Origin: Thalassobium sp.
Lineage (GTDB): Bacteria; Pseudomonadota; Gammaproteobacteria; Pseudomonadales; Oceanobacteraceae
Direction: 5' to 3'
Length of the DNA stretch: 64,000 bases
Assembly: GCA_002733205.1 (NCBI GenBank)
Contig: NVUW01000003.1
Coordinates: forward strand, 62,001-126,000
Shown here: in pieces, positions 1 through 64,000 of the stretch
How the letters are laid out: the number at the start of each line of letters is the position of its first letter
Numbering within the stretch: position 1 is the first letter of the stretch
Notes under the pieces: generated by a model
Told to the model about the DNA's origin: nothing
What the model saw: only the letters and a program-made list of their open reading frames with translations
Database searches by the model: none
Translations under genes and position numbers: made by a program

Positions 1-2917
<2,917 letters not shown>

Positions 2918-2927
2918 ATCGGCACAG

Positions 2928-2957
2928 AGTGTACGGCAGAGAAGACTACGCGGACAA
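2928..2957 (-). promoter_or_regulatory. Candidate sigma-70 promoter of thiC operon
   Basis: On the minus strand TTGTCC (2952-2957) and TACACT (2928-2933) are separated by 18 bp. Initiation would fall just ahead of the first base of the riboswitch, which supports the call. Confidence 0.55.
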
Positions 2958-3047
2958 GACACCCGGCGGGTTATTTATGCAAAACATCCGCGCCGGGCAG
3001 GCATCAACGGCGGTTAGAAAAGCCGCCGTAAGAAAAATAAACTGAAA

Positions 3048-3482
3048 TTAACGCGCCAGCAGAAAATGCGCGCGGGCCGTAGCAATCGGACTGGTGCGCT
3101 CAGTCTGCCAGGCGGTAATGGCGACGTTGGCGACGCGCGAGCCCTGACGCCAGACCTGACATTCAGCAAAGGTATCCTGATGACGCCCGGCACGCAGATA
3201 ATCGAGGGAGAAATCGATCATTTTCGGTAAAGCGGCAGTATCCATGGTCATCATCAGATGCAGTGACGCCGCCAGCTCCATAAAGCCGCCGATCACGCCG
3301 CCATGAATGGCCGGTAAAATCGGATTGCCGATATTGTCTTCGTTAGCCGGCAGATGAAACAGCACATCCTGACCAAAACGCTGAAATTTCAGGCCAATTA
3401 AATTGGCATAGGGAATACCATCCACCAGCGGCTGAAAATTACCGCTCTGCTGCGCCTGTTGCAGCACGGTTTCAAAACTCAT
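3048..3482 (-). CDS. PaaI-family hotdog thioesterase (second of pair)
   Basis: 144-residue single hotdog domain of the PaaI/4HBT acyl-CoA thioesterase type. The segment AIHGGVIGGFMELAA matches the conserved HGG-containing helix that carries the catalytic region. These enzymes hydrolyse acyl-CoA or aryl-CoA thioesters in the cytoplasm; the substrate cannot be told from sequence. A CAGGAG Shine-Dalgarno precedes the ATG, which overlaps the stop of the upstream thioesterase by 4 nt (ATGA). The two paralogues are probably translated together and could form a hetero-oligomer. That last point is inference. Confidence 0.85.
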   Translation of the reverse strand: MSFETVLQQAQQSGNFQPLVDGIPYANLIGLKFQRFGQDVLFHLPANEDNIGNPILPAIHGGVIGGFMELAASLHLMMTMDTAALPKMIDFSLDYLRAGRHQDTFAECQVWRQGSRVANVAITAWQTERTSPIATARAHFLLAR

Positions 3483-3973
3483 TGTGCGGCTCCTGTGGTC
3501 GTTGCATCATCGCCGTGCTCAATCAGGGCTCGGAATTCCGGCGGTGTCATGTTCTCGCCAATGCGCATAAAAGTGGCCGCGCACTTGGCGACCAGGTCGC
3601 GCTCTTCGCCCTGAAAGACTTCGCACTCGGTAAACACCACCGAACTGGCCACGCGCGTTACCCGTGCTTCGGCAAACAGATCGCGGTTTGGCGTTGCCGC
3701 TTTCATGTAGTCCATGCGCAGATCCAGTGTCGGGCACAACTCAAACCCCGGCAGCGAGGAAAAAACGGCGGTGCCGCAAGCGGTGTCCATCAATGTGGTC
3801 AGACTGCCGCCATGCACGGTGCCGGTGACCGGGTTGCCCACAATCTGTTCGCTGTAAGGCAAACGCATAATCAGCACATTATCCTGTGCACTTTCCACCG
3901 TCAGCCCCAGCACCTGACAATGACGCAGGGTGGCGACAAAACGCTCGGCCCGTGTTTTAACCGATAAGCTCAT
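3479..3973 (-). CDS. PaaI-family hotdog thioesterase (first of pair)
   Basis: 164-residue hotdog-fold thioesterase. The segment VTGTVHGGSLTTLMDTACG is the canonical PaaI motif: the HGG turn, then the central helix with an acidic residue (Asp of LMDTA). The C-terminus ends in a low-complexity tail. A GGAG element lies just upstream of the ATG. It is the promoter-proximal gene of a two-gene leftward unit with the overlapping paralogue. The lone 268-bp region upstream separates it from a divergent thioesterase gene. Probable function is hydrolysis of medium-chain or aryl acyl-CoA; the specific substrate is unknown. Confidence 0.87.
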   Translation of the reverse strand: MSLSVKTRAERFVATLRHCQVLGLTVESAQDNVLIMRLPYSEQIVGNPVTGTVHGGSLTTLMDTACGTAVFSSLPGFELCPTLDLRMDYMKAATPNRDLFAEARVTRVASSVVFTECEVFQGEERDLVAKCAATFMRIGENMTPPEFRALIEHGDDATTTGAAQ

Positions 3974-4241
3974 AAGATCTCCACTGAGGGTGAATGTGAC
4001 AGCCAGACAGGCACCGTGAATTCTATCAGGAAATGGCCTGACCGGCGCAAAGGGCGCCCGTTATACCGCAAACGCGGATTTTGGCAATGACCGCTTCGCC
4101 AATAGCGATTGACCAAATCGTTCATAACTCTGACATTCTGCGCGCGGATGCCTCAATCCTCTGCGATTGCCGTTGCCTCCCGTGCTAAGGTGTTGCGCTC
4201 AGCCATAAGACATTTGTGACCAGTAACCACGGAATTGATGT

Positions 4242-5045
4242 ATGAATTTTGACGATTATCTGCAACAGGTTAATCAGCAGGATACGCTGGAAATCCACCC
4301 CAGCTGGGGACAGGGCCGCACCACCTTTGGCGGCCTTTCCGCAGCACTGATTCTGCACCGTATAGAACAAGGACTGGATGCCGGGCAAATTCTGCGCTCA
4401 CTGAATGTCAGCTTCTGCGGCCCGCTCAATACCGGCGAGCCTTTTACGCTCAGCAGTCACAGCGTACGGGCCGGTAAATCCATTGCTCATTATCAGGGCC
4501 AGACCGTACAGCAGGATCAGGTCACTACGCTGGTTAATGCCTGTTTTGGCCGCGAACGGGAATCCGATATTCGGGTTTCTCTTCCTGCCGTTGAGTGCGG
4601 CCAGCCAGGATCGGGCCAGGCCATGCCATTTATTAAAGGACTGACACCGGAATTTACCCAGCACATTAACTTTACCTACGTTGACGGCGGCCTGCCCTTC
4701 ACCAACAGCAAACACAATGTTATCCGGGGCTGGATGCGTTTTAACGATGGTGAACGCGCGCTGAGCAATGCGCATCTGGTGGCGCTGATTGATGCCTGGC
4801 CCCCCACACTGCTGCAGAAGCTGAAAAGTCCGGCACCTTGTGCCAGCGTAACCTGGAGCGTCGAAATGGTGACACCGCTGAGCCAACTGCCGCAGTTACC
4901 GGGCGGCAGTGACTGGCTCTGGTACGAGGCGGATATCCGCCAGGCACACGATGGCTACGGCCATACCGAAGCGCGAATTTATACCGCCAACGGTGTGCTG
5001 CTGGCGCTGAGCCGCCAGTTGGTTGTGGTTTACGATAAACGCTGA
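4242..5045 (+). CDS. TesB-like double-hotdog acyl-CoA thioesterase
   Basis: 267-residue protein with the N-terminal hotdog half containing TTFGGLSAALILHRIEQG (the GG helix seen in TesB/4HBT_3 proteins) and a C-terminal half with LSNAHLVALIDAWPPTLL, the usual second-domain helix with its Asp. This two-domain layout is that of type II acyl-CoA thioesterases, although it is not a close match to housekeeping TesB. It would release free fatty acid from acyl-CoA in the cytoplasm. It stands divergent from the PaaI pair, with a 268-bp gap. No terminator with a clear U-run was found after it. Confidence 0.8.
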   Translation: MNFDDYLQQVNQQDTLEIHPSWGQGRTTFGGLSAALILHRIEQGLDAGQILRSLNVSFCGPLNTGEPFTLSSHSVRAGKSIAHYQGQTVQQDQVTTLVNACFGRERESDIRVSLPAVECGQPGSGQAMPFIKGLTPEFTQHINFTYVDGGLPFTNSKHNVIRGWMRFNDGERALSNAHLVALIDAWPPTLLQKLKSPAPCASVTWSVEMVTPLSQLPQLPGGSDWLWYEADIRQAHDGYGHTEARIYTANGVLLALSRQLVVVYDKR

Positions 5046-5178
5046 GGCCGTTCTTACGGCAGCCTGATACCTTTGTCTGACTATCAGGCTGCAACAGCAC
5101 TTTCTTCCCTCTATTCCTTCCGATTAGTTGCTCAATAAGCAGCGGGCAACTATTACTTAGTCATCAATTTTTCTGCTG

Positions 5179-5562
5179 ATGACAGCTATGGCTACCAACG
5201 TTCTGATCTGCGACGACTCAAGTTTTGCCCGTAAGCAAATGGCACGGGCGATCCCAAAAGAATGGGAAGTGGACATTCATTTTGCCGGTGATGGCGTGGA
5301 AGGCGTACAGGCCATCCGCGAAGGAAAAGGCGAAGTGGTTTTTCTCGACCTGACGATGCCCAACCTGGATGGCTACGGTGTACTCGAAACCATCCGCAAG
5401 GAAGACCTGCCCGCCATGGTGATTGTCGTATCCGGCGACATCCAGCCTGACGCTCAGGATCGGGTCAAAAAACTCGGCGCAATGGCTTTTATTAAAAAGC
5501 CAATTGATGCCGAAAAAGCCCGCGAAGTGCTGACTGAATACGGCATTCTGACAGGGGCATAA
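5179..5562 (+). CDS. CheY-like single-domain response regulator
   Basis: 127 residues, a stand-alone receiver domain. The acidic pocket (CDDSSFARK, Asp12-Asp13), the phospho-acceptor Asp57 in FLDLTMPNLDG, the switch Ser85 in VVSGD and Lys107 in IKKP are all present, so it should be phosphorylatable. Translation could start at the first ATG or at the third codon afterwards (MATNVLICDD); neither has a clear Shine-Dalgarno. The gene is followed after one base by a CheC-like phosphatase and then a PAS-GGDEF protein, so the three form an operon that probably couples phosphorylation to c-di-GMP or adaptation. No cognate kinase is encoded beside it. Confidence 0.92.
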   Translation: MTAMATNVLICDDSSFARKQMARAIPKEWEVDIHFAGDGVEGVQAIREGKGEVVFLDLTMPNLDGYGVLETIRKEDLPAMVIVVSGDIQPDAQDRVKKLGAMAFIKKPIDAEKAREVLTEYGILTGA

Positions 5563-5563
5563 T

Positions 5564-6184
5564 ATGACAGTGACATCGACGGAAGTATCGCTGAACGAAG
5601 ACCAGCGTGACTGCTATCAGGAACTGACCAACGTAGCGATGGGTCAGGCCGCTGACCGGCTGGCACGACTGCTCGACGTGTATGTGGTATTGCCCATTCC
5701 TAAAGTTAACCTGATCGAATCCAGCGACCTGCATATGGCCATTCAGGATGCAGAAACCGATTCTGCCATGTCAGCCGTATGCCAGGGCTTTATTGGCTCG
5801 GGCATTGCTGGTGAAGCGCTGCTGCTGTTTAACGATACCAGCTTCTCAGATCTGGCAGCACTGATGAACTACGGCGGCGAACTCGACCGCTATGGCGAGC
5901 TGGAATTACTGATGGACGTCAGCTCCCTGTTAATCGGCGCCTGTATTCAGGGCATTGGCGAGCAACTGGAAATTCACTTTAATCAGGGCCACCCGGTGGT
6001 ACTTGGCCAGCATTGTAAAGTCGACGACATTTTAAAAAGTGGCAATCATCAATGGACGAAAACACTGGCCATTGAAATTCACTACACCATTGAGCATGTG
6101 AATATCGACTGCGACCTGCTGCTGCTGTTTACCGAAGATTCGGTCGGAAAACTGAACAACAAAATTAATTACCTGCTGGATTAA
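5564..6184 (+). CDS. CheC-like phosphatase / chemotaxis-type regulator
   Basis: 206-residue protein of the CheC/CheX/FliY-like family, which dephosphorylate CheY-type receivers. The N-terminal stretch ELTNVAMGQAADRLARLLD is like the CheC ExxN helix (here E...N, Glu and Asn three residues apart). A second partial helix, LLMDVSSLLIGACIQGIGE, lacks the second ExxN signature. It begins one base after the receiver gene and ends three bases before the GGDEF gene, so its substrate is very likely the adjacent receiver. I infer the phosphatase function from the family; the missing second motif means it could instead be a binding partner. Confidence 0.78.
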   Translation: MTVTSTEVSLNEDQRDCYQELTNVAMGQAADRLARLLDVYVVLPIPKVNLIESSDLHMAIQDAETDSAMSAVCQGFIGSGIAGEALLLFNDTSFSDLAALMNYGGELDRYGELELLMDVSSLLIGACIQGIGEQLEIHFNQGHPVVLGQHCKVDDILKSGNHQWTKTLAIEIHYTIEHVNIDCDLLLLFTEDSVGKLNNKINYLLD

Positions 6185-6187
6185 CGT

Positions 6188-7156
6188 ATGACGGATTCAA
6201 ACATTGAATTTGGTGACATCCACTGGCTGATGGATATTCTGCAGAATATTGATGTTGGCCTGGTGGTACTCGACCGGCAGTACAATATCCAGCTGTGGAA
6301 TGGTTTTATGGAAAGCCACAGCGGCTTAAGTCCGCAAAAAGCCAAAGGGGAAAATCTGTTTGATTTATTCAGCGAGATTCCCAAAGACTGGTTTATGAAA
6401 AAAGCGGAACCGGTTTATCAGCTGAAAACCCGTACCTTTACCATCTGGGAGCAGCGCCCGTATTTATTCCGCTTTAAAAACTACCGGCCAATTACCGGTC
6501 GCGCGTCGGTTATGTACCAGAACACCAGCATTATCCCGCTGGAATCCATTAACCGCAGCGTTGATCATATCTGTGTGATTATTTATGACGTCACCGATAT
6601 TGCCGTCAGTCGCGAAGATGTGATGTCGGCTAATCAGACTCTGAGTGAATTTAACCGTACCGATCAGCTCACCGAACTGACCAGCCGGGGTTACTGGCTG
6701 AAAGAGCTGGATCGTGAGTTTTTGCGCTGTCAGCGTTCGGTACTGCCCAGCACACTGGTGATGTTTGATCTGGATGACTTCCGCTCGATTAACGGCCATC
6801 ACGGCCATCAGGCCGGTGATCAGGTGCTGCGCTCGGTGTCCGAAGGATTGCGCCAGACTTTGCGCCAGACCGATCAGATTTGCCGTTATGGTGGCGAAGT
6901 ATTTGCCGCATTACTGGTGGATACCGATGAAGATGAAGCCGTTATCTTTGCCGAGCGGGTGCGCAAAATGATCGAACGGATGGAAATCAAATACGGTCAG
7001 CAAAGCATTCGCGCCACCGCCAGTCTGGGTATTGCACGCTACCAGAAAAGCTTTACTACGGCGCAGGATTGGCTGCAGGCTGCAGACAAAGCGCTGTACC
7101 ATGCCAAAGAAAGTGGACGCAACAAAACCACGGTCTTCCAGCCCAAAGCGCACTGA
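6188..7156 (+). CDS. PAS-GGDEF protein with degenerate GGEVF active site
   Basis: 322 residues: an N-terminal PAS-like sensor (about 15-140) and a GGDEF domain (about 155-318). The nucleotide-binding region is recognisable (FDLDDFRSINGHHGHQAGD), but the signature reads RYGGEVF at 235-239, with valine in place of the near-invariant second acidic residue. The allosteric I-site RxxD (Arg226-Asp229) is intact at the usual five-residue spacing. Cyclase activity may therefore be weak or lost while c-di-GMP binding is kept. It has no membrane segment and is the third gene of the receiver/CheC-like operon. Confidence is high for the family, low for catalytic activity. Confidence 0.9.
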   Translation: MTDSNIEFGDIHWLMDILQNIDVGLVVLDRQYNIQLWNGFMESHSGLSPQKAKGENLFDLFSEIPKDWFMKKAEPVYQLKTRTFTIWEQRPYLFRFKNYRPITGRASVMYQNTSIIPLESINRSVDHICVIIYDVTDIAVSREDVMSANQTLSEFNRTDQLTELTSRGYWLKELDREFLRCQRSVLPSTLVMFDLDDFRSINGHHGHQAGDQVLRSVSEGLRQTLRQTDQICRYGGEVFAALLVDTDEDEAVIFAERVRKMIERMEIKYGQQSIRATASLGIARYQKSFTTAQDWLQAADKALYHAKESGRNKTTVFQPKAH

Positions 7157-7264
7157 AATTACCCTCCCGAGGCTGACAGATATGCTCAGCCATCCTTGCT
7201 ATTCCTGATCAATAACAACAAAATCACACCCGGCCACTCCGGCCGGATACTGTGAGTTTCAGGC

Positions 7265-8278
7265 ATGTCGAGTCACTGGATACCCCGCCCTTTTATTGAT
7301 GCCCCTCTGCGCGGTGCTGCCGGGCTGGGACTGAATCCACACCATCTGTGGGCTGCCGCCGGGCTTGATCCAGCCATTCTGAATAACCCGGACGGGCAAA
7401 TTAATGCCAACGATTATGCCAGCCTGATGGCGGTACTCTGGGCGCACAGTGATGACGAATTAATGGGACTGGCACCGGTGCGCAGCCATTCCGGCACCTT
7501 TGCTATGATGTGCAAAGCCATCATCAGTTGTTCGTCGCTGGAACACGCCCTGCACCGGGCCCGGCGCTTTTACGCCTTGTTTGATGGGGCTCCTAATATC
7601 CGTGTAATTCATGGCCCGCAACTGTCGCGCATTCAGATAGAACACGACATGAGCTGCGATCCGGACCATTTTCTCAGCGAATCACTGCTGGCTATCTGGC
7701 ATCGCCTGAGCAGCTGGTTGGTGGGCCAGGGCATACCATTGCTGTCGGTGGGTTGCTGCTACCCACCACCCGCGCATGCTGTGCTGTATCAGAATTTATT
7801 CGCCACGCCGGTTAAATTTAATGAAGACAGCACCTATCTGCTGATCCCCAGCCGCGTTCTTACCCTGCCTGTCAGCCAAACGGCGGCCTCTCTGCGTGCC
7901 TTCCTGAATCACTCCCCGGCCGATTTTCTCGCCCGGCCGAACCCGCACGAAAGCATGACCGGTAAGTTACGCCAGCTGTTCCGCCGTTATGATATCGCCT
8001 GCCTGCCGGATCTGGCGCACAGCGCCACTCAGCTGGGAGTTTCCGGTGCTACACTGAGAAGACGTTTATTCGATGAACAGACATCGTTTCAGAAGCTGAA
8101 AGATGAGTGCCGGCTGGAAGAAGCCAGCCTGCGACTGGCACAGCAGGATACCAGCATCCGTGAGATTGCCGAGTACCTGGGATATACCGAAACCAGCACA
8201 TTCCACCGCGCTTTCAAAAAATGGATGGGACTGACACCGGGTGATTACCGCAGCCAACAACAGGGCATCCGCCGCTGA
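7265..8278 (+). CDS. AraC-family transcriptional regulator
   Basis: 337 residues. The N-terminal two thirds resemble the arabinose-binding-type ligand domain found in the Pseudomonas OruR/ArgR-like AraC group. The C-terminal 100 residues hold the two helix-turn-helix motifs, including LAHSATQLGVSGATLRRRL and the signature IREIAEYLGYTETSTFHRAF. The ligand is unknown. Its 3' end overlaps the start region of the downstream membrane hybrid kinase by 38 bp, which suggests a single transcript and perhaps a joint regulatory role. It could regulate either its own operon or a distant locus. Confidence 0.92.
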   Translation: MSSHWIPRPFIDAPLRGAAGLGLNPHHLWAAAGLDPAILNNPDGQINANDYASLMAVLWAHSDDELMGLAPVRSHSGTFAMMCKAIISCSSLEHALHRARRFYALFDGAPNIRVIHGPQLSRIQIEHDMSCDPDHFLSESLLAIWHRLSSWLVGQGIPLLSVGCCYPPPAHAVLYQNLFATPVKFNEDSTYLLIPSRVLTLPVSQTAASLRAFLNHSPADFLARPNPHESMTGKLRQLFRRYDIACLPDLAHSATQLGVSGATLRRRLFDEQTSFQKLKDECRLEEASLRLAQQDTSIREIAEYLGYTETSTFHRAFKKWMGLTPGDYRSQQQGIRR

Positions 8279-11015
8279 TTCCGGTATTGTTCCGGCAGCA
8301 GCCCGCGAGCGGCTGATCCGGGCTTTACTCTTACTGCTGTGTTTATTGCTCACTCCCACAGCGTCTTCGGCAGAAACGGATCGCTGGACGTTAACCCCTC
8401 AGGATTCCGGCCGGACACTCGGCAGCGAATTACAATACTGGCGCGAAACCAGCAATCATCCGCTGGCATTGCAAGAGTTGCTGGCTCTTCAGCCAAACTG
8501 GCAGCCACACCCTGATACGATACCCAATTTTGGTTTATCCGCCGACGCCTACTGGTTTCATGTGCAAATCCACCTGCCTGAAGCCAGCGACCAGTGGCGA
8601 TTAAGTATTGAATTTCCACTGCTGGATCTGGTTGATCTGTATATTCAATTTGATCAACGAACCCTACAGCAAGAGCAATTTGGCGATGCCTTGCCGTTTA
8701 GCAGCCGGCCGATACGTCACCGCAATTTTCATATTCCTTTGCATCTGAAATACGCCGGTCATTACGATATTTATATTCGTGCGCAAAGTCAGGGATCGAT
8801 GCAGGTTCCTGTTGCCTTCTGGCTCCGGGATGAGCAGGAGGCAGAAAACACCGATAACTATATATGGGCGGGACTGTATATCGGCTTTATTGCAGCCATC
8901 ATCGTCTTCAATCTTTTTATTGCGATCACCACCCGCGAAAAATACATCGTTTATTTTGTCTGCTTTATGCTGGCTTATCTGATGTTTTATGTATCGTTAA
9001 GCGGGTTTGGTTTTGAGTATTTATGGCCTGACGGTTTATGGCTGCAAGAGCGTTTAACCATTCTTTGTGTATCCGCAGCGTGCATTTTTTCGGCGTTGTT
9101 TGCGCAGCGTTTTCTGCGCCTGAAACAACATCACCCGCGTCTGCACAGAATCAACCAGATAGACTTTTACCTGCCATTACTGACGCTGACAGCCAGCTTT
9201 TTTATTGACTATCAGCTGGCCGTAAAAGTAACCATGACCAGTACCATTTTTATTGGTTTTCTCAGCCTGGTGATCGGTATCAGCGTCGCGCTCCAGCGGA
9301 CGCTATCCGGCTTATTTTATGCCGCAGGCTGGCTGACTTTATTGCTTGGCGTGATTATTCACAGCATGAGTAAGGAAGGGTTTTTACCCATCACCCCCTG
9401 GATCGAGTACTCATCACACATTGGCTCAATACTTTTAGTCTGCACTCATAGCATGGCCATTGCGCTGCGTTTTTATGAAGAGCGCCAGCAACATAAATTA
9501 ACGTTGGAACAAATGACCGAAGCACAGCGCGAAACTCTGCGCTCACGTTACCGCATGCAGGAAGCAGAACTGCAACGTAAGCAGACAGAGGCAGAAAATC
9601 AGGCAAAGTCGGCGTTTCTGGCCATGATGAGCCATGAAATCCGCACGCCACTGAATGGCGTGTTGGGCATGGTGCAATTATTAGGGCAAACCCCTCTTGA
9701 TCTGCAGCAGCAGCGTTATCTGGAAACGATTAATACCTCGGGTGAATCCCTGCTGACCATCCTGAACGATATTCTGGATTTATCGAAAATGAATTCCGGC
9801 AAACTGCAGCTGGAAATGCAGGACGTTGCCTTACATGAACTGGTCAGCGATTGCCTGACACTTTACACCCGGCAGGCACAAGAAAAAGGGCTGACATTGC
9901 TGGCTTATTTGCATCTGCCGTTGTATCAGACCATTAACACCGACCCCACACGCCTGCGACAGATCATCAACAACCTGCTCAGTAATGCCGTTAAATTTAC
10001 CGATAACGGCAGTATTACTCTGGACCTGCATTTTTCCGCTGAAACAATGCGGCTCTGTATTAAAGATACCGGCATCGGTATCAACGAGGAGTATCAGTCA
10101 CGGTTATTTGAGCATTTCAGTCAGGCCTATATATCCACTTCGCGTCATTATGGTGGTACAGGGCTTGGGCTGAGCATCTGCAAACAATTAACCACTCTGC
10201 TGGGGGGAGACATCAGCGTCCGCAGCCGTACAGGTGAAGGCAGCGCGTTTATGCTTACCCTGCCCGGCTGCCAGCCTTCCAATCCGCTTAATCTGGAAAC
10301 CATTACCACAGGCAGCGTTCATATTCAGTTGAGCAACCCGGAGGAGCGTGAGCTGGCCACTCGGTTTATGCGCGAGCTTGGCTTTCAGCCAACCGAGCAA
10401 AAAACGGCCGATTTAGTGTTCAGCGATCAGCCCTGCAGCCATCTGCACAATCCGCAGGAACAACATATTATTTATCTGTGCGATAAAAATATGCCGGGTC
10501 TTGAACCCTGGCGTCAGCTTGTCCGGCCACTGAAAACATCCAGCATTGTGCGCCGCCTGAATGGCCAGGGAGCCCTGTACGGTAACAGCCACCATGCGCC
10601 GTCTTTATTATCAGGCGACTACCGCGTCTGGGTTGCTGAAGATAACCCGGTAAATCAAAAAGTGATTGCCGGCATGTTGCGTCACCTCGACCTGCAATAC
10701 GAACTGTTCAATGATGGTCAAAGCATCACTGAAGCCTGGCAAGCAATGTCTGAGACGCAGCGCCCGGATCTTATTTTAATGGATTGTGAAATGCCGCTAA
10801 TGGATGGCTTTACGGCCACTCTGTTACTTCGTGAAAGTGAACAGTTATCTGCTTCAGGCAAACGGGTTCCTGTTATTGCCATCACCGCCCACGCACTACC
10901 GGAATACCGCGAAAAGGCCATGAACAATGGCTTTGATGATTTCCTCAGCAAACCCATCCGCCAGCAACAGCTGCGGCAGTTATGCCAGCGCTGGCTGCAG
11001 ACACCACCATCCTGA
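8241..11015 (+). CDS. 7TMR-DISM hybrid sensor histidine kinase
   Basis: 924-residue inner-membrane protein. A hydrophobic N-terminal segment (about 26-43, signal-like) is followed by a periplasmic 7TMR-DISM extracellular domain (about 45-200), seven transmembrane helices (about 205-415), a coiled coil, a HisKA domain with His465 in MMSHEIRTPLNG, an HATPase domain (NLLSNAVKF, DTGIGI, GTGLGLSI) and a C-terminal receiver with Asp848 in LMDCEMPLMDG. DISM ectodomains often bind carbohydrates or small ligands. The proposed start is GTG, inside the AraC gene. No ATG precedes the hydrophobic segment and I see no strong Shine-Dalgarno, so the exact start is uncertain. There is no Hpt domain or output regulator beside it. 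Confidence 0.93.
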   Translation: MITAANNRASAADSGIVPAAARERLIRALLLLLCLLLTPTASSAETDRWTLTPQDSGRTLGSELQYWRETSNHPLALQELLALQPNWQPHPDTIPNFGLSADAYWFHVQIHLPEASDQWRLSIEFPLLDLVDLYIQFDQRTLQQEQFGDALPFSSRPIRHRNFHIPLHLKYAGHYDIYIRAQSQGSMQVPVAFWLRDEQEAENTDNYIWAGLYIGFIAAIIVFNLFIAITTREKYIVYFVCFMLAYLMFYVSLSGFGFEYLWPDGLWLQERLTILCVSAACIFSALFAQRFLRLKQHHPRLHRINQIDFYLPLLTLTASFFIDYQLAVKVTMTSTIFIGFLSLVIGISVALQRTLSGLFYAAGWLTLLLGVIIHSMSKEGFLPITPWIEYSSHIGSILLVCTHSMAIALRFYEERQQHKLTLEQMTEAQRETLRSRYRMQEAELQRKQTEAENQAKSAFLAMMSHEIRTPLNGVLGMVQLLGQTPLDLQQQRYLETINTSGESLLTILNDILDLSKMNSGKLQLEMQDVALHELVSDCLTLYTRQAQEKGLTLLAYLHLPLYQTINTDPTRLRQIINNLLSNAVKFTDNGSITLDLHFSAETMRLCIKDTGIGINEEYQSRLFEHFSQAYISTSRHYGGTGLGLSICKQLTTLLGGDISVRSRTGEGSAFMLTLPGCQPSNPLNLETITTGSVHIQLSNPEERELATRFMRELGFQPTEQKTADLVFSDQPCSHLHNPQEQHIIYLCDKNMPGLEPWRQLVRPLKTSSIVRRLNGQGALYGNSHHAPSLLSGDYRVWVAEDNPVNQKVIAGMLRHLDLQYELFNDGQSITEAWQAMSETQRPDLILMDCEMPLMDGFTATLLLRESEQLSASGKRVPVIAITAHALPEYREKAMNNGFDDFLSKPIRQQQLRQLCQRWLQTPPS

Positions 11016-11113
11016 ACACAGTCTTGAGTTGAACCGGTTAATACGCACGCGCTTCATAACCCTGTCACAAACCGCCCTTAATAATTGCGCCCTCAGCGAT
11101 CACAGGAGCCGGT

Positions 11114-12772
11114 ATGAACTGGTGGCAACAGGGAGTGTTTTATCAGATTTATCCGCGCAGCTTTCAGGACAGCAACGCTGACGGCATTGGCGATCTGCGC
11201 GGTCTGATTCAGCGCCTCGATTATCTGAACGATGGCACCCCGGATTCTCTCGGCATCGACGCCATCTGGTTGTCGCCATTTTTTCCCTCACCGATGCACG
11301 ATTTTGGCTACGACATCAGCGATTACTGCGCCATCGATCCTGTATTTGGCAGCATGGAAACATTTGACGAATTACTGCAGCAGGCGCACCAGCGCAATAT
11401 CCGTATTATTCTTGATCTGGTCGTCAACCACACATCGGATCAACACCCCTGGTTTCAGCAAAGCTGCACGCCGGGGTCGGATAAAGCCGACTGGTATATC
11501 TGGCATCAGGGCGAACAGCCTCCCAATAACTGGCTCGGCTGCTTTGGTGGTCGTGGCTGGACGTTTAATCCGCAGCGTAACGCCTGGTACTACCACTCTT
11601 TTTTGCCGCAACAACCGGATCTTAACTGGCGCAATCCGGCGGTTAAACAAGCCGTACGCGAAATTATGGAATTCTGGCTGAATAAAGGAGTGGATGGTTT
11701 CCGTCTGGATGTGGTGAATCTGTATTACAAAGATGCCCGGTTGCGTAATAACCCAACCGACTGGTTCAGACTGGCGCGGCCTTACGATCGTCAGCGCCAT
11801 ATATTCGACCGTGATCAGCCGGAAATGCACAGCCTGCTGCATGACATGCGACGCTGGGTGGATACCTTTCCGCAACGCATGATGGTGGGGGAAATTATGC
11901 TCGCCGAAGCCGGCAACAGTGATTTACCGGCCAGTTATTATGGTCAGAATGACGAGCTGCATCTGGCCTTTAATTTTGAATTTCTGCGCGCACCGTTTAA
12001 AGCGGCCGCTTTCCACGCCATTATTAAAAAATGGGTGGATGTATTAGGCGATGACAACTGGCCCAATTACACCTTAAGCAACCATGACTTCCGCCGCCAC
12101 GCCAGCCGCTACCGCGACGGCAAGCACACACTGGCGCGTCTTAAAGTACTGGCAACACTATTACTGACCTTACGCGGCACACCGTTTTTATATTATGGCG
12201 AAGAAACCGGCATGCCTGAGCAAGGCGTTAAACGCCGTGACCTTAAAGATCCGGTGGGCATCCGCTACTGGCCGCTGCACCCCGGACGCGATGGCTGTCG
12301 CCGGCCGATGATGTGGGATGCTCCGGCGAACACGTTTACTCAGGGCCGCAGCTGGCTGCCGGATGAGCCCCTCCCTGCGCACAGTGTTGCGCATCAACAT
12401 CACGACCCGGACAGTCTGCTGAGCTGGTATAAAAAGCTGATCTGGCTGCGGAAAAAAATGCCCGCGCTCAACCAGGGCAATCTGCGTTTAGTGCAGGCAC
12501 CGGACAATGTTCTGGCCTACGAACGCAGCGCCATTAATGCCAGCGCCGGGGAACGGTTATTAATTCTGCTGAATTTTTCCAGACAGCCGCAATTAACCAG
12601 TCTGCATCCGCAGGCACTGGCCAGCTGTCTGCTGAATAGCCTGCATCAAGACGCAGATACTCAGGACCCGCATAGCGCACTGGTCTTTCAGCGCGGACAA
12701 CTGCAACTGCAGCCACTGCAGGCTCTGGTGCTGCAATTACAGGCCGATTATCCGCTGAAAGTGTATGTCTGA
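11114..12772 (+). CDS. GH13 alpha-glucosidase (GH13_23-like)
   Basis: 552-residue (alpha/beta)8 glycoside hydrolase of family GH13. The conserved regions are visible: DLVVNHTSDQHPWF (100-114), GFRLDVVNLYYKD with nucleophile Asp199, MVGEIM with acid/base Glu260, and LSNHDFRRH with transition-state Asp325. The GFRLDVVNLYYKD pattern resembles the Halomonas HaG / Xanthomonas alpha-glucosidases that cleave and transglucosylate short alpha-glucosides. There is no signal peptide, so it is cytoplasmic. CAGGAG lies 5 nt before the ATG. The gene is immediately convergent with pheA and close to the glucosylglycerate genes, so a role in alpha-glucoside (sucrose, maltose or glucosylglycerate-related) turnover is plausible but inferred. 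Confidence 0.88.
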   Translation: MNWWQQGVFYQIYPRSFQDSNADGIGDLRGLIQRLDYLNDGTPDSLGIDAIWLSPFFPSPMHDFGYDISDYCAIDPVFGSMETFDELLQQAHQRNIRIILDLVVNHTSDQHPWFQQSCTPGSDKADWYIWHQGEQPPNNWLGCFGGRGWTFNPQRNAWYYHSFLPQQPDLNWRNPAVKQAVREIMEFWLNKGVDGFRLDVVNLYYKDARLRNNPTDWFRLARPYDRQRHIFDRDQPEMHSLLHDMRRWVDTFPQRMMVGEIMLAEAGNSDLPASYYGQNDELHLAFNFEFLRAPFKAAAFHAIIKKWVDVLGDDNWPNYTLSNHDFRRHASRYRDGKHTLARLKVLATLLLTLRGTPFLYYGEETGMPEQGVKRRDLKDPVGIRYWPLHPGRDGCRRPMMWDAPANTFTQGRSWLPDEPLPAHSVAHQHHDPDSLLSWYKKLIWLRKKMPALNQGNLRLVQAPDNVLAYERSAINASAGERLLILLNFSRQPQLTSLHPQALASCLLNSLHQDADTQDPHSALVFQRGQLQLQPLQALVLQLQADYPLKVYV

Positions 12773-12781
12773 ATGTTCGCC

Positions 12782-13618
12782 TTAAACGCGGTAATCGTGC
12801 GCCGGATAACTGCCTAATATGCGCATTTCCCGGGCAAAGTACTCCAGCTCTTCCAGCGCCAGCATCATATTGTGCTGTTGCGGGTGGCCCTGGATATCGA
12901 CGTGAAAATGACTGGCCTCCATGGTGCCACCATCCATATAGCTCTCTAACTTCAGCAGGTTCACCCCATTGGTTGCAAAGCCACCGAGCGCCTTGTACAG
13001 CGCTGCCGGAATATTTCGTACCGAGAACAGAATGCTGGTGATGTAATCCATCCCCGCCTCGGCCTGTAAGTGTTCCTGTTCACGACTGAACACCAGAAAA
13101 CGGGTGGTATTACCGATCACATCCTGAAAGTTATCGTGCACCACATTCAGGCCATACAACTCGGCGGCCAACGCCGAGGCAATCGCCCCGCGACTGCGGT
13201 TTTTACCCTGACTCAGATTACGCGCTTCCATGGCGGTATCTACCGCAGCAACCGCTTTCATACCAAGATTAACAATGCGCTGATGACACTGGGCCAACGC
13301 CTGCGGATGAGACGCCACTTCTTCAATATCGCTGAGATTCACCCCCGGCAACGCCAGCAGACAGTGATTAACCGGTTCAAAATGTTCGGCAATCACAAAC
13401 AGCGAGGTTTTGGGGATCAACCGGTAAATTTCTTCAACCCGCCCGGCGGTTGAGTTTTCCAGCGGAATCATGGCGCGGTCAGCGAAGCCTGAAGCGACTA
13501 ATTCAAGCGCCGTCTGAAAATCATCACAGGCAACGGCTTCCCAGTCAGGAAATACCTTACAACAGGCAAGGTGCGAGTACGCACCGGCGGTGCCCTGATA
13601 GGCAACTCTTAGCTGCAT
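12782..13618 (-). CDS. pheA: Prephenate dehydratase (standalone, ACT domain)
   Basis: 278 residues: catalytic PDT domain with the characteristic GTAGAYSH, SHPQALAQC and NTTRFLVF motifs (the Thr-Arg-Phe catalytic triplet), then an ACT domain for phenylalanine control. It converts prephenate to phenylpyruvate. There is no chorismate mutase domain, unlike the bifunctional P-protein of most gammaproteobacteria. The ACT segment reads KLESYMDGG rather than the usual ESRP, and the downstream residues resemble alphaproteobacterial monofunctional PDTs, which hints at a transferred or ancient paralogue. AAAGGAGAGAACC precedes the ATG. It sits convergent to the GH13 gene and divergent from the glucosylglycerate operon. 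Confidence 0.93.
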   Translation of the reverse strand: MQLRVAYQGTAGAYSHLACCKVFPDWEAVACDDFQTALELVASGFADRAMIPLENSTAGRVEEIYRLIPKTSLFVIAEHFEPVNHCLLALPGVNLSDIEEVASHPQALAQCHQRIVNLGMKAVAAVDTAMEARNLSQGKNRSRGAIASALAAELYGLNVVHDNFQDVIGNTTRFLVFSREQEHLQAEAGMDYITSILFSVRNIPAALYKALGGFATNGVNLLKLESYMDGGTMEASHFHVDIQGHPQQHNMMLALEELEYFAREMRILGSYPAHDYRV

Positions 13619-14063
13619 GGTTCTCTCCTTTCAAGGGGTTATGAATACACCGATGTCACGGCCTTAGCCGTTGAAAAACCGTGGATTATCGCACGGCCCT
13701 GTTATTACAGCAGTGATTATTGCACCAGCATGATGCACAGAAAAAATACCCGCGATAAGCGCACCAAATTGAAGCATTCATCATCACTGTCTCTGTAGAG
13801 TCTGGCACATTGTATCGCGGCTTATCGTGTCGCCGCACAGCCACAGATGCGATAAAAACCAGTACCAGCCACGGCTGCCGGCTGCGACAGGCCGGGGAAA
13901 ATAAGCAGAAGCCCGCAACTGGCACAATGTCTGCTCTGTCTCATTGATGTATCTGCTCTACCATTAGTTAAGGCACCTATGAATCGTTCTGCACAGCTTC
14001 GCGTGAATGAATCAGAGATGCTTTAAAGCGTCATCTTTTCCGGGACAGATAACAGGTATCGAT
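13619..14063. other. Gene-free divergent region between pheA and glycerate kinase
   Basis: 445 bp without a supportable gene. It must hold the promoters of leftward pheA and the rightward glycerate kinase operon. Near the right end AGATG-ctttaaagcgt-CATCT (14015-14036) could form a small hairpin. I see no confident -35/-10 pair, no riboswitch and no obvious regulator box. Confidence 0.4.
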
Positions 14064-15059
14064 ATGAATCTTCAACCCACACTCTGGCCACACTCACTCA
14101 GCAGCGATCCACAGCTGCTGGAACAATTACGCAGCGCTGGCGAAACAGAGCTGCAGGACTTTCCTGCCGCCTGGCTGAGCCAGTGGCCGGATGTCTGGGC
14201 ACCGCTTGCCGCCTGGCTGGCCGCTGAAAAAGCAACAATGACCAGCCGTGTGCCAATGATCGGTATTCATGGCGGCCAGGGTTCGGGGAAATCCACCCTC
14301 TGCCAGGCACTGGCACGGGTTTACCGTAAGGTGCTGGATTGGAACACCGTGGTATTGTCAATTGATGATCTCTACCTGACGCACTCCGAACGCAGCCAGC
14401 TGGCCCTGAATATTCACCCGCTGCTGAGCACTCGCGGCGTACCCGGCACCCATGACGTGGCTCTGGGCATACTACTGACCCGCCAACTGCGCCAACTGAC
14501 GGAAGGCGATAAGCTGCTGATTCCTGCCTTTGACAAAATTCAGGATGATCGCCTGCCCGATAACTACTGGCACAAAGTAACAGGCCCGGTCGATCTGATC
14601 CTGTTTGAAGGCTGGTGTGTGGGCTGCCGACCGGTCAGCGACGATGACCTGCAAACGCCGATCAACAGCCTGGAAAGCAGCGACGATGCGGATGGCCAAT
14701 GGCGGCGCTGGGTGAATCAGCAACTGGCCGGCAGCTATGCCGACTGGTTCACTCAGATCGACCGCCTGCTGATGCTGAAAGTGCCCGATATGAAAGCCGT
14801 GCACCAATGGCGGCGCGAGCAGGAAGACAACAACCGCAAACAATCGGAAGCCTTATCACAGAACAAAATCAGCCTGAACAAAACCACCGACCGCAGCCTC
14901 AGCGAGGCCGGGCTGATACGCTTTATTCAGCACTATCAGCGCCTGACCGAAAATGCACTGCGCGAGCTGCCTGAGCATGCCGATCTGGTGCTGGAACTCG
15001 ACACGCAGCATCAGGTTGCCGCCATTCACAGCAAAACACAGGAGGTGGATAAACCATGA
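14064..15059 (+). CDS. D-glycerate 3-kinase-like P-loop kinase
   Basis: 331 residues. A Walker A motif GGQGSGKST (70-78) sits after a helical N-terminal part, followed by a DDLYLT segment and LFEGWCVGC (a Walker B-like block) characteristic of the plant/bacterial GLYK-type D-glycerate 3-kinase family. The enzyme would convert D-glycerate to 3-phosphoglycerate. I chose the ATG at 14064 over an in-frame ATG 57 nt upstream, because AACAGGT lies ahead of it and the upstream extension is not conserved-looking. The gene is the first of a tightly coupled operon with the glucosylglycerate phosphatase and synthase, so it likely supplies or recycles the glycerate moiety. Confidence in the kinase family is high, in the substrate moderate. 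Confidence 0.85.
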   Translation: MNLQPTLWPHSLSSDPQLLEQLRSAGETELQDFPAAWLSQWPDVWAPLAAWLAAEKATMTSRVPMIGIHGGQGSGKSTLCQALARVYRKVLDWNTVVLSIDDLYLTHSERSQLALNIHPLLSTRGVPGTHDVALGILLTRQLRQLTEGDKLLIPAFDKIQDDRLPDNYWHKVTGPVDLILFEGWCVGCRPVSDDDLQTPINSLESSDDADGQWRRWVNQQLAGSYADWFTQIDRLLMLKVPDMKAVHQWRREQEDNNRKQSEALSQNKISLNKTTDRSLSEAGLIRFIQHYQRLTENALRELPEHADLVLELDTQHQVAAIHSKTQEVDKP

Positions 15060-15889
15060 ACACAACCACACATCCACACAATACTCCGCCGGAGCTGCCC
15101 CTGGTCGTGGTGACCGATCTCGACGGCAGCCTGCTTGATCATCACAGCTACAGCGCGCAAGCCGCAGAAAAAGCCCTGAAAAAACTCCGTACCCTGAATA
15201 TTCCCTGCGTGTTTAACAGCAGTAAAACCTTCGATGAAATGCTGCTTCTGAGAGAAACGCTGGATAACCGCGATCCCTTTGTCTGCGAAAACGGCGGCGC
15301 GATTTTTATTCCGAAAAGCAACGGTAATGGCTACAACAGCGAAATTCTGCACAGTAGCTATCTGGCCATACTGAAAGTGCTGCACAGTCTGCGTCAGCAG
15401 GGTTTTCAGTTCCGCGGCTTTAACGATATGACCGCCACCGAAGTAGCGGCATTAACCGGCTTATCGGTAGAGGATGCGCATCTGGCAAAACAACGCAGCG
15501 CGTCCGAACCGCTGGTCTGGACCGGTACGGAAAAGCAATTGGAGGAGTTTCGCCAGGCATTGACCATGCACAATCTGCGTCTGCTCAGTGGCGGCCGTTT
15601 TCATCATGTAATGGGCCCCAACGATAAGGCCCACGGCCTGGAATTCTGCCGTCATCATTACGAAGCGTTATGGCAACAGCCGGTCAAAGTGATCGCCCTC
15701 GGCGATGGCGAAAACGACCGCGCCATGCTCAGCGCCGCCGACTACGCCATTGTGATTCCCGGCATAAAAAACACCCTCAAACTGCAGCACCCACAGCTGC
15801 GGATTGCCAGCAAAGCCGGACCGGCGGGCTGGAATGAAACCTTACTTTCCCTGTTAGATGACCTGTTCAAGGAGGCTCATAGTGGCTGA
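15056..15889 (+). CDS. gpgP: Glucosyl-3-phosphoglycerate phosphatase (MPGP-type HAD)
   Basis: 277 residues of the HAD superfamily, Cof/MPGP subgroup. Motif I is TDLDGSLLD (nucleophile Asp21, general acid Asp23); motif III/IV is GDGENDRAML near residue 220. Members dephosphorylate mannosyl- or glucosyl-3-phosphoglycerate to give the free glycoside. Because the next gene is a glucosyl- rather than mannosyl-phosphoglycerate synthase, the substrate should be glucosyl-3-phosphoglycerate. The start overlaps the kinase stop (ATGA) and the stop overlaps the next gene by 8 nt, a strong sign of coupled translation. The product is the compatible solute glucosylglycerate in the cytoplasm. Confidence 0.9.
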   Translation: MNTTTHPHNTPPELPLVVVTDLDGSLLDHHSYSAQAAEKALKKLRTLNIPCVFNSSKTFDEMLLLRETLDNRDPFVCENGGAIFIPKSNGNGYNSEILHSSYLAILKVLHSLRQQGFQFRGFNDMTATEVAALTGLSVEDAHLAKQRSASEPLVWTGTEKQLEEFRQALTMHNLRLLSGGRFHHVMGPNDKAHGLEFCRHHYEALWQQPVKVIALGDGENDRAMLSAADYAIVIPGIKNTLKLQHPQLRIASKAGPAGWNETLLSLLDDLFKEAHSG

Positions 15890-17096
15890 TTTTTATCAGA
15901 ACGGCATTATTACCACTCTGCATAATCTGGTTGACCGTCCGCTGGATGAATTAGAAAAAGAACTCATCAGTTTTTCACGTATCAGGCCCATGTCGCTGGT
16001 GCTGCCCTCTCTCTACTCCGAACTCAGCGGCCCGGCACTGGACAACATCATTAACGATGTCGCCAAGGTTCCTTACCTGAACGAAATTGTGATTGGCCTG
16101 GATCGCGCCGACGAAAAAGAATACCGCCATGCACGGGAATTTTTTTCCCGCCTGCCGCAACATCACCGCATTTTATGGAACGATGGCCCGCGCCTGCGCA
16201 AAATTGACGAACTGCTGCAGAATGAAGGGCTGGCACCAAAGGAAATGGGGAAAGGCCGTAATGTCTGGTACTGCTATGGCTATGTGCTGGCGTCGGGCCG
16301 TGCCGAATCGGTTGCATTGCACGATTGCGATATCGTTACCTACGACCGCAGCATGCTGGCACGCCTGATTTACCCGGTGGCCAATCCGGCATTTAACTAC
16401 GAATTTGCCAAAGGCTATTATGCCCGAGTGGCAACACAAAAACTGAATGGCCGCGTCAGCCGTTTATTGGTAACGCCGTTAATCCGTGCACTGAAAAAAG
16501 TGTATGGTTCACTTGATTACCTGGAGTATCTCGACAGCTTCCGTTATCCGCTGTCGGGTGAATTTTCGATGCGTACCGATGTGCTGAACGATATCCGTAT
16601 TCCATCCGACTGGGGCTTGGAAATCGGCGTGCTGTCAGAAATGAAGCGTAATTATTCAACCAACCGTATCTGTCAGGTCGATATTGCCGATGTGTATGAC
16701 CATAAGCATCAGCCACTGTCAGAAGAAGATGCCAGCCGTGGCTTATCGAAAATGAGCACCGACATCTGCAAAGCTATTTTCCGCAAGCTGGCCACTCAGG
16801 GAGAAATCTTCACCACCGAAACCTTCCGCTCGATTAAGGCGACGTATTTCCGCATTGCGCTGGATTTTGTCGAAACCTATTACAACGATGCACGCATGAA
16901 TGGTTTAACGCTCGATCGTCATGCCGAAGAAAAAGCCGTGGAATTATTTGCCGAAAATATTATGTCTGCCGGTGAACATTTCCTCGCTAATCCGATGGAA
17001 ACACCGTTTATTCCGAGCTGGAACCGGGTGATCTCAGCCGTGCCGGATATTCTTGATCGTATTTATGAAGCGGTCGAAGAAGACAACCATCACTGA
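15882..17096 (+). CDS. gpgS: Glucosyl-3-phosphoglycerate synthase (GT81)
   Basis: 404 residues starting at a GTG that has a strong AAGGAGG Shine-Dalgarno 7 nt upstream, inside the end of the phosphatase gene. GpgS transfers glucose from an NDP-glucose donor to 3-phosphoglycerate. The GT-A fold metal-binding motif is HDCDIV (Asp148, Asp150), and the C-terminal region (SDWGLEIGVLSEMKR and the following helices) has the look of this family. It is the committed step of glucosylglycerate synthesis, used by halotolerant bacteria in salt stress and nitrogen limitation. An 8-nt overlap with the phosphatase gene couples the two. Downstream the gene meets a convergent small gene. Confidence 0.93.
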   Translation: MADFYQNGIITTLHNLVDRPLDELEKELISFSRIRPMSLVLPSLYSELSGPALDNIINDVAKVPYLNEIVIGLDRADEKEYRHAREFFSRLPQHHRILWNDGPRLRKIDELLQNEGLAPKEMGKGRNVWYCYGYVLASGRAESVALHDCDIVTYDRSMLARLIYPVANPAFNYEFAKGYYARVATQKLNGRVSRLLVTPLIRALKKVYGSLDYLEYLDSFRYPLSGEFSMRTDVLNDIRIPSDWGLEIGVLSEMKRNYSTNRICQVDIADVYDHKHQPLSEEDASRGLSKMSTDICKAIFRKLATQGEIFTTETFRSIKATYFRIALDFVETYYNDARMNGLTLDRHAEEKAVELFAENIMSAGEHFLANPMETPFIPSWNRVISAVPDILDRIYEAVEEDNHH

Positions 17097-17121
17097 CGGA
17101 AAATCAGTAATGGTTTGTCGT

Positions 17122-17171
17122 CTGCCAATGCATAGACCAGATACTCAGAATTAGTGAAAATGCATTGGCAG
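17122..17171. repeat. Inverted repeat between convergent gpgS and small gene
   Basis: CTGCCAATGCAT (17122-17133) and ATGCATTGGCAG (17160-17171) are a perfect 12-bp inverted repeat with a 26-bp spacer. The right arm lies inside the last codons of the leftward small gene. It may act as a bidirectional transcription barrier, but there is no U-run. Confidence 0.4.
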
Positions 17172-17438
17172 GCGGCCAGCCTGCGGACGCTCGGCGTTGT
17201 TGATCATTTCATCGTAAGGCAGCTGCTGTACCATAAAGCCCTCACGTGCCCCCAGGCTCGCCAGCTTACCGGAGCATTCTGACAAGCCGCGGAAACGCAT
17301 CGGCATTCCGCCCTCCATCAGCAGACTGCGCTGCCCAAGATGTTCAATCTGCACCAGATAGAGATCCCCTTCATTGGCCAGAATGTTCACCTCAGCCTGG
17401 CCTGAGCGCAGCACTTTCTTGAATTCTGTGGTGGTCAT
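17151..17438 (-). CDS. Small uncharacterised protein, DUF6482-like
   Basis: 95 residues, starting MTTTEFKKVLRSG after a strong AGGAGAAGGA element. No signal peptide or membrane segment. The pattern VNILANEGDLYLVQIEHLGQRSLLM resembles the DUF6482 family of small gammaproteobacterial proteins, whose function is unknown. It is a single leftward gene between gpgS and a divergent TetR gene. The family assignment is from memory of the pattern and not tested. An upstream in-frame codon would add 15 residues, but the Shine-Dalgarno favours the shorter form. Confidence 0.7.
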   Translation of the reverse strand: MTTTEFKKVLRSGQAEVNILANEGDLYLVQIEHLGQRSLLMEGGMPMRFRGLSECSGKLASLGAREGFMVQQLPYDEMINNAERPQAGRLPMHFH

Positions 17439-17649
17439 ATTCCTTCTCCTGTTACGAACACAAAGCACTAAAAAACTATACAACAGTCATACAGCAATAT
17501 AACCCCCCTGTTTCTGCTATCTAAGAACCATTGGCTATCAGAGGCGGCGAAGACCCTGCATTTGACAATATGCCCCCGGCCCTCAAAAATGACGTCCGTT
17601 TCCGTTTTACGCCCCGGACATTAAACACCGCGCGGCCAGCAGGATAGTT

Positions 17650-18261
17650 ATGGCCAATATCGCTTCACCCGAGAAAATTGCCCGCCGTCGTCAGGACATC
17701 CTCGATGCCGCCATCGATATTTTTGCCGACAAAGGCTTTCACGCCAGCGGTATTGCCGATATCGCCACCCGCCTGGGCATTGGCCATGGCACGGTCTATC
17801 GCTACTACAAAAACAAACGGGATATTTTTAACGAAATTCTCAACCTGCTGCTCAGCGAGATGGCGACCGTCGTACAGCAGGAGCCGCCCAACACCAACTC
17901 GCTGACGGAATATCAGCAACAGCTGGAACGCATTGCTGACCGCCTGATTGCCATTTTTCGTGAACGGCCACAACTGGCACGCATCGCTTTTTACGAATCT
18001 TATGGCGTGGATGCGGAGATCAGTGATGCGGTAAACCGCATTCAGGAATTATTCGCCGAATTTACCGCCTATTATCTGCTTAACGGTATCAACAAGAATT
18101 TTTTGCGCCGCGAAATGGATACGGCGATTGCCGCCCGTTTGGTGACCGCGATGCTGATGGAAACCGTAAAGCATGTGGCACTGAACGACTTTAACGATGC
18201 TCAGATAGCCCCCTGGCGTCAGGAGATTATCCGTCTGATGATCGGCGGCCTGAGCCGCTGA
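17650..18261 (+). CDS. TetR-family transcriptional regulator
   Basis: 203 residues. The N-terminal TetR helix-turn-helix is clear: RRRQDILDAAIDIFADKGFHASGIADIATRLGIGHGTVYRYYKNKRDIF, whose key parts are ADKGF, the recognition helix GTVYRYY and the K-R-D of the helix end. The C-terminal ligand domain is unassigned. It lies between a divergent small gene and the converging phosphorylase/Entner-Doudoroff operon. Acyl-CoA or other lipid-sensing TetR proteins have this size, so the ligand is open. A possible target is the neighbouring sugar block, but nothing in the sequence proves it. Confidence 0.9.
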   Translation: MANIASPEKIARRRQDILDAAIDIFADKGFHASGIADIATRLGIGHGTVYRYYKNKRDIFNEILNLLLSEMATVVQQEPPNTNSLTEYQQQLERIADRLIAIFRERPQLARIAFYESYGVDAEISDAVNRIQELFAEFTAYYLLNGINKNFLRREMDTAIAARLVTAMLMETVKHVALNDFNDAQIAPWRQEIIRLMIGGLSR

Positions 18262-18265
18262 CAAG

Positions 18266-18304
18266 GCCAGCAGCGCGTGATTAAACGCGAGGAGCCTGGC
18301 TGGC
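18266..18304. terminator. Hairpin between convergent TetR and phosphorylase genes
   Basis: GCCAGC (18266-18271) pairs with GCTGGC (18299-18304), enclosing CGCGT/ACGCG. A compact stem lies just after the TetR stop and before the phosphorylase stop. There is no clear U-run on either strand, so terminator function is only suggested. Confidence 0.4.
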
Positions 18305-18309
18305 AACGG

Positions 18310-20046
18310 TTACGACTGGGTCAGCCAGACCGTCTGATACGGCGCCAGGGTTAAGACCTCTGCTAACGCACTATCTGCCTCGTCATGGCTCAGAAGATTG
18401 GACATTCCACCCGGTAAAAAACCCAGGCTGGCCAGTGGCAACTGCAGAATACGCTCAGTCACATTAGACAACGCGTAGAGTGTTTGGCTGTTATCCACAC
18501 TGGTGCGTTTAACAATAAATAAATCGGAATTAATGCGCACAATATCCTGCCGTGCATCCGGATGAAAGGCGCTCTGCTGACGACGGATTTTAATCATGCG
18601 GCGTAACTCACTGAACACTTCCGCCTGCGGCGTTACCGGATTACTCAGCAGACATTCCAGCTCGTGACGGTTCCAGATTTTACGGTTAATCGAACGCGTG
18701 CGGCCGGTTTGTTCAACATGTTCAAGATCATTGGGTGTCGCCACCAGGCTGTGAATATACAGTGCAGGAATGCCCTGAATAGCGAGCATGATCGCCTGCG
18801 AACACAGAAAGCGCTGCACCTGAAAATGATCACTGCCGCGTCGCGTACCCATGCAGGCATCAAACAAACTGATGTTAATTTCATACGGACTCTGACTGCC
18901 GTCCGCATTGGCTTTCATGCTGACAAAGCCACCAAAGCGGTGCATGGAATCAATCAGATCCTGCACTTCGCGCTCTGGCAAAATACCTTCCACCGGGCGC
19001 ACACCGATACCATCATGTGAAGCGGTAAAATTCAGGTAGCTGCAACCGGCCGGTAATGGCGGAATTTTATCAGCCCAATCCGTCAGAAAGCTGGCATTAC
19101 CACGATTAAGAGCATGCAATACCAACGGCGGCAGACCAAACTGATACACCATATGGGCTTCATCGGACTGACCGAAATAACTCAGATTTTCAGCCACCGG
19201 CACGTTGGTTTCGGTAATCAACACCACCTCCGGAGCCGCATAATCGAGTACATCGCGCAACAGTTTGACCACTTCATGGGTCTGCGGCAGATGCACGCAG
19301 CGGGTGCCGATTTTTTTCCACAGAAAGGCAATGGCATCCAGGCGGATAAAGCGTGCTCCGCGCTCCACATACAGCAGCAATATCTGAGTGAATTCGAGCA
19401 GGACACGGGGATTGGCAAAATTCAGATCGATCTGGTCTTCACTGAAGGTGGCCCACACATGACGCACCCCACGGTGAGTATGCACCGGTGTTAACAGCGG
19501 CGTATTGCGTGGCCGGGTAACCGCCGATACATCGGTTTCCGGGTCAACTTCAATAAAATATTCACTGTAGGGTTCACGATTACCAATGTAATCGACAAAC
19601 CATAAGTTTTCCCGCGAGCAATGGTTAATCACCAGATCCATCATCAGATCAAAATCGTGGGCGATCGCGCTGATATCTTCCCAGTTGCCCCAGTCCGGGT
19701 TTACCTGACGGTAATCAATCACCGAAAAACCATCATCCGAACTGTACGGAAAAAACGGCAAAATATGCACATTATTGATGGTATCGAGCAGATGACCGCG
19801 TAAAAAATCCCCCAGCGTTTGCAGCGGAATCTCACCTTCCTGCTGAATGCTGTGGCCGTAGGTGATCAGGATGACGTCCTGTTCTGACCAGCGCTCCGCT
19901 CTGGCTGTTTTTTCTACCCGGATATTGCTGTCAGAAAATTGCTGGCACAAACGCATAATATGCTGCGCCAGCTCGCCGTGATCATTCCGCTCAGAATAAA
20001 TGTTTTCCAGGCGTTGTTTAAAACCGCTCAGTATTGGCTCCGTCAT
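18310..20046 (-). CDS. Sucrose-phosphorylase-family enzyme, likely glucosylglycerate phosphorylase
   Basis: 578-residue GH13_18 enzyme. Family motifs are HILPFFPYSSDDGFSVIDY (94-112), LVINHCSREN, RLDAIAFLWK with nucleophile Asp237, LITETN with acid/base Glu279 and ASHDGIGVRP with Asp345. The subfamily includes sucrose phosphorylase, sucrose-6-phosphate phosphorylase and glucosylglycerate phosphorylase (characterised in Meiothermus and in Escherichia coli YcjM). Because genes for making glucosylglycerate lie 1.2 kb away and no sucrose transporter or hydrolase is present, I favour glucosylglycerate phosphorylase, giving glucose 1-phosphate and glycerate. It ends the leftward zwf-pgl-edd-eda operon. 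The distinction from sucrose phosphorylase needs the acceptor-site residues and an assay. Confidence 0.8.
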   Translation of the reverse strand: MTEPILSGFKQRLENIYSERNDHGELAQHIMRLCQQFSDSNIRVEKTARAERWSEQDVILITYGHSIQQEGEIPLQTLGDFLRGHLLDTINNVHILPFFPYSSDDGFSVIDYRQVNPDWGNWEDISAIAHDFDLMMDLVINHCSRENLWFVDYIGNREPYSEYFIEVDPETDVSAVTRPRNTPLLTPVHTHRGVRHVWATFSEDQIDLNFANPRVLLEFTQILLLYVERGARFIRLDAIAFLWKKIGTRCVHLPQTHEVVKLLRDVLDYAAPEVVLITETNVPVAENLSYFGQSDEAHMVYQFGLPPLVLHALNRGNASFLTDWADKIPPLPAGCSYLNFTASHDGIGVRPVEGILPEREVQDLIDSMHRFGGFVSMKANADGSQSPYEINISLFDACMGTRRGSDHFQVQRFLCSQAIMLAIQGIPALYIHSLVATPNDLEHVEQTGRTRSINRKIWNRHELECLLSNPVTPQAEVFSELRRMIKIRRQQSAFHPDARQDIVRINSDLFIVKRTSVDNSQTLYALSNVTERILQLPLASLGFLPGGMSNLLSHDEADSALAEVLTLAPYQTVWLTQS

Positions 20047-20056
20047 AGGCTCTCAG

Positions 20057-20665
20057 TTATCCGGCAATGGCCATGGTCGTTATTGCTTGCCAGTTTCGTG
20101 CCGAGATTGCTTCTGCCGGCGTCAACCAGCTGCCGCCCACGGCAAATACATTATTCAAGGCCAGATAATCCTGATAATTTTTTTGCCCAATACCACCGGT
20201 CGGACAGAACTTCACATCCGCAAAGGGGCCCGCAAACGCCTTCAGCATATCAATGCCACCGGCGGCGGCGGCGGGGAAAAACTTCTGATATTTAAATCCG
20301 GCCGCGCGTGCCTGCAGAACTTCGCTCGGTGTCGCCACCCCTGGTAAATACGGGCCGCCCCAACGTCGTGCACATTCGAGTAACTCCGGCGAAATTCCGG
20401 GGCTGACGACAAACTCAGCGCCCCGGTTCAGTGCATCTTCCATTTGCTCTGCACTGGTCACGGTACCTACGCCGACAATGGCTCCCGGAACTTCATGTTT
20501 AATCCGGGTGATGGCATCCAGGCCGTGGCGAGTGCGCAGCGTTACTTCCAACAGGCGAACGCCTCCCTGCACCAGCGCCTGTGCCAGAGGCACGGCATCT
20601 TCCGGATCATCTATCACGATAACGGGCACCAGAGGTTTGGCCCGGTCTAACCATAAATCCCACAT
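20057..20665 (-). CDS. eda: KDPG aldolase Eda
   Basis: 202 residues, the class I aldolase of the Entner-Doudoroff pathway, splitting 2-keto-3-deoxy-6-phosphogluconate to pyruvate and glyceraldehyde 3-phosphate. Family marks: EVTLRT near residue 40, GVGTVTSAEQ, the Schiff-base lysine in KFFPAAAAGG and the phosphate-binding FCPTGGI. AAGGAG lies 8 nt ahead of the ATG. It is between edd (48-bp gap) and the phosphorylase gene (10-bp gap) in one transcription unit. It may also cleave 2-keto-4-hydroxyglutarate. Confidence 0.97.
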   Translation of the reverse strand: MWDLWLDRAKPLVPVIVIDDPEDAVPLAQALVQGGVRLLEVTLRTRHGLDAITRIKHEVPGAIVGVGTVTSAEQMEDALNRGAEFVVSPGISPELLECARRWGGPYLPGVATPSEVLQARAAGFKYQKFFPAAAAGGIDMLKAFAGPFADVKFCPTGGIGQKNYQDYLALNNVFAVGGSWLTPAEAISARNWQAITTMAIAG

Positions 20666-20713
20666 TACGATTCTCCTTAAACGTACCCTGAATGCTCAAA
20701 CGAGTGTTCTTCT

Positions 20714-22525
20714 TCAATCCCAGCCGACAGACAACGCGCCCTGATCAGCCGGAGTTACTAATTTGCGGAAACCGGCGAATAACTCACGGCCGCAGCCAAC
20801 GTCGGATGGAACGGCAGGCACGGTACGCGGACGCTGAACAAAATCGTCCGTCAGGACCTGCAGTTCACCATGGTGTCCGTCGAGACGGATAACATCGCCA
20901 TCCTGCACCGCATCCAGCCAGCCAGCGGCACCGGCTTCCGGACAGACATGTATCGCCGCCGGTACTTTGCCCGATGCACCGGACAGACGGCCGTCGGTGA
21001 CCAGAGCAACACGATGACCCGCATCCTGCAGGTTGGTCAGCGCCGGGGTCAGCTGGTGTAGCTCCGGCATGCCGTTGGCTTTAGGCCCCTGATATTTCAG
21101 CACCACCACCACATCACGATTCAGTTCGCCTTGCTGATACGCCACTAAAACGGCTTCCTGGGTTGTAAAGACCCTGGCGGGTGCTTCTATTTGCCAGCGG
21201 TCGTCCGGTACCGCCGAAACTTTCATCACGGCACGGCCCAGATTGCCCTGCAGCAGCTTCATTCCGCCTTCGCGCATAAACGGCGCATGAGCCGGTGCCA
21301 ATACCGATAAATCGAGGCTCTCGGCCACGGCCGGACGCCAGCCCAGAGTGCGTTCAGAACTCAGATACGGTTCTTTGAAATATGGCTCCAGGCCGTTGCC
21401 CATAATGGTTTTAACATCGGTATGCAGCAATCCGGCGGAAGCCAGCTCGCGCATTAAGTAGGCCATGCCACCACTACGCTGAAACGCGTTGATATCGGCT
21501 TTGCCATTGGGATAAACCCGCGCCAGTAAAGGAACAACGTCTGACAAATCGGCCATATCCTGCCAGTCGAGCACAAGGCCGGCCATGCGCCCGATCGCCA
21601 GTAAATGAATGCTGTGATTCGTAGAACCACCGGTCGCCAGCAACCCCACCATCGCGTTCACCAGCGTGCGTTCGTCGACCATCTGACCCAGCGGGGTGAA
21701 GTCTGGAGCCAAGGCGGTCAGGTCGGTGACACGCCGCGCCGCAGCCTGGGTTAAAGGTGCCCGTAATGGATCATCCGGGTTAATAAATGAGGATCCTGGT
21801 AATTGCAGGCCCATGATTTCCATCAGCATCTGATTGGAATTGGCGGTGCCATAGAACGTGCAGGTACCGGCGCTGTGATATGAGGCCATTTCGCTGCTCA
21901 GCAGTTCATCACGGCCCACCTCTCCGGCGGCATAAGCCTGACGGACTTTGGCCTTATCGCTGTTACTGATACCACTGGGCATAGGACCCGCCGGTACAAA
22001 AATCGCCGGCAGATGGCCAAAACGCAGCGCGGCCATTAATAAGCCCGGCACAATTTTGTCGCAGATCCCCAACAGCAGCATGCCATCGAATACCTGATGC
22101 GACATCGCCACCGCCGTACTCAGCGCAATCACATCGCGGCTGAATAACGACAATTCCATCCCGCTTTGCCCCTGAGTCACACCATCGCACATCGCCGGCA
22201 CGCCGCCCGCCATTTGCCCGACATGGCCATGTGCCGCCAGCGCTTGCTTTAACTGCTCAGGATACGCACGGTAAGGCGCATGAGCCGAGAGTACATCGTT
22301 GTACGCACTGATAATGGCAATGTTGGCGGCACGGTGATTCTGGCGCAGGATCAGTTTTTCATTATCCGACGAGGCAGCATAATCGTGGGCCAGATTGGTA
22401 CAGCTCAGCTGATCGCGGACCGGCCCTTGCGCTACGGCCTGCTCTATTTGAGCCAGATAAGCAGCGCGTGTGGCTTGGCTGCGCTGGCGGATACGTGCGG
22501 TCACATCAAGCAGTATGGGGTGCAT
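20714..22525 (-). CDS. edd: Phosphogluconate dehydratase Edd
   Basis: 603 residues, the ilvD/Edd dehydratase fold, converting 6-phosphogluconate to KDPG. Conserved cysteines for the [4Fe-4S] cluster and the segments [38 protein letters not shown] and [17 protein letters not shown] identify Edd. Its start overlaps the end of pgl by 20 nt (CGGAG precedes the ATG), so translation is coupled. It is in the middle of zwf-pgl-edd-eda-phosphorylase, a full oxidative Entner-Doudoroff route from glucose 6-phosphate. Confidence 0.97.
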
Positions 22526-23255
22526 CAGATACTCCGGTTAAACCATCTCGGCGATAAACACTCAGCGGCACCTGCGTTTGAAACAAGATCTTACGCACCG
22601 GCATCGCCGCCGTATTGCCTGCTTCAGCCGTATCACAGGCAAGGCTGAACACACGGTTTTTATCATCGCCATCAAACAGCAGAAATAATTGTTGGCATGT
22701 TGCCAGCAGGCTCCAGCTGAGCGTCATGCGCGCCGGGCTGACATTGCGATCGGTTACCGGGCAGCACCAGGCTCCGGTGTTGTCATCCAGACAGGACATC
22801 AATGCCTGACTGTGTGGAAACCAGCTGGCGGTATGACCATCACTTCCCATGCCCAACACGGCATAGTCGAGCTGGTCAATCTGTTCATGCAGGGTATTTT
22901 CACAGGCCATAAAGCCTTGCTCGGGAGTGGGGGCTTTATTTTTTAAAGGCAAAAAATACGCCTGGCGCGCGTGCCGTTGCAGCAAATGTTCGCGCACCAA
23001 TGCGGCATTACTCTGCGGATCACTTTCATCCAGCCAACGTTCATCGACCAGAGTGATCAGGACTTTCTGCCAGTCAATTGTTTGCTGCGCCAACTGCTGA
23101 AAAAAACGCACCGGTGTACTGCCACCACTGACGGCCAGACACGCCCGGCCGCGGCGCTCAATACAACGCTGCAAACGCGTCGCTAAATCTTCAGCCAGCT
23201 GCCTGGCCAATGATTCACTGCTGCTAAAGCGCAGATCCTGCATATTGCTCAGCAT
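22506..23255 (-). CDS. pgl: 6-phosphogluconolactonase
   Basis: 249-residue DevB/Pgl-type lactonase that hydrolyses 6-phosphogluconolactone to 6-phosphogluconate. The residues CLAVSGGSTPVRFFQQLA (40-57), TLVDERW and the region GSDGHTASWFPHS are the family signature. GAGGAGG lies 4 nt before the ATG. It begins 9 bp after the zwf stop and its 3' end overlaps edd, so zwf, pgl and edd are made together. Confidence 0.96.
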   Translation of the reverse strand: MLSNMQDLRFSSSESLARQLAEDLATRLQRCIERRGRACLAVSGGSTPVRFFQQLAQQTIDWQKVLITLVDERWLDESDPQSNAALVREHLLQRHARQAYFLPLKNKAPTPEQGFMACENTLHEQIDQLDYAVLGMGSDGHTASWFPHSQALMSCLDDNTGAWCCPVTDRNVSPARMTLSWSLLATCQQLFLLFDGDDKNRVFSLACDTAEAGNTAAMPVRKILFQTQVPLSVYRRDGLTGVSDAPHTA

Positions 23256-23264
23256 ATGTCCTCC

Positions 23265-24722
23265 TCAGCTGTTCTCATCCCACAGGCGGCCATCTTTCGC
23301 CAACAGCAACGTAGCCGCCGCCGGTCCCCAGGAACCGGAAGTATAGGGTTCTGGGCGCTGCTCGGAATCGTTCCAGCACTGCAGAATCGGATCAACCCAA
23401 CGCCAGGCTTCCAGTAATTCGTCGTCGCGTAAAAACAGCGTGGCATTGCCGCTTAATGCATCAAACAACAAACGCTCATAGGCTTCCGGGACCCGGGTTT
23501 GTTTCAGATTGGCCGGATTCAGACTGAGATTCATCGGCCGTACATTCATGCCCGGCCCGACCCGTTTTTCACACAGCATCAGGCGGATGCCTTCGTCCGG
23601 TTGCAGGCGGAAAATCAGTTTATTGGCCATGGTGCTTTTATGTTGCATCGGAAAAATCGAATGCGGTATCGCTTTAAAGTGCACCACAATCTCGCAGGCC
23701 CGGTCGGCCAGACGCTTGCCGGTGCGTAAATAAAAGGGAACGCCAGCCCAGCGCCAGTTATCAATTTCGACCTTCACGGCAATGAAAGTTTCGGTCGTAC
23801 TTTTCGGTTGCACACCGGGCTCGTCACGGTAACGCGGTACCGGCTTACCTTCGGAGACACCGGCATCGTACTGACCACGCACAACATTTTCGCTGACGGT
23901 ATCAGCAGTAATGGATTTCAGCGCTTTCAGAACTTTTACTTTTTCATCCCGCACCGAATCCGGCTCCAGCCTTGCCGGTGGTTCCATGGCGGTAATGCAC
24001 AACAGCTGCAGCAGATGGTTCTGAAACATATCGCGCATGGCACCGACCTGATCATAAAACCCGGCGCGCTTTTCAACGCCCAGAGATTCTGAAATCGTAA
24101 TCTGAATATGGTCGATGTATTTCTGATTCCACTGTGATTCGAACAGCGAGTTGGCAAAACGCAACACCATCAGGTTCTGCACGGTCTCTTTGCCTAAATA
24201 ATGATCAATCCGATAAATCTGCGATTCCGAAAAATATTCGGCAACGGCGTTGTTAATCGCCTGCGCAGAAGCGAAATCATGGCCGATGGGTTTTTCCAGT
24301 ACGATTTTACTTTGACTGAGAATCAGGCCGCTGTTGTGCAGTCCGCGGGCGATGTTGGTATACAGGTCGGAACCGGTCGCCAGATAAAAGATCCGGTTAA
24401 TATCCCCCGCCATCAGGCCACTGGCCAATAACTCGTATTGTGTATCATCGCTCAGATCAACCGTCAGACAATGCAGGCGCTCGCTAAAGCTTTGCCAGCT
24501 GCTCTCTTCCAGAAACTCCGCGGCCACATACTGCCTGAGCGCAGTCCGTACCCTATCGGTAAACGCCTCCGGACTTATCTCCCGCCGTGTGGTGGAGTAA
24601 ATACGTCCGGCCGGCAAACGCCCGTCACGATGCAGTAAATACAGAGCGGGCAGCAGCTTACGTTGCGCCAGATCCCCTAAACCACCGAACAAAACCAGCT
24701 CGAATGGAGCATCAATATGCAT
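23265..24722 (-). CDS. zwf: Glucose-6-phosphate 1-dehydrogenase Zwf
   Basis: 485 residues, normal for the family. The N-terminal nucleotide-binding loop reads GGLGDLAQRKL, a slight variant of GASGDLA. The active-site motif RIDHYLGKETVQN is intact. It oxidises glucose 6-phosphate and supplies NADPH, the first step of this operon. CAGGAGGTAGCGG precedes the ATG. I looked upstream for the palindromic HexR operator that often governs zwf in gammaproteobacteria and could not see one, so its regulation is open. Confidence 0.97.
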   Translation of the reverse strand: MHIDAPFELVLFGGLGDLAQRKLLPALYLLHRDGRLPAGRIYSTTRREISPEAFTDRVRTALRQYVAAEFLEESSWQSFSERLHCLTVDLSDDTQYELLASGLMAGDINRIFYLATGSDLYTNIARGLHNSGLILSQSKIVLEKPIGHDFASAQAINNAVAEYFSESQIYRIDHYLGKETVQNLMVLRFANSLFESQWNQKYIDHIQITISESLGVEKRAGFYDQVGAMRDMFQNHLLQLLCITAMEPPARLEPDSVRDEKVKVLKALKSITADTVSENVVRGQYDAGVSEGKPVPRYRDEPGVQPKSTTETFIAVKVEIDNWRWAGVPFYLRTGKRLADRACEIVVHFKAIPHSIFPMQHKSTMANKLIFRLQPDEGIRLMLCEKRVGPGMNVRPMNLSLNPANLKQTRVPEAYERLLFDALSGNATLFLRDDELLEAWRWVDPILQCWNDSEQRPEPYTSGSWGPAAATLLLAKDGRLWDENS

Positions 24723-25035
24723 CCGCTACCTCCTGTGAAAGAAATCAGGGCTTTCCTGTCATTCTTCTATATTCGTCTAACATCTCACCAAGTGCCAACG
24801 AACACCAGTGACTCTGCCCGGTAAAGTGTGACATGAAATGCTTATTCCGCCGTGGTGCTTCGGCCGCTTTGTCCGTGCGCTGTCCGTTATCGCCCTTTAA
24901 GAATCCCCTGACCGGCCGCCAGCGGCGAAAAACCAAGGCCAGAGTAAAATCTTCCCTAGTTTTTTGTTTTTATTGAGAAAAAGGTGTTGACGAACGCAAG
25001 CCAGCTCCGTAATATGCGCCTCGCTGTCACGTAGT
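24723..25035. other. Gene-free region between zwf and tRNA cluster
   Basis: About 310 bp. It holds the zwf leader on the minus strand and, at the right end, the tRNA promoter. No riboswitch or obvious regulator site was seen in the remainder. Confidence 0.45.
24987..25015 (+). promoter_or_regulatory. Sigma-70 promoter of tRNA-Asn/tRNA-Pro
   Basis: TTGACG (24987-24992) and TAATAT (25010-25015) are separated by 17 bp, a near-consensus promoter whose start would lie about 15-20 nt ahead of tRNA-Asn. The GC-rich stretch after the -10 (GCGCCTCGC) resembles the discriminator of stringently controlled stable-RNA promoters. Confidence 0.8.
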
Positions 25036-25111
25036 TCCCCGATAGCTCAGTCGGTAGAGCAGTAGACTGTTAATCTATTGGTCGTTGGTTCAAGTCCAAC
25101 TCGGGGAGCCA
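25036..25111 (+). tRNA. tRNA-Asn(GTT)
   Basis: 76 nt cloverleaf: acceptor TCCCCGA/TCGGGGA, D-arm AGCTCAGTCGGTAGAGC, anticodon loop CTGTTAA with anticodon GTT (25069-25071), T-loop TTCAAGT, encoded CCA. It is followed 11 bp later by tRNA-Pro. Confidence 0.97.
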
Positions 25112-25122
25112 AACAGCATGTT

Positions 25123-25199
25123 CGGGGTATAGCGCAGTCTGGTAGCGCGCCTGGTTTGGGACCAGGATGTCGGGAGTTCGAATCTCTCTACCCCGACCA
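25123..25199 (+). tRNA. tRNA-Pro(TGG)
   Basis: 77 nt cloverleaf: acceptor CGGGGTA/TACCCCG, anticodon stem CCTGG/CCAGG enclosing TTTGGGA with anticodon TGG (25157-25159), T-arm with TTCGAAT, encoded CCA. Co-transcribed with the preceding tRNA-Asn. Confidence 0.97.
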
Positions 25200-25287
25200 A
25201 ATTTATATTTTTGTCATTTCCCTCTTCTCTTCTTAATACTTTTCCACTAGCTTGTGACATTATTCATGTTAACTTGCGGAAACCGCT

Positions 25288-25515
25288 GTGAATCCTGCTG
25301 CCCAATCGGCCCAATATCCTGTCACCTGCCCTGCCTGTAACACGATTAACGCAAAACGTGCTGCCGAGCTACTGCAAGACAAACGTCTCTGCTGCCGAAA
25401 ATGCGAACACACCATCGCCATGAATGAAAGACAACTTAACAGTCTGAGGCGCACACTCGCTGACATGGGCAGCTACCTGAAACAAGACAAGCCTCTCGCC
25501 GAACAGCGCGACTGA
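25288..25515 (+). CDS. Small zinc-ribbon-like protein, function unknown
   Basis: 75 residues starting at GTG. Two cysteine pairs, CPAC (14-17) and CRKC (36-39), spaced as in a zinc ribbon, then a basic, helical and charged C-terminus. No signal peptide. There is no strong Shine-Dalgarno (GCGGAAA is nearest), so the start is uncertain and the gene could be longer or shorter. It stands alone between the tRNAs and the converging FKBP gene. I do not recognise it beyond the Cys pattern. Confidence 0.55.
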   Translation: MNPAAQSAQYPVTCPACNTINAKRAAELLQDKRLCCRKCEHTIAMNERQLNSLRRTLADMGSYLKQDKPLAEQRD

Positions 25516-25525
25516 CATCAGCAAC

Positions 25526-25552
25526 AAAAGAAAGAAAGAAAGAAAGAAAGAA
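25526..25552. repeat. AAAG tetranucleotide repeat
   Basis: Six AAAG units with a final AAG, directly after the zinc-ribbon gene and ahead of the converging FKBP gene. Such tracts are prone to slippage. It lies between two 3' ends, so an effect on a promoter is unlikely. Confidence 0.85.
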
Positions 25553-25646
25553 GTACGACAGAAAGAAATAGCGCAGAAAAAATCAAACAGAACAGCAGGA
25601 AAAGAGCGGGTGCAGCAGAATTGCCACACCCCGGAAATGACGTTAA

Positions 25647-26339
25647 TTACTTAACAATTTCCAGCAACTCAACTTCAAACACCAGAGCGGAGTTTGCAGG
25701 AATGCGCGGGCTTGGGCTACGGGCACCGTAAGCCAGTTCAGCCGGGATAAACAGTTTCCACTTATCGCCAACTTTCATCATCTGCAGCGCTTCAACCCAA
25801 CCACGGATTACACCGGTTACCGGGAACTGTGCAGGCTCGCCACGCTCAACAGAACTGTCAAATACAGTGCCATCAATCAGAGTACCGTGATAGTGCACAC
25901 GAACAGTATCAGAAGCTTCTGGCATTGGCTGACCATCGGCCGCAGCAACCATCACCTCATACTGCAGACCTGAATCCGTTACCGTAACACCTTCACGCTT
26001 GGCATTTTCAGCCAGGAAATCCTGACCCGCTTGCGCAGCGGCGTCATTTAAAGCTTCCTGCTTCATGGTTTGCTCTTCACGGATTTTATCAAAAGCCGCT
26101 TTAATAACATCTTCACCAATACGCGGCTCAGCATTTGCCAGAGCGTCTTTAATACCCGCAGCAATAGCATCTGCGTTCATGTCGACTTCTTCGCGAGACA
26201 ACTGACGACCAATATTCAGACCAACACCGTAGCTCGCCTGATCAACATGATTTTCTAACTTCACAGAGTCCTCCTGACCGCAACCGGCCAACAACAATGC
26301 ACCCAGAATGACCGCAGGTGCTGATTTAATCAGATTCAT
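25647..26339 (-). CDS. FKBP-type peptidyl-prolyl isomerase lipoprotein
   Basis: 230 residues. N-terminal lipoprotein signal MNLIKSAPAVILGALLLAGC, with Cys19 or the lipobox cysteine of LLLAGC as the acylation site. A Mip/FkpA-type dimerisation domain (about 30-110) precedes an FKBP domain (about 130-230) with VHYHGTLIDGTVFDSSVERGEP, GWVEALQMMKVGDKW and IPANSALVFEVELLEI. It would catalyse proline isomerisation and act as a chaperone in the periplasm, probably anchored to a membrane. AAGGAA precedes the ATG at 26339; five codons of upstream open frame are not used. Confidence 0.93.
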   Translation of the reverse strand: MNLIKSAPAVILGALLLAGCGQEDSVKLENHVDQASYGVGLNIGRQLSREEVDMNADAIAAGIKDALANAEPRIGEDVIKAAFDKIREEQTMKQEALNDAAAQAGQDFLAENAKREGVTVTDSGLQYEVMVAAADGQPMPEASDTVRVHYHGTLIDGTVFDSSVERGEPAQFPVTGVIRGWVEALQMMKVGDKWKLFIPAELAYGARSPSPRIPANSALVFEVELLEIVK

Positions 26340-26458
26340 GAAAATTCCTTGCATGAGTTATCCAAGAGGCCAGTACACTACTACAAGCCTGTAGTAATTC
26401 CTATGACAGCAAAAGCAATACGAAGTTTTTCCGTTACAAAGAGAGAATCACACCACAC

Positions 26459-26659
26459 TTAACAGGCGTAATTACCCTCTTTCGCCCGCTGCTCGCACTC
26501 ACGCTTAATGTTTTTGCATACCTGAATTTCCGCCGATGACTGCCCGGTTGCCATCTGACAGCGATAATGACGCTGGCGTAATTCAGAATCCGGAATACTC
26601 CCTAACCCTTCACTACACCCCAGCAAGGACACGACTAACAAAGAAAACACGTATTTCAC
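26459..26659 (-). CDS. Small cysteine-rich lipoprotein, unknown
   Basis: 66 residues from a GTG: MKYVFSLLVVSLLGC is a short signal with a lipobox cysteine at residue 15. The mature part has four further Cys in an alternating pattern (RCQM, VCKN, RECE, YAC), suggesting disulfides. A longer frame upstream would add 23 residues, but the signal sequence starts at this GTG. No family recognised. It is a single gene, weakly supported because there is no strong Shine-Dalgarno (TTGGAT). Confidence 0.6.
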   Translation of the reverse strand: MKYVFSLLVVSLLGCSEGLGSIPDSELRQRHYRCQMATGQSSAEIQVCKNIKRECEQRAKEGNYAC

Positions 26660-26868
26660 AGCATTATCCAAATGCAGATTTTTTCCAAGATTCGCATAGC
26701 ACCCAGGTGCTGTCCAGCACATGGACAAAACCGGCCTCTGGTTAGAGGGTCTGCTAACACCAATTAAACAGATCCTAAGACCAGCGTCACAATTTCCTTT
26801 CTGTCACACAATCCCGATAAAAGCAGGATATAATCGGGCGAAACGAGAAAAACAAAAGGGGAAATACC

Positions 26869-27711
26869 ATGCGGATGCTGATTATTCTGGCCTGCATACT
26901 GACATTACAAGCCTGCTCCGGCCCATCCAAAGAAGAACTGCGCCGTATGCAATTACTTGAAGCCCAGCGTGCAGAGCAAGCCGCCCTGGCGGCACAAAAA
27001 GAAGCACAGGAACGCGAAATACGCACCCGCGAACGTCTGGACGATGCACGCACGGCCTGGAACAAGAAAGCACAGCTCAGCAAGCCACAGATCAATACGT
27101 TATTCAGCAATGAGGCGGAAAGCAGCCTTTCATCGGATACAACCTACTATGTATCCTTCGACCTGCAACCGGCAAAATACAACTACGGTCAGAACAAACA
27201 AAGCTTCACCATCGTCGGTATGCGCAACCTGCCTAATAGCGCAGTTTACGGCCCACTGTTCCCGGATGAAAAAGCCCAGTATCAGCCCGGACAGCTGGCC
27301 AAATCTGTACTGGAATTCGCCCTAAAAGAAGAGACCGAAATTAACCGCATTGGTCAGGAAGTGCTGCGTGACAGAGGACAACGCTGGGTTGCTGCGGTGC
27401 TGAACTTTAAAAACTATGATTCACTGGTCAACCAGAACAATACAAATGGCTCTGGCTGGTATTGGGAACCTGGTCTGTTTGATGATTTATCGTGGAATGT
27501 TACACCCGAAACCGCTTACCCATACACTTCTGAGCGCGATTTAACACTGCAAATGGGCCTGCGTTTTTGCCTGTTAAAAGATCGCTGCTACCTGGATTCC
27601 GATTATCGTAAACACCCAACTCATGCCGTGCGCGCTGAAGTCATCAGTGTTTTGATTGCCAGCCAAAAAAGCGGCAAAGTGCTGGCTGAGTTCGTACGCG
27701 AAAAAGAATAA
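26869..27711 (+). CDS. Uncharacterised lipoprotein with coiled coil
   Basis: 280 residues. Signal peptide MRMLIILACILTLQAC ends in a lipobox (LQAC, Cys16). Residues about 20-70 are a long charged coiled coil (many E, Q, R, K and Ala). The remainder is a mixed domain with FRV-like beta segments, SYDRAWVAAVLNF-type repeats and aromatic-rich FSWNVTPETAYPYT. I do not recognise a family. The promoter-side region is clean and a strong terminator follows, so it is a monocistronic unit. It is presumably in the periplasmic or outer membrane. Confidence 0.75.
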   Translation: MRMLIILACILTLQACSGPSKEELRRMQLLEAQRAEQAALAAQKEAQEREIRTRERLDDARTAWNKKAQLSKPQINTLFSNEAESSLSSDTTYYVSFDLQPAKYNYGQNKQSFTIVGMRNLPNSAVYGPLFPDEKAQYQPGQLAKSVLEFALKEETEINRIGQEVLRDRGQRWVAAVLNFKNYDSLVNQNNTNGSGWYWEPGLFDDLSWNVTPETAYPYTSERDLTLQMGLRFCLLKDRCYLDSDYRKHPTHAVRAEVISVLIASQKSGKVLAEFVREKE

Positions 27712-27728
27712 ACCTGATGTATCAGTCA

Positions 27729-27760
27729 TAAAAAAAGCGGCCATAATGGCCGCTTTTTTA
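27729..27760. terminator. Bidirectional terminator
   Basis: The stem is AAAAAAGCGGCCAT with ATGGCCGCTTTTTT and a tiny loop, giving a GC-rich hairpin with U-runs on both strands. It serves the rightward lipoprotein gene and the leftward outer-membrane barrel gene. Confidence 0.92.
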
Positions 27761-27782
27761 TAGCGTCAGCAAAGATTTCTTA

Positions 27783-28535
27783 TCAGAAACCCAGTGCCAG
27801 AGAAGCACCGAAGTAGGTACCGGATACATCAAAATCGGTATCGATATCCGCCAGATCTTTATCGGCCTTCAGGTTAATGCTGCGGTAACCCGCTTCCAGA
27901 CCAATATCCACCACAGGAATTGGCAGGTCATAACCGATACCGTAGCTGATATCGCTCAGTTTATTGCCACCCATACCGATGTAGTTAACATCAGCCGATG
28001 CATACAGGCCAAACGGGCTGTTGATTTTTACTTCGCCATACACCAGTGGCATAACGAAATCGAGATCAACACTTTCATTAACGGTCGTTGTTTTACCACT
28101 GACTTCCGCTACACCGTCAAACTGACGGGCGGTCAGACCGAAATTCACGTCAACAAAAGGCACCGGCAATGGCAGGCCCCAGTACAAAGTCAGATCGGAG
28201 TGGCTCAGATCCAGCGTACTGTTAACATTTTCGTTGAAAGTCTGATCAGCAAACGTTGCATTAATATTGCCGTCACCCTTCAGCTCCAGAGAGGTCTGCT
28301 TCAGCTTCAGGTTCGGAATAAATGGCAGCGGATGTTCAAAAAACACGGTCAGCTGCTGGCCATTATCAGAATCGAGATTCAGGCCATCATTTTCTACAGA
28401 AACGCCTTCATCAATCTGGCCACCGGCTTCGGCATTCCAGATGCTGGCTTTAGCACCGACGGTAAAAAGTAAATCAGCTTGTGCGGCTACAGGCGTCATG
28501 GCCAGCAGAAACGCAGCGATTGCAGTCTTCTTCAT
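27783..28535 (-). CDS. Outer-membrane beta-barrel protein (TIGR04219-like)
   Basis: 250 residues. Signal peptide MKKTAIAAFLLAMTPVAAQA with cleavage before DLLF. The mature protein is rich in alternating beta patterns and ends in GASLALGF, a terminal aromatic residue typical of BAM substrates. The layout matches the TIGR04219 family of small outer-membrane barrels, function unknown. An upstream open frame of 19 codons is excluded because the signal begins at this ATG, which has GGGAA before it. The gene is monocistronic between a shared terminator and purC. Confidence 0.85.
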   Translation of the reverse strand: MKKTAIAAFLLAMTPVAAQADLLFTVGAKASIWNAEAGGQIDEGVSVENDGLNLDSDNGQQLTVFFEHPLPFIPNLKLKQTSLELKGDGNINATFADQTFNENVNSTLDLSHSDLTLYWGLPLPVPFVDVNFGLTARQFDGVAEVSGKTTTVNESVDLDFVMPLVYGEVKINSPFGLYASADVNYIGMGGNKLSDISYGIGYDLPIPVVDIGLEAGYRSINLKADKDLADIDTDFDVSGTYFGASLALGF

Positions 28536-28782
28536 TGAGATATTCCCGTTCTTATGATTTGTCCAGTCAACCGTCAGTGCGGTCGAGTGCAACTAGTTTG
28601 CCCGCAAATGACCCGAATGCCAATTTTTTGCGACAGAAGCCGGAGAGACTTCACGATTCAGCAAAATACTGGTCATAAAAAATTAACCGGAAAGAAATAA
28701 AGCAGAGGGGACAGCAGAGGAAGAGAAGCGCCCTCCGCCGGCGCAGCCGGACAGAAGGCACTGACAATCAATCAGCAATACA

Positions 28783-29493
28783 TCAGAAAGTGACGCCGAT
28801 ACGACGACCCACTTCTTCGTAAGCTTCAACAACGCCACCCAGACCCTGACGGAAACGATCCTTGTCCAGTTTTTCACGGGAGTCTTTATCCCACAGGCGA
28901 CAACCGTCCGGAGAAAACTCATCACCCAGAACCACTTCACCTTTGAACAGACCGAATTCCAGTTTGGAATCGACCAACAGCAAACCACCGTCGAGGAAAA
29001 TCTGTTTCAGCACATCGTTCACTTTGAAGGTCAGCTCTTTCATACGCGCCAGGTGCTGATCTTCCACCCAACCAAAAGAGCGTGCGTGGTATTCGTTAAC
29101 CATCGGGTCACCCAACGCATCGTTTTTCAGAAACAGCTCAAACGTTGGTGGTGTCAGGTCAATACCCTCTTCCACGCCCAGACGGCGACACAGACTGCCG
29201 GCGGCAATATTACGCACCACACACTCCAGCGGGATCATATCCAGACGTTTAACCAGAGCGTCGGTATCCGACAGCAGACGCTCGAAATGAGTCGGAATGC
29301 CCGCCTCTGCCAACTTAGTCATGATGTAGGCATTGAACTTATTGTTCACCATACCTTTGCGGTCCAGCTGCTCGACCTTCTTGCCATCGAAAGCGGAAGT
29401 ATCGTTGCGGAACTCCAGCACCATGTAGTCCGGATCGTCAGTGGTATACACAGACTTCGCCTTACCTGAGTAGAGTAATTCACGCTTTTCCAT
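28783..29493 (-). CDS. purC: SAICAR synthetase PurC
   Basis: 236 residues, full length. [20 protein letters not shown] with [27 protein letters not shown] and [11 protein letters not shown] are the family's signature segments. The enzyme joins aspartate to carboxyaminoimidazole ribotide in purine synthesis. CGGAGA precedes the ATG. The gene is last in the dapA-bamC-MBL-purC order that is common in gammaproteobacteria. Confidence 0.98.
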
Positions 29494-29553
29494 GGGGTTC
29501 TCCGAGGATGATCTTAAATTGTGGATCTTAAATAGTGATCTAAAAACCGGTTA

Positions 29554-30315
29554 CTACAACTGCCGCCAGGCGGACACCTGATCCTGCTGCAGCAAAGAGA
29601 CTTCATGCGGCGCACATTCGAGCGCCTGCGACAGCGTCTGACTGACCAGAGCACGGTCGTTATTTTTTTCACTGATATGGCCTGCGGTCACATATTGCAG
29701 GCCATCCCACCGCACGCGGCTGATCAACTCAGCGCACTGCTGATTACTCAGGTGACCAAAATTACCCGCCACCCGCGCCCGTAAACTGGGGGGATAAGGT
29801 CCGTTTTGCAGCAGCATCGGATCGTGATTGGCCTCAACCTGCAAGGCATGGCAGCGCTGGTAAACACTCACAATATGCGGCGTTAACGAACCGAGATCCG
29901 ACAAAACACCGAGGCGTTTTTCCGCGCTGTTCTCCAGCACAAACTGCAACGGTTCTTCCGCATCATGGGGAACAACCACCGGCAACACCGCCAGGCCGCC
30001 AACACTGACCACCTGATCTGAGTGAATACAACGCCAGAGCGGATTATCCGTCCATTGCATTTTTCTGGCCGTACCAAACGACGCAAAAAAAGGAATATTC
30101 AGTACTTCACACAGAGCGGCTACACCTTTGGCGTGATCACCGTGCTCATGAGTCACAAAGACACCGTCGAGCTGGCGTGGATCGATATTAGCATCCTGCA
30201 AACGCTGCAAAATAGTTTTGCGGTTAAAACCGCAGTCAATCAGAACGCCACGATCTTCCTGCAAAACGATGGTGGCATTTCCACGACTGCCACTGCCCAA
30301 AGATGCGTATCTCAC
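29554..30315 (-). CDS. Metallo-beta-lactamase-fold hydrolase (YycJ/WalJ-like)
   Basis: 253 residues. Metal-binding motif THEHGDHAKG (residues about 54-63) and later histidines (EANHD, GNFGHLS, GHISEKNND) are placed as in the YycJ/WalJ group, which acts in DNA or RNA metabolism. It is cytoplasmic. Its start overlaps the bamC stop by 4 nt (ATGA), giving the coupled series dapA, bamC, this gene. The exact substrate in gammaproteobacteria is not settled. Confidence 0.88.
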   Translation of the reverse strand: MRYASLGSGSRGNATIVLQEDRGVLIDCGFNRKTILQRLQDANIDPRQLDGVFVTHEHGDHAKGVAALCEVLNIPFFASFGTARKMQWTDNPLWRCIHSDQVVSVGGLAVLPVVVPHDAEEPLQFVLENSAEKRLGVLSDLGSLTPHIVSVYQRCHALQVEANHDPMLLQNGPYPPSLRARVAGNFGHLSNQQCAELISRVRWDGLQYVTAGHISEKNNDRALVSQTLSQALECAPHEVSLLQQDQVSAWRQL

Positions 30316-30962
30316 TTTTCCAGCTGGGCTTTAATCTCGTTGAGTACATCCGCGGTCAGAGACTCTCCTGCCAGATTATCCGCATCGGTCAGCAGCGATA
30401 AATACACACCCTGACGGGCACGACTCATCTTCAGCAGGTAGGTTTCAGTGACGACGTTGTCATTGCCCCAGAAACGATCCCACCAGCCCAACTCTTCCGT
30501 TTCATTGCGGGTCTGCATTTCCAGATAGTAGGTGCCGGTACTGCGGTTAAGATCCGTCAGTTTCAGCGCCGACTTGCTCAGCGCCTCTGTCACAGCGGCC
30601 CAGGCACTGGCAAAGCCACCGTCAATGCGCAGAATCAGAGTACCGGCACCGTCTTTATCCAGACGCGGATTAAGCGCTTCAGAGCGGTATTCGCTCAGCG
30701 AAGCAACGCTGTCCGTTTCGTTCTCATCCGCAATATACGGCTGCGGTTGCGGCGTTTCGTAACTCGAGGGTTTCTCCGGCGTTACCGGTAATACAGGAAT
30801 CGCATGGGCATCGGATGTAACCAGCCGGATATCCGGCTCAGTCCGGGTCGGCGCCTGCTCTTCTGCGTCCAGGTAATCCATCGCACGGTCACGAAAGGTA
30901 TCACCGAACATCCAGCTGCAACCGGACAGCATAACAACGGCTGGCAACAATAAAATACGCAT
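30312..30962 (-). CDS. bamC: Outer-membrane assembly lipoprotein BamC
   Basis: 216 residues, shorter than Escherichia coli BamC (344), as in many non-enteric gammaproteobacteria. Lipoprotein signal MRILLLPAVVMLSGC with lipobox LSGC. An unstructured N-terminal part contains the linker, and a helix-grip domain follows (LRIDGGFASAWAAVTEALSKS). It belongs to the BAM complex that inserts beta-barrels. The start at 30962 is chosen because the lipoprotein signal begins there; the upstream open frame runs into dapA. Confidence 0.88.
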   Translation of the reverse strand: MRILLLPAVVMLSGCSWMFGDTFRDRAMDYLDAEEQAPTRTEPDIRLVTSDAHAIPVLPVTPEKPSSYETPQPQPYIADENETDSVASLSEYRSEALNPRLDKDGAGTLILRIDGGFASAWAAVTEALSKSALKLTDLNRSTGTYYLEMQTRNETEELGWWDRFWGNDNVVTETYLLKMSRARQGVYLSLLTDADNLAGESLTADVLNEIKAQLEK

Positions 30963-30975
30963 GCAATCGCCTGAT

Positions 30976-31851
30976 TTAAATGAGTTCGAGAGCCGCCAGA
31001 GACAGCTCAACTTTTGACTTATAACGCTCGTCCAGCTCGACCAGCGGCAGGCGGATACCACGTCCCATCAGCCCCATTTTATACAGTGCCCATTTTACCG
31101 GAATCGGATTGGCTTCACAGAACATGGCATTGTGCAGGTTCATCAGGCGTTCGTTCAGCGCTTTCGCGTCCTCCGCCTGACCATCCAGTGCCAACATGCA
31201 CAGCTGGTGCATTAACGCAGGGGCAACGTTGGCCGTCACCGAAATGTTACCCTTACCACCCAGCAGGATCAGCTCAAAAGCGGTCGCATCGTCACCGGAA
31301 TAGACCGCCATACGATCCCCAACCAGCTCAATCACTTTGCGTGCACGCTCAAGGTCGCCGGTCGCTTCTTTAACAGCCACAATCTGCTCGACATCGGCCA
31401 GCGCCGCGATGGTTTCCGGCAACATGTCACAGGCGGTACGGCCCGGTACGTTGTACAGAATCTGTGGAATATCCACGGCCGCAGCAATGGCTTCATAGTG
31501 CTTGATCAAACCACGCTGTGGCGGCTTGTTGTAATACGGAGTCACCAGCAGGCAGGCATCGGCCCCCAGGTTTTTCGCTTCCTGAGTCAGCTCAATGGCT
31601 TCTGAAGTTGAGTTGGCACCGGTACCGGCAATGATCGGACGACGGCCTGCGGTCACTTTTACGATACGATCAATCACCGCACAGTGCTCTTCTGTACTCA
31701 GGGTTGCCGACTCGCCGGTGGTTCCCACAGCGACAATGGCATCAGTGCCCTGTTTGACGTGGAACTCCACCAGTCCGTCCAGACTTTCCCAATCCACGCC
31801 ACCATCTGCATGCATAGGGGTTACCAAAGCCACAATACTGCCGGTAATCAT
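30976..31851 (-). CDS. dapA: 4-hydroxy-tetrahydrodipicolinate synthase DapA
   Basis: 291 residues, start [13 protein letters not shown] with GGAGTAGAG upstream. Active-site residues are recognisable: Tyr in YNVPGRT, Schiff-base Lys in VAVKEATG and the GTTGESAT loop. The enzyme condenses pyruvate and aspartate semialdehyde for lysine and diaminopimelate. It heads the dapA-bamC-MBL-purC unit. Confidence 0.98.
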
Positions 31852-31935
31852 TGAGCTCTACTCCAAAATATCCGCCCAACACGGGCGCAGAAAAACAAAG
31901 GCGCAAGTCTACTGATGCAAGGGATTGGTGACAAG

Positions 31936-33006
31936 TCAGACGCTGTCACTATCGCTGGCCCGATTATCCGGCCAGGCCTGCAAAACCGCCTTAAACAGGG
32001 TGGCCAGAGGAATGGCAAAAAACACGCCCCAGAACCCCCACAAGCCACCAAACACCAGTACCGCCACGATAATGGCCACCGGATGCAGGTTCACCACCTC
32101 AGAAAACAGCAGCGGCACCAGCACATTACCATCCAGCGCCTGAATAACACCGTACACCACAAGCAGCCAGATAAAGTCGTTGGTCCAGCCCCATTGCACA
32201 TAGCCGACCAGAGCAATCGGAATGGTGATCACCGCCGCGCCGATATACGGCACCAGCACCGACAACCCCACACCAATTGCCAGCAAGGCCGCGTAATTAA
32301 CCCCAAGAATCAGGAAGGCGACATAAGTGACACCACCAACCACTACAATTTCCAACACTTTTCCGCGGATGTAATTGGCAATCTGTATGTCCATTTCCGT
32401 CCACACCCGATTCAACAACTGTCGGCGCTGCGGCAAAAAAGCCGTACACCAGGCAAGAATTTTATCGGCATCCTTGAGCAGGAAAAAAACCAGAATCGGC
32501 ACCAGCACGCAGTAAATCAGTACCGCCATCACCCCGGTAATACCGGAAATGGAAAAGCTCACGGCAAACTGACCAACCGAAGCCAGCTCATCACCTATTT
32601 GCTTGGTCCAGATTTTCACCTGATCGACCGACACCAGATCCGGATACTGATCCGGCAGCAGCATCAACAGCTCCTGCCCTTTACTAGCCATACGCGGCAG
32701 CTCATAAAAAAACTGCGTCAGCTGCTGCCAGGTGGCCGGCAGAATAATCAGCAGCAACAGCATCAGCACACTGACAAACAGCATAAAGACCAGAATCGTT
32801 GCCCCCAGATGGCCAAGCCCCCTGCGCTTGCAGTAATTCATTGCGCCCTGCAGCAAATAAGCCAGAACAATCGCCGTCAGGAAGGGTGCCAGCACTTTGC
32901 CCAGTGTAATAATGACCAATAACACGGCGGCAATAAGCAACAGCAACAACAATGCTTCTTCGTTGGAAAAATAACGGTCAATCCAGCGCCGGAATACCTT
33001 TAACAT
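31936..33006 (-). CDS. perM: AI-2E family membrane protein PerM
   Basis: 356 residues with about eight membrane helices, e.g. EALLLLLLIAAVLLVIITLG and LGATILVFMLFVSVLMLLLL. The hydrophobic repeats and PYIGAAVITIPIA near residue 245 match the AI-2E/PerM transporter family. The start at 33006 has AAGGAG 10 nt upstream; extra upstream codons overlap tusA. It begins 4 bp after the tusA stop, so the two are coupled. Its substrate is unknown, and PerM-like proteins are not proven autoinducer exporters. Confidence 0.92.
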   Translation of the reverse strand: MLKVFRRWIDRYFSNEEALLLLLLIAAVLLVIITLGKVLAPFLTAIVLAYLLQGAMNYCKRRGLGHLGATILVFMLFVSVLMLLLLIILPATWQQLTQFFYELPRMASKGQELLMLLPDQYPDLVSVDQVKIWTKQIGDELASVGQFAVSFSISGITGVMAVLIYCVLVPILVFFLLKDADKILAWCTAFLPQRRQLLNRVWTEMDIQIANYIRGKVLEIVVVGGVTYVAFLILGVNYAALLAIGVGLSVLVPYIGAAVITIPIALVGYVQWGWTNDFIWLLVVYGVIQALDGNVLVPLLFSEVVNLHPVAIIVAVLVFGGLWGFWGVFFAIPLATLFKAVLQAWPDNRASDSDSV

Positions 33007-33010
33007 GCCC

Positions 33011-33253
33011 TCAGGCTCCTTTTTTAATCCAGAACTGGTAGCAACCATCGACATCAGAAGCGTCGACCAGTTCATTATTGGTCATTTCAATGTATTTACG
33101 GATGTCACGCCAGGAACCGGCATCGGTTGCCGTAACCCATAACGTTTCATCCACCGCCAACGCCTTCAGCGCCAGCTTGGTTTTTAACAACGGCAACGGG
33201 CATTCCAGCCCGGAAGCATCAAGAGCCTGATGATAATGGTTTGAATTAGACAC
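33011..33253 (-). CDS. tusA: TusA-family sulfur carrier
   Basis: 80 residues from a GTG with AAAGG upstream: MSNSNHYHQALDASGLECPL. The conserved CPxP motif (CPLP) gives the sulfur-carrying cysteine, followed by the KTKLAL helix. TusA-like proteins relay sulfur to tRNA 2-thiolation, or to molybdenum cofactor and Fe-S related paths. A longer frame upstream runs 76 codons and is divergent to the bepA gene, so it is rejected. Order: divergent to bepA, 4 bp ahead of perM. Confidence 0.9.
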   Translation of the reverse strand: MSNSNHYHQALDASGLECPLPLLKTKLALKALAVDETLWVTATDAGSWRDIRKYIEMTNNELVDASDVDGCYQFWIKKGA

Positions 33254-33410
33254 AGCGCACGCCTTTTGCCAAACTGAAGCCTCATTATATACGGATGTCA
33301 GCGGATAAAGCCTGCACAGGGAATGGCAGTTCGGCGACAATAATCCATAAGACCTGCTGAACTCCTGCACACTGGCGGGTCTAACGCAAATCAACTTCAG
33401 GAATCCGGGC

Positions 33411-34871
33411 TTGAATTTCCGCCTAACACGTCTGGCGCTGTTTCTGCTGAGCAGCCATGCTGTCCTTAATACACCACTCACTCAGGCTGCGACTGCAGAC
33501 TTGCCAAACCTTGGCGACAGCGCTTCCAGTTACGTCTCACTGCAGGAAGAACACGACCTCGGTCGGGTGTGGCTGCGTCAATTGCGCGCCCAGGCCAAAA
33601 CACTGGATGACCCTCTGACCACCGAATTTCTGGAAAACCTGATTTTCCGTCTGGTGCCGCACAGCGAAGTAAAGCAATCCGAATTTGAATTTGTTGTGGT
33701 TGACCGCGCCGAACTGAACGCTTTCGCCGTACCCGGCGGAATTATCGGCATTAATTTCGGCATTTTGCTCTACACCCGTGATGAAGACGAACTGTCTGCC
33801 GTACTGGCTCATGAATTGGCTCACTTAAGCCAACGCCACTTCGCGCGCCAGATCGAAGCCGCAGAAAAACAAGAACCCATTGCCATTGCCACGCTGCTGG
33901 CCAGTATTCTGCTGATTGCCACCAATAATCCCGATGCCGGTTTTGCCGGCTTGCTGACCAGTCAGGCCGCCAGCATTCAAAGCCGCCTGGCCTATTCACG
34001 GGAATGGGAGCAGGAAGCCGACCGTATTGGCATGCGCACACTATCAACCGCCGGGCTTGATCCTTACGCCATGCCATCGATGTTTCAACAGATGCTGCAG
34101 GCTAACCGCTACAACGAACGACCACCGGAATTCCTGCTGACGCATCCGGTAACCGAATCCCGGGTCGCCGATGCCGCCGATCGTGCGCAAAAATATCCGC
34201 GTAAACCACGCCTGGCGACGTTTGAATTCCGTGTACTGCAAAATGAAGCCATGATCCGCTACCAGCTCAATACCGACAAACGCGTTGATTACTTCAGCCA
34301 CCAATTGCAGATCACCCCCCGCAACAGCTCAGAACAAGCCGCCGCCTTATTCAGCCTGGCCAGACTGGCACTGGATAACAACGACAGCAAAACCTGCCGC
34401 GAGTACCTGAATAAAATCATCAGCCCATGGCGCGAGCATGCGGCTGTCGTCGCCCTGAACGCCCGCACATTACAAGCCGAAGGCAAACCCGAACTGGCGA
34501 TCAACGCCATTAACGACGCCTTGCCGTTTGATCCACAGGATTATCTGCTGCTGAGCACCAAGGCCTCACTGCTGCGCCAGAATGGCCAGAAAAATGCCGC
34601 CGTAGCGACACTCAAACAACTGAGTGAACTGCGCAGCACCAACCCATCGGTGTGGCGCCAGCTGGGCGAAGCCGCCGGTGATGCCGACATGATATTGTTG
34701 GGCCACCGCGCTAACGCTGAATATTTGTTTTATTCCGGTTATCACGCCAAAGCCCTGCGGCAAATGGAGCTGGCCTTACAGCTGGCCAAGAAGAATCATG
34801 ACTTTCAGCAGGAAGCCGCTTTAGGTCAACGCCTGCGGGTTATGGCCAATACCGCCGCAGTTCTTCCCTGA
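33411..34871 (+). CDS. bepA: BepA-like periplasmic M48 metalloprotease with TPR
   Basis: 486 residues starting at TTG with CAGGA upstream. An N-terminal signal of about 27 residues (hydrophobic LALFLLSS, Ala-rich end) precedes an M48 peptidase domain with HELAH (zinc-binding HEXXH) and EQEADRIG carrying the third ligand Glu. The C-terminal half is a TPR array. BepA is a quality-control protease of outer-membrane proteins and LptD assembly. The TTG start is the only one that keeps the signal; no ATG competes nearby. A terminator follows after the stop. Confidence 0.9.
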   Translation: MNFRLTRLALFLLSSHAVLNTPLTQAATADLPNLGDSASSYVSLQEEHDLGRVWLRQLRAQAKTLDDPLTTEFLENLIFRLVPHSEVKQSEFEFVVVDRAELNAFAVPGGIIGINFGILLYTRDEDELSAVLAHELAHLSQRHFARQIEAAEKQEPIAIATLLASILLIATNNPDAGFAGLLTSQAASIQSRLAYSREWEQEADRIGMRTLSTAGLDPYAMPSMFQQMLQANRYNERPPEFLLTHPVTESRVADAADRAQKYPRKPRLATFEFRVLQNEAMIRYQLNTDKRVDYFSHQLQITPRNSSEQAAALFSLARLALDNNDSKTCREYLNKIISPWREHAAVVALNARTLQAEGKPELAINAINDALPFDPQDYLLLSTKASLLRQNGQKNAAVATLKQLSELRSTNPSVWRQLGEAAGDADMILLGHRANAEYLFYSGYHAKALRQMELALQLAKKNHDFQQEAALGQRLRVMANTAAVLP

Positions 34872-34901
34872 TCACACCCATAACACCTGAAATACAGACA
34901 T

Positions 34902-34930
34902 AAAAAATGGGCCAGAAGGCCCATTTTTAT
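34902..34930. terminator. Terminator between bepA and nadA
   Basis: Hairpin AAAAAATGGGCC-agaa-GGCCCATTTTT, A-rich on the left and T-rich on the right. It serves convergent bepA and nadA. Confidence 0.9.
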
Positions 34931-34972
34931 TTGCTGTGCTCAAGCTTCATTCAATAAAGACTTTATTAAGTT

Positions 34973-36007
34973 TCAGCCTTTATTGAAATTCAGCATGCGC
35001 TGCAGGCTGACCACCGCCTGCTGACGCAGACCTTCTTCAATCAGAATTTCCTGATCGGCTTTAATCAGCACATCGCGGATGCTCTGCAGACCATTCATCG
35101 CCATCCACGGGCAATGAGCACAACTGCGACAGGTCGCTCCGTTGCCGGCGGTTGGTGCTTCAATCAGCAGCTTATCCGGCGCCGCCTGCTGCATTTTGTA
35201 AAAAATGGCTTTGTCGGTCGCAACGATCAGCACCGGATTAGGCAACGTTTTCGCCGCCGCAATCAATTGACTGGTTGAACCCACCGCATCGGCCATGTTC
35301 ACGACCGATTCCGGTGATTCCGGATGCACCAACACAGCCGCATCCGGATGGACCTTCTTCAGGTCTTCCAGTGCTTTCGCTTTAAATTCGTCGTGCACAA
35401 TACAGGCACTGTCCCACAGGATCATATCCGCACCGGTTTCACGCTGAACGTAGCCACCCAGGTGTTTATCCGGCGCCCAGATCAGTTTTTCGCCCTGCGC
35501 CTTCAGATGATTAACCACATCCAGCGCAATGCTTGAGGTTACCACCCAATCGGCACGGGCTTTAACGGCCGCGGAGGTGTTGGCATACACCACCACCGTA
35601 CGCTGCGGATGCTGATCACAAAAGGCGGAGAATTCTTCTACCGGACAACCAATATCCAACGAGCAGGTCGCCTCCAGTGTTGGCATCAGAATGCGCTTCT
35701 CCGGACTGAGAATCTTGGCGGTCTCTCCCATAAAGCGCACACCGGCAACAATAAGCGTACTGGCCTTATGATCGCGACCAAAGCGCGCCATTTCCAGCGA
35801 GTCAGCTACACAGCCACCGGTCTCTTCAGCCAGCGCCTGAATTTCAGGATCGGTGTAGTAATGGGCAACCAGTGCCGCGTCTTCCTGAATCAGTAATTCA
35901 CGGATTTCCTGTTTTAACGCAGCACTTTGCTCAGGCGTTAGCGGGGCTGCAGGAGCAGACCAGAAATCACGGATAATTTGTTGTGCGCCAGGTACGGTCT
36001 CGTTCAT
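34973..36007 (-). CDS. nadA: Quinolinate synthase NadA
   Basis: 344 residues starting [17 protein letters not shown] 24-codon upstream frame overlaps the non-coding leader and is not used. Three conserved cysteines for the [4Fe-4S] cluster are found, including [10 protein letters not shown] near the C-terminus and the internal [14 protein letters not shown]. It condenses dihydroxyacetone phosphate with iminoaspartate to quinolinate, the precursor of NAD. It sits downstream of bepA in convergence, with a terminator between. Confidence 0.97.
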
Positions 36008-36123
36008 ACATCTCTCTGTCAGACATAGATACAACGTGGGAATTTTATCACAGACAGAACACTGTCCGCTGCGCCACACTGCGGACCAGAACCCTGCACA
36101 GAACAGATGGGGTTCCGGGAGGC

Positions 36124-36163
36124 AAATAAAAAGGGGAGAAAGTTATTCACTTTCTCCCCTTTT
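36124..36163 (-). terminator. Terminator of tRNA-Lys transcript
   Basis: Stem of 13 bp, AAAGGGGAGAAAG with CTTTCTCCCCTTT, around a seven-base loop. The minus strand ends in TTTTTATT, so it terminates the tRNA-Lys pair. Confidence 0.92.
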
Positions 36164-36169
36164 CAGATT

Positions 36170-36245
36170 TGGTGGGTCGTGCTGGATTCGAACCAGCGAC
36201 CAATTGGTTAAAAGCCAACTGCTCTACCAACTGAGCTAACGACCC
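36170..36245 (-). tRNA. tRNA-Lys(TTT), second copy
   Basis: 76 nt on the minus strand: GGGTCGT acceptor arm, D-arm AGCTCAGTTGGTAGAGC, anticodon loop CTTTTAA with TTT, T-arm with TTCGAAT, CCA encoded. Sequence identical to the copy at 36321. Confidence 0.97.
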
Positions 36246-36320
36246 TTTAAGTTGTTGCGTATGTTACCGGGTTCTTTAAAAAAGTCAACCTTTTCAGTAA
36301 CTTACCTCTTCCGTAAAATT

Positions 36321-36396
36321 TGGTGGGTCGTGCTGGATTCGAACCAGCGACCAATTGGTTAAAAGCCAACTGCTCTACCAACTGAGCTAACGACCC
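36321..36396 (-). tRNA. tRNA-Lys(TTT), first copy
   Basis: 76 nt, minus strand, identical to the second copy; the two are separated by 75 bp. It is the promoter-proximal gene of a two-tRNA transcript. Confidence 0.97.
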
Positions 36397-36409
36397 GGAA
36401 GAGGCGCAT

Positions 36410-36437
36410 ATAATACTTAATTTTTCGGAGCTGACAA
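36410..36437 (-). promoter_or_regulatory. Promoter of tRNA-Lys pair
   Basis: On the minus strand TTGTCA (36432-36437) and TATTAT (36410-36415) are spaced by 16 bp, close to consensus, about 14 bp ahead of the first tRNA-Lys. Confidence 0.75.
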
Positions 36438-36556
36438 CCCTTTTATCGAAAAAAGTTTCACTATCAGGGACTTAGCGGCACCACGTGGCTACAAAAGACA
36501 GGTTCTGAGCCCAGAATCCATGGGCTTCAGCGTCCAAAAAAGAGAACAGACAGAAT

Positions 36557-36582
36557 GAAAAACAGGCCTTAAAAGGCCTGTC
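36557..36582 (-). terminator. Terminator of the tol-pal operon
   Basis: Stem ACAGGCCTT-TT-AAGGCCTGT on the minus strand followed by TTTTTC. The hairpin begins inside the cpoB stop codon region and closes the ruv-tol-pal transcript. Confidence 0.88.
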
Positions 36583-37357
36583 AGGAAAGCTTCGCCAAAT
36601 AGGATTTGGCCAATCGGACCGTACCATCGGCTTTACCGGTGTACAGATCAATGACCTTCTGCAGCCAGACTTTTGCCTGGGCAACATCCCCCTGCTTATG
36701 CAGAGTAATCGCCACTTTATACGTAGCGTCGGCGGCTTTATCGTGATCAGGATATTGCGTAACCACTTTACGGAAACTGGCCAGCGCTTTGTCCAGATCA
36801 CTCTGCACAAGATACACTTCACCAGACCAATACAAGGCGTTACCCACCAACGGATCCTGCGGATAATTCTTCACGAAATCGTTGAAGGCGACATTGGCTT
36901 CGGCGAATTTTTTCTCGCGCACCAGTGTCATGGCATGCTTATAAGCATCAGCAGGCGACTCTTTAACGGCAGCAACCGGAGAGGCAACCGAAGCACCGCC
37001 AGCCAGTAATGCAGCCATACGCCGGTCCAGATCCAGATAACGTTCCTGCTGCTCCTGGGTCAGACGACGAATCAGATTATCCTGTTCTTCTACGCGACCA
37101 CGCAGCTCAGCAATTTCCTGCTGCATCTGTTCCATTTGCATGGACATTTCAGATAACAAACCGGAAGAAGCAACGGGTACAGCAGAAGGGATAGTATTTG
37201 CCGGGGTTTTAACGACAGCCCGGACGGAGGAATCAACCGGAGTATTCTGGGTTGCCGGTGCGACCGGACGGGCCGCACCAACAGATACCCACTGATCATC
37301 CGCATTGGCGCTGGCAGTTACTGCAACCAGCGCAAAGGTCAGGACGACAGATTTCAT
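36581..37357 (-). CDS. cpoB: Cell division coordinator CpoB (YbgF)
   Basis: 258 residues. Signal MKSVVLTFALVAVTASANA, then a coiled-coil (MQMEQMQQEIAELRGRVEEQ; about 70-110) and a C-terminal TPR-like domain with repeats such as YWSGEVYLVQSDLDKALAS and YKVAITLHKQGDVAQAKV. CpoB works with Tol-Pal in coordinating peptidoglycan synthesis with outer-membrane constriction. Its ATG shares one base with the pal stop (TAATG), so it is translationally coupled. It is the last gene of the tol operon. Confidence 0.95.
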   Translation of the reverse strand: MKSVVLTFALVAVTASANADDQWVSVGAARPVAPATQNTPVDSSVRAVVKTPANTIPSAVPVASSGLLSEMSMQMEQMQQEIAELRGRVEEQDNLIRRLTQEQQERYLDLDRRMAALLAGGASVASPVAAVKESPADAYKHAMTLVREKKFAEANVAFNDFVKNYPQDPLVGNALYWSGEVYLVQSDLDKALASFRKVVTQYPDHDKAADATYKVAITLHKQGDVAQAKVWLQKVIDLYTGKADGTVRLAKSYLAKLS

Positions 37358-37908
37358 TAACGGCTCTGGTATTTCACTTCAACGCGACGGTTCTTGCTGT
37401 AAGAGCCTTCGTCATGCCCCATCATCACAGGACGTTCTTCACCGAAGCTTACAACTTTCAGTTGTGAACCGTTGGCACCATTAGCCATCAGGAAACGACG
37501 TACAGTCATAGAACGACGTTCGCCCAGAGCCAGATTGTATTCAACGGTACCGCGCTCATCAGCGTGACCTTCCAGAACAACAGAAGCCGCTGGGTTAGCC
37601 GCCAGGAATGCAGCGTGAGCCATCAGAGCTGCTTTGCCTTCGCTCTTCAGAGTGCTCTGATCGAAGTCAAAGTAGAATACAGTTTGTTCACGCAGTGCAG
37701 CCTGAGCTTCGTTTGCTTCTGCTTCCAGCGCTTCACCATTTACGCCAGTGCTTTCAACAGCATTGGTGTCTTCGGCCTGTTGTTCAGTAGCTGTTGGTGC
37801 AACAGTAGAACCTGCACCATCATTTACGTCTCCCTTGCTTGCACAAGCAGAAATCAACATAGCGCCAAAGGCTAATCCTAAGGTTTTGTACAGTGCAGTA
37901 GTTTGCAT
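37357..37908 (-). CDS. pal: Peptidoglycan-associated lipoprotein Pal
   Basis: 183 residues with lipoprotein signal ending LISAC (lipobox). The OmpA-like C-terminal domain (about 75-183) has FYFDFDQSTLKSEG, VVLEGHADERGTVEYNLALG and the arginine-rich NRRVEVKY. Pal binds peptidoglycan and links to TolB. The ATG at 37908 is chosen because the signal begins there. The upstream neighbour is tolB (31 bp) and the downstream is cpoB (1-nt overlap). Confidence 0.97.
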   Translation of the reverse strand: MQTTALYKTLGLAFGAMLISACASKGDVNDGAGSTVAPTATEQQAEDTNAVESTGVNGEALEAEANEAQAALREQTVFYFDFDQSTLKSEGKAALMAHAAFLAANPAASVVLEGHADERGTVEYNLALGERRSMTVRRFLMANGANGSQLKVVSFGEERPVMMGHDEGSYSKNRRVEVKYQSR

Positions 37909-37939
37909 AACAGTCTTCCAGTCCGAAAGTAAGTTTGAA

Positions 37940-39220
37940 TTATTGGAAAATAGGCGACCAAGCAGGCTCCCTGACGTCACCGTATTTAGATGGTAAGCGG
38001 AATTTAACGTCCCCATCCACTGATACAGCAGCAAGAATGCTACGATCAGCTTCACTCGCAGCATAAATTACCATACTTCCATTGGGTGCAACACTAGGAG
38101 ACTCATCCAATTCAGTCTCACTGGTAAGAATGTGCACTAATCCACTTTTCACATCCTGAGATGCGATATGGAAGCGGTCATTGGCCTTATGGACATACAC
38201 CAGTTTACGGCCATCGGCAGTAATCCGCGCACGGGCATTATAACTACCTTCAAAGGTCACACGTTCTACCTGTTTGTTCGCAGTGTCCAGTTTATAAACC
38301 TGAGGACCACCGGCGCGGCTGGAGGTAAAAAAGATATGACGCCCATCAACATCCCACTGTGGCTCGGTATCAATAGCGTAGTGATTGGTCATGCGCTCAA
38401 TTTTCCGGCTTGCAAGATCCATCACGTAGACGTCTGGATTGCCAAGCTTCGACAACACAAATGCCAGACGGGTTCCATCGGGTGAAAATGCCGGCGCACT
38501 GTTGGAGCCATCAAACGCCACGACACGCTCACGCTTACCGGTTGCCAGCTCCTGAAAGAAGATTTCACTGCGGCCATTTTCAAACGATACATAGGCCACT
38601 TTTTTTGCATCCGGCGACCAGGCCGGAGAAATAATCGGATGTTTGGAACTGTAGATCAGCTGCTCACGCGCACCATCGGCATCGGCGTAATTCAGATTAA
38701 ACCGGCTGCGTTCGCGATTGGTGGTGACATAAATCAGCTTGGTGGAAAACACGCCGGGTACGCCGGTCAGCTTTTTAAAGATAAAGTCACTGATGTAATG
38801 GGCCAGATCGCGCAATTGCGAGGCCTTACCTTTCACCCGGTGACGCAGAATCTCCACCTGCTGGTGTACATCCATCACGTGAAACTGCACCGCGTAACCA
38901 TCGGCCTGCAATTCCACCGTACCAATGACGACAAAATCCTGCTTCAGGCGTGACCAGTCGGCGTAAATCACGTCGTTGAGCTGATGCGGCTGAGTGATCA
39001 TGCTCGCGGTTCCCAACGTGCGGAAGTAGCCGCTGCTGGCCAGATCATTGGTCACAATGGCACTGATATCTTCCGGCAAGGCACTGCTGCCGTTCCAGCT
39101 GAAAGGAACCACCGCCACCGGAATCGCGCTCTGTTTGCCCTGGGTTACTTCAATTAATAATTCGGCCTGAACCAGATGGGCAAACAACCACATCAGAACA
39201 ATCAAACTACGCTTTACCAC
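37940..39220 (-). CDS. tolB: Tol-Pal system protein TolB
   Basis: 426 residues with a periplasmic signal (MVKRSLIVLMWLFAHLVQA). The C-terminal part is the six-bladed beta-propeller: repeats such as SPAWSPDAKKVAYVS, APAFSPDGTRLAF and TEPQWDVDGRHIFFTS. TolB binds Pal and TolA. The start overlaps the tolA end by 7 nt. Length and propeller motif agree with the family. Confidence 0.97.
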   Translation of the reverse strand: MVKRSLIVLMWLFAHLVQAELLIEVTQGKQSAIPVAVVPFSWNGSSALPEDISAIVTNDLASSGYFRTLGTASMITQPHQLNDVIYADWSRLKQDFVVIGTVELQADGYAVQFHVMDVHQQVEILRHRVKGKASQLRDLAHYISDFIFKKLTGVPGVFSTKLIYVTTNRERSRFNLNYADADGAREQLIYSSKHPIISPAWSPDAKKVAYVSFENGRSEIFFQELATGKRERVVAFDGSNSAPAFSPDGTRLAFVLSKLGNPDVYVMDLASRKIERMTNHYAIDTEPQWDVDGRHIFFTSSRAGGPQVYKLDTANKQVERVTFEGSYNARARITADGRKLVYVHKANDRFHIASQDVKSGLVHILTSETELDESPSVAPNGSMVIYAASEADRSILAAVSVDGDVKFRLPSKYGDVREPAWSPIFQ

Positions 39221-40035
39221 GTTGCATTCTCCGGTCTGAATTTCATTAAAAAGCTGCGGAAGTTGGCTTCAAACACCCGCACATCCTTGGGCACCGGCAA
39301 CGGTGACGCTTTGCGTATGGCTTGCTCAACCGATCGGTCAAGGGCCGTATTACCGCTGCTCTTGGTAATCTGTACCTGCAATACCTGCCCGGTGGGTACC
39401 AGCGTAATTCTGACTTCGACTTCCTGGCTGGCGGTTACCGCCGGCGGATAACGCCAAACGGATTCAACACGGGCTTTTATCTGATCGGTAAATTCCAGTG
39501 TCAGAGAAGCCGCCCGCTCGGCCTGAATTTTGGCTTCCTGCTGCTCTTTTAATTCTGCTGCGGCTTCTTCCTGTGCCATCTGTTCCAGCAGGTTCTGCTC
39601 CTGAACGGCTTTCTGTTTTGCCTGCTCTGCCGCTTTTTCTTTGGCGGCTTTTTCTTTGGCCGCTTTGTCTTTCGCTTGTTTTTCCGCCAGCGCTTTTTCT
39701 TTTAACGCTTTTTCCTGTTCACGCTTTTTCGCAGCTGCCTGTTTTTTCTTTTGTTCGGCTTCACGCTTTTTTTGCTCAGCCAGTTTTTTCTTGCGTTCTG
39801 CTTCACGCCGCGCAGCAAGCTCTTTGCGTTTTTGTTGCTTATCAGCCTCAAGCTGGCGCTGTTTTTCAGCCGCGCTCTGCACCTGCACCACCGTTGCCAC
39901 CACATGCGGCGGCACGGGTTCGGGGACATGCGGTTCTGTCGGCCATTCAACTAAAAACAGCGACGCCACCACAATATGCAGCACAACAGATATCACAAGC
40001 GGCAGCGAGTACCGTTCCGGATTCAGCCAGCTCAT
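39214..40035 (-). CDS. tolA: TolA inner-membrane protein
   Basis: 273 residues. Single N-terminal membrane helix (LPLVISVVLHIVVASLFLVEW), then a long Lys/Ala/Glu/Gln-rich helical domain from about 65 to 170, and a C-terminal globular domain III with SLTLEFTDQIKARVESVWRY and FEANFRSFLMKF. TolA spans the periplasm and links TolQR energy to TolB/Pal. It is rather short at 273 residues, with a short helical domain. It follows tolR by one base and overlaps tolB. Confidence 0.95.
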   Translation of the reverse strand: MSWLNPERYSLPLVISVVLHIVVASLFLVEWPTEPHVPEPVPPHVVATVVQVQSAAEKQRQLEADKQQKRKELAARREAERKKKLAEQKKREAEQKKKQAAAKKREQEKALKEKALAEKQAKDKAAKEKAAKEKAAEQAKQKAVQEQNLLEQMAQEEAAAELKEQQEAKIQAERAASLTLEFTDQIKARVESVWRYPPAVTASQEVEVRITLVPTGQVLQVQITKSSGNTALDRSVEQAIRKASPLPVPKDVRVFEANFRSFLMKFRPENATW

Positions 40036-40036
40036 A

Positions 40037-40486
40037 TCAGCGGCGAGCCTCCGGGTCCGGCGCTTCGGTAATCAGGCCGACATTATTGATCCCCACGCTC
40101 TGCAGACTGCCCATAAGAGCCACGACCTTGCCATAAGGCACGGCTTCGTCACCGCGGATCATCAAACGGGTTTCCGGTACTGCGCCGATAATTTTCTGCG
40201 CGTAGTCCTGAATTTCTGCCAGAGTCATCGCCGTCGGCTGGCCTTCGTCACGCTCAATAAAATACACACCACGCTCATTGACCGAGACAATAATGGTGCT
40301 GTCATCCGGTTCAATCTCGGTTGGAGTAGCGTCAACGTCTGGCAGATTGACCGGTACGCTCTGCACCAGCATGGGCGCTGTCACCATAAAAATAATCAGC
40401 AGTACCAGCATCACATCGATGTAGGGCACCACATTGATCTCGGCCATCGGCCGGCGCTTGGCAGCGGGAGGAGCCATTGGTTCCAT
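40037..40486 (-). CDS. tolR: TolR energy-transducing protein
   Basis: 149 residues. One membrane helix with the conserved Asp (YIDVMLVLLIIFMV, Asp24), then a periplasmic domain. Pairs with TolQ to harvest proton motive force for Tol-Pal. Its ATG shares a base with the tolQ stop (TAATG), so translation is coupled. Confidence 0.97.
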   Translation of the reverse strand: MEPMAPPAAKRRPMAEINVVPYIDVMLVLLIIFMVTAPMLVQSVPVNLPDVDATPTEIEPDDSTIIVSVNERGVYFIERDEGQPTAMTLAEIQDYAQKIIGAVPETRLMIRGDEAVPYGKVVALMGSLQSVGINNVGLITEAPDPEARR

Positions 40487-41205
40487 TATTTTTTCTCCGC
40501 CGCCTTTTTCTCTTCCGCTTTTACCGCCTGCTGAATTTTATGCGCCTGACGGTAAAGCAATGACGAGAATTCATCGGCAAAGGTGTGCATACCGGTAATG
40601 GTCTGATCGACACGGCTGGCAAAGCGGTTGTAGAAAATAACCGCCGGAATCGCCGCTAACAGGCCCATAGCCGTTGCCACCAGCGCTTCAGAGATGCCCG
40701 GTGCAACCGTCGCAATGGTCGCCTGCTTAACACTGGCCAGGCCCTGGAAGGAGTGCATGATGCCCCATACCGTTCCGAACAAACCAATGTACGGACTGGT
40801 CGAACCGACGGTTGCCAGAAATGGCAGGTGGGTATCCAGCAGTTCCGATTCGCGGGTAATGGCAATACGCATCGCACGCTGTACACCGGCCATCACCGCA
40901 TCCGGGTCATTGGTATTTTGCTGACGCATTTTGCCGAATTCTTTCAGGCCCGCCATGAAGACATTTTCAACCGCACTGGGGACGGCTTTCTGCTGACACT
41001 CACGGTACAGATCGTTGAGATCCACCCCCGACCAGAAGCGCTCTTCAAAGTCGTGTAACTGCTCACGGCTGGCGGACAACAAACGGGTACGCTGCACAAT
41101 CACTACCCAGCTCATCACCGAGGCGGCCAGCAACATCAGCATCACTAATTGCACAACAAAGCTTGCATGGACAATCAGCGAAAAAATAGAAACAGACTCG
41201 TTCAC
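40486..41205 (-). CDS. tolQ: TolQ proton channel subunit
   Basis: 239 residues from a GTG at 41205. It has AGGAG ahead and forms a GTGA overlap with the ybgC stop. An ATG 15 nt upstream lies inside ybgC and has no Shine-Dalgarno. The protein begins with VNESVSIFSLIVHASFVV, matching other TolQ N-termini. Three membrane helices (about 14-36, 135-160, 170-195) carry the ExbB/TolQ signature, including GLFGTVWGIMHSF and APGISEALVATAMGL. Confidence 0.94.
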   Translation of the reverse strand: MNESVSIFSLIVHASFVVQLVMLMLLAASVMSWVVIVQRTRLLSASREQLHDFEERFWSGVDLNDLYRECQQKAVPSAVENVFMAGLKEFGKMRQQNTNDPDAVMAGVQRAMRIAITRESELLDTHLPFLATVGSTSPYIGLFGTVWGIMHSFQGLASVKQATIATVAPGISEALVATAMGLLAAIPAVIFYNRFASRVDQTITGMHTFADEFSSLLYRQAHKIQQAVKAEEKKAAEKK

Positions 41206-41672
41206 AACGGCTCCTGACATTCATCATTAGGTTCGGACGGATAAGCGGCCACGGCCGTCATCCGTTTGAGTATTTCTGCCGGTACGCCCTGCGGACGTCC
41301 GGCCTGGGTGATACAGGCGATGGTAATGCTCGCCTCTACCAGATATTTTTGCGGCGCCTCAGCGCCCTGCCCGGCTGCTGCATTTTTGCGCCAGACTTTC
41401 TGGCTCAGCACCAGACTCGCTTTGCGGCTGTGTTCGACGGCCACCGACACCAGAAGTTCATCATCCAGACGTGCCGGGCTCAGGTATTTGGCCTGCACCT
41501 CACGCACCACAAATAACACATCCTGATGACGCAATTGCTCCTGGCTATAGCCCAGCGTACGCAGCCATTCGCTGCGCGCCCGTTCCAGAAAGCGGAAATA
41601 ATTGGCGTAATAGACAATGCCACCGGCGTCGGTGTCTTCGATATAAACGCGCAGCGGCCAGGCAAATGCCAT
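41202..41672 (-). CDS. ybgC: Acyl-CoA thioesterase YbgC
   Basis: 156-residue hotdog thioesterase. YIEDTDAGGIVYYANYFRFLERARSEWL contains the YbgC motif with catalytic Asp/His-type region. YbgC acts on short acyl-CoA/acyl-ACP linked to the phospholipid biosynthetic complex, and its gene sits in tol operons across gammaproteobacteria. I choose the ATG at 41672, just after the ruvB stop; an ATG four codons earlier overlaps ruvB. The last codons overlap tolQ by 4 nt. Confidence 0.95.
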   Translation of the reverse strand: MAFAWPLRVYIEDTDAGGIVYYANYFRFLERARSEWLRTLGYSQEQLRHQDVLFVVREVQAKYLSPARLDDELLVSVAVEHSRKASLVLSQKVWRKNAAAGQGAEAPQKYLVEASITIACITQAGRPQGVPAEILKRMTAVAAYPSEPNDECQEPL

Positions 41673-41673
41673 A

Positions 41674-42699
41674 TTACGGCGCATCCTGATTAAAACGGGC
41701 CGGTAAATCCAGACCAAAATGCAAATAGGCCAGTTTGGTCGCCATGCGTCCGCGTGGCGTACGGGTGATATACCCCTGCTGCATTAAATACGGTTCCAGC
41801 ACATCTTCAATGGTGTCACGTTCTTCACCAATGGAGGCCGCCAGGCTGTCAACGCCCGCCGGGCCGCCATCGTATTTTTCCAGCAGCGTCAGCAGCAAAC
41901 GACGGTCCATATGGTCAAAGCCCTGCACATCGACATTGAGCATATTCAGCGCCGCATCGGCACAGGCGTGATCCACGGTGCCATCGCCTTTTACCTGAGC
42001 GTAATCACGTACGCGGCGTAACAGGCGGTTGGCAATACGCGGCGTTCCGCGCGCGCGGCGGGCAATTTCTTTGGCGCCACCGGCATCAACTTCAAGTTTC
42101 ATCAGGCGGCCAGAACGCGACACAATATGAGTCAGGTCGGCGATGTTATAAAACTCAAGGCGCTGCACAATGCCAAAACGATCACGCAGTGGCGAGGTCA
42201 GCAAACCGGCGCGGGTGGTTGCGCCCACCAGGGTAAACGCCGGCAGATCAATTTTAATCGACCGTGCCGCCGGGCCTTCGCCAACCATAATATCCAGCTG
42301 ATAATCTTCCATCGCCGGATACAGAACTTCTTCCACCGCCGGACTGAGGCGGTGAATTTCATCAATAAAGAGAACGTCGCCTTCTTCCAGGTTGGTCAGC
42401 AAGGCGGCCAGATCACCGGCTTTTTCCAGCACCGGGCCGGAGGTGGATTTAATCGCCACGCCCATTTCTTCGGCAATAATATTCGCCAGCGTGGTTTTAC
42501 CCAGACCCGGCGGGCCGAATACCAGGGTGTGATCCAGCGCTTCGTTACGCGCCCGTGCCGCGCCAATAAAAATTTCCATCTGCTCGCGCACATGGGGTTG
42601 GCCAATATAATCGCTCAGCGATTTCGGCCGGATGGCACGGTCCTGATGTTCTTCCGCCGGTTGCGGCTGGGGGCTGATAAAGCGGTCAGTTTCAATCAT
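41674..42699 (-). CDS. ruvB: Holliday junction helicase RuvB
   Basis: 341 residues, full length. Walker [12 protein letters not shown], Walker [12 protein letters not shown], sensor and arginine finger region [18 protein letters not shown], and a winged-helix C-terminal domain. It is the AAA+ motor of branch migration. Eight bases after ruvA; ybgC follows. Confidence 0.98.
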
Positions 42700-42707
42700 A
42701 GGCCACC

Positions 42708-43319
42708 TTATTGAGTACCCAGCGTGCTGCGCAGCGCCAGACGGATCATTTCTTCTGCACTGTCGACACCGGTGCTTACTTTATTGAGCATTTTGGCGGC
42801 ATCCTGCGGCTTATAACCCAACGCCACCAGGGCCCCTTCGGCTTCGCGCAGCAGGTTATCCTGCGACGCTTTTTCGGCATTGTCTGCGGCGGCCCATAGC
42901 GGTGCCGGGGCTTGCCATTCAATCAGGCGGTCACGCATTTCAACAATTAACCGCTCCGCTGTTTTCTTACCGACACCGGGTAATTTGGTCAGCGCCGTCA
43001 CATCTTCGTTATGAACACAGACGGCGAAGGCATGGACGTCCATTCCGGACAGAATCGCCAGCGCCAGCTTCGGGCCAACGCCGCTGACCTTAATCAGGGT
43101 TCGGAACAAGGTGCGCTGACTTTTATCGCTGAAACCATACAGCTGATGGGCGTCTTCACGAATGGCCAGGTGGGTATAGAGCACGGCCTGGGTGCCGGTT
43201 TTGCCAAGCATGGCAAAGGTCGAAATCGGTGCCTGAATCTCATAGCCCACGCCATTGACGTCGAGCAGCAGTTCCGGTGCCTGTTTTTCAAGGATAACGC
43301 CTTGTAATCGTCCGATCAT
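42708..43319 (-). CDS. ruvA: Holliday junction protein RuvA
   Basis: 203 residues. N-terminal OB domain ([29 protein letters not shown]), two HhH motifs ([15 protein letters not shown] and [16 protein letters not shown]) and a C-terminal RuvB-binding domain ([18 protein letters not shown]). It tethers RuvB on the Holliday junction. The start is well conserved. It sits between ruvC (85-bp gap) and ruvB. Confidence 0.98.
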
Positions 43320-43404
43320 GATTGCGTTCTGACTGCATAACTGGAAAGCGGCCTAGCCTACCAGTATGACCGGGGCGGCTCAATGGAAGGTAGCGCTCAG
43401 AAGG

Positions 43405-43920
43405 CTAGCGCATCCGTCCGCGGGTCACGCCTTTCACCCCGGCCTGAGCCATCAGGCTGGCGCTGGTGTGGGCATGACAAATGGCAATAGCCAGCGCATC
43501 GGCGGCATCCGCCTGGGGAATACCTGGCAGTTTTAACAGATACTGCACCATGTGTTGCACCTGTTCTTTCGCCGCTCCACCCTTGCCGACCACCGCCTGT
43601 TTAATGGTACGCGGCGCATATTCAGCCACCGGCAATCCCTGCTGCACCGCGGCTACAATCGCCACGCCACGGGCTTGCCCGAGCTTTAACGCAGAATCGG
43701 CGTTTTTACCCATAAACACCTGCTCAATAGCAAACTGTTCGGGTTGGTAGGTTGTGATTAACTCGCTGACGCCGTCGTAGATTTTTTTCAGCCGGCCGGA
43801 CAATTCCCCTTCGCCGGTGCGGATACAGCCGCTGACGATGTACTCAATTTTCTGGCCCGTACGACGAATCACACCAAAACCGGTAATGCGTGATCCCGGG
43901 TCAATGCCAAGAATAATCAT
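43405..43920 (-). CDS. ruvC: Crossover junction endonuclease RuvC
   Basis: 171 residues. Catalytic acidic residues are in the expected motifs: Asp7 (GIDPGS), Glu in AIEQVFMG, and Asp residues in [14 protein letters not shown]. It resolves Holliday junctions. Its ATG overlaps the stop of the PrcB-like lipoprotein gene (ATGA), so the two are coupled. Many gammaproteobacteria have yebC in that upstream place. Confidence 0.98.
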
Positions 43921-44360
43921 GGGGCTTTCACAGGCGCCTGCGTGTTCAGCGGGTTGTGTTTTTTAACGGGCTCCTGCGGAGTAAACGTCCACTCTCGGCC
44001 ACTGAGCTGATCGGTTACTGTCAGATGATGCCAGCCCGCCGGCAGAATCACCTGCAAGCAGGGTGAAGTAATGACCTGAGCGTAATTCATGCCGGGCTGC
44101 GGATAACGTTCGCGGAACATCAGCTGATATTCACCGTCCCTCTGCTGCTGGCCCACCAGATCAATACCATAACCGCTGTGCGGACGCTCACCCAGGGCGA
44201 TGGTCAGTGCATTAAAGCGCAGGCTGACACCTTCCTCTGCGGCGCATTGATCCATGGTGCTGAGCGGCAGATTGGTTGGCATCACCGTGGTGCAGGCGCT
44301 CAGCAGGGTGACCGGTAAAACAGCCAATAACAGCCTCAGCGGCTGCGATAAACGAAACAT
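43917..44360 (-). CDS. PrcB-domain lipoprotein
   Basis: 147 residues. A signal and lipobox [23 protein letters not shown] gives a lipidated mature protein at residue 23. The body ([20 protein letters not shown], then ERYPQPGM, then [12 protein letters not shown]) matches the PrcB C-terminal domain pattern of protease-complex partner proteins. The start has GGAGG 10 nt upstream. It heads the ruvC-ruvA-ruvB-ybgC-tol transcription unit, overlapping ruvC by 4 nt. The family call is by pattern, and the partner protease is unknown; a Prc protease is encoded about 6 kb away. Confidence 0.75.
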
Positions 44361-44423
44361 CACGATCCGTCCTCCGTAACAATTGCATTCGCAGGGTAAA
44401 AATAAAGATGAGCGCAGTATACA

Positions 44424-44460
44424 CAAAACCCCCGCTACAGAGACTGCAACGGGGGTTTTG
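44424..44460. terminator. Terminator of clpB
   Basis: Hairpin AAAACCCCCG with CGGGGGTTTT around a 15-base loop. On the minus strand the T-run ends the clpB transcript, before the promoter region of the lipoprotein-ruv-tol operon. Confidence 0.88.
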
Positions 44461-44520
44461 CGGCTTGCATAACGCGGCTATCCCCGCTGGAATTAACCGG
44501 CGGGATTTAACCCGTCAAAA

Positions 44521-47106
44521 TCAACCCGCTTTGAAAACCAGCTGGTCATTATCGACATCGGCGACAATGGTGGTTCCCGGCAGGAATTTACCTGACAGAA
44601 TATCCTGCGCCAGCGGGTTTTCGATCCAGCGCTGAATCGCACGTTTTAATGGCCGCGCGCCAAACACCGGATCGTAGCCCACATCCACCAGCTTGCTGAT
44701 GGCCGCGTCGCTCATCTCAAACGCCAGATCGCGTTCTTTCAGACGACCGCGGAGCAGATCCAGCTGAATATCAGCAATGCCGCGGATCTGATCTTTCAGC
44801 AGCGGATGGAATACTACCGCCTCATCAATCCGGTTAATAAATTCCGGACGGAAATGACTGCCGACAATCTCCATCACCGCATCACGCATTTGCTCATAAG
44901 GTTTATCAGCAAACATGCTCTGAATAACATCCGAGCCCAGGTTCGACGTCATCACCAATACGGTGTTTTTAAAGTCGACACGGCGACCCTGACCATCGGT
45001 TAACTGACCGTCATCCAGTACCTGCAGCAGAATGTTAAACACATCCGGGTGCGCTTTTTCGACCTCATCCAGCAGGATGACGGAATACGGTTTACGCCGC
45101 ACAGCTTCGGTCAGCAAGCCGCCCTCTTCGTAACCAACATACCCCGGAGGCGCACCAATCAAGCGGGCAACGGAGTGTTTCTCCATATATTCCGACATAT
45201 CAATGCGCACCATGGCATCTTTACTGTCAAACAGGAAGGTCGCCAGCGCTTTACACAGCTCGGTCTTACCCACACCGGTTGGCCCCAGGAACAGGAACGA
45301 ACCATTCGGCCGGTTCGGATCGGACAGACCCGCGCGGGAGCGGCGCACCGCGTTGGATACGGCGGCAATCGCCTGATCCTGACCCACCACCGAGTGGTGC
45401 AGCACATCTTCCATGCGCAACAGCTTTTCACGTTCACCTTCGAGCATTTTGGTTACCGGTACACCGGTCCACTTCGATACCACTTCGGCGATTTCGTCTT
45501 CGGTTACTTTATTGCGCAGCAGGGTAAATTCCTGCTTGCCGGACGTCTCGGCTTCGGCCGCCGTCGCCAGTTGCTTTTCCAGCTCCGGAATGCGGCCGTA
45601 CTGCAGCTCTGACATGCGTTGCAAGTCACCGGCACGGCGTGCGGCTTCCATTTCAATTTTTGCCTGTTCCAGCTGTTCTTTCGATTTGCTGGCACCTTCA
45701 AGTAAGGCTTTTTCTTTCTTCCAGACTTCTTCCAGCTCGACGTAAGCGCGTCCGGCTTTATTGATCTCTTCGTTGAGATCGCTGAGGCGTTTTTTCGCCG
45801 CTTCGTCTTTTTCTTTGCGCAGGGCTTCGCGCTCGATTTTGAGCTGGATCAGACGCCGTTCAAGCTTATCCATTTCCTGTGGTTTGGAGTCGATTTCCAT
45901 ACGGATAACCGATGCCGCTTCATCCACCAAATCGATGGCTTTATCCGGCAGGCGACGATCCGGAATATAGCGCTGCGACAGTTTGGCCGCGGCGATAATC
46001 GCGCTGTCGGTAATCTGCACACCGTGGTGCACTTCATAGCGTTCTTTTAAACCACGCAGAATGGCGATGGAGTCTTCCACACTCGGTTCGTCCACCATCA
46101 CTTTCTGGAAACGACGTTCCAGTGCCGCGTCTTTCTCAATAAATTCGCGGTACTCATCCAGCGTGGTCGCGCCGACACAATGCAACTCGCCACGGGCCAG
46201 CGCCGGTTTGAGCATATTGCCGGCATCCATTGCGCCGTCACCCTTGCCCGCTCCCACCATAGTATGCAACTCATCGACAAACAGAATGATGCTGCCTTCG
46301 GCCTTGGTGACGTCTTTTAGTACGGCTTTTAACCGCTCTTCAAATTCACCGCGGTACTTCGCCCCGGCCACCAGCGCCCCCATATCCAGCGACAGAATGC
46401 GCTTATGCTTGAGGTTTTCCGGTACTTCACCATTCACGATACGCTGCGCCAGCCCTTCGACCACGGCCGTTTTACCGACCCCCGGCGCACCAATCAGCAC
46501 CGGGTTATTTTTGGTACGGCGCTGCAATACCTGGATGGTACGGCGGATTTCGTCATCGCGGCCAATCACCGGGTCCAGCTTGCCCGCTTCGGCACGCTCG
46601 GTTAAATCAATACAGTATTTGTCCAGCGACTGACGGTTATCTTCAGCGTTGGCGTCTTTCACGCTTTCTCCACCGCGCATTTCATTAATGGCTTTATTCA
46701 CACCTTCTTTATTCAGCCCGGCGGCTGCAAGAGCTTTGCCGGTGCTGTTTTTATCATCCAGTGCCACCAGCAAAAACACTTCGCTCGACACATACTGGTC
46801 ACCGCGTTTCTGTGATTCTTTGTCGGCCAGATTGAGCAAACGACCCAGCTCCGGTGCCAGCTGAATATTGCCGTCCGGGCTACTGACTTTAGGCTGGTCA
46901 TTAAGCAATGTCCGCAGCGCGCGGCCAAGTTCGACGACATTGGCACCGCAACGGCGCACCACATCTTTCACTGAGCTGCTCGGTTGTTCGAGCAAAGCCA
47001 GTAACACGTGAACGGTATCAATCTGATTATGATCCTGCCCCAGCGCCAAACTCTGACTCTCGGCCAGGGCGTTCTGCAGACTGGTGGTCAACCGATCCAT
47101 ACGCAT
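44521..47106 (-). CDS. clpB: Disaggregase ClpB
   Basis: 861 residues, full length. An N-terminal Clp_N repeat domain, AAA-1 with Walker [14 protein letters not shown], a long coiled-coil middle domain ([20 protein letters not shown]), AAA-2 with [13 protein letters not shown], and a C-terminal domain. ClpB works with DnaK to dissolve aggregates. Start is [11 protein letters not shown] at an ATG with GGGAG 8 nt ahead; a TTG two codons upstream is not needed. A heat-shock-type promoter lies upstream. Confidence 0.98.
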
Positions 47107-47164
47107 ATTCAATCTCCCAAATAAACGCTCAGGGCAGTCCCGAGCAGAGTTGATTCATTACCGC

Positions 47165-47194
47165 TTAGATGCGACCAGATTAATTTTTTTCAAC
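47165..47194 (-). promoter_or_regulatory. Candidate sigma-32 promoter of clpB
   Basis: On the minus strand GTTGAAA (-35, about 47188-47194) and TCGCATCTA (-10, about 47165-47173) are separated by about 14 nt. They resemble the heat-shock consensus CTTGAAA and CCCCATNTA, with mismatches. It fits the expected control of clpB. Confidence 0.5.
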
Positions 47195-47278
47195 ACCCTG
47201 TAGATTAAATTTAGTAAAACTAATAGAAATCATCTTGATACAGTGCAACAGACCGCCGCTAACGACACGTTGATCGCG

Positions 47279-47284
47279 TATAAT
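47279..47284 (+). promoter_or_regulatory. Perfect TATAAT -10 box upstream of EamA gene
   Basis: TATAAT at 47279-47284 on the plus strand lacks a good -35. If used, the transcript would begin near 47291 with a leader of about 140 nt that contains the 18-bp tandem repeats. Confidence 0.4.
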
Positions 47285-47340
47285 CGGCGAACAGATTGAC
47301 GGGTGCCTTCGTTAAAGTACTTTCTGGTACCTTTGTCTAT

Positions 47341-47394
47341 TCAGGGCCTTCATCTGTGTCAGGACCTACATCTGTGTCAGGGCCTACATCTATA
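47341..47394 (+). repeat. Three tandem 18-bp repeats
   Basis: Three adjacent 18-bp units: TCAGGGCCTTCATCTGTG, TCAGGACCTACATCTGTG and TCAGGGCCTACATCTATA. They lie 38 bp ahead of the EamA gene start and downstream of a TATAAT box. Units differ at two to five positions. The rest of the 320-bp clpB/EamA gap holds the clpB promoter and no other gene. Confidence 0.88.
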
Positions 47395-47432
47395 TAGTGG
47401 CGCGAATCACCTTTTAAAGCGTAGGACCAACC

Positions 47433-48386
47433 ATGACAGCCCCCGCAATGACCGATGCCCTGCGCCGTGGCGCCTTATTCCTGCTGCTGGGAGAAGCCCT
47501 GCTGGCACTCATGGGCGCGCTGGTCAAAGATCTTTCCGGCGTGCTGTCTACCGAACAGATTGTCTTTTTCCGCAATATTGCCGGACTCATCGTACTGGCA
47601 CCGTTGTTACTGCGTACCGGACTGAATGAGCTGAAAACCCAGCTCTGGCACTGGCACCTGCTGCGCGGACTGGTCGGCGTCAGCGCCATGTACTGTTATT
47701 TCTGGGCGCTGGCACATCTGCCGTTAACTGAGGCTTTTCTGGTAAAACTATCGGCACCGCTGTTTATGCCACTGCTGGCGCTGTGGTGGCTGAAAGAACC
47801 CGCCGGACGCCACAACTGGCTGGCCTTATTGATTGGCTTTGCCGGAGTCAGCGTCATATTACAGCCCGGCGCCGAGCATCCTGCCATGTTGAGTAACGGC
47901 GACAGCTACAGCACCGCCCTGTTGGTTGGTCTGCTCGGGGCATTTCTGGCAGCACTGGCCAAAGTCACCATCCGTCGTATGTCGGCAACCGAATCCAGCC
48001 AGCGCATTGTGTTTTATTTTGGCCTGATCGCCGCACTGGTATCGGCTCCCGGCGCGATCGTCAACTGGCAGCCGGTGCCTGATCAAACCTGGCTGTGGCT
48101 ACTGGCACTCGGCATTGTCGCCACCAGCGGCCAACTGGCCCTGACCCGCGCCTACCGCATCGCACCAACCGGCAAGGTCGGTGTTTATGTTTACAGTGCC
48201 GTCATTTATGGCGCGTTGATGGGATGGTGGTTCTGGGACGAAATTCCGCCCTGGACAACCTGGGCCGGAGCGCTGTTGATTGTACTGGCCGGCTTACTCA
48301 ACCTGTATGCGCCGAAATCACGCTCTGAGACTTCCATCAGATCATCATCAGGCTTGCCGCGCGAACCAGCACCGGACAAAATCTGA
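47433..48386 (+). CDS. EamA-family (DMT) exporter
   Basis: 317 residues with ten predicted transmembrane helices in two repeats of the EamA domain. The N-terminal half (e.g. RRGALFLLLGEALLALMGAL) and the C-terminal half (VKVGVYVYSAVIYGALMGWW, ending WAGALLIVLAGLLNLY) are typical of DMT-superfamily exporters of amino acids or metabolites. The substrate is unknown. No clear Shine-Dalgarno, but GGACC lies just ahead of the ATG. It is followed by a LysR gene in the same direction. Confidence 0.9.
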   Translation: MTAPAMTDALRRGALFLLLGEALLALMGALVKDLSGVLSTEQIVFFRNIAGLIVLAPLLLRTGLNELKTQLWHWHLLRGLVGVSAMYCYFWALAHLPLTEAFLVKLSAPLFMPLLALWWLKEPAGRHNWLALLIGFAGVSVILQPGAEHPAMLSNGDSYSTALLVGLLGAFLAALAKVTIRRMSATESSQRIVFYFGLIAALVSAPGAIVNWQPVPDQTWLWLLALGIVATSGQLALTRAYRIAPTGKVGVYVYSAVIYGALMGWWFWDEIPPWTTWAGALLIVLAGLLNLYAPKSRSETSIRSSSGLPREPAPDKI

Positions 48387-48542
48387 GCACGACGCGTCAG
48401 CAGAGCAGCATAACAATGAAACTGGCATAACTGGTCGCTCTCTTAGATATAAGTCTAATTTATGATCAAAACAGGCTTATTATTTCCTAATAATTAAATA
48501 TAATGACCGTTCTAATGGATTACCAAGAATGAATCATTAATT

Positions 48543-49451
48543 ATGTCCCGAATCGACTCATTACAAACCTTTGTCGCCGTCGTGCGCTCGCGCAACTTTA
48601 CTTCGGCAGCCGATTCTCTGGGCGTGACCCCATCGGCCGTCAGCAAGCAGATCAGCGGTCTGGAAGAACGCCTCGGTGTGCGCCTGCTGAACCGCACCAC
48701 CCGCTCAGTCAGCCCGACCGAAGCCGGGCAGATGTTCTATCAGCATTGTGAAAATATCCTTGAGTCGATCACTGAAGCAGAAAAACTGGTGACCGACTTT
48801 GATATCACCCCCCGTGGGCGCCTGCGCATCACCGCCATGTCGAACTTCGGCCGCCGCGAGCTGGCGCGCATGTTTACCGATTTTGCGCAGAAATACCCCG
48901 ACATCAGCTTCGATCTGCACATTTCTGACCGCCCACTGGATATTGTTAAAGAAGGCTACGACTTTGCCCTGCGCCTTGGCTCGCTGGAAGATTCACGTTT
49001 AATCGCCAAACCGGTTGCTGAGCAAAGCATTGTGATTTGTGCATCTAAAGAGTATCTGGAACGCTGGGGAACGCCGGAAAAACTGGAAGACCTCAACACC
49101 CACCGCATTCTCATTGTCGCCAACGCCGAATACGCCCGCATCAACTGGCTGCGTCAGTTTGAAAAAGATCATGGCTTCAGCCTCTCCAGCGTCGAACGCA
49201 AATTAGCGGTCAACGATATTGATCTGGTGTACGAAGCCTGTCTGGCGGGCATGGGCATTACCGCCCTGCCGACCTACATTGCCGAGCGGCACCTGGAAAG
49301 TGGTGAACTGGTGAGATTATTTCCGGAAGTGGATATTCCGGTGCGCAGCATCAAAGTGGTCTTCCCGCAAAACCGCTATTTGGCCAATAAAAGCCGCGCT
49401 TTCCTCGACTTTATTACCGCTTACTTTGACGACCCAAGCCAGAGCAGCTGA
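48543..49451 (+). CDS. LysR-family transcriptional regulator
   Basis: 302 residues. Winged HTH at the N-terminus (FVAVVRSRNFTSAADSLGVT and SAVSKQISGLEERLGVRLLNRT) and the LysR substrate-binding domain C-terminal. The pattern belongs to the large CrgA-like subgroup (DF..TPRGRLR). The inducer is unknown. It follows the EamA exporter by 156 bp and could be linked to it, but they are not overlapping. A terminator follows. Confidence 0.93.
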   Translation: MSRIDSLQTFVAVVRSRNFTSAADSLGVTPSAVSKQISGLEERLGVRLLNRTTRSVSPTEAGQMFYQHCENILESITEAEKLVTDFDITPRGRLRITAMSNFGRRELARMFTDFAQKYPDISFDLHISDRPLDIVKEGYDFALRLGSLEDSRLIAKPVAEQSIVICASKEYLERWGTPEKLEDLNTHRILIVANAEYARINWLRQFEKDHGFSLSSVERKLAVNDIDLVYEACLAGMGITALPTYIAERHLESGELVRLFPEVDIPVRSIKVVFPQNRYLANKSRAFLDFITAYFDDPSQSS

Positions 49452-49488
49452 GGCGTAAAAAGCACATCGGTGCACACGAGCAGATAAG

Positions 49489-49519
49489 AAAACGGGCCTG
49501 TAAAGAGGCCCGTTTTTAT
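49489..49519. terminator. Terminator between LysR and thioesterase genes
   Basis: Stem AAAACGGGCCT with AGGCCCGTTTT and T-rich tail, between the rightward LysR gene and the leftward thioesterase gene. Confidence 0.92.
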
Positions 49520-49558
49520 TGGCTTAACGCTGCTGTTCGGTCGCGTTAGCGCAACACA

Positions 49559-50002
49559 TTATTCCTGTGGCAACAGCTGCGGCGCGCAACGCTCATAAAA
49601 CACCCGTGGTACCTGGGCAATTTTACGCTCGTCATAATCAAAAAATACGATACCGGTTTTGGCTTTCACCACCTGCTTTTCCTGCGCCTGATTTTCCACG
49701 CTGTAAATAAAATCGCAGCCATATTTATTGAAGTCGGTCACGCCAACGTGAAACGTCAGCACCTCACCGACAAAAGATTCAGCGGTAAAACACACCACCA
49801 GATCCGACACCATCAGGCCGATGCCACCAATATTAAATTCGCCAAAACCGTGCTCGCGCAAAAAACGCAAACGGGCTTCGTGCAGCAGCGACACCATGCG
49901 GTCGTTGCCCACATGATTGCCGTAATTAATTTCTGTTACCCGCACATCCAGTGTCGTACTGAAGGTAAATTCATCGGGTAATTCGAGTTGTACTCTGGCC
50001 AA
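49559..50002 (-). CDS. Acyl-CoA thioesterase (4HBT, YbgC-like)
   Basis: 147-residue hotdog protein. The start is TTG, preceded by AGGAGG at 6-7 nt, giving MARVQLELP. Residues VTEINYGNHVGNDRMVSLLHEARLRFL match the N-terminal 4HBT helix with the active-site Asn/His/Asp area. Substrate unknown. A single leftward gene between a terminator and a 320-bp divergent region facing prc. Confidence 0.85.
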   Translation of the reverse strand: MARVQLELPDEFTFSTTLDVRVTEINYGNHVGNDRMVSLLHEARLRFLREHGFGEFNIGGIGLMVSDLVVCFTAESFVGEVLTFHVGVTDFNKYGCDFIYSVENQAQEKQVVKAKTGIVFFDYDERKIAQVPRVFYERCAPQLLPQE

Positions 50003-50322
50003 AACAGCCTCCTGATCGTCTGTTTTGCTGTTATTGCAGCAAAATCCGGGGAATTATTCTGGCAACTGCGATTCCAATGCGGTCTACTATACCGCAGCAG
50101 CCGGGGTGTGCAGATGAGCCATGCGTCTAACGTCAGCTCTTTGCGGTTTACACCAATGGCACCCAAACGGATGTTCAGCCCGCCTGCAAGTCAGGCAAAA
50201 CAATAAGGGCAAACACCGTAACGGTACGTGCGTACAGGGCTAACCCTGACGGAGCGCCGGCATGATAACGGCGCCCGGCGCACAGTACAAACAGATAACA
50301 ACAAGGAAATCTGGCAACGACT
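50003..50322. other. Gene-free divergent region ahead of prc
   Basis: 320 bp. It contains an inverted repeat TTTTGCTG-ttattg-CAGCAAAA (50023-50044) and GCGGT-ctactat-ACCGC (50079-50095), which may be operators or hairpins. No confident promoter was identified. Confidence 0.45.
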
Positions 50323-52440
50323 ATGCTTTCCATCTGCTTCCGCACATTGAACATTGCGCTGCTCTTTACAGCGCTGCTGACGGCTCAGCTGAGCCAGGCA
50401 ACCATCCCGGAAATTGCTCCCGGCACGGCCTTTAAGCCCCTCGAACCCACCCGCGATCACGCCATGATCACCCAGCAGATTATGAATAATCTGTTGCGTG
50501 GCCATTACGAGCATCAGCGTCTGGACGACAAACTGTCCTCACGGGTACTGGATATTCTGTTCGACGATATCGACAGCACCCGCAGCTACCTGCTGGCCGC
50601 TGACATCAAAGAGTTCGAGCAGTACCGCTATAGCCTCGACGAAGCACTGAACCGGGGCGATATGCGCCCGGCATTCACTATTTTTAACCGCTTCCAGCAA
50701 CGGGTATCCGAGCGTCTGTCGTTCCTGCTCAACGAGCTGCACAACAACGCCGCCAATTATCACTTTGATACCGACGAGCGTCTCGACCTCGACCGCGAAA
50801 AAGCGCCATGGGCCACCACCAAAGCAGAACTCGACGATCTGTGGCGCAAGCGTCTGAAAAACTCCATTCTTAACCTGAAAATGGCCGGTAAAGAAAAAGA
50901 CGCCATTCTTGATTTATTGAGCAAGCGTTACCAGAACCAGCTGAACCGCGTACATCAGTCACAACCTGAAGACGCCTATCAGACCTTTATGAATGCCGTT
51001 ACCCGCGCCTTCGATCCGCACACGCAGTATTTCTCACCGCGCAACACAGAGAACTTCAACATCAATATGAGCCTGTCGTTACAGGGGATTGGTGCGGTGC
51101 TGCAAACCGAAGACGAACACACCAAAGTGGTGCGTCTGGTGCCTGCGGGTCCTGCTGACAAAGCCGGTAACCTGCAACCCGCCGATAAAATCATCGGTGT
51201 GGGTCAGGCTGAAGGCGATATCGTGGATGTTATCGGCTGGCGTCTGGATGAAGTGGTTGAGCTGATCCGTGGGCCGAAAAGCACCACCGTACGTCTGGAA
51301 ATTCTGCCTGCCAATTCCAGCGGTACCGACAGCAAAATCGTTTCCATTGTGCGCGATGAAGTCAAACTGGAAGAACAGTCCGCCCAGAAAGACCTTATCG
51401 AAGTCAAAGATGGCGACGTTACCCATAAAATCGGGGTGATTGATATTCCAACGTTCTACATCGACTTTCAGGGTCGCATGGAAAACAAACCGGATTATAA
51501 AAGCACCACGCGTGACGTCACCGTGCTGATCAATGAACTGAAAGAAGAAGGTATCGACGGCCTGATCATCGACCTGCGCAATAACGGCGGCGGCTCACTG
51601 GAAGAAGCCATCACCCTGACCGGTTTGTTTATTCCGCAAGGCCCGGTGGTGCAGGTACGCAGTACCCACGGTCGCGTTGAAGTTCTGCCTGACCAGGACC
51701 CTTCGGTACTGTACGACGGCCCGATCACTGTATTGGTTAACCGCCTCAGTGCGTCCGCCTCGGAAATTTTTGCCGGTGCGATTCAGGATTATGGCCGCGG
51801 TTTAATTGTCGGTGGCCAGACCTTTGGTAAAGGCACCGTACAGAGCCTGCGCCCACTGCGTTCCGGTCAGCTGAAAATCACCCAGGCTAAGTTTTACCGG
51901 GTATCCGGTGACAGCACCCAGCATCAGGGCGTTATCCCGGATATTCTGTTCCCGTCGCTGTTCGACAAAGAAAAAATTGGCGAAAGTGCGCTGGAAGAAG
52001 CGCTGCCGTGGGACACCATCCGTCCGGCAGAATACAGCAGCTATAAAGGTATTGGTGCCACATTACCCGCGTTGCGTCAGCGTCATCAGAACCGTATCGA
52101 ACACAATCCTGACTTCCGCTTCCTGCGTGAACAAAAAGCGTTAATCACTGAACTGCGTCAGCAAACTCAGGTATCGCTGAATGAAAAAGTGCGCGAACAG
52201 GAACGCAAAGCCAATGACGACAAGCGTCTGAAACTGGAAAACGAACGCCGCAAAGCCAAAGGTATGACGTTGTTAACCAGCATTGACGATGAAGAAACCG
52301 ATAACGCCGCTGAGGCTGAAAAGAAAGACGATAAAAAACCGGAAGAAGACGATGCCCTGCTGATCGAAGCCGGACACATTCTGGTGGATTATATGAACAT
52401 TCAGACAGCCAGCATGACGGCGCAACGCGAAGCGAAATGA
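50323..52440 (+). CDS. prc: Tail-specific protease Prc (Tsp)
   Basis: 705 residues. Signal peptide of about 26 residues (hydrophobic LNIALLFTALLTAQLSQA), an N-terminal helical domain, a PDZ domain (GIGAVLQTEDEHTKVVRLVPA) and an S41 peptidase with SASASE near 476-481 and Lys in FGKGTVQ, the Ser/Lys dyad. A basic/acidic C-terminal tail follows. Prc cleaves peptidoglycan hydrolases and other periplasmic proteins in the envelope. A Prc partner lipoprotein is expected, and a PrcB-domain lipoprotein is in this window, though not adjacent. Confidence 0.95.
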   Translation: MLSICFRTLNIALLFTALLTAQLSQATIPEIAPGTAFKPLEPTRDHAMITQQIMNNLLRGHYEHQRLDDKLSSRVLDILFDDIDSTRSYLLAADIKEFEQYRYSLDEALNRGDMRPAFTIFNRFQQRVSERLSFLLNELHNNAANYHFDTDERLDLDREKAPWATTKAELDDLWRKRLKNSILNLKMAGKEKDAILDLLSKRYQNQLNRVHQSQPEDAYQTFMNAVTRAFDPHTQYFSPRNTENFNINMSLSLQGIGAVLQTEDEHTKVVRLVPAGPADKAGNLQPADKIIGVGQAEGDIVDVIGWRLDEVVELIRGPKSTTVRLEILPANSSGTDSKIVSIVRDEVKLEEQSAQKDLIEVKDGDVTHKIGVIDIPTFYIDFQGRMENKPDYKSTTRDVTVLINELKEEGIDGLIIDLRNNGGGSLEEAITLTGLFIPQGPVVQVRSTHGRVEVLPDQDPSVLYDGPITVLVNRLSASASEIFAGAIQDYGRGLIVGGQTFGKGTVQSLRPLRSGQLKITQAKFYRVSGDSTQHQGVIPDILFPSLFDKEKIGESALEEALPWDTIRPAEYSSYKGIGATLPALRQRHQNRIEHNPDFRFLREQKALITELRQQTQVSLNEKVREQERKANDDKRLKLENERRKAKGMTLLTSIDDEETDNAAEAEKKDDKKPEEDDALLIEAGHILVDYMNIQTASMTAQREAK

Positions 52441-52782
52441 TGGGCTGAGGTTGTGCGCAGACACAACGCAGCCCGCTGATCGCTCTGCGGTACTACCGAT
52501 TAATATGGCAATACCGTTTGGGGTGACCATAAGGTCACTCCAAACGACATCATCAATCCTCTCCCCTTCCGCCCTGCCCAGCACAAAAAACAGCGATTCC
52601 ATGCCTCATGAATGGCAGCGGCTGAGTGTTTATTCCCTGAAAGCATCGCGACAGACGTTGTTCAACATCCCGGATATGTCAATTTTGCTTTGCAAATATT
52701 TGCGCAACCTAACCCGGTTTCTCTGGGCCCGGCCAAGTCGGCGCGATATTGTGGAAACAGGTTACGCAACGGAGGAAGCATT
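52441..52782. other. Hairpin-rich gene-free region between prc and HPF gene
   Basis: 342 bp. A strong hairpin GGGCTGAGGTTGTG / CACAACGCAGCCC (52442-52472) follows the prc stop. A second, CGTTTGGGGTGACC-ataa-GGTCACTCCAAACG (52515-52546), has a four-base loop with one G:U pair. A perfect palindrome GCAAATATTTGC is at 52692-52703. Neither hairpin has a U-run. No gene is supported. Confidence 0.6.
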
Positions 52783-53127
52783 ATGGTTATTGAAATCCAG
52801 ACACGGAATATCCACCTGAGCAACAGACTGCGCGGTTTGCTGCGTAAACGCGTCGAACGGGCGTTCGACCGGCTGCAGCATCATGTGCAGAAAGTCTGCA
52901 TTCGCCTTGCAGATGTTAATGGTCCCAAAGGGGGAATCGACAAGAGTTGTCTGTTTCATGTGTCGCTGAGTGATCATCCTGACGTTGTTGTCCGCAGTCA
53001 GGCGAGCGAACTGGAAATCGCGATTAATAAATCCGCAGCACGCTCTTCCCGGGCACTGATGCGCCGTATCGGTAAGCGTCGTGCCAAACAACCAACCACT
53101 TCAATCAACGACGTACTCGAAGCCTGA
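52783..53127 (+). CDS. HPF/RaiA-family ribosome-associated protein
   Basis: 114 residues starting MVIEIQTRNIHLSNRLRGLL, with GGAGG 8 nt upstream. The N-terminal beta-alpha-beta fold with RLRGLLRKRVERAFDRL is that of HPF/RaiA (sigma-54 modulation family), which promotes ribosome hibernation in stationary phase. The C-terminal extension (SSRALMRRIGKRRAKQPTTS) is basic. The frame is open upstream, but the long extension lacks a start with a Shine-Dalgarno. It is not in the usual rpoN neighbourhood, so it may be a paralogue. Confidence 0.8.
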   Translation: MVIEIQTRNIHLSNRLRGLLRKRVERAFDRLQHHVQKVCIRLADVNGPKGGIDKSCLFHVSLSDHPDVVVRSQASELEIAINKSAARSSRALMRRIGKRRAKQPTTSINDVLEA

Positions 53128-53144
53128 CAAAGGATGATAAACCT

Positions 53145-53178
53145 GGCCGGTGTCCGGGAGATCCCCCCCGAACCGGCC
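53145..53178 (+). terminator. Hairpin after HPF-like gene
   Basis: GGCCGGT (53145-53151) pairs with ACCGGCC (53172-53178), with an internal CCGGG/CCCCCC region. A T-run is absent, so terminator function is uncertain. Confidence 0.4.
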
Positions 53179-53267
53179 TCCTTACTCCGAACCAGAATCC
53201 GGTCGGCCATGGCAATTAAACGCCGCCGGTGTACTATAAAAGTCTGTATCGCGGCCGGAATGACTGA

Positions 53268-54308
53268 ATGACACTGCTGCTGCTGTATCTTGCCATTGCG
53301 ATTGGCGTCTCATTTTTATGCTCCATCCTTGAAGCAGTATTACTGTCGATCACGCCCAGCTACAGCCAAAAGCTTCAGGCCGAAAAACCTCGCCAGAGTC
53401 AGCGTATCATCCGGGTACGGGAGAATCTTGACGAGTCTTTATCCAGTATTCTTATCCTTAACACCTTTGCTCATACCATGGGAGCTGCTGGCGTCGGCTC
53501 ACAAGCCGTGCAGATATTTGGCGCCCAATGGGAAACACTGATCGCGGTCATTCTTACCCTGGTGATTCTCTATTTCTCTGAAATTATTCCGAAAACGCTC
53601 GGGGCAACCTTCTGGCGGCAACTGGCCCTGCCAGCCTGCGACATTATCAGTGGGTTAGTGCTTCTGGTTTATCCCTTAGTGTGGCTGTCGACCCGCCTGA
53701 CCAAACTGTTTAACGCCGACAAAAATAATGCCATCACCCGGGAAGAAATTATCGCTCTGGCGTCACTGGTGCATAAAGACGGCAACCTGTTTTCTCAGGA
53801 AAATGAGTATCTGGCCAACCTGCTGACGTTAAGGGAAGTGAAAACAGAACAAATTCTCACCCCTCGCAGTGTTGTGCATATGCTGGACGCAGAGATGACC
53901 ATCAGTGAGGCACTGGACAATCCGAAAACCCAGCAGTTCAGCCGTATTCCGGTCTATCAGAAACAGATTGATCATATTCTCGGCAAGGTTATCCGCACCG
54001 ATCTCTATCAGGCAGAACGTCAGGGACACGGCAATGAGCCCGTCAGCAGCATGATCAAACCGATTCATCGTGTATCCGAAAAAATGCCGGTGCACAGCTT
54101 ACTCGACACCTTTATTAAACAACGGGCACATTTATTTCTGGTTACAGATGAATTCGGCCAGACGGCCGGAGTCGTCGCGCTGGAAGATGCGATTGAAACG
54201 TTGCTGGGCCGGGAAATCATCGACGAAAGCGATAAAGTTACCGATATGCAGGCTCTGGCTCGTTCTAACTACCGTAAGCAACTGCGTCAGGGGAAAAATA
54301 AAACGTAA
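53268..54308 (+). CDS. CNNM/HlyC-CorC membrane protein with CBS domains
   Basis: 346 residues. The N-terminal DUF21 domain has four membrane helices (LLLLYLAIAIGVSFLCSILE, then PTLGATFWRQ region), then a CBS pair (ILTPRSVVHMLDAEMTISEA and a second with FLVTDEFGQTAGVVALED, about 195-335). The family includes divalent-cation (Mg/Co) efflux proteins. Here the C-terminal CorC_HlyC domain is absent, so this is the short form. It is a monocistronic gene ended by a perfect hairpin. Confidence 0.9.
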   Translation: MTLLLLYLAIAIGVSFLCSILEAVLLSITPSYSQKLQAEKPRQSQRIIRVRENLDESLSSILILNTFAHTMGAAGVGSQAVQIFGAQWETLIAVILTLVILYFSEIIPKTLGATFWRQLALPACDIISGLVLLVYPLVWLSTRLTKLFNADKNNAITREEIIALASLVHKDGNLFSQENEYLANLLTLREVKTEQILTPRSVVHMLDAEMTISEALDNPKTQQFSRIPVYQKQIDHILGKVIRTDLYQAERQGHGNEPVSSMIKPIHRVSEKMPVHSLLDTFIKQRAHLFLVTDEFGQTAGVVALEDAIETLLGREIIDESDKVTDMQALARSNYRKQLRQGKNKT

Positions 54309-54322
54309 TGTTCAGTGCTGCT

Positions 54323-54360
54323 ACGGTATAAAAAACACGCACCGCGTGGTTTTTATACCG
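54323..54360. terminator. Terminator between CNNM and YajG-like genes
   Basis: Inverted repeat CGGTATAAAAACACGC with GCGTGGTTTTTATACCG and a 3-base loop, perfect apart from flank. The T- and A-rich arms would terminate both converging genes. Confidence 0.9.
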
Positions 54361-54367
54361 CTTAATA

Positions 54368-54955
54368 TCAGCGAATATTCAGCGCCTGGCGCAATTCACC
54401 ATCACTGAACATGCGCTCCCAGACGTTATCCAGCACTTCGTTAACCCATTTCTGGTTGTATTCCATTGCCGGTGAGGCGGCCAGAGAGCGTGTCGCACTG
54501 GCGCTGTATGGTTTAGTAAAGGTTTTTTCATTATCCATTACGGTAACCATAAAGCGCATTTTCATGCCGCATTCATTAACGATCGCGCCTTCGTTACACT
54601 GATAAGAAAATTCCTCAACGGTCAGCTGTACGCGCACCGGATCAACCGGACTGGCCGCACCGAAACCTAAAGTTTTCAGAGAGTCCTGCATCCGCGCCGT
54701 TAACACATCGGTTAATGGTTTATCAGACAGCAGAGGGGAATTTTCAGGAGCACGACCACCACGGTGACCCAGTACATCGGCGCCTTGTCCACGCTCATCC
54801 ACGACCCGCACCAAAGCATCGCGCTGAATCGACGGCATACCGCCGGGCACACTGACACTTTCATTCAGGGCAATGGTTTGTGGTGCCAGCACACAACCAC
54901 TCAGACCCGCCGCCATAGTGCCAGTTAACAGGCTGGCGATTACTAACTTACGCAT
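54368..54955 (-). CDS. YajG-family lipoprotein
   Basis: 195 residues. Signal [21 protein letters not shown] with lipobox LSGC. The mature domain has [19 protein letters not shown] and [15 protein letters not shown], a pattern like YajG lipoproteins of unknown function. Its start overlaps the end of yaaA by 8 nt, so the two are an operon. The start at 54955 is chosen because the signal begins there. Four cysteines are in the mature part. Confidence 0.82.
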
Positions 54956-55736
54956 TCGGAATATCCTTCTCTGCTCGTTTAAATACCCAGGTATCGCCGC
55001 GCGAATCTTCGTCGCTGAAGCGATAACCCGCCACATCAAAATCCTGCAGAGCTTCAGCCGTTTGCAGCTGTCTGCGGATAATGTAAGCCGTCATCAGGCC
55101 GCGGGCTTTTTTCGCGTAAAAACTGATGATTTTATACTGGCCATTTTTTTCATCTTTAAAGACCGGTGTAATCAACCGGCCGTTAAGCTTTTTCGGCTGC
55201 ACCGATTTAAAATATTCATTCGACGCTAAATTAACGACCACATCAGCGTTCTGTTGTTCCAGCTGGCGGTTAAGCGCATCGGTGATGATACTGCCCCAAA
55301 AGCTGTACAGGTCCTTACCACGGGCATTGTGGAGCTTGGTGCCCATTTCCAGCCGGTAAGGCTGAATTAAATCCAGTGGCCGCAGCAAACCATACAGGCC
55401 GCTTAAAATACGTACATGGTTCTGGGCAAAATCGAGCTGGGTTTCATCCAGCGTATCAGCCTGCAACCCGGTATACACATCGCCTTTAAAGGCCAGAATC
55501 GCGGCCTTGGCATTGTCGGCATTAAACGGCAGACGCCAATCGTGGTAGCGTTGCACATTCAGCTCTGATAATGCCGGGCTGAGTTTCATCAGCGCGCTGA
55601 TATCATCCGGCGAATATTGCTTAAGCACATCTACCAGCTCGGCAGAATGTTGCAGAAAATCGGCCTGAGTTGCTTTTGCCGTGGTCGGTGGCGTGTCAAA
55701 ATCCAGCGTTTTGGCCGGTGACAGTAACGTCAGCAT
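54948..55736 (-). CDS. yaaA: Peroxide stress protein YaaA (DUF328)
   Basis: 262 residues starting [17 protein letters not shown], nearly the same start as Escherichia coli YaaA (258). CAGGATG lies 9 nt upstream. Conserved blocks [15 protein letters not shown] and [24 protein letters not shown] are present. YaaA limits intracellular iron-driven oxidative damage in hydrogen peroxide stress. An open frame continues 162 codons upstream, but it is antisense to the next gene and is not used. It is first of a two-gene unit with a YajG-like lipoprotein. Confidence 0.96.
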
Positions 55737-55808
55737 GCGGGCATCCTGTAAATGAAAACTGCGCCTATCATAACGAGTCCGACCCCATGACCCAAATAGA
55801 GTCCGCCT

Positions 55809-56504
55809 ATGTCCCTGCTTAAACAGGATAATCAGGGTGGAATCCGCTTTGAACACAGCGCCAGCCATATCACACTGACGTTGCCTGAACCCTGGCCCGT
55901 GCTGAGTTCTGCCGTACTCAACGGCGGCTTCAGCAGCATTCGCAGTTTGCTCAATCTGCGCGTCGATCAACATGCGCCGCCCCCCTGGCCACCGGCACAA
56001 CAAACACTGCAGCAGCAGGCAGAACAACTGATGCTGCCCACGCCCTGCTGCGGCATGATGACCGCCGCTTCCATGCGCTCGCTGGGTTACAGCAGCCTGA
56101 GCCTGCAACAACTGCGCGCCGAATGCTGGGTCACCGCCGGACTTTCCAATCTGCGCCGCAGCGGCGATCCGGCCGATGCCTTTGCCGGAGCCGGAACCAT
56201 TAACATCTGGCTGCTGCTGCATTTCCCCCTAACACCAGCCGCCATGGCTGAAGCCCTGATCCAGCTGACCGAAGCCAAGGTTACCGCCATCCGCGATGCT
56301 GAGTTGCTCAGCCCGTTATCCAGCCTGCCCGCCAGCGGTACCGGCACCGACAGCCACGCCGTGATCTGTCCACCTCACACTACGCCAGAACAAGCCCTCG
56401 CCTTTTGCGGTAAACATACAACCGCAGGTGAACTGATTGGCCGCGTGGTACTGGACGCCTGCAAACAGAGCATCGGCCACTGCCTGCGGGCGGCGGCACA
56501 CTGA
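55809..56504 (+). CDS. cbiZ: Adenosylcobinamide amidohydrolase CbiZ-like protein
   Basis: 231 residues. The segments [48 protein letters not shown] and [14 protein letters not shown] form the CbiZ pattern. CbiZ cleaves the aminopropanol tail of adenosylcobinamide to cobyric acid, so that cobamides can be rebuilt. It is cytoplasmic. No other cobalamin gene is in the window, and it is a single rightward gene divergent from yaaA. The family call is from motif similarity and is fairly strong; the substrate could differ. Confidence 0.8.
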
Positions 56505-56695
56505 CCCAACCACTTCCCCATCCGCTGAGCTGCCGCAATATGACCACTTTGCCCAGCGCCTGCTGACACCTCTGCCAATGCGCCACCGGCGCCAAACTGC
56601 GAACCTGCCAGCACTGCCTGTGTTTTATCCTGCCAGGCAGTGATCCGGACACCACCCACAATAAGTACAACGATCAACACCAAGGGGCAGATTGT

Positions 56696-58006
56696 ATGGC
56701 TAAAGATATTCAGGGGCTGGGCCTTGGCCTGGCCAGTCGTTTTGCTGGCAGCCGTTGGGCGGAAAAATACGGCCTGCGCAAACCCGCCGAGCGTATTGCT
56801 TACCTTTCTACCCGCGCCGGTTTTAAATTTTTCGGCGAGATGATGCAGAAGCGTGAAAAAAAGCAGGACAGCACCCGCGGCGAACGCCTGCCGGAACGCA
56901 AACAACAGCCATTGTTTGATCTCAGTCTGAGCGAAGAGCAGCAGATGATCCGCGACAGTGTGCGCTCTTATGCTGAAGAAATCGTGCGCTCTCTGGCCCA
57001 TGACGCCGATGAAAATCTGCAGCTGCCGGAGACTTACCTGCAGGATGCCATGGCGCTGGGTCTGAATCTGTTCTCGGTACCAGAATCCATGGGCGGTGCG
57101 GCACAAAGCTACAGCCCGACCACCAGCGCGATCATTGCCGAAGAACTGGCCTGGGGCGATTTTACCCTGGCCTATACTGCCCTCGCCCCCGTGGGGGTCG
57201 CCAACGCACTGGTGCGCTGGGGCACACAACAGCAACAGCAACGCTGGCTGCCACTATGGCTGGCCGAGCAACCGGTAACCGCGGCCATTGCCCTGCAGGA
57301 ACCGCACCCACTGTTCGCGCCCGACAAGCTGGCGTGCAGCGCCAAAAGCAATAAACAGGGTTATGTGCTGAACGGCGTCAAAGCGCTGGTGCCGTTTGCC
57401 GGTAAGGCCGATCTGTATCTGGTGGCTGCCCTGCTGAATGGCAAACCGCAACTGTTTATCGTGCCCGGCGACAGCCGTGGGCTGAACTTTACCCGCAGCC
57501 CGGCCATGGGTCTGCGCGCCGCCGCCACCGGCACACTGACCCTGGATAAAGTGCAAGTGAACGTCGATGCCCTGCTGGGTGGTGAAGACAGCGATTTCGA
57601 TTACCGTGCCTTTGTCGATCTTGGCCAGTTGCACTGGTGCGCCCTGGCCATCGGCACCTGTCAGGCCGCGCTGGATTATCTGATTCCCTACTGCAACGAG
57701 CGTGAAGCCTTTGGCGAACCCATCAGTCACCGCCAGTCGGTGGCCTTTATGATCGCCAACATCGCCATCGAACTGGAATCCATGCGCCTGCTCACCTGGC
57801 GTGCGGCGGCGCTGGCTGAACAGGGTCAGCCATTCCACCGCGAAGCCTATCTGGCCCATGTTCTGTGCGCTGACAAAGCCATGGAGATCGGCACCAACGC
57901 CGTACAATTACTGGGCGGCCATGGCTTTACCAAAGAACATCCGGGCGAACGCTGGTATCGCGACCTGCGCATTCTGGGTTGTGTTAACAGCGGTCTGCAC
58001 CTGTAA
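56696..58006 (+). CDS. Acyl-CoA dehydrogenase-like protein lacking canonical catalytic Glu
   Basis: 436 residues of the ACAD fold. An N-terminal extension of about 70 residues precedes the ACAD domain. The C-terminus reads GGHGFTKEHPGERWYRDLRI then LGCVNSGLHL, where active ACADs have Y-E-G-T. The acidic base is replaced by Asn and the last helix is missing. The usual flavin/substrate motif also differs (IALQEPHPLFAPDKL). It is followed 12 bp later by a complete ACAD gene. Possibly it forms a heteromer with that protein, as known for mycobacterial FadE pairs, or it is inactive. Confidence 0.9.
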   Translation: MAKDIQGLGLGLASRFAGSRWAEKYGLRKPAERIAYLSTRAGFKFFGEMMQKREKKQDSTRGERLPERKQQPLFDLSLSEEQQMIRDSVRSYAEEIVRSLAHDADENLQLPETYLQDAMALGLNLFSVPESMGGAAQSYSPTTSAIIAEELAWGDFTLAYTALAPVGVANALVRWGTQQQQQRWLPLWLAEQPVTAAIALQEPHPLFAPDKLACSAKSNKQGYVLNGVKALVPFAGKADLYLVAALLNGKPQLFIVPGDSRGLNFTRSPAMGLRAAATGTLTLDKVQVNVDALLGGEDSDFDYRAFVDLGQLHWCALAIGTCQAALDYLIPYCNEREAFGEPISHRQSVAFMIANIAIELESMRLLTWRAAALAEQGQPFHREAYLAHVLCADKAMEIGTNAVQLLGGHGFTKEHPGERWYRDLRILGCVNSGLHL

Positions 58007-58018
58007 GGAGAACAGCAC

Positions 58019-59227
58019 ATGATGAATCTCGAAATCCCGAAAAAATTCCGCCCGCTGGTCAATCAAGCGCGTCAGGTAGCCGAAAATGTCTTCCGCCCGA
58101 TCTCGCGCAAATACGACCGTGCCGAACACGCCTACCCGGTCGAGCTGGATATGCTCGCCGCCATTATGGATGGCATGAACGACGGCACACTGGGTGAAGG
58201 TGCCGGTGCCGGCAAACTCAAACAAGATAAGAAAAAAGCCGACGGCATCGTTAACAGCACCAACATGACCACCGTACTGGGCCTGCAGGAACTGTGCTGG
58301 GGCGATGTTGGCCTGTCGCTGACCCTGCCCCGTCAGGGCCTGGGCAACGCCGCGATTGCCGCCGTTGCCAATGACGAGCAGCTGGCACGCTTTGGTAACA
58401 AATGGGCCGCCATGGCCATTACCGAGCCCGGCTGTGGTTCCGACTCAGCCGCCATCCGCACAACCGCGGTCAAAGACGGCGATCATTACGTACTGAACGG
58501 CGAAAAGATTTACGTCACCTCCGGTGAGCGCGCCGAAGCCGTGGTGGTCTGGGCCAGCCTCGACCGTAATATCGGTCGCGCTGCGATTAAATCGTTCGTG
58601 GTGGAAAAAGGCACGCCCGGCATGGAAGTGGTGCGTCTGGAAAAGAAACTCGGCATTAAAGCGTCCGATACCGCCGCCATTACTTTTACCGATTGCCGCG
58701 TTCCCGCTGCCAACCTGTTAGGGTCGCCGGAAATTAATGTCGATCAGGGCTTTGCCGGTGTCATGCAAACCTTCGACAACACCCGTCCGGTGGTGGCCGC
58801 TATGGCCGTGGGTCTGGCCAAAGCCGCTCTCGACCGCAGCCGTGAGCTGCTGAAAGAATACGGTATCAGCGCCCGTTACCGCACCAGCATTAAAAACAGC
58901 AGCCAGATCGAAGCGCAGCTGTACCGCTACGAAGCCGACTGGGAAGCCGCACGTCTGCTGACCTTAAAAGCCGCGTGGATGGCGGATAACGGTATGCCCA
59001 ATTCGAAAGAAGCGTCGATGTCAAAAGCCAAAGCCGGTCGCAGTGCCAACGCCATTACCCTGGGATGCGTTGAGCTGCTCGGATCGTTGGGTTACAGCGA
59101 AGATGAATTACTGGAAAAATGGGCGCGGGACTCAAAAATTCTCGATATTTTTGAAGGCACGCAGCAAATTCAGCAACTGATTATTGCCCGCCGTTTATTG
59201 GGTAAAAGCTCAGCCGAATTACGCTGA
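58019..59227 (+). CDS. Acyl-CoA dehydrogenase (complete)
   Basis: 402 residues. AITEPGCGSDSAAIRTTA and the later GEKIYVTSGERAEAVVVW are the FAD/substrate motifs. The catalytic Glu lies in ILDIFEGTQQIQQLIIARRLLG. AAGGAG is 8 nt ahead of the first of two ATGs. It follows the ACAD-like partner by 12 bp and is followed by an acyl-CoA synthetase, so together they look like a fatty acid beta-oxidation set. Chain length is not shown. Confidence 0.93.
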   Translation: MMNLEIPKKFRPLVNQARQVAENVFRPISRKYDRAEHAYPVELDMLAAIMDGMNDGTLGEGAGAGKLKQDKKKADGIVNSTNMTTVLGLQELCWGDVGLSLTLPRQGLGNAAIAAVANDEQLARFGNKWAAMAITEPGCGSDSAAIRTTAVKDGDHYVLNGEKIYVTSGERAEAVVVWASLDRNIGRAAIKSFVVEKGTPGMEVVRLEKKLGIKASDTAAITFTDCRVPAANLLGSPEINVDQGFAGVMQTFDNTRPVVAAMAVGLAKAALDRSRELLKEYGISARYRTSIKNSSQIEAQLYRYEADWEAARLLTLKAAWMADNGMPNSKEASMSKAKAGRSANAITLGCVELLGSLGYSEDELLEKWARDSKILDIFEGTQQIQQLIIARRLLGKSSAELR

Positions 59228-59262
59228 TTTGCACACTATTCAGAGGTGCCCTAGATAAAACC

Positions 59263-59302
59263 TGACATAAATCCTGTGGCCCGGCCTGCAGGATTTATGT
59301 CA
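59263..59302. repeat. Perfect 14-bp inverted repeat upstream of acyl-CoA synthetase
   Basis: TGACATAAATCCTG (59263-59276) and CAGGATTTATGTCA (59289-59302) are perfect inverted repeats with a 12-bp GC-rich spacer. It lies between the ACAD stop and the synthetase start. There is no U-run; a protein-binding operator or an RNA hairpin is possible. Confidence 0.75.
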
Positions 59303-59346
59303 TTCTGAAATTTATAACAAAAAAGAAATCACCACAGGTCCGTTCC

Positions 59347-61227
59347 ATGAATCGCTCAGCCATTACGTCTCCCGATCTGTCTGCACAGACGGTCAGCCAG
59401 CAGCCCTTAAAACCACGCAACGTCAGTCTGCTGAATATTATCCGTAACGCCGTCGGCGGCTTACCGGATATCGGCGTTACCCTGAAAGGCGTACTTGCTC
59501 TGGTAACGACTAAGCCGGAAAAGAAACAATCCATTGGTTTATTACTGGAACAACACGCCGCCAAACAGCCGGATCATATTGCTATCCGCTATCAACAGCA
59601 GAAAATCAGTTATCGCCAACTGAACGAAAAAGTAAACCAACTGGCGCATTACTTTGCCAGCCAGGGCATCGCCCACGGCGATACCGTTGGCGTGATGCTG
59701 GAAAACCGCCCGGAAACGCTGCTGGCGGTACTGGCTACAGTAAAACTCGGCGCTATTGCCAGTATGTTTAATACGTCACAGCGCGGTGAAGTGCTGGAGC
59801 ACAGCATTAATCTGGTCACCCCCAAATTATTGATTATCGGCGAAGAAATGCTGGGCAATGTGGCGACGATAGAGCACTCGCTGCCAGCGGCATTAAAAAA
59901 GCAACTGTATTTCTGGCAAGACGGTCCGGCCAGCCAGCACGAATGTCCGGGTCATTATCAGAATCTGGAACAGGTGATTGCTGCACAAGCCAAGAATAAT
60001 CCGGCGACGACCCAACAGGTGAAAATGCACCAGCCCTGTTATTACATTTTCACCTCCGGTACCACGGGCCTGCCCAAAGCCTCGGTCATGAGCCATTACC
60101 GCTGGTTTAAATCCATGGCGGGCATGGGCCTGGCATCAATGAAATTACGCAAGGACGACGTGCTCTACGTCAGCCTGCCGCTGTATCACAACAACGCTTT
60201 AACTGTATCGCTGGCCGCTGTTCTCGGTGCCGGTGCCTGTATTGCGATTTCGCGTAAATTCAGTGTGTCGCGCTTTTGGGATGAAATCCGTGAACACGGT
60301 GCCACCGGCTTTTGTTATATCGGTGAATTATGCCGTTATCTGCTGAATACTGCGCCATCGGATAAAGACCAACAGCATAAAATCCGCGTCATTATTGGTA
60401 ACGGTCTGCGTTCCGATATCTGGATGGAATTCAAACAACGCTTCAATATTAAACACATTAACGAATTTTACGGTGCCAGTGAGTGCAACCTGGTATTTAC
60501 CAATGCGTTAAATCTGGATCAGACCGCCGGTATCTGCCCGCTGTCATACAACATCGTGGCCTACGATATTGAAAACGATGAACCCCTGCGGGATAAAAAA
60601 GGCTTTATGCTGCCGGTAAAAAAAGGCGGCACCGGCCTGTTAATTACCGAGGTCAACGATAAGCAACCGTTCGAAGGGTACACCGACGCCGACGCCAGCC
60701 AGAAAAAACTGTTCCGCGATGTGTTTAAAAAAGGCGATTGCTGGTTTAACAGTGGCGACCTGGTACTGAACCAGGGCTTTAAACACGTCGCCTTTGCCGA
60801 CCGGTTGGGGGATACCTTCCGCTGGAAAGGCGAGAACGTCGCCACCACCGAGGTGGAATCTATCCTGATGGAATTTACCGATATCGAACATGCAGTGGTG
60901 TACGGTGTTGAAGTGCCACATACCGATGGCCGTGCCGGTATGGCCGCACTCACCCTGCGTGCCGGTGCCGATATAGACTGGAGCGCTCTGACCCGCCATC
61001 TGCGCGAGAAATTACCGGCCTACGCCATTCCGTTATTTTTGCGTCTGCGTCCGCAGGAAGAAGTCACCGGTACGTTTAAATACCGCAAAGTGGAATTAAA
61101 AGACGAGGCTTTTCATCTGGCTAAGGTCAGCGATCCGCTGCTGGTTCTGGCCGGTAAACATGAGCCTTACCAGCCATTAACCGCAGCGCTGGAACAAGCC
61201 ATTAATGACGGCCAACTCAGCCTCTGA
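59347..61227 (+). CDS. Acyl-CoA synthetase (FATP/FadD6-like)
   Basis: 626 residues of the AMP-binding (ANL) family. The ATP motif YIFTSGTTGLPKASVM, the A5-like GNGLRSDIWMEF, GASECNLVF and the C-terminal RLGDTFRWKGENVATTEVES and KYRKVELKDE (A10-like Lys) are present. The layout resembles FATP/SLC27-like very-long-chain acyl-CoA synthetases (FadD6 type). It activates fatty acids to acyl-CoA. Positioned after the two ACAD genes, it likely belongs to a fatty acid or hydrocarbon-derived acid degradation unit. Its start has a weak AGG. Confidence 0.93.
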   Translation: MNRSAITSPDLSAQTVSQQPLKPRNVSLLNIIRNAVGGLPDIGVTLKGVLALVTTKPEKKQSIGLLLEQHAAKQPDHIAIRYQQQKISYRQLNEKVNQLAHYFASQGIAHGDTVGVMLENRPETLLAVLATVKLGAIASMFNTSQRGEVLEHSINLVTPKLLIIGEEMLGNVATIEHSLPAALKKQLYFWQDGPASQHECPGHYQNLEQVIAAQAKNNPATTQQVKMHQPCYYIFTSGTTGLPKASVMSHYRWFKSMAGMGLASMKLRKDDVLYVSLPLYHNNALTVSLAAVLGAGACIAISRKFSVSRFWDEIREHGATGFCYIGELCRYLLNTAPSDKDQQHKIRVIIGNGLRSDIWMEFKQRFNIKHINEFYGASECNLVFTNALNLDQTAGICPLSYNIVAYDIENDEPLRDKKGFMLPVKKGGTGLLITEVNDKQPFEGYTDADASQKKLFRDVFKKGDCWFNSGDLVLNQGFKHVAFADRLGDTFRWKGENVATTEVESILMEFTDIEHAVVYGVEVPHTDGRAGMAALTLRAGADIDWSALTRHLREKLPAYAIPLFLRLRPQEEVTGTFKYRKVELKDEAFHLAKVSDPLLVLAGKHEPYQPLTAALEQAINDGQLSL

Positions 61228-61281
61228 ATGGATTTTTCTGCCCGGATGGCCGGGCAGTTTCAGGCAACAGCCCACAGCCGT

Positions 61282-63666
61282 TTACTGCTGTGGGCTGTCT
61301 ATCATGTCGCCCAACGCCTGCAGATCGAAAGGCTTGGTCATATAACCATCCACCCCCGCATCCTGTGCCTGACGGATCTGATCAGGCAAGGCATCTGCAC
61401 TGACCCCATAAATACGCGCATGGCGTAACTCAGGAATCGCCCGTAATTTTTTCAGCACATCCAGGCCATGAATATCGGGCAGGCGCATATCCAGTAAAAT
61501 CACATCCGGTGTGTGTTGCAGGGCCATATTCACCCCTTCCTGACCGGTACGGGCAATGGCCACTTCCATGTTATCGCGGCGCTTCAGCCCCAACTCGACA
61601 AAACGGGCGTTAATCGGGTTATCTTCGATATACAGCACACGGCGATGGGTATCGGCCATCAATGCGGCAGATTCATCTGCGGTATTGGGGCTGGCCATAC
61701 CGGGGGCTGGCTGTATGGCATTAAAAGAGTACAGCGGTGATGCCTGCGGCAACTCCAGCCAGAAGCAACTGCCCTCGCCTTCACGGCTGCTGAAATCCAG
61801 TACACCATTCATGCGGCTGGCCAGTACCCGACTGATTACCAGCCCCAAGCCACTGCCTTCAATGCTGCCTTGCTCGGCTCCCAAACGCTGAAACGGCGTA
61901 AAAAGATCGGCCTGCCGTTCTTCTGCAATACCGCAGCCGGTATCGCGGATGCTGATGCGCAGGCGACCGGATGCGGTGTTTTCAATCCGGATATCCACAT
62001 GGCCATCGGCACGGTTGTATTTAATGGCGTTACTGAGCAGATTGAGCACAATCTGCTTGCAGCGTACCCGATCCGCACACACCCAGGGTTCGGCCACCGC
62101 ACTGTGCATGCGGATACGGATACCGCGGGCAAAGGCACTGCCCCGCACCATCTCCTGGCATTCTTCCAGTAATGCCAGCAGCGCGACCGCTTCACTCTGC
62201 GGTTCCTGAACATGCCCTTCGAGCTTAACCAGATCCAGTACCTGATCGACCAGCGCCACCAGATGTTTACCGGCCCGCTCAATCAGCTCAATCGCTTCTT
62301 TTTGATCGGCATTGTGCAACTCCGCTTTCAGCAGCTGGCTGAAACCAATCACCGCGTTCAGTGGCGTGCGCAACTCATGACTTAGCCCGGCAATAAAGCG
62401 GGCATTCTCGGTTAAGGCCTGACCAGCGGCGGTGGGGGTTTGCGTACCGTAGGGTGACTCGCCAACCGCAGCAGCAGTATTTGACGATGCCGCGTCGGCG
62501 CTACGCGGATTAGCCGTAAGCAATATCAGTTTCTGCTCATCCTGCAGGTGAAGCTGTAACTGCAGTTGCCAGTCGTCTTCATACCAGCGCGATTCCTGCA
62601 GCCCATCGAGTACCTGAAAATGGCGGAACCACTCAACAAAGCCTTCCGACTCCAGCAGCTTTACATTACAGCCCGTCACCGAGCGGGCACTGAGACCAAA
62701 GCGGCGGCCGTAGGCATCATTAGCCTGCAGCACTTCACCGTCCGAGGTTAACAAAGCCAGAGGCTGTGGCAGCACATTCAACAGGTGTACATCCGCGCCC
62801 GGAGCAGAATGGCTGAGCACCGGCAGTGCCGAAATGTCCAGCCGGATGGCGACAATGCCCATGGCTTCGCCTGCACCGTCACGCAGCACGTTTTTACTGG
62901 TCAGAAAACTGATCGCCCCAGCGCTGGTATGATCTGCGCCACCGCGGTCGGTTGTATCTGTCGCCGCACGCTGAGTGCCGACAAAGGGTTCGATAAAAAC
63001 CCGCGCGCCATCGGCATGGCTGACTTCATCATCCGTTCGTTGCTGCAACGCCGCCCATTGCGGGGTAAACAGCTCACGGTCACTGCGGCCTGCCGCATCC
63101 CGTGAACGGATACCCAGCAGGCTTTCAGCGCGATGATTGAGCAACAGATAGCGTCCCTGCATATCTTTAACCGTTACCGCCGCCGGAGTGTGATCCAGCA
63201 CGCTGCCAAGCCAGGCATGGTCGCCTTGCTGCAGACGTTGATAATCCGGCTGCGATGCCGCCAGGTCGTGCACAATCGCAGTAAAACTGCGCGCACCACC
63301 CAAATTCATTTCACTGACCGATAAATGCAGCAGAAATTCGTCACCGTTTTTACGCAGCCCCGGCAGCTCCCGCCCACGGCCCATAACGGTGGCATGGCCA
63401 TCAAGCAGATACTGGCGGATATACCCCTGATGCCGCTGACCATGACGCTTGGGCATCAGCATGGCAATGTCCTGTCCCAGAAGCTCATCGGCGTCGTAGC
63501 CAAAAATGCGGCATAACGCAGGATTGCAGGCCTGAATTTCTCCTTCGCTGTTAATGCTGACAATTCCTGCCGCAGCCGTATCAAACAACACCTGATACAG
63601 CTCGCTGTCGTTTTTCATATTCAGGCGGGTCACCATCTGTCTGACCCGACCATAAAGACTTGGCAT
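61282..63666 (-). CDS. Multi-PAS hybrid histidine kinase with FixL-like PAS
   Basis: About 794 residues. The first PAS domain (about 20-135) carries His79 and Arg99 aligned with the heme ligand His200 and Arg220 of Bradyrhizobium FixL (RHQGYIRQY and GRGREL). Two more PAS-like domains (about 150-285 and 295-390) follow. HisKA has His430 in LSHELRTPLNA, HATPase has NLLSNAIKYN, DTGCGI and GSGLGL, and a C-terminal receiver has Asp726 in LLDMRLPDIHG. No membrane helix is seen, so it is cytoplasmic. The start is uncertain among several ATG/GTG codons; I take the ATG at 63666. No output gene is adjacent. Confidence 0.9.
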   Translation of the reverse strand: MPSLYGRVRQMVTRLNMKNDSELYQVLFDTAAAGIVSINSEGEIQACNPALCRIFGYDADELLGQDIAMLMPKRHGQRHQGYIRQYLLDGHATVMGRGRELPGLRKNGDEFLLHLSVSEMNLGGARSFTAIVHDLAASQPDYQRLQQGDHAWLGSVLDHTPAAVTVKDMQGRYLLLNHRAESLLGIRSRDAAGRSDRELFTPQWAALQQRTDDEVSHADGARVFIEPFVGTQRAATDTTDRGGADHTSAGAISFLTSKNVLRDGAGEAMGIVAIRLDISALPVLSHSAPGADVHLLNVLPQPLALLTSDGEVLQANDAYGRRFGLSARSVTGCNVKLLESEGFVEWFRHFQVLDGLQESRWYEDDWQLQLQLHLQDEQKLILLTANPRSADAASSNTAAAVGESPYGTQTPTAAGQALTENARFIAGLSHELRTPLNAVIGFSQLLKAELHNADQKEAIELIERAGKHLVALVDQVLDLVKLEGHVQEPQSEAVALLALLEECQEMVRGSAFARGIRIRMHSAVAEPWVCADRVRCKQIVLNLLSNAIKYNRADGHVDIRIENTASGRLRISIRDTGCGIAEERQADLFTPFQRLGAEQGSIEGSGLGLVISRVLASRMNGVLDFSSREGEGSCFWLELPQASPLYSFNAIQPAPGMASPNTADESAALMADTHRRVLYIEDNPINARFVELGLKRRDNMEVAIARTGQEGVNMALQHTPDVILLDMRLPDIHGLDVLKKLRAIPELRHARIYGVSADALPDQIRQAQDAGVDGYMTKPFDLQALGDMIDSPQQ

Positions 63667-63821
63667 CCTTTGCAACTCCCAATACTTGGTACTATTGTTC
63701 AGCACATCCGATACTGATTACAATTCACTCAACTGTAGACCATAAAACCACACAAAGTAAATGGTATTTGGCGGTAATGGAAGATCCCCACAGGCCAATA
63801 CGGAGAAACATATCCAGCCGC

Positions 63822-64000
63822 AAACCTTGTGATAACGCTGACCCCGCTTTCCTGTATCTACAGCCCTTAATCCAGAGACTGAACCTGCTGTAAAGCTTGT
63901 GATAGCACGCACCCGCTTCCTGCCCCCGTATCCGCTTAATCAGGAGACTGAACCTGCTGTAAAGCTTGTGGTAGCACGCACCCGCTTCCTGCCCACGTAT
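63822..64000. repeat. 69-70 bp tandem repeat, continuing beyond window
   Basis: Three copies, starting with AAACCTTGTGATAACGC (63822), AAAGCTTGTGATAGCACGC (63892) and AAAGCTTGTGGTAGCACGC (63961). Spacing is 70 then 69 bp; the second and third are nearly identical and the first is more diverged. Each copy contains GAGACTGAACCTGCTGT near its end. There are no spacers, so it is not CRISPR. The rest of the region between the kinase and the edge (63667-63821) shows no supportable gene. Confidence 0.9.

Follow-up and report, generated by a model that had tools for sequence, protein, structure and literature searches.

The 64,000-nucleotide stretch of DNA analysed here (the window) probably encodes a complete glucosylglycerate (GG) cycle to which a carbon exit is attached via an Entner-Doudoroff (ED) operon, a reading to which we give a probability of about 0.77. 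The cycle itself is of a known kind, while its coupling to the ED operon is rarely seen outside one bacterial family. The genes form two convergent groups, each operon-like, with two further genes between them:

14064..15059, plus strand: homologue of GLYK-type (class III) D-glycerate 3-kinases (phmmer matches, invariant columns)
15056..15889, plus strand: gpgP, HAD-IIB phosphatase of the MPGP/GpgP family (TIGR01486; PDB 1xvi and 3ztw)
15858..17096, plus strand: gpgS, predicted glucosyl-3-phosphoglycerate synthase (NF040724 GpgS_Meth; GpgS entries in the PDB)
17151..17483, minus strand: DUF6482 protein, between the two operons (PF20090)
17650..18261, plus strand: TetR regulator, between the two operons (PF00440)
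18310..20046, minus strand: ggaP, predicted glucosylglycerate phosphorylase (GH13_18), 578 aa, last in the ED operon (TETN motif and loop-A Glu)
20057..20665, minus strand: eda, KDPG aldolase (TIGR01182, 251 bits)
20714..22525, minus strand: edd, phosphogluconate dehydratase (TIGR01196, 915 bits)
22506..23255, minus strand: pgl, 6-phosphogluconolactonase (TIGR01198, 180 bits)
23265..24722, minus strand: zwf, glucose-6-phosphate dehydrogenase, first in the operon (TIGR00871, 583 bits)

Gene content and order, like the conservation and the diagnostic residues described below, are observed directly, and every gene named in the original prediction was found where it had been placed, with its family assignment standing. 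In the synthesis operon (kin-gpgP-gpgS), the kinase gene overlaps gpgP by 4 bp and gpgP overlaps gpgS by 32 bp; besides the kinase start at 14064, which is that of the original prediction, there is an in-frame ATG at 14007. The zwf, pgl, edd and eda genes are contiguous and all score above the cut-offs of their models, with spacings of 9 bp (zwf-pgl), -20 bp (pgl-edd), 48 bp (edd-eda) and 10 bp (eda-ggaP), and ggaP is probably co-transcribed with them. The stop codon of the phosphorylase gene is separated from gpgS by 1.2 kb, occupied by the DUF6482 and TetR genes.

In the proposed cycle, GpgS would transfer glucose from a nucleotide sugar onto 3-phosphoglycerate, and the MPGP-family phosphatase would release GG. 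The phosphorylase, GgaP, would then convert GG and phosphate into glucose 1-phosphate and D-glycerate, and the GLYK-type kinase would turn the glycerate back into 3-phosphoglycerate. Glucose 6-phosphate would come from a phosphoglucomutase whose gene lies elsewhere (the genome has three candidates from the family) and would be taken by Zwf, Pgl, Edd and Eda to pyruvate, glyceraldehyde 3-phosphate and reducing power, the ED pathway thus burning the glucose 1-phosphate freed from the cell's own osmolyte. Because synthesis and breakdown running together would waste nucleoside triphosphates, they would need to be switched separately, which their distribution over two convergent operons may allow. 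All enzyme activities, the co-transcription and the direction of flux are predictions from the genes.

The link between the ED genes and ggaP is phylogenetically narrow and almost confined to one family. It is present in 12 of the 17 family genomes that have ggaP and at none of 33 loci from the class (contig-cut loci included), and the original prediction was thus right to call a phosphorylase within an ED operon unusual. Outside the Thalassolituus-Oceanobacter clade (the L003-L020 group), ED genes lie less than 10 kb from ggaP at one of 62 other named loci (L025), which by a rough estimate could be about chance level. The layout is looser in G021, where ggaP is 6 kb away from zwf and 9 kb away from edd. 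On these grounds (the class loci, L025 alone and the looser G021), a widespread ED link was rejected. Nine of the 62 loci (L043, L046, L058, L064, L067, L071, L074, L078 and L082) have a distant eda-like match of 26-30% identity and are not counted as ED; the three of the nine that were model-tested (L043, L046 and L064) score above the cut-off as 2-dehydro-3-deoxy-6-phosphogalactonate aldolase and were rejected as Eda.

The adjacency of eda and ggaP is beyond chance, since the two genes are kept 5-49 bp apart at all 18 measured loci, which come from 15 assemblies. The cycle could still be real and ggaP have come to stand behind eda by historical accident, in an operon that provides NADPH and serves other sugars, its placement having no regulatory meaning. 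We consider this unlikely, though several observations agree with it: the link is almost confined to one family; G003, from the same genus, keeps zwf-pgl-edd-eda without ggaP, gpgS or the kinase, and the ED pathway therefore has other uses; and L017 and L018 have zwf-pgl before ggaP without edd-eda. However, the junction at 5-49 bp persists through the 15 assemblies down to about 73% protein identity, and it survives in G013, where ggaP is still with the ED operon despite the presence of kin-gpgP-gpgS on another contig. At L019, the 3.5 kb that separate pgl from ggaP showed no edd or eda remnant. In a tree of 44 chosen rows, the deepest forks within the 20-row clade lack resolution, so that either the edd-linked or the zwf-only arrangement may have come first.

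The synthesis and breakdown genes co-occur perfectly, gpgS and ggaP being both present in 23 of 28 genomes and both absent from the other five. The kinase gene adjoins gpgS in all 17 family genomes that bear gpgS. Among the 33 class loci, gpgS is near ggaP in at least 25 and the kinase in at least 10, both counts being lower bounds since at least seven loci (L111, L112, L114, L117, L119, L132 and L133) end at contig edges. Judged by the length of the contig and the position on it, a class locus and a named locus seem in some cases to stem from one assembly (L105 and L022, for instance). A 25%-identity gpgS match in L119 and a 33-bit kinase match in G022 were left out of the counts. In G005, the synthesis operon and ggaP are each at the end of a separate contig; the completeness of the source genome is 87%. 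Synthesis, phosphorolysis and glycerate salvage, as originally proposed, are well supported by the sequence diagnostics and by the co-occurrence of gpgS and ggaP in the 28 genomes. The original prediction also took a salvage kinase within the synthesis operon to be unusual, but that arrangement is common. Genes for glycerate kinase, GpgS or GpgP beside such phosphorylases are already described in PMC7178133, and proximity of the kinase and synthesis genes to the phosphorylase is the ordinary half of the observation.

The same co-occurrence bears on whether the phosphorylase instead degrades GG taken up from outside, the product of cyanobacteria or other organisms, and so feeds the ED pathway with a nutrient. 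The E. coli ycjM operon offers a precedent, encoding a GGaP with the same diagnostic residues as that of the window: ycjM is followed by ABC-transporter genes and also adjoins dehydrogenase and kojibiose phosphorylase genes, and the 21 features annotated in this region include, by name, no gpgS or other synthesis gene and no ED gene, unlike the window. However, none of the clustered window genes is assigned to a transporter family, and ggaP and gpgS occur strictly together in the 28 genomes, which makes uptake improbable as the function of the window enzyme.

The 578-residue enzyme is predicted to be a glucosylglycerate phosphorylase (EC 2.4.1.352). It has the TETN motif (LITETNV at residues 276-282, with E279 and N281) and, in loop A, E389 within SPYEIN, a Glu rather than a Gln; TETN and the loop-A Glu are the GGaP diagnostics published in PMC7178133. 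Both are identical in all 82 aligned sequences (the window, 80 relatives and E. coli YcjM), whereas the two PDB phosphorylases whose alignments were inspected have Gln in loop A. The counterparts of N281 and E389 in Meiothermus silvanus are N275 and E383, with an offset of +6 for both. The product is 42% identical (233/557) to E. coli YcjM, which is annotated and, according to PMC7178133, reported as a GGaP. That the enzyme is a sucrose phosphorylase, or has some other GH13_18 specificity, is very improbable. In favour of this alternative, its best NCBIfam model is that for sucrose phosphorylase (TIGR03852), though the score of 221 bits falls short of the 334-bit cut-off, and one glucosylglycerate phosphorylase active on sucrose is reported in PMC11009771. 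Against this, the enzyme carries both GGaP diagnostics, which make a sucrose phosphorylase unlikely, and SPYEIN stands in place of the sucrose phosphorylase loop-A motif N(L/V)D(I/L/V)YQ; the identity to YcjM and the presence of gpgS near ggaP at the class loci also argue for GG as the substrate.

The kinase resembles D-glycerate 3-kinases and is the predicted maker of 3-phosphoglycerate, the GpgS acceptor and, according to PMC10970406, the product of the GLYK family. No Pfam family matches it at 1e-4. Its phmmer matches are GLYK 7xpc (4.2e-21), the D-glycerate 3-kinase 6ckg (1.7e-17) and yeast 1odf (1e-12), and with the GLYK matches it shares the P-loop, SIDDxYLT, RGxxGTHD and EGW blocks; there are invariant columns across 12 homologues. 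This kinship with plant and fungal GLYK, the P-loop and the common blocks place it in class III. The phosphatase scores 220 bits with TIGR01486, above the cut-off of 164.75, and belongs to the MPGP/GpgP family. For the synthase, NF040724 is the best model, matching over the full length (residues 11-411) with 373 bits, below the equivalog cut-off of 700 bits, and the product is best described as a GpgS-like homologue rather than a proven equivalog. In the PDB, its matches to GpgS entries start at 1.5e-5. Another glycoside of glycerate as the solute (mannosylglycerate, for example) is very improbable. In its favour, the phosphatase family takes in mannosyl-3-phosphoglycerate phosphatases, the synthase does not reach the equivalog cut-off and a weak match in the PDB (3.6e-4) is named MPGS; against it, GpgS models alone match the synthase in NCBIfam at E 1e-5, and the phosphorylase subfamily, as described in PMC7178133, holds a glucosyl group at subsite -1.

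Phosphofructokinase of the PF00365 type is absent from all 18 family genomes, and the ED pathway is therefore the likely route down. PTS EIIC was found in none of the 18. Full-length Glk (PF02685, 357 bits) is present only in G010 and G017; eight more genomes have weak PF02685 matches of 20-30 bits, which, where compared (such as in G003, G004 and G005), are ROK genes. A ROK kinase, with a fructokinase model as its best match but below the cut-off, is present in 15 of the 18, so another sugar entry into the ED pathway is possible; on this evidence, we rejected the notion that glucokinase is lacking and that only GG feeds the pathway.

Table 2 of PMC9807766 reports T. alkanivorans, T. marinus and Oleibacter marinus DSM 24913 as glucose-negative, and the linked operon is present in all three matched species (L004, L011 and L005, respectively). 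The glucose-positive Oceanobacter kriegii has edd beside glk elsewhere in its genome (L089). PMC6379940 places Thalassolituus among the marine bacteria that degrade oil. We tentatively suggest that in those Thalassolituus that do not use glucose, the ED pathway might be chiefly internal: alkane carbon would be stored as GG by gluconeogenesis and, upon a drop in salt or a shortage of carbon, would flow back through phosphorolysis and zwf-pgl-edd-eda-ggaP to pyruvate and NADPH, the osmolyte serving as a reserve of carbon and reducing power. If true, this would explain a complete ED operon in bacteria reported as not using glucose and would give a physiological role to GGaP, the exact metabolic function of which was described in a 2020 review as not yet experimentally confirmed (PMC7178133).

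The closest known systems are the GGaP-linked clusters of Meiothermus silvanus, Spirochaeta thermophila and others, in which a GH13_18 GGaP is often found with glycerate kinase, GpgS or GpgP genes, as here (PMC7178133, PMC11009771). In the window, however, ggaP is the final gene after a complete zwf-pgl-edd-eda set, in an operon that converges with kin-gpgP-gpgS, and the passages on those clusters in the same sources make no mention of ED genes. In Marinobacter, a glucosylglycerol phosphorylase likewise adjoins a synthesis gene, ggpPS, but the solute is different, and the relevant passages of PMC10873239 mention no kinase or ED coupling; in the same source, 198 of 250 Marinobacter isolates have homologues of all three of GpgS, GpgP and GGaP. 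The mycobacterial glucosylglycerate hydrolase also remobilises GG, in its case by hydrolysis to glucose and glycerate rather than by the phosphorolysis predicted here (PMC11009771).

HexR was considered as a regulator of the operons and rejected, as a HexR-like palindrome had four matches in the 64 kb at up to three mismatches, against 6.4 expected, none of them near either operon. A promoter scan gave eight sites against 9.5 expected, no signal above chance, and a terminator scan gave 25 against 12.5 expected, an excess on which we place no reading. The TetR gene was rejected as a regulator of both operons, since it is not conserved with them: of the relatives searched, L003 and L004 alone have a match. 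Among the same relatives, matches to the DUF6482 gene next to the cluster are limited to L003, L004, L015, L020 and L092, and the product of this gene probably lies outside the system.

The cluster is a sound observation and is predicted to encode a known kind of osmolyte cycle, with one twist that is nearly family-specific: its link to the Entner-Doudoroff (ED) pathway, which makes a testable physiological claim. Its genes were confirmed in the window sequence at the positions originally predicted, and were assigned to families by NCBIfam, Pfam and PDB searches. Rightward run a GLYK-type kinase (kin), an MPGP-family phosphatase (gpgP) and glucosyl-3-phosphoglycerate synthase (gpgS), whose ends overlap (-4 and -32 bp). 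Leftward run zwf-pgl-edd-eda, followed by ggaP, which encodes a 578-residue GH13_18 enzyme predicted to be a glucosylglycerate phosphorylase (GGaP); the gaps are 9, -20, 48 and 10 bp. The genome (4.15 Mb, 22 contigs) has Thalassolituus as its nearest named relatives, and the ggaP of T. alkanivorans is 91% identical to that of the window.

Alignment of the acceptor loops, the check proposed with the original prediction, revealed the residues diagnostic of GGaPs in the window enzyme. According to the available text of a 2020 review of GH13_18 (PMC7178133), these are the motif (T/S)ETN and a conserved Glu in loop A, at a position that is Gln in most other GH13_18 clades, and substitution of N275 or E383 in the M. 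silvanus enzyme cuts activity severely. The window protein has ETN at E279/N281 and the loop-A Glu at E389; N281 and E389 correspond to N275 and E383, with an offset of 6 both times. Both diagnostics occur in 82 of 82 aligned sequences, comprising the window protein, E. coli YcjM (233/557 identical to it) and 80 relatives picked by similarity to the window protein, and Gln stands opposite the Glu in the two PDB alignments inspected. D237 (RLDAI) and D345 (SHDG), which presumably have catalytic roles, are likewise invariant (82/82). Six genomes (G001, G004, G007, G009, G016 and G017) encode an additional GH13_18-like protein with 31-33% identity to the window GGaP, perhaps a sucrose or glucosylglycerol phosphorylase.

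The best solved relatives of the kinase are D-glycerate 3-kinases (7xpc, 4.2e-21; 6ckg, 1.7e-17), with which it has conserved blocks in common, and uridine-cytidine kinases rank behind (7.5e-7 at best). In the accessible portion of PMC10970406, class III (plant-type) glycerate kinases are described as producing 3-phosphoglycerate, and other bacterial and animal glycerate kinases 2-phosphoglycerate. Since 3-phosphoglycerate is the GpgS acceptor, a GLYK-type kinase would close the cycle directly, a role that family membership suggests for the window kinase. GpgS is much better conserved than the neighboring kinase, at 83-92% versus 53-63% identity to the window proteins in ten family genomes (G001, G004, G005, G007, G009, G010, G013, G015, G016 and G017).

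Of 28 genomes (the own genome, 17 from the same family and 10 from the order), 23 have both gpgS and ggaP and five have neither, with ggaP scored as present if its best match exceeded 500 bits; by a hand-worked estimate that ignores ancestry, the chance of so perfect a split is about 1 in 98,000. The kinase adjoins gpgS in all 17 gpgS-bearing family genomes and in 19/23 overall. In a class sample of 232 genomes, a close GGaP (E of 1e-120 or better) was found in 33 beyond the own genome. The flanks of these loci, about 8-10 kb each side with several cut by contig ends, contain gpgS in 25/33, the phosphatase in 23/33, the kinase in 10/33 and galU in 2/33. The review text also states that kinase, GpgS and phosphatase genes often accompany such phosphorylases (PMC7178133). 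The cycle and the placement of the kinase are therefore ordinary, and the earlier view that a kinase within the synthesis operon is unusual does not hold.

The position of the phosphorylase inside an ED operon, also considered unusual, does stand out: within the same flanks, several ended by contig ends, zwf, pgl, edd and eda were found at 0/33 class loci, whereas 12 of the 17 ggaP-bearing family genomes carry edd adjacent to ggaP (the exceptions are G010, G011, G012, G014 and G017). Among 80 named loci, eda immediately precedes ggaP in 14, all within one 20-row clade of the tree, although the tree leaves it unsettled whether the linked rows form a single clade (support 61/81). The eda-ggaP gap is 5-49 bp in 18/18 measured loci (15 assemblies). 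G013 carries the synthesis operon on a separate contig, yet ggaP still lies behind eda. Outside the L003-L020 group of loci, ED genes are near ggaP in one of 62 named loci, L025. This locus, from a gammaproteobacterial MAG, has ggaP, gpgS-gpgP-kin, eda, edd, zwf and pgl within 10 kb in a different order. Nine of the 62 have a distant aldolase match, and the three tested as eda candidates (L043, L046 and L064) are 2-dehydro-3-deoxy-6-phosphogalactonate aldolase. In these and six more halomonad loci, the gene for this aldolase (so identified in the 3/9 tested) sits some 3-10 kb away from ggaP and may point to a different sugar-acid route near ggaP in this group.

In the Oceanobacter loci L017 and L018, ggaP follows zwf-pgl without edd-eda, at gaps of 319 and 179 bp. 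In both O. kriegii (G017, L017; DSM 6294, the type strain also deposited as IFO 15467) and Parathalassolituus penaei (G010, L019), edd adjoins a glucokinase gene (glk) elsewhere in the genome. In L019 (6475-9976), 3.5 kb separates pgl from ggaP and holds an opposite-strand ORF of 465 residues, permease-like by eye; no edd or eda remnant was found in this 3.5 kb. In L095 (G011), pgm-galU is divergent from zwf-kin-gpgP-gpgS-ggaP, and candidates for all steps from glucose 6-phosphate to glucosylglycerate (GG) and back are in one place. The GalU product makes UDP-glucose; galU is no more than about 7 kb from ggaP in 9/28 genomes, and about 180 kb away in the own genome. A literature search on glucosylglycerate phosphorylase, GpgS, glycerate kinase, Thalassolituus and ED, covering titles and abstract starts mostly outside subscription journals, found neither a phosphorylase in an ED operon nor a paper on Thalassolituus and glucosylglycerate together; the link may already be in print.

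In tables of PMC9807766, D-glucose is recorded as unused by six strains of the Thalassolituus group and as used by two Oceanobacter strains, with the data for strains 6-8 taken from other sources. Four of the eight match loci at strain level. Three of them combine a glucose-negative phenotype with ggaP linked to the ED genes: L004 (T. alkanivorans TMPB967), L011 (T. marinus IMCC1826) and L005 (Oleibacter marinus DSM 24913, under the name T. maritimus). The fourth, O. kriegii (L017), is glucose-positive with edd beside glk elsewhere (phenotypes from PMC9807766). At four species on one tree, the comparison carries no statistical weight. Phosphofructokinase (PF00365) and PTS EIIC were each found in 0/18 family genomes. 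Together with the glucose-negative linked species, this suggests an intracellular source: the operon’s glucose phosphate would arise inside the cell by phosphorolysis of GG. The glucose tests in PMC10073702 may disagree with this pattern; it names glucose as one of the substrates on which the related strain C2-1 was tested, and it predicts that C2-1 and IMCC1826 use fructose, sucrose and glycerate. According to the available text of PMC6379940, glucose supported no growth in 7/8 strains of oil-degrading genera, those named being Alcanivorax and Marinobacter and not Thalassolituus.

Some observations speak against GG as the sole feed of such operons. G003 (same genus, 2.8 Mb) keeps zwf-pgl-edd-eda without ggaP, gpgS and the kinase; its ED operon has other work. 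A ROK kinase, with fructokinase as its best model match, is present in 15/18 family genomes.

One further gene lies near the cluster:
11114-12772, + strand, GH13 alpha-glucosidase-like gene; best PDB match 3wy1; adjoins pheA

It is retained near the cluster in L003, L004, L008, L014, L017, L018 and L020, and adjoins kin-gpgP-gpgS in L092. Its product could act on GG or on other alpha-glucosides. At L086 in G003 (G003:C1:1770000-1789000), the block that spans ggaP through the alpha-glucosidase gene is absent, and eda directly adjoins a gene that resembles, by eye, the far-side flank of the block elsewhere; the whole osmolyte module has apparently been lost.
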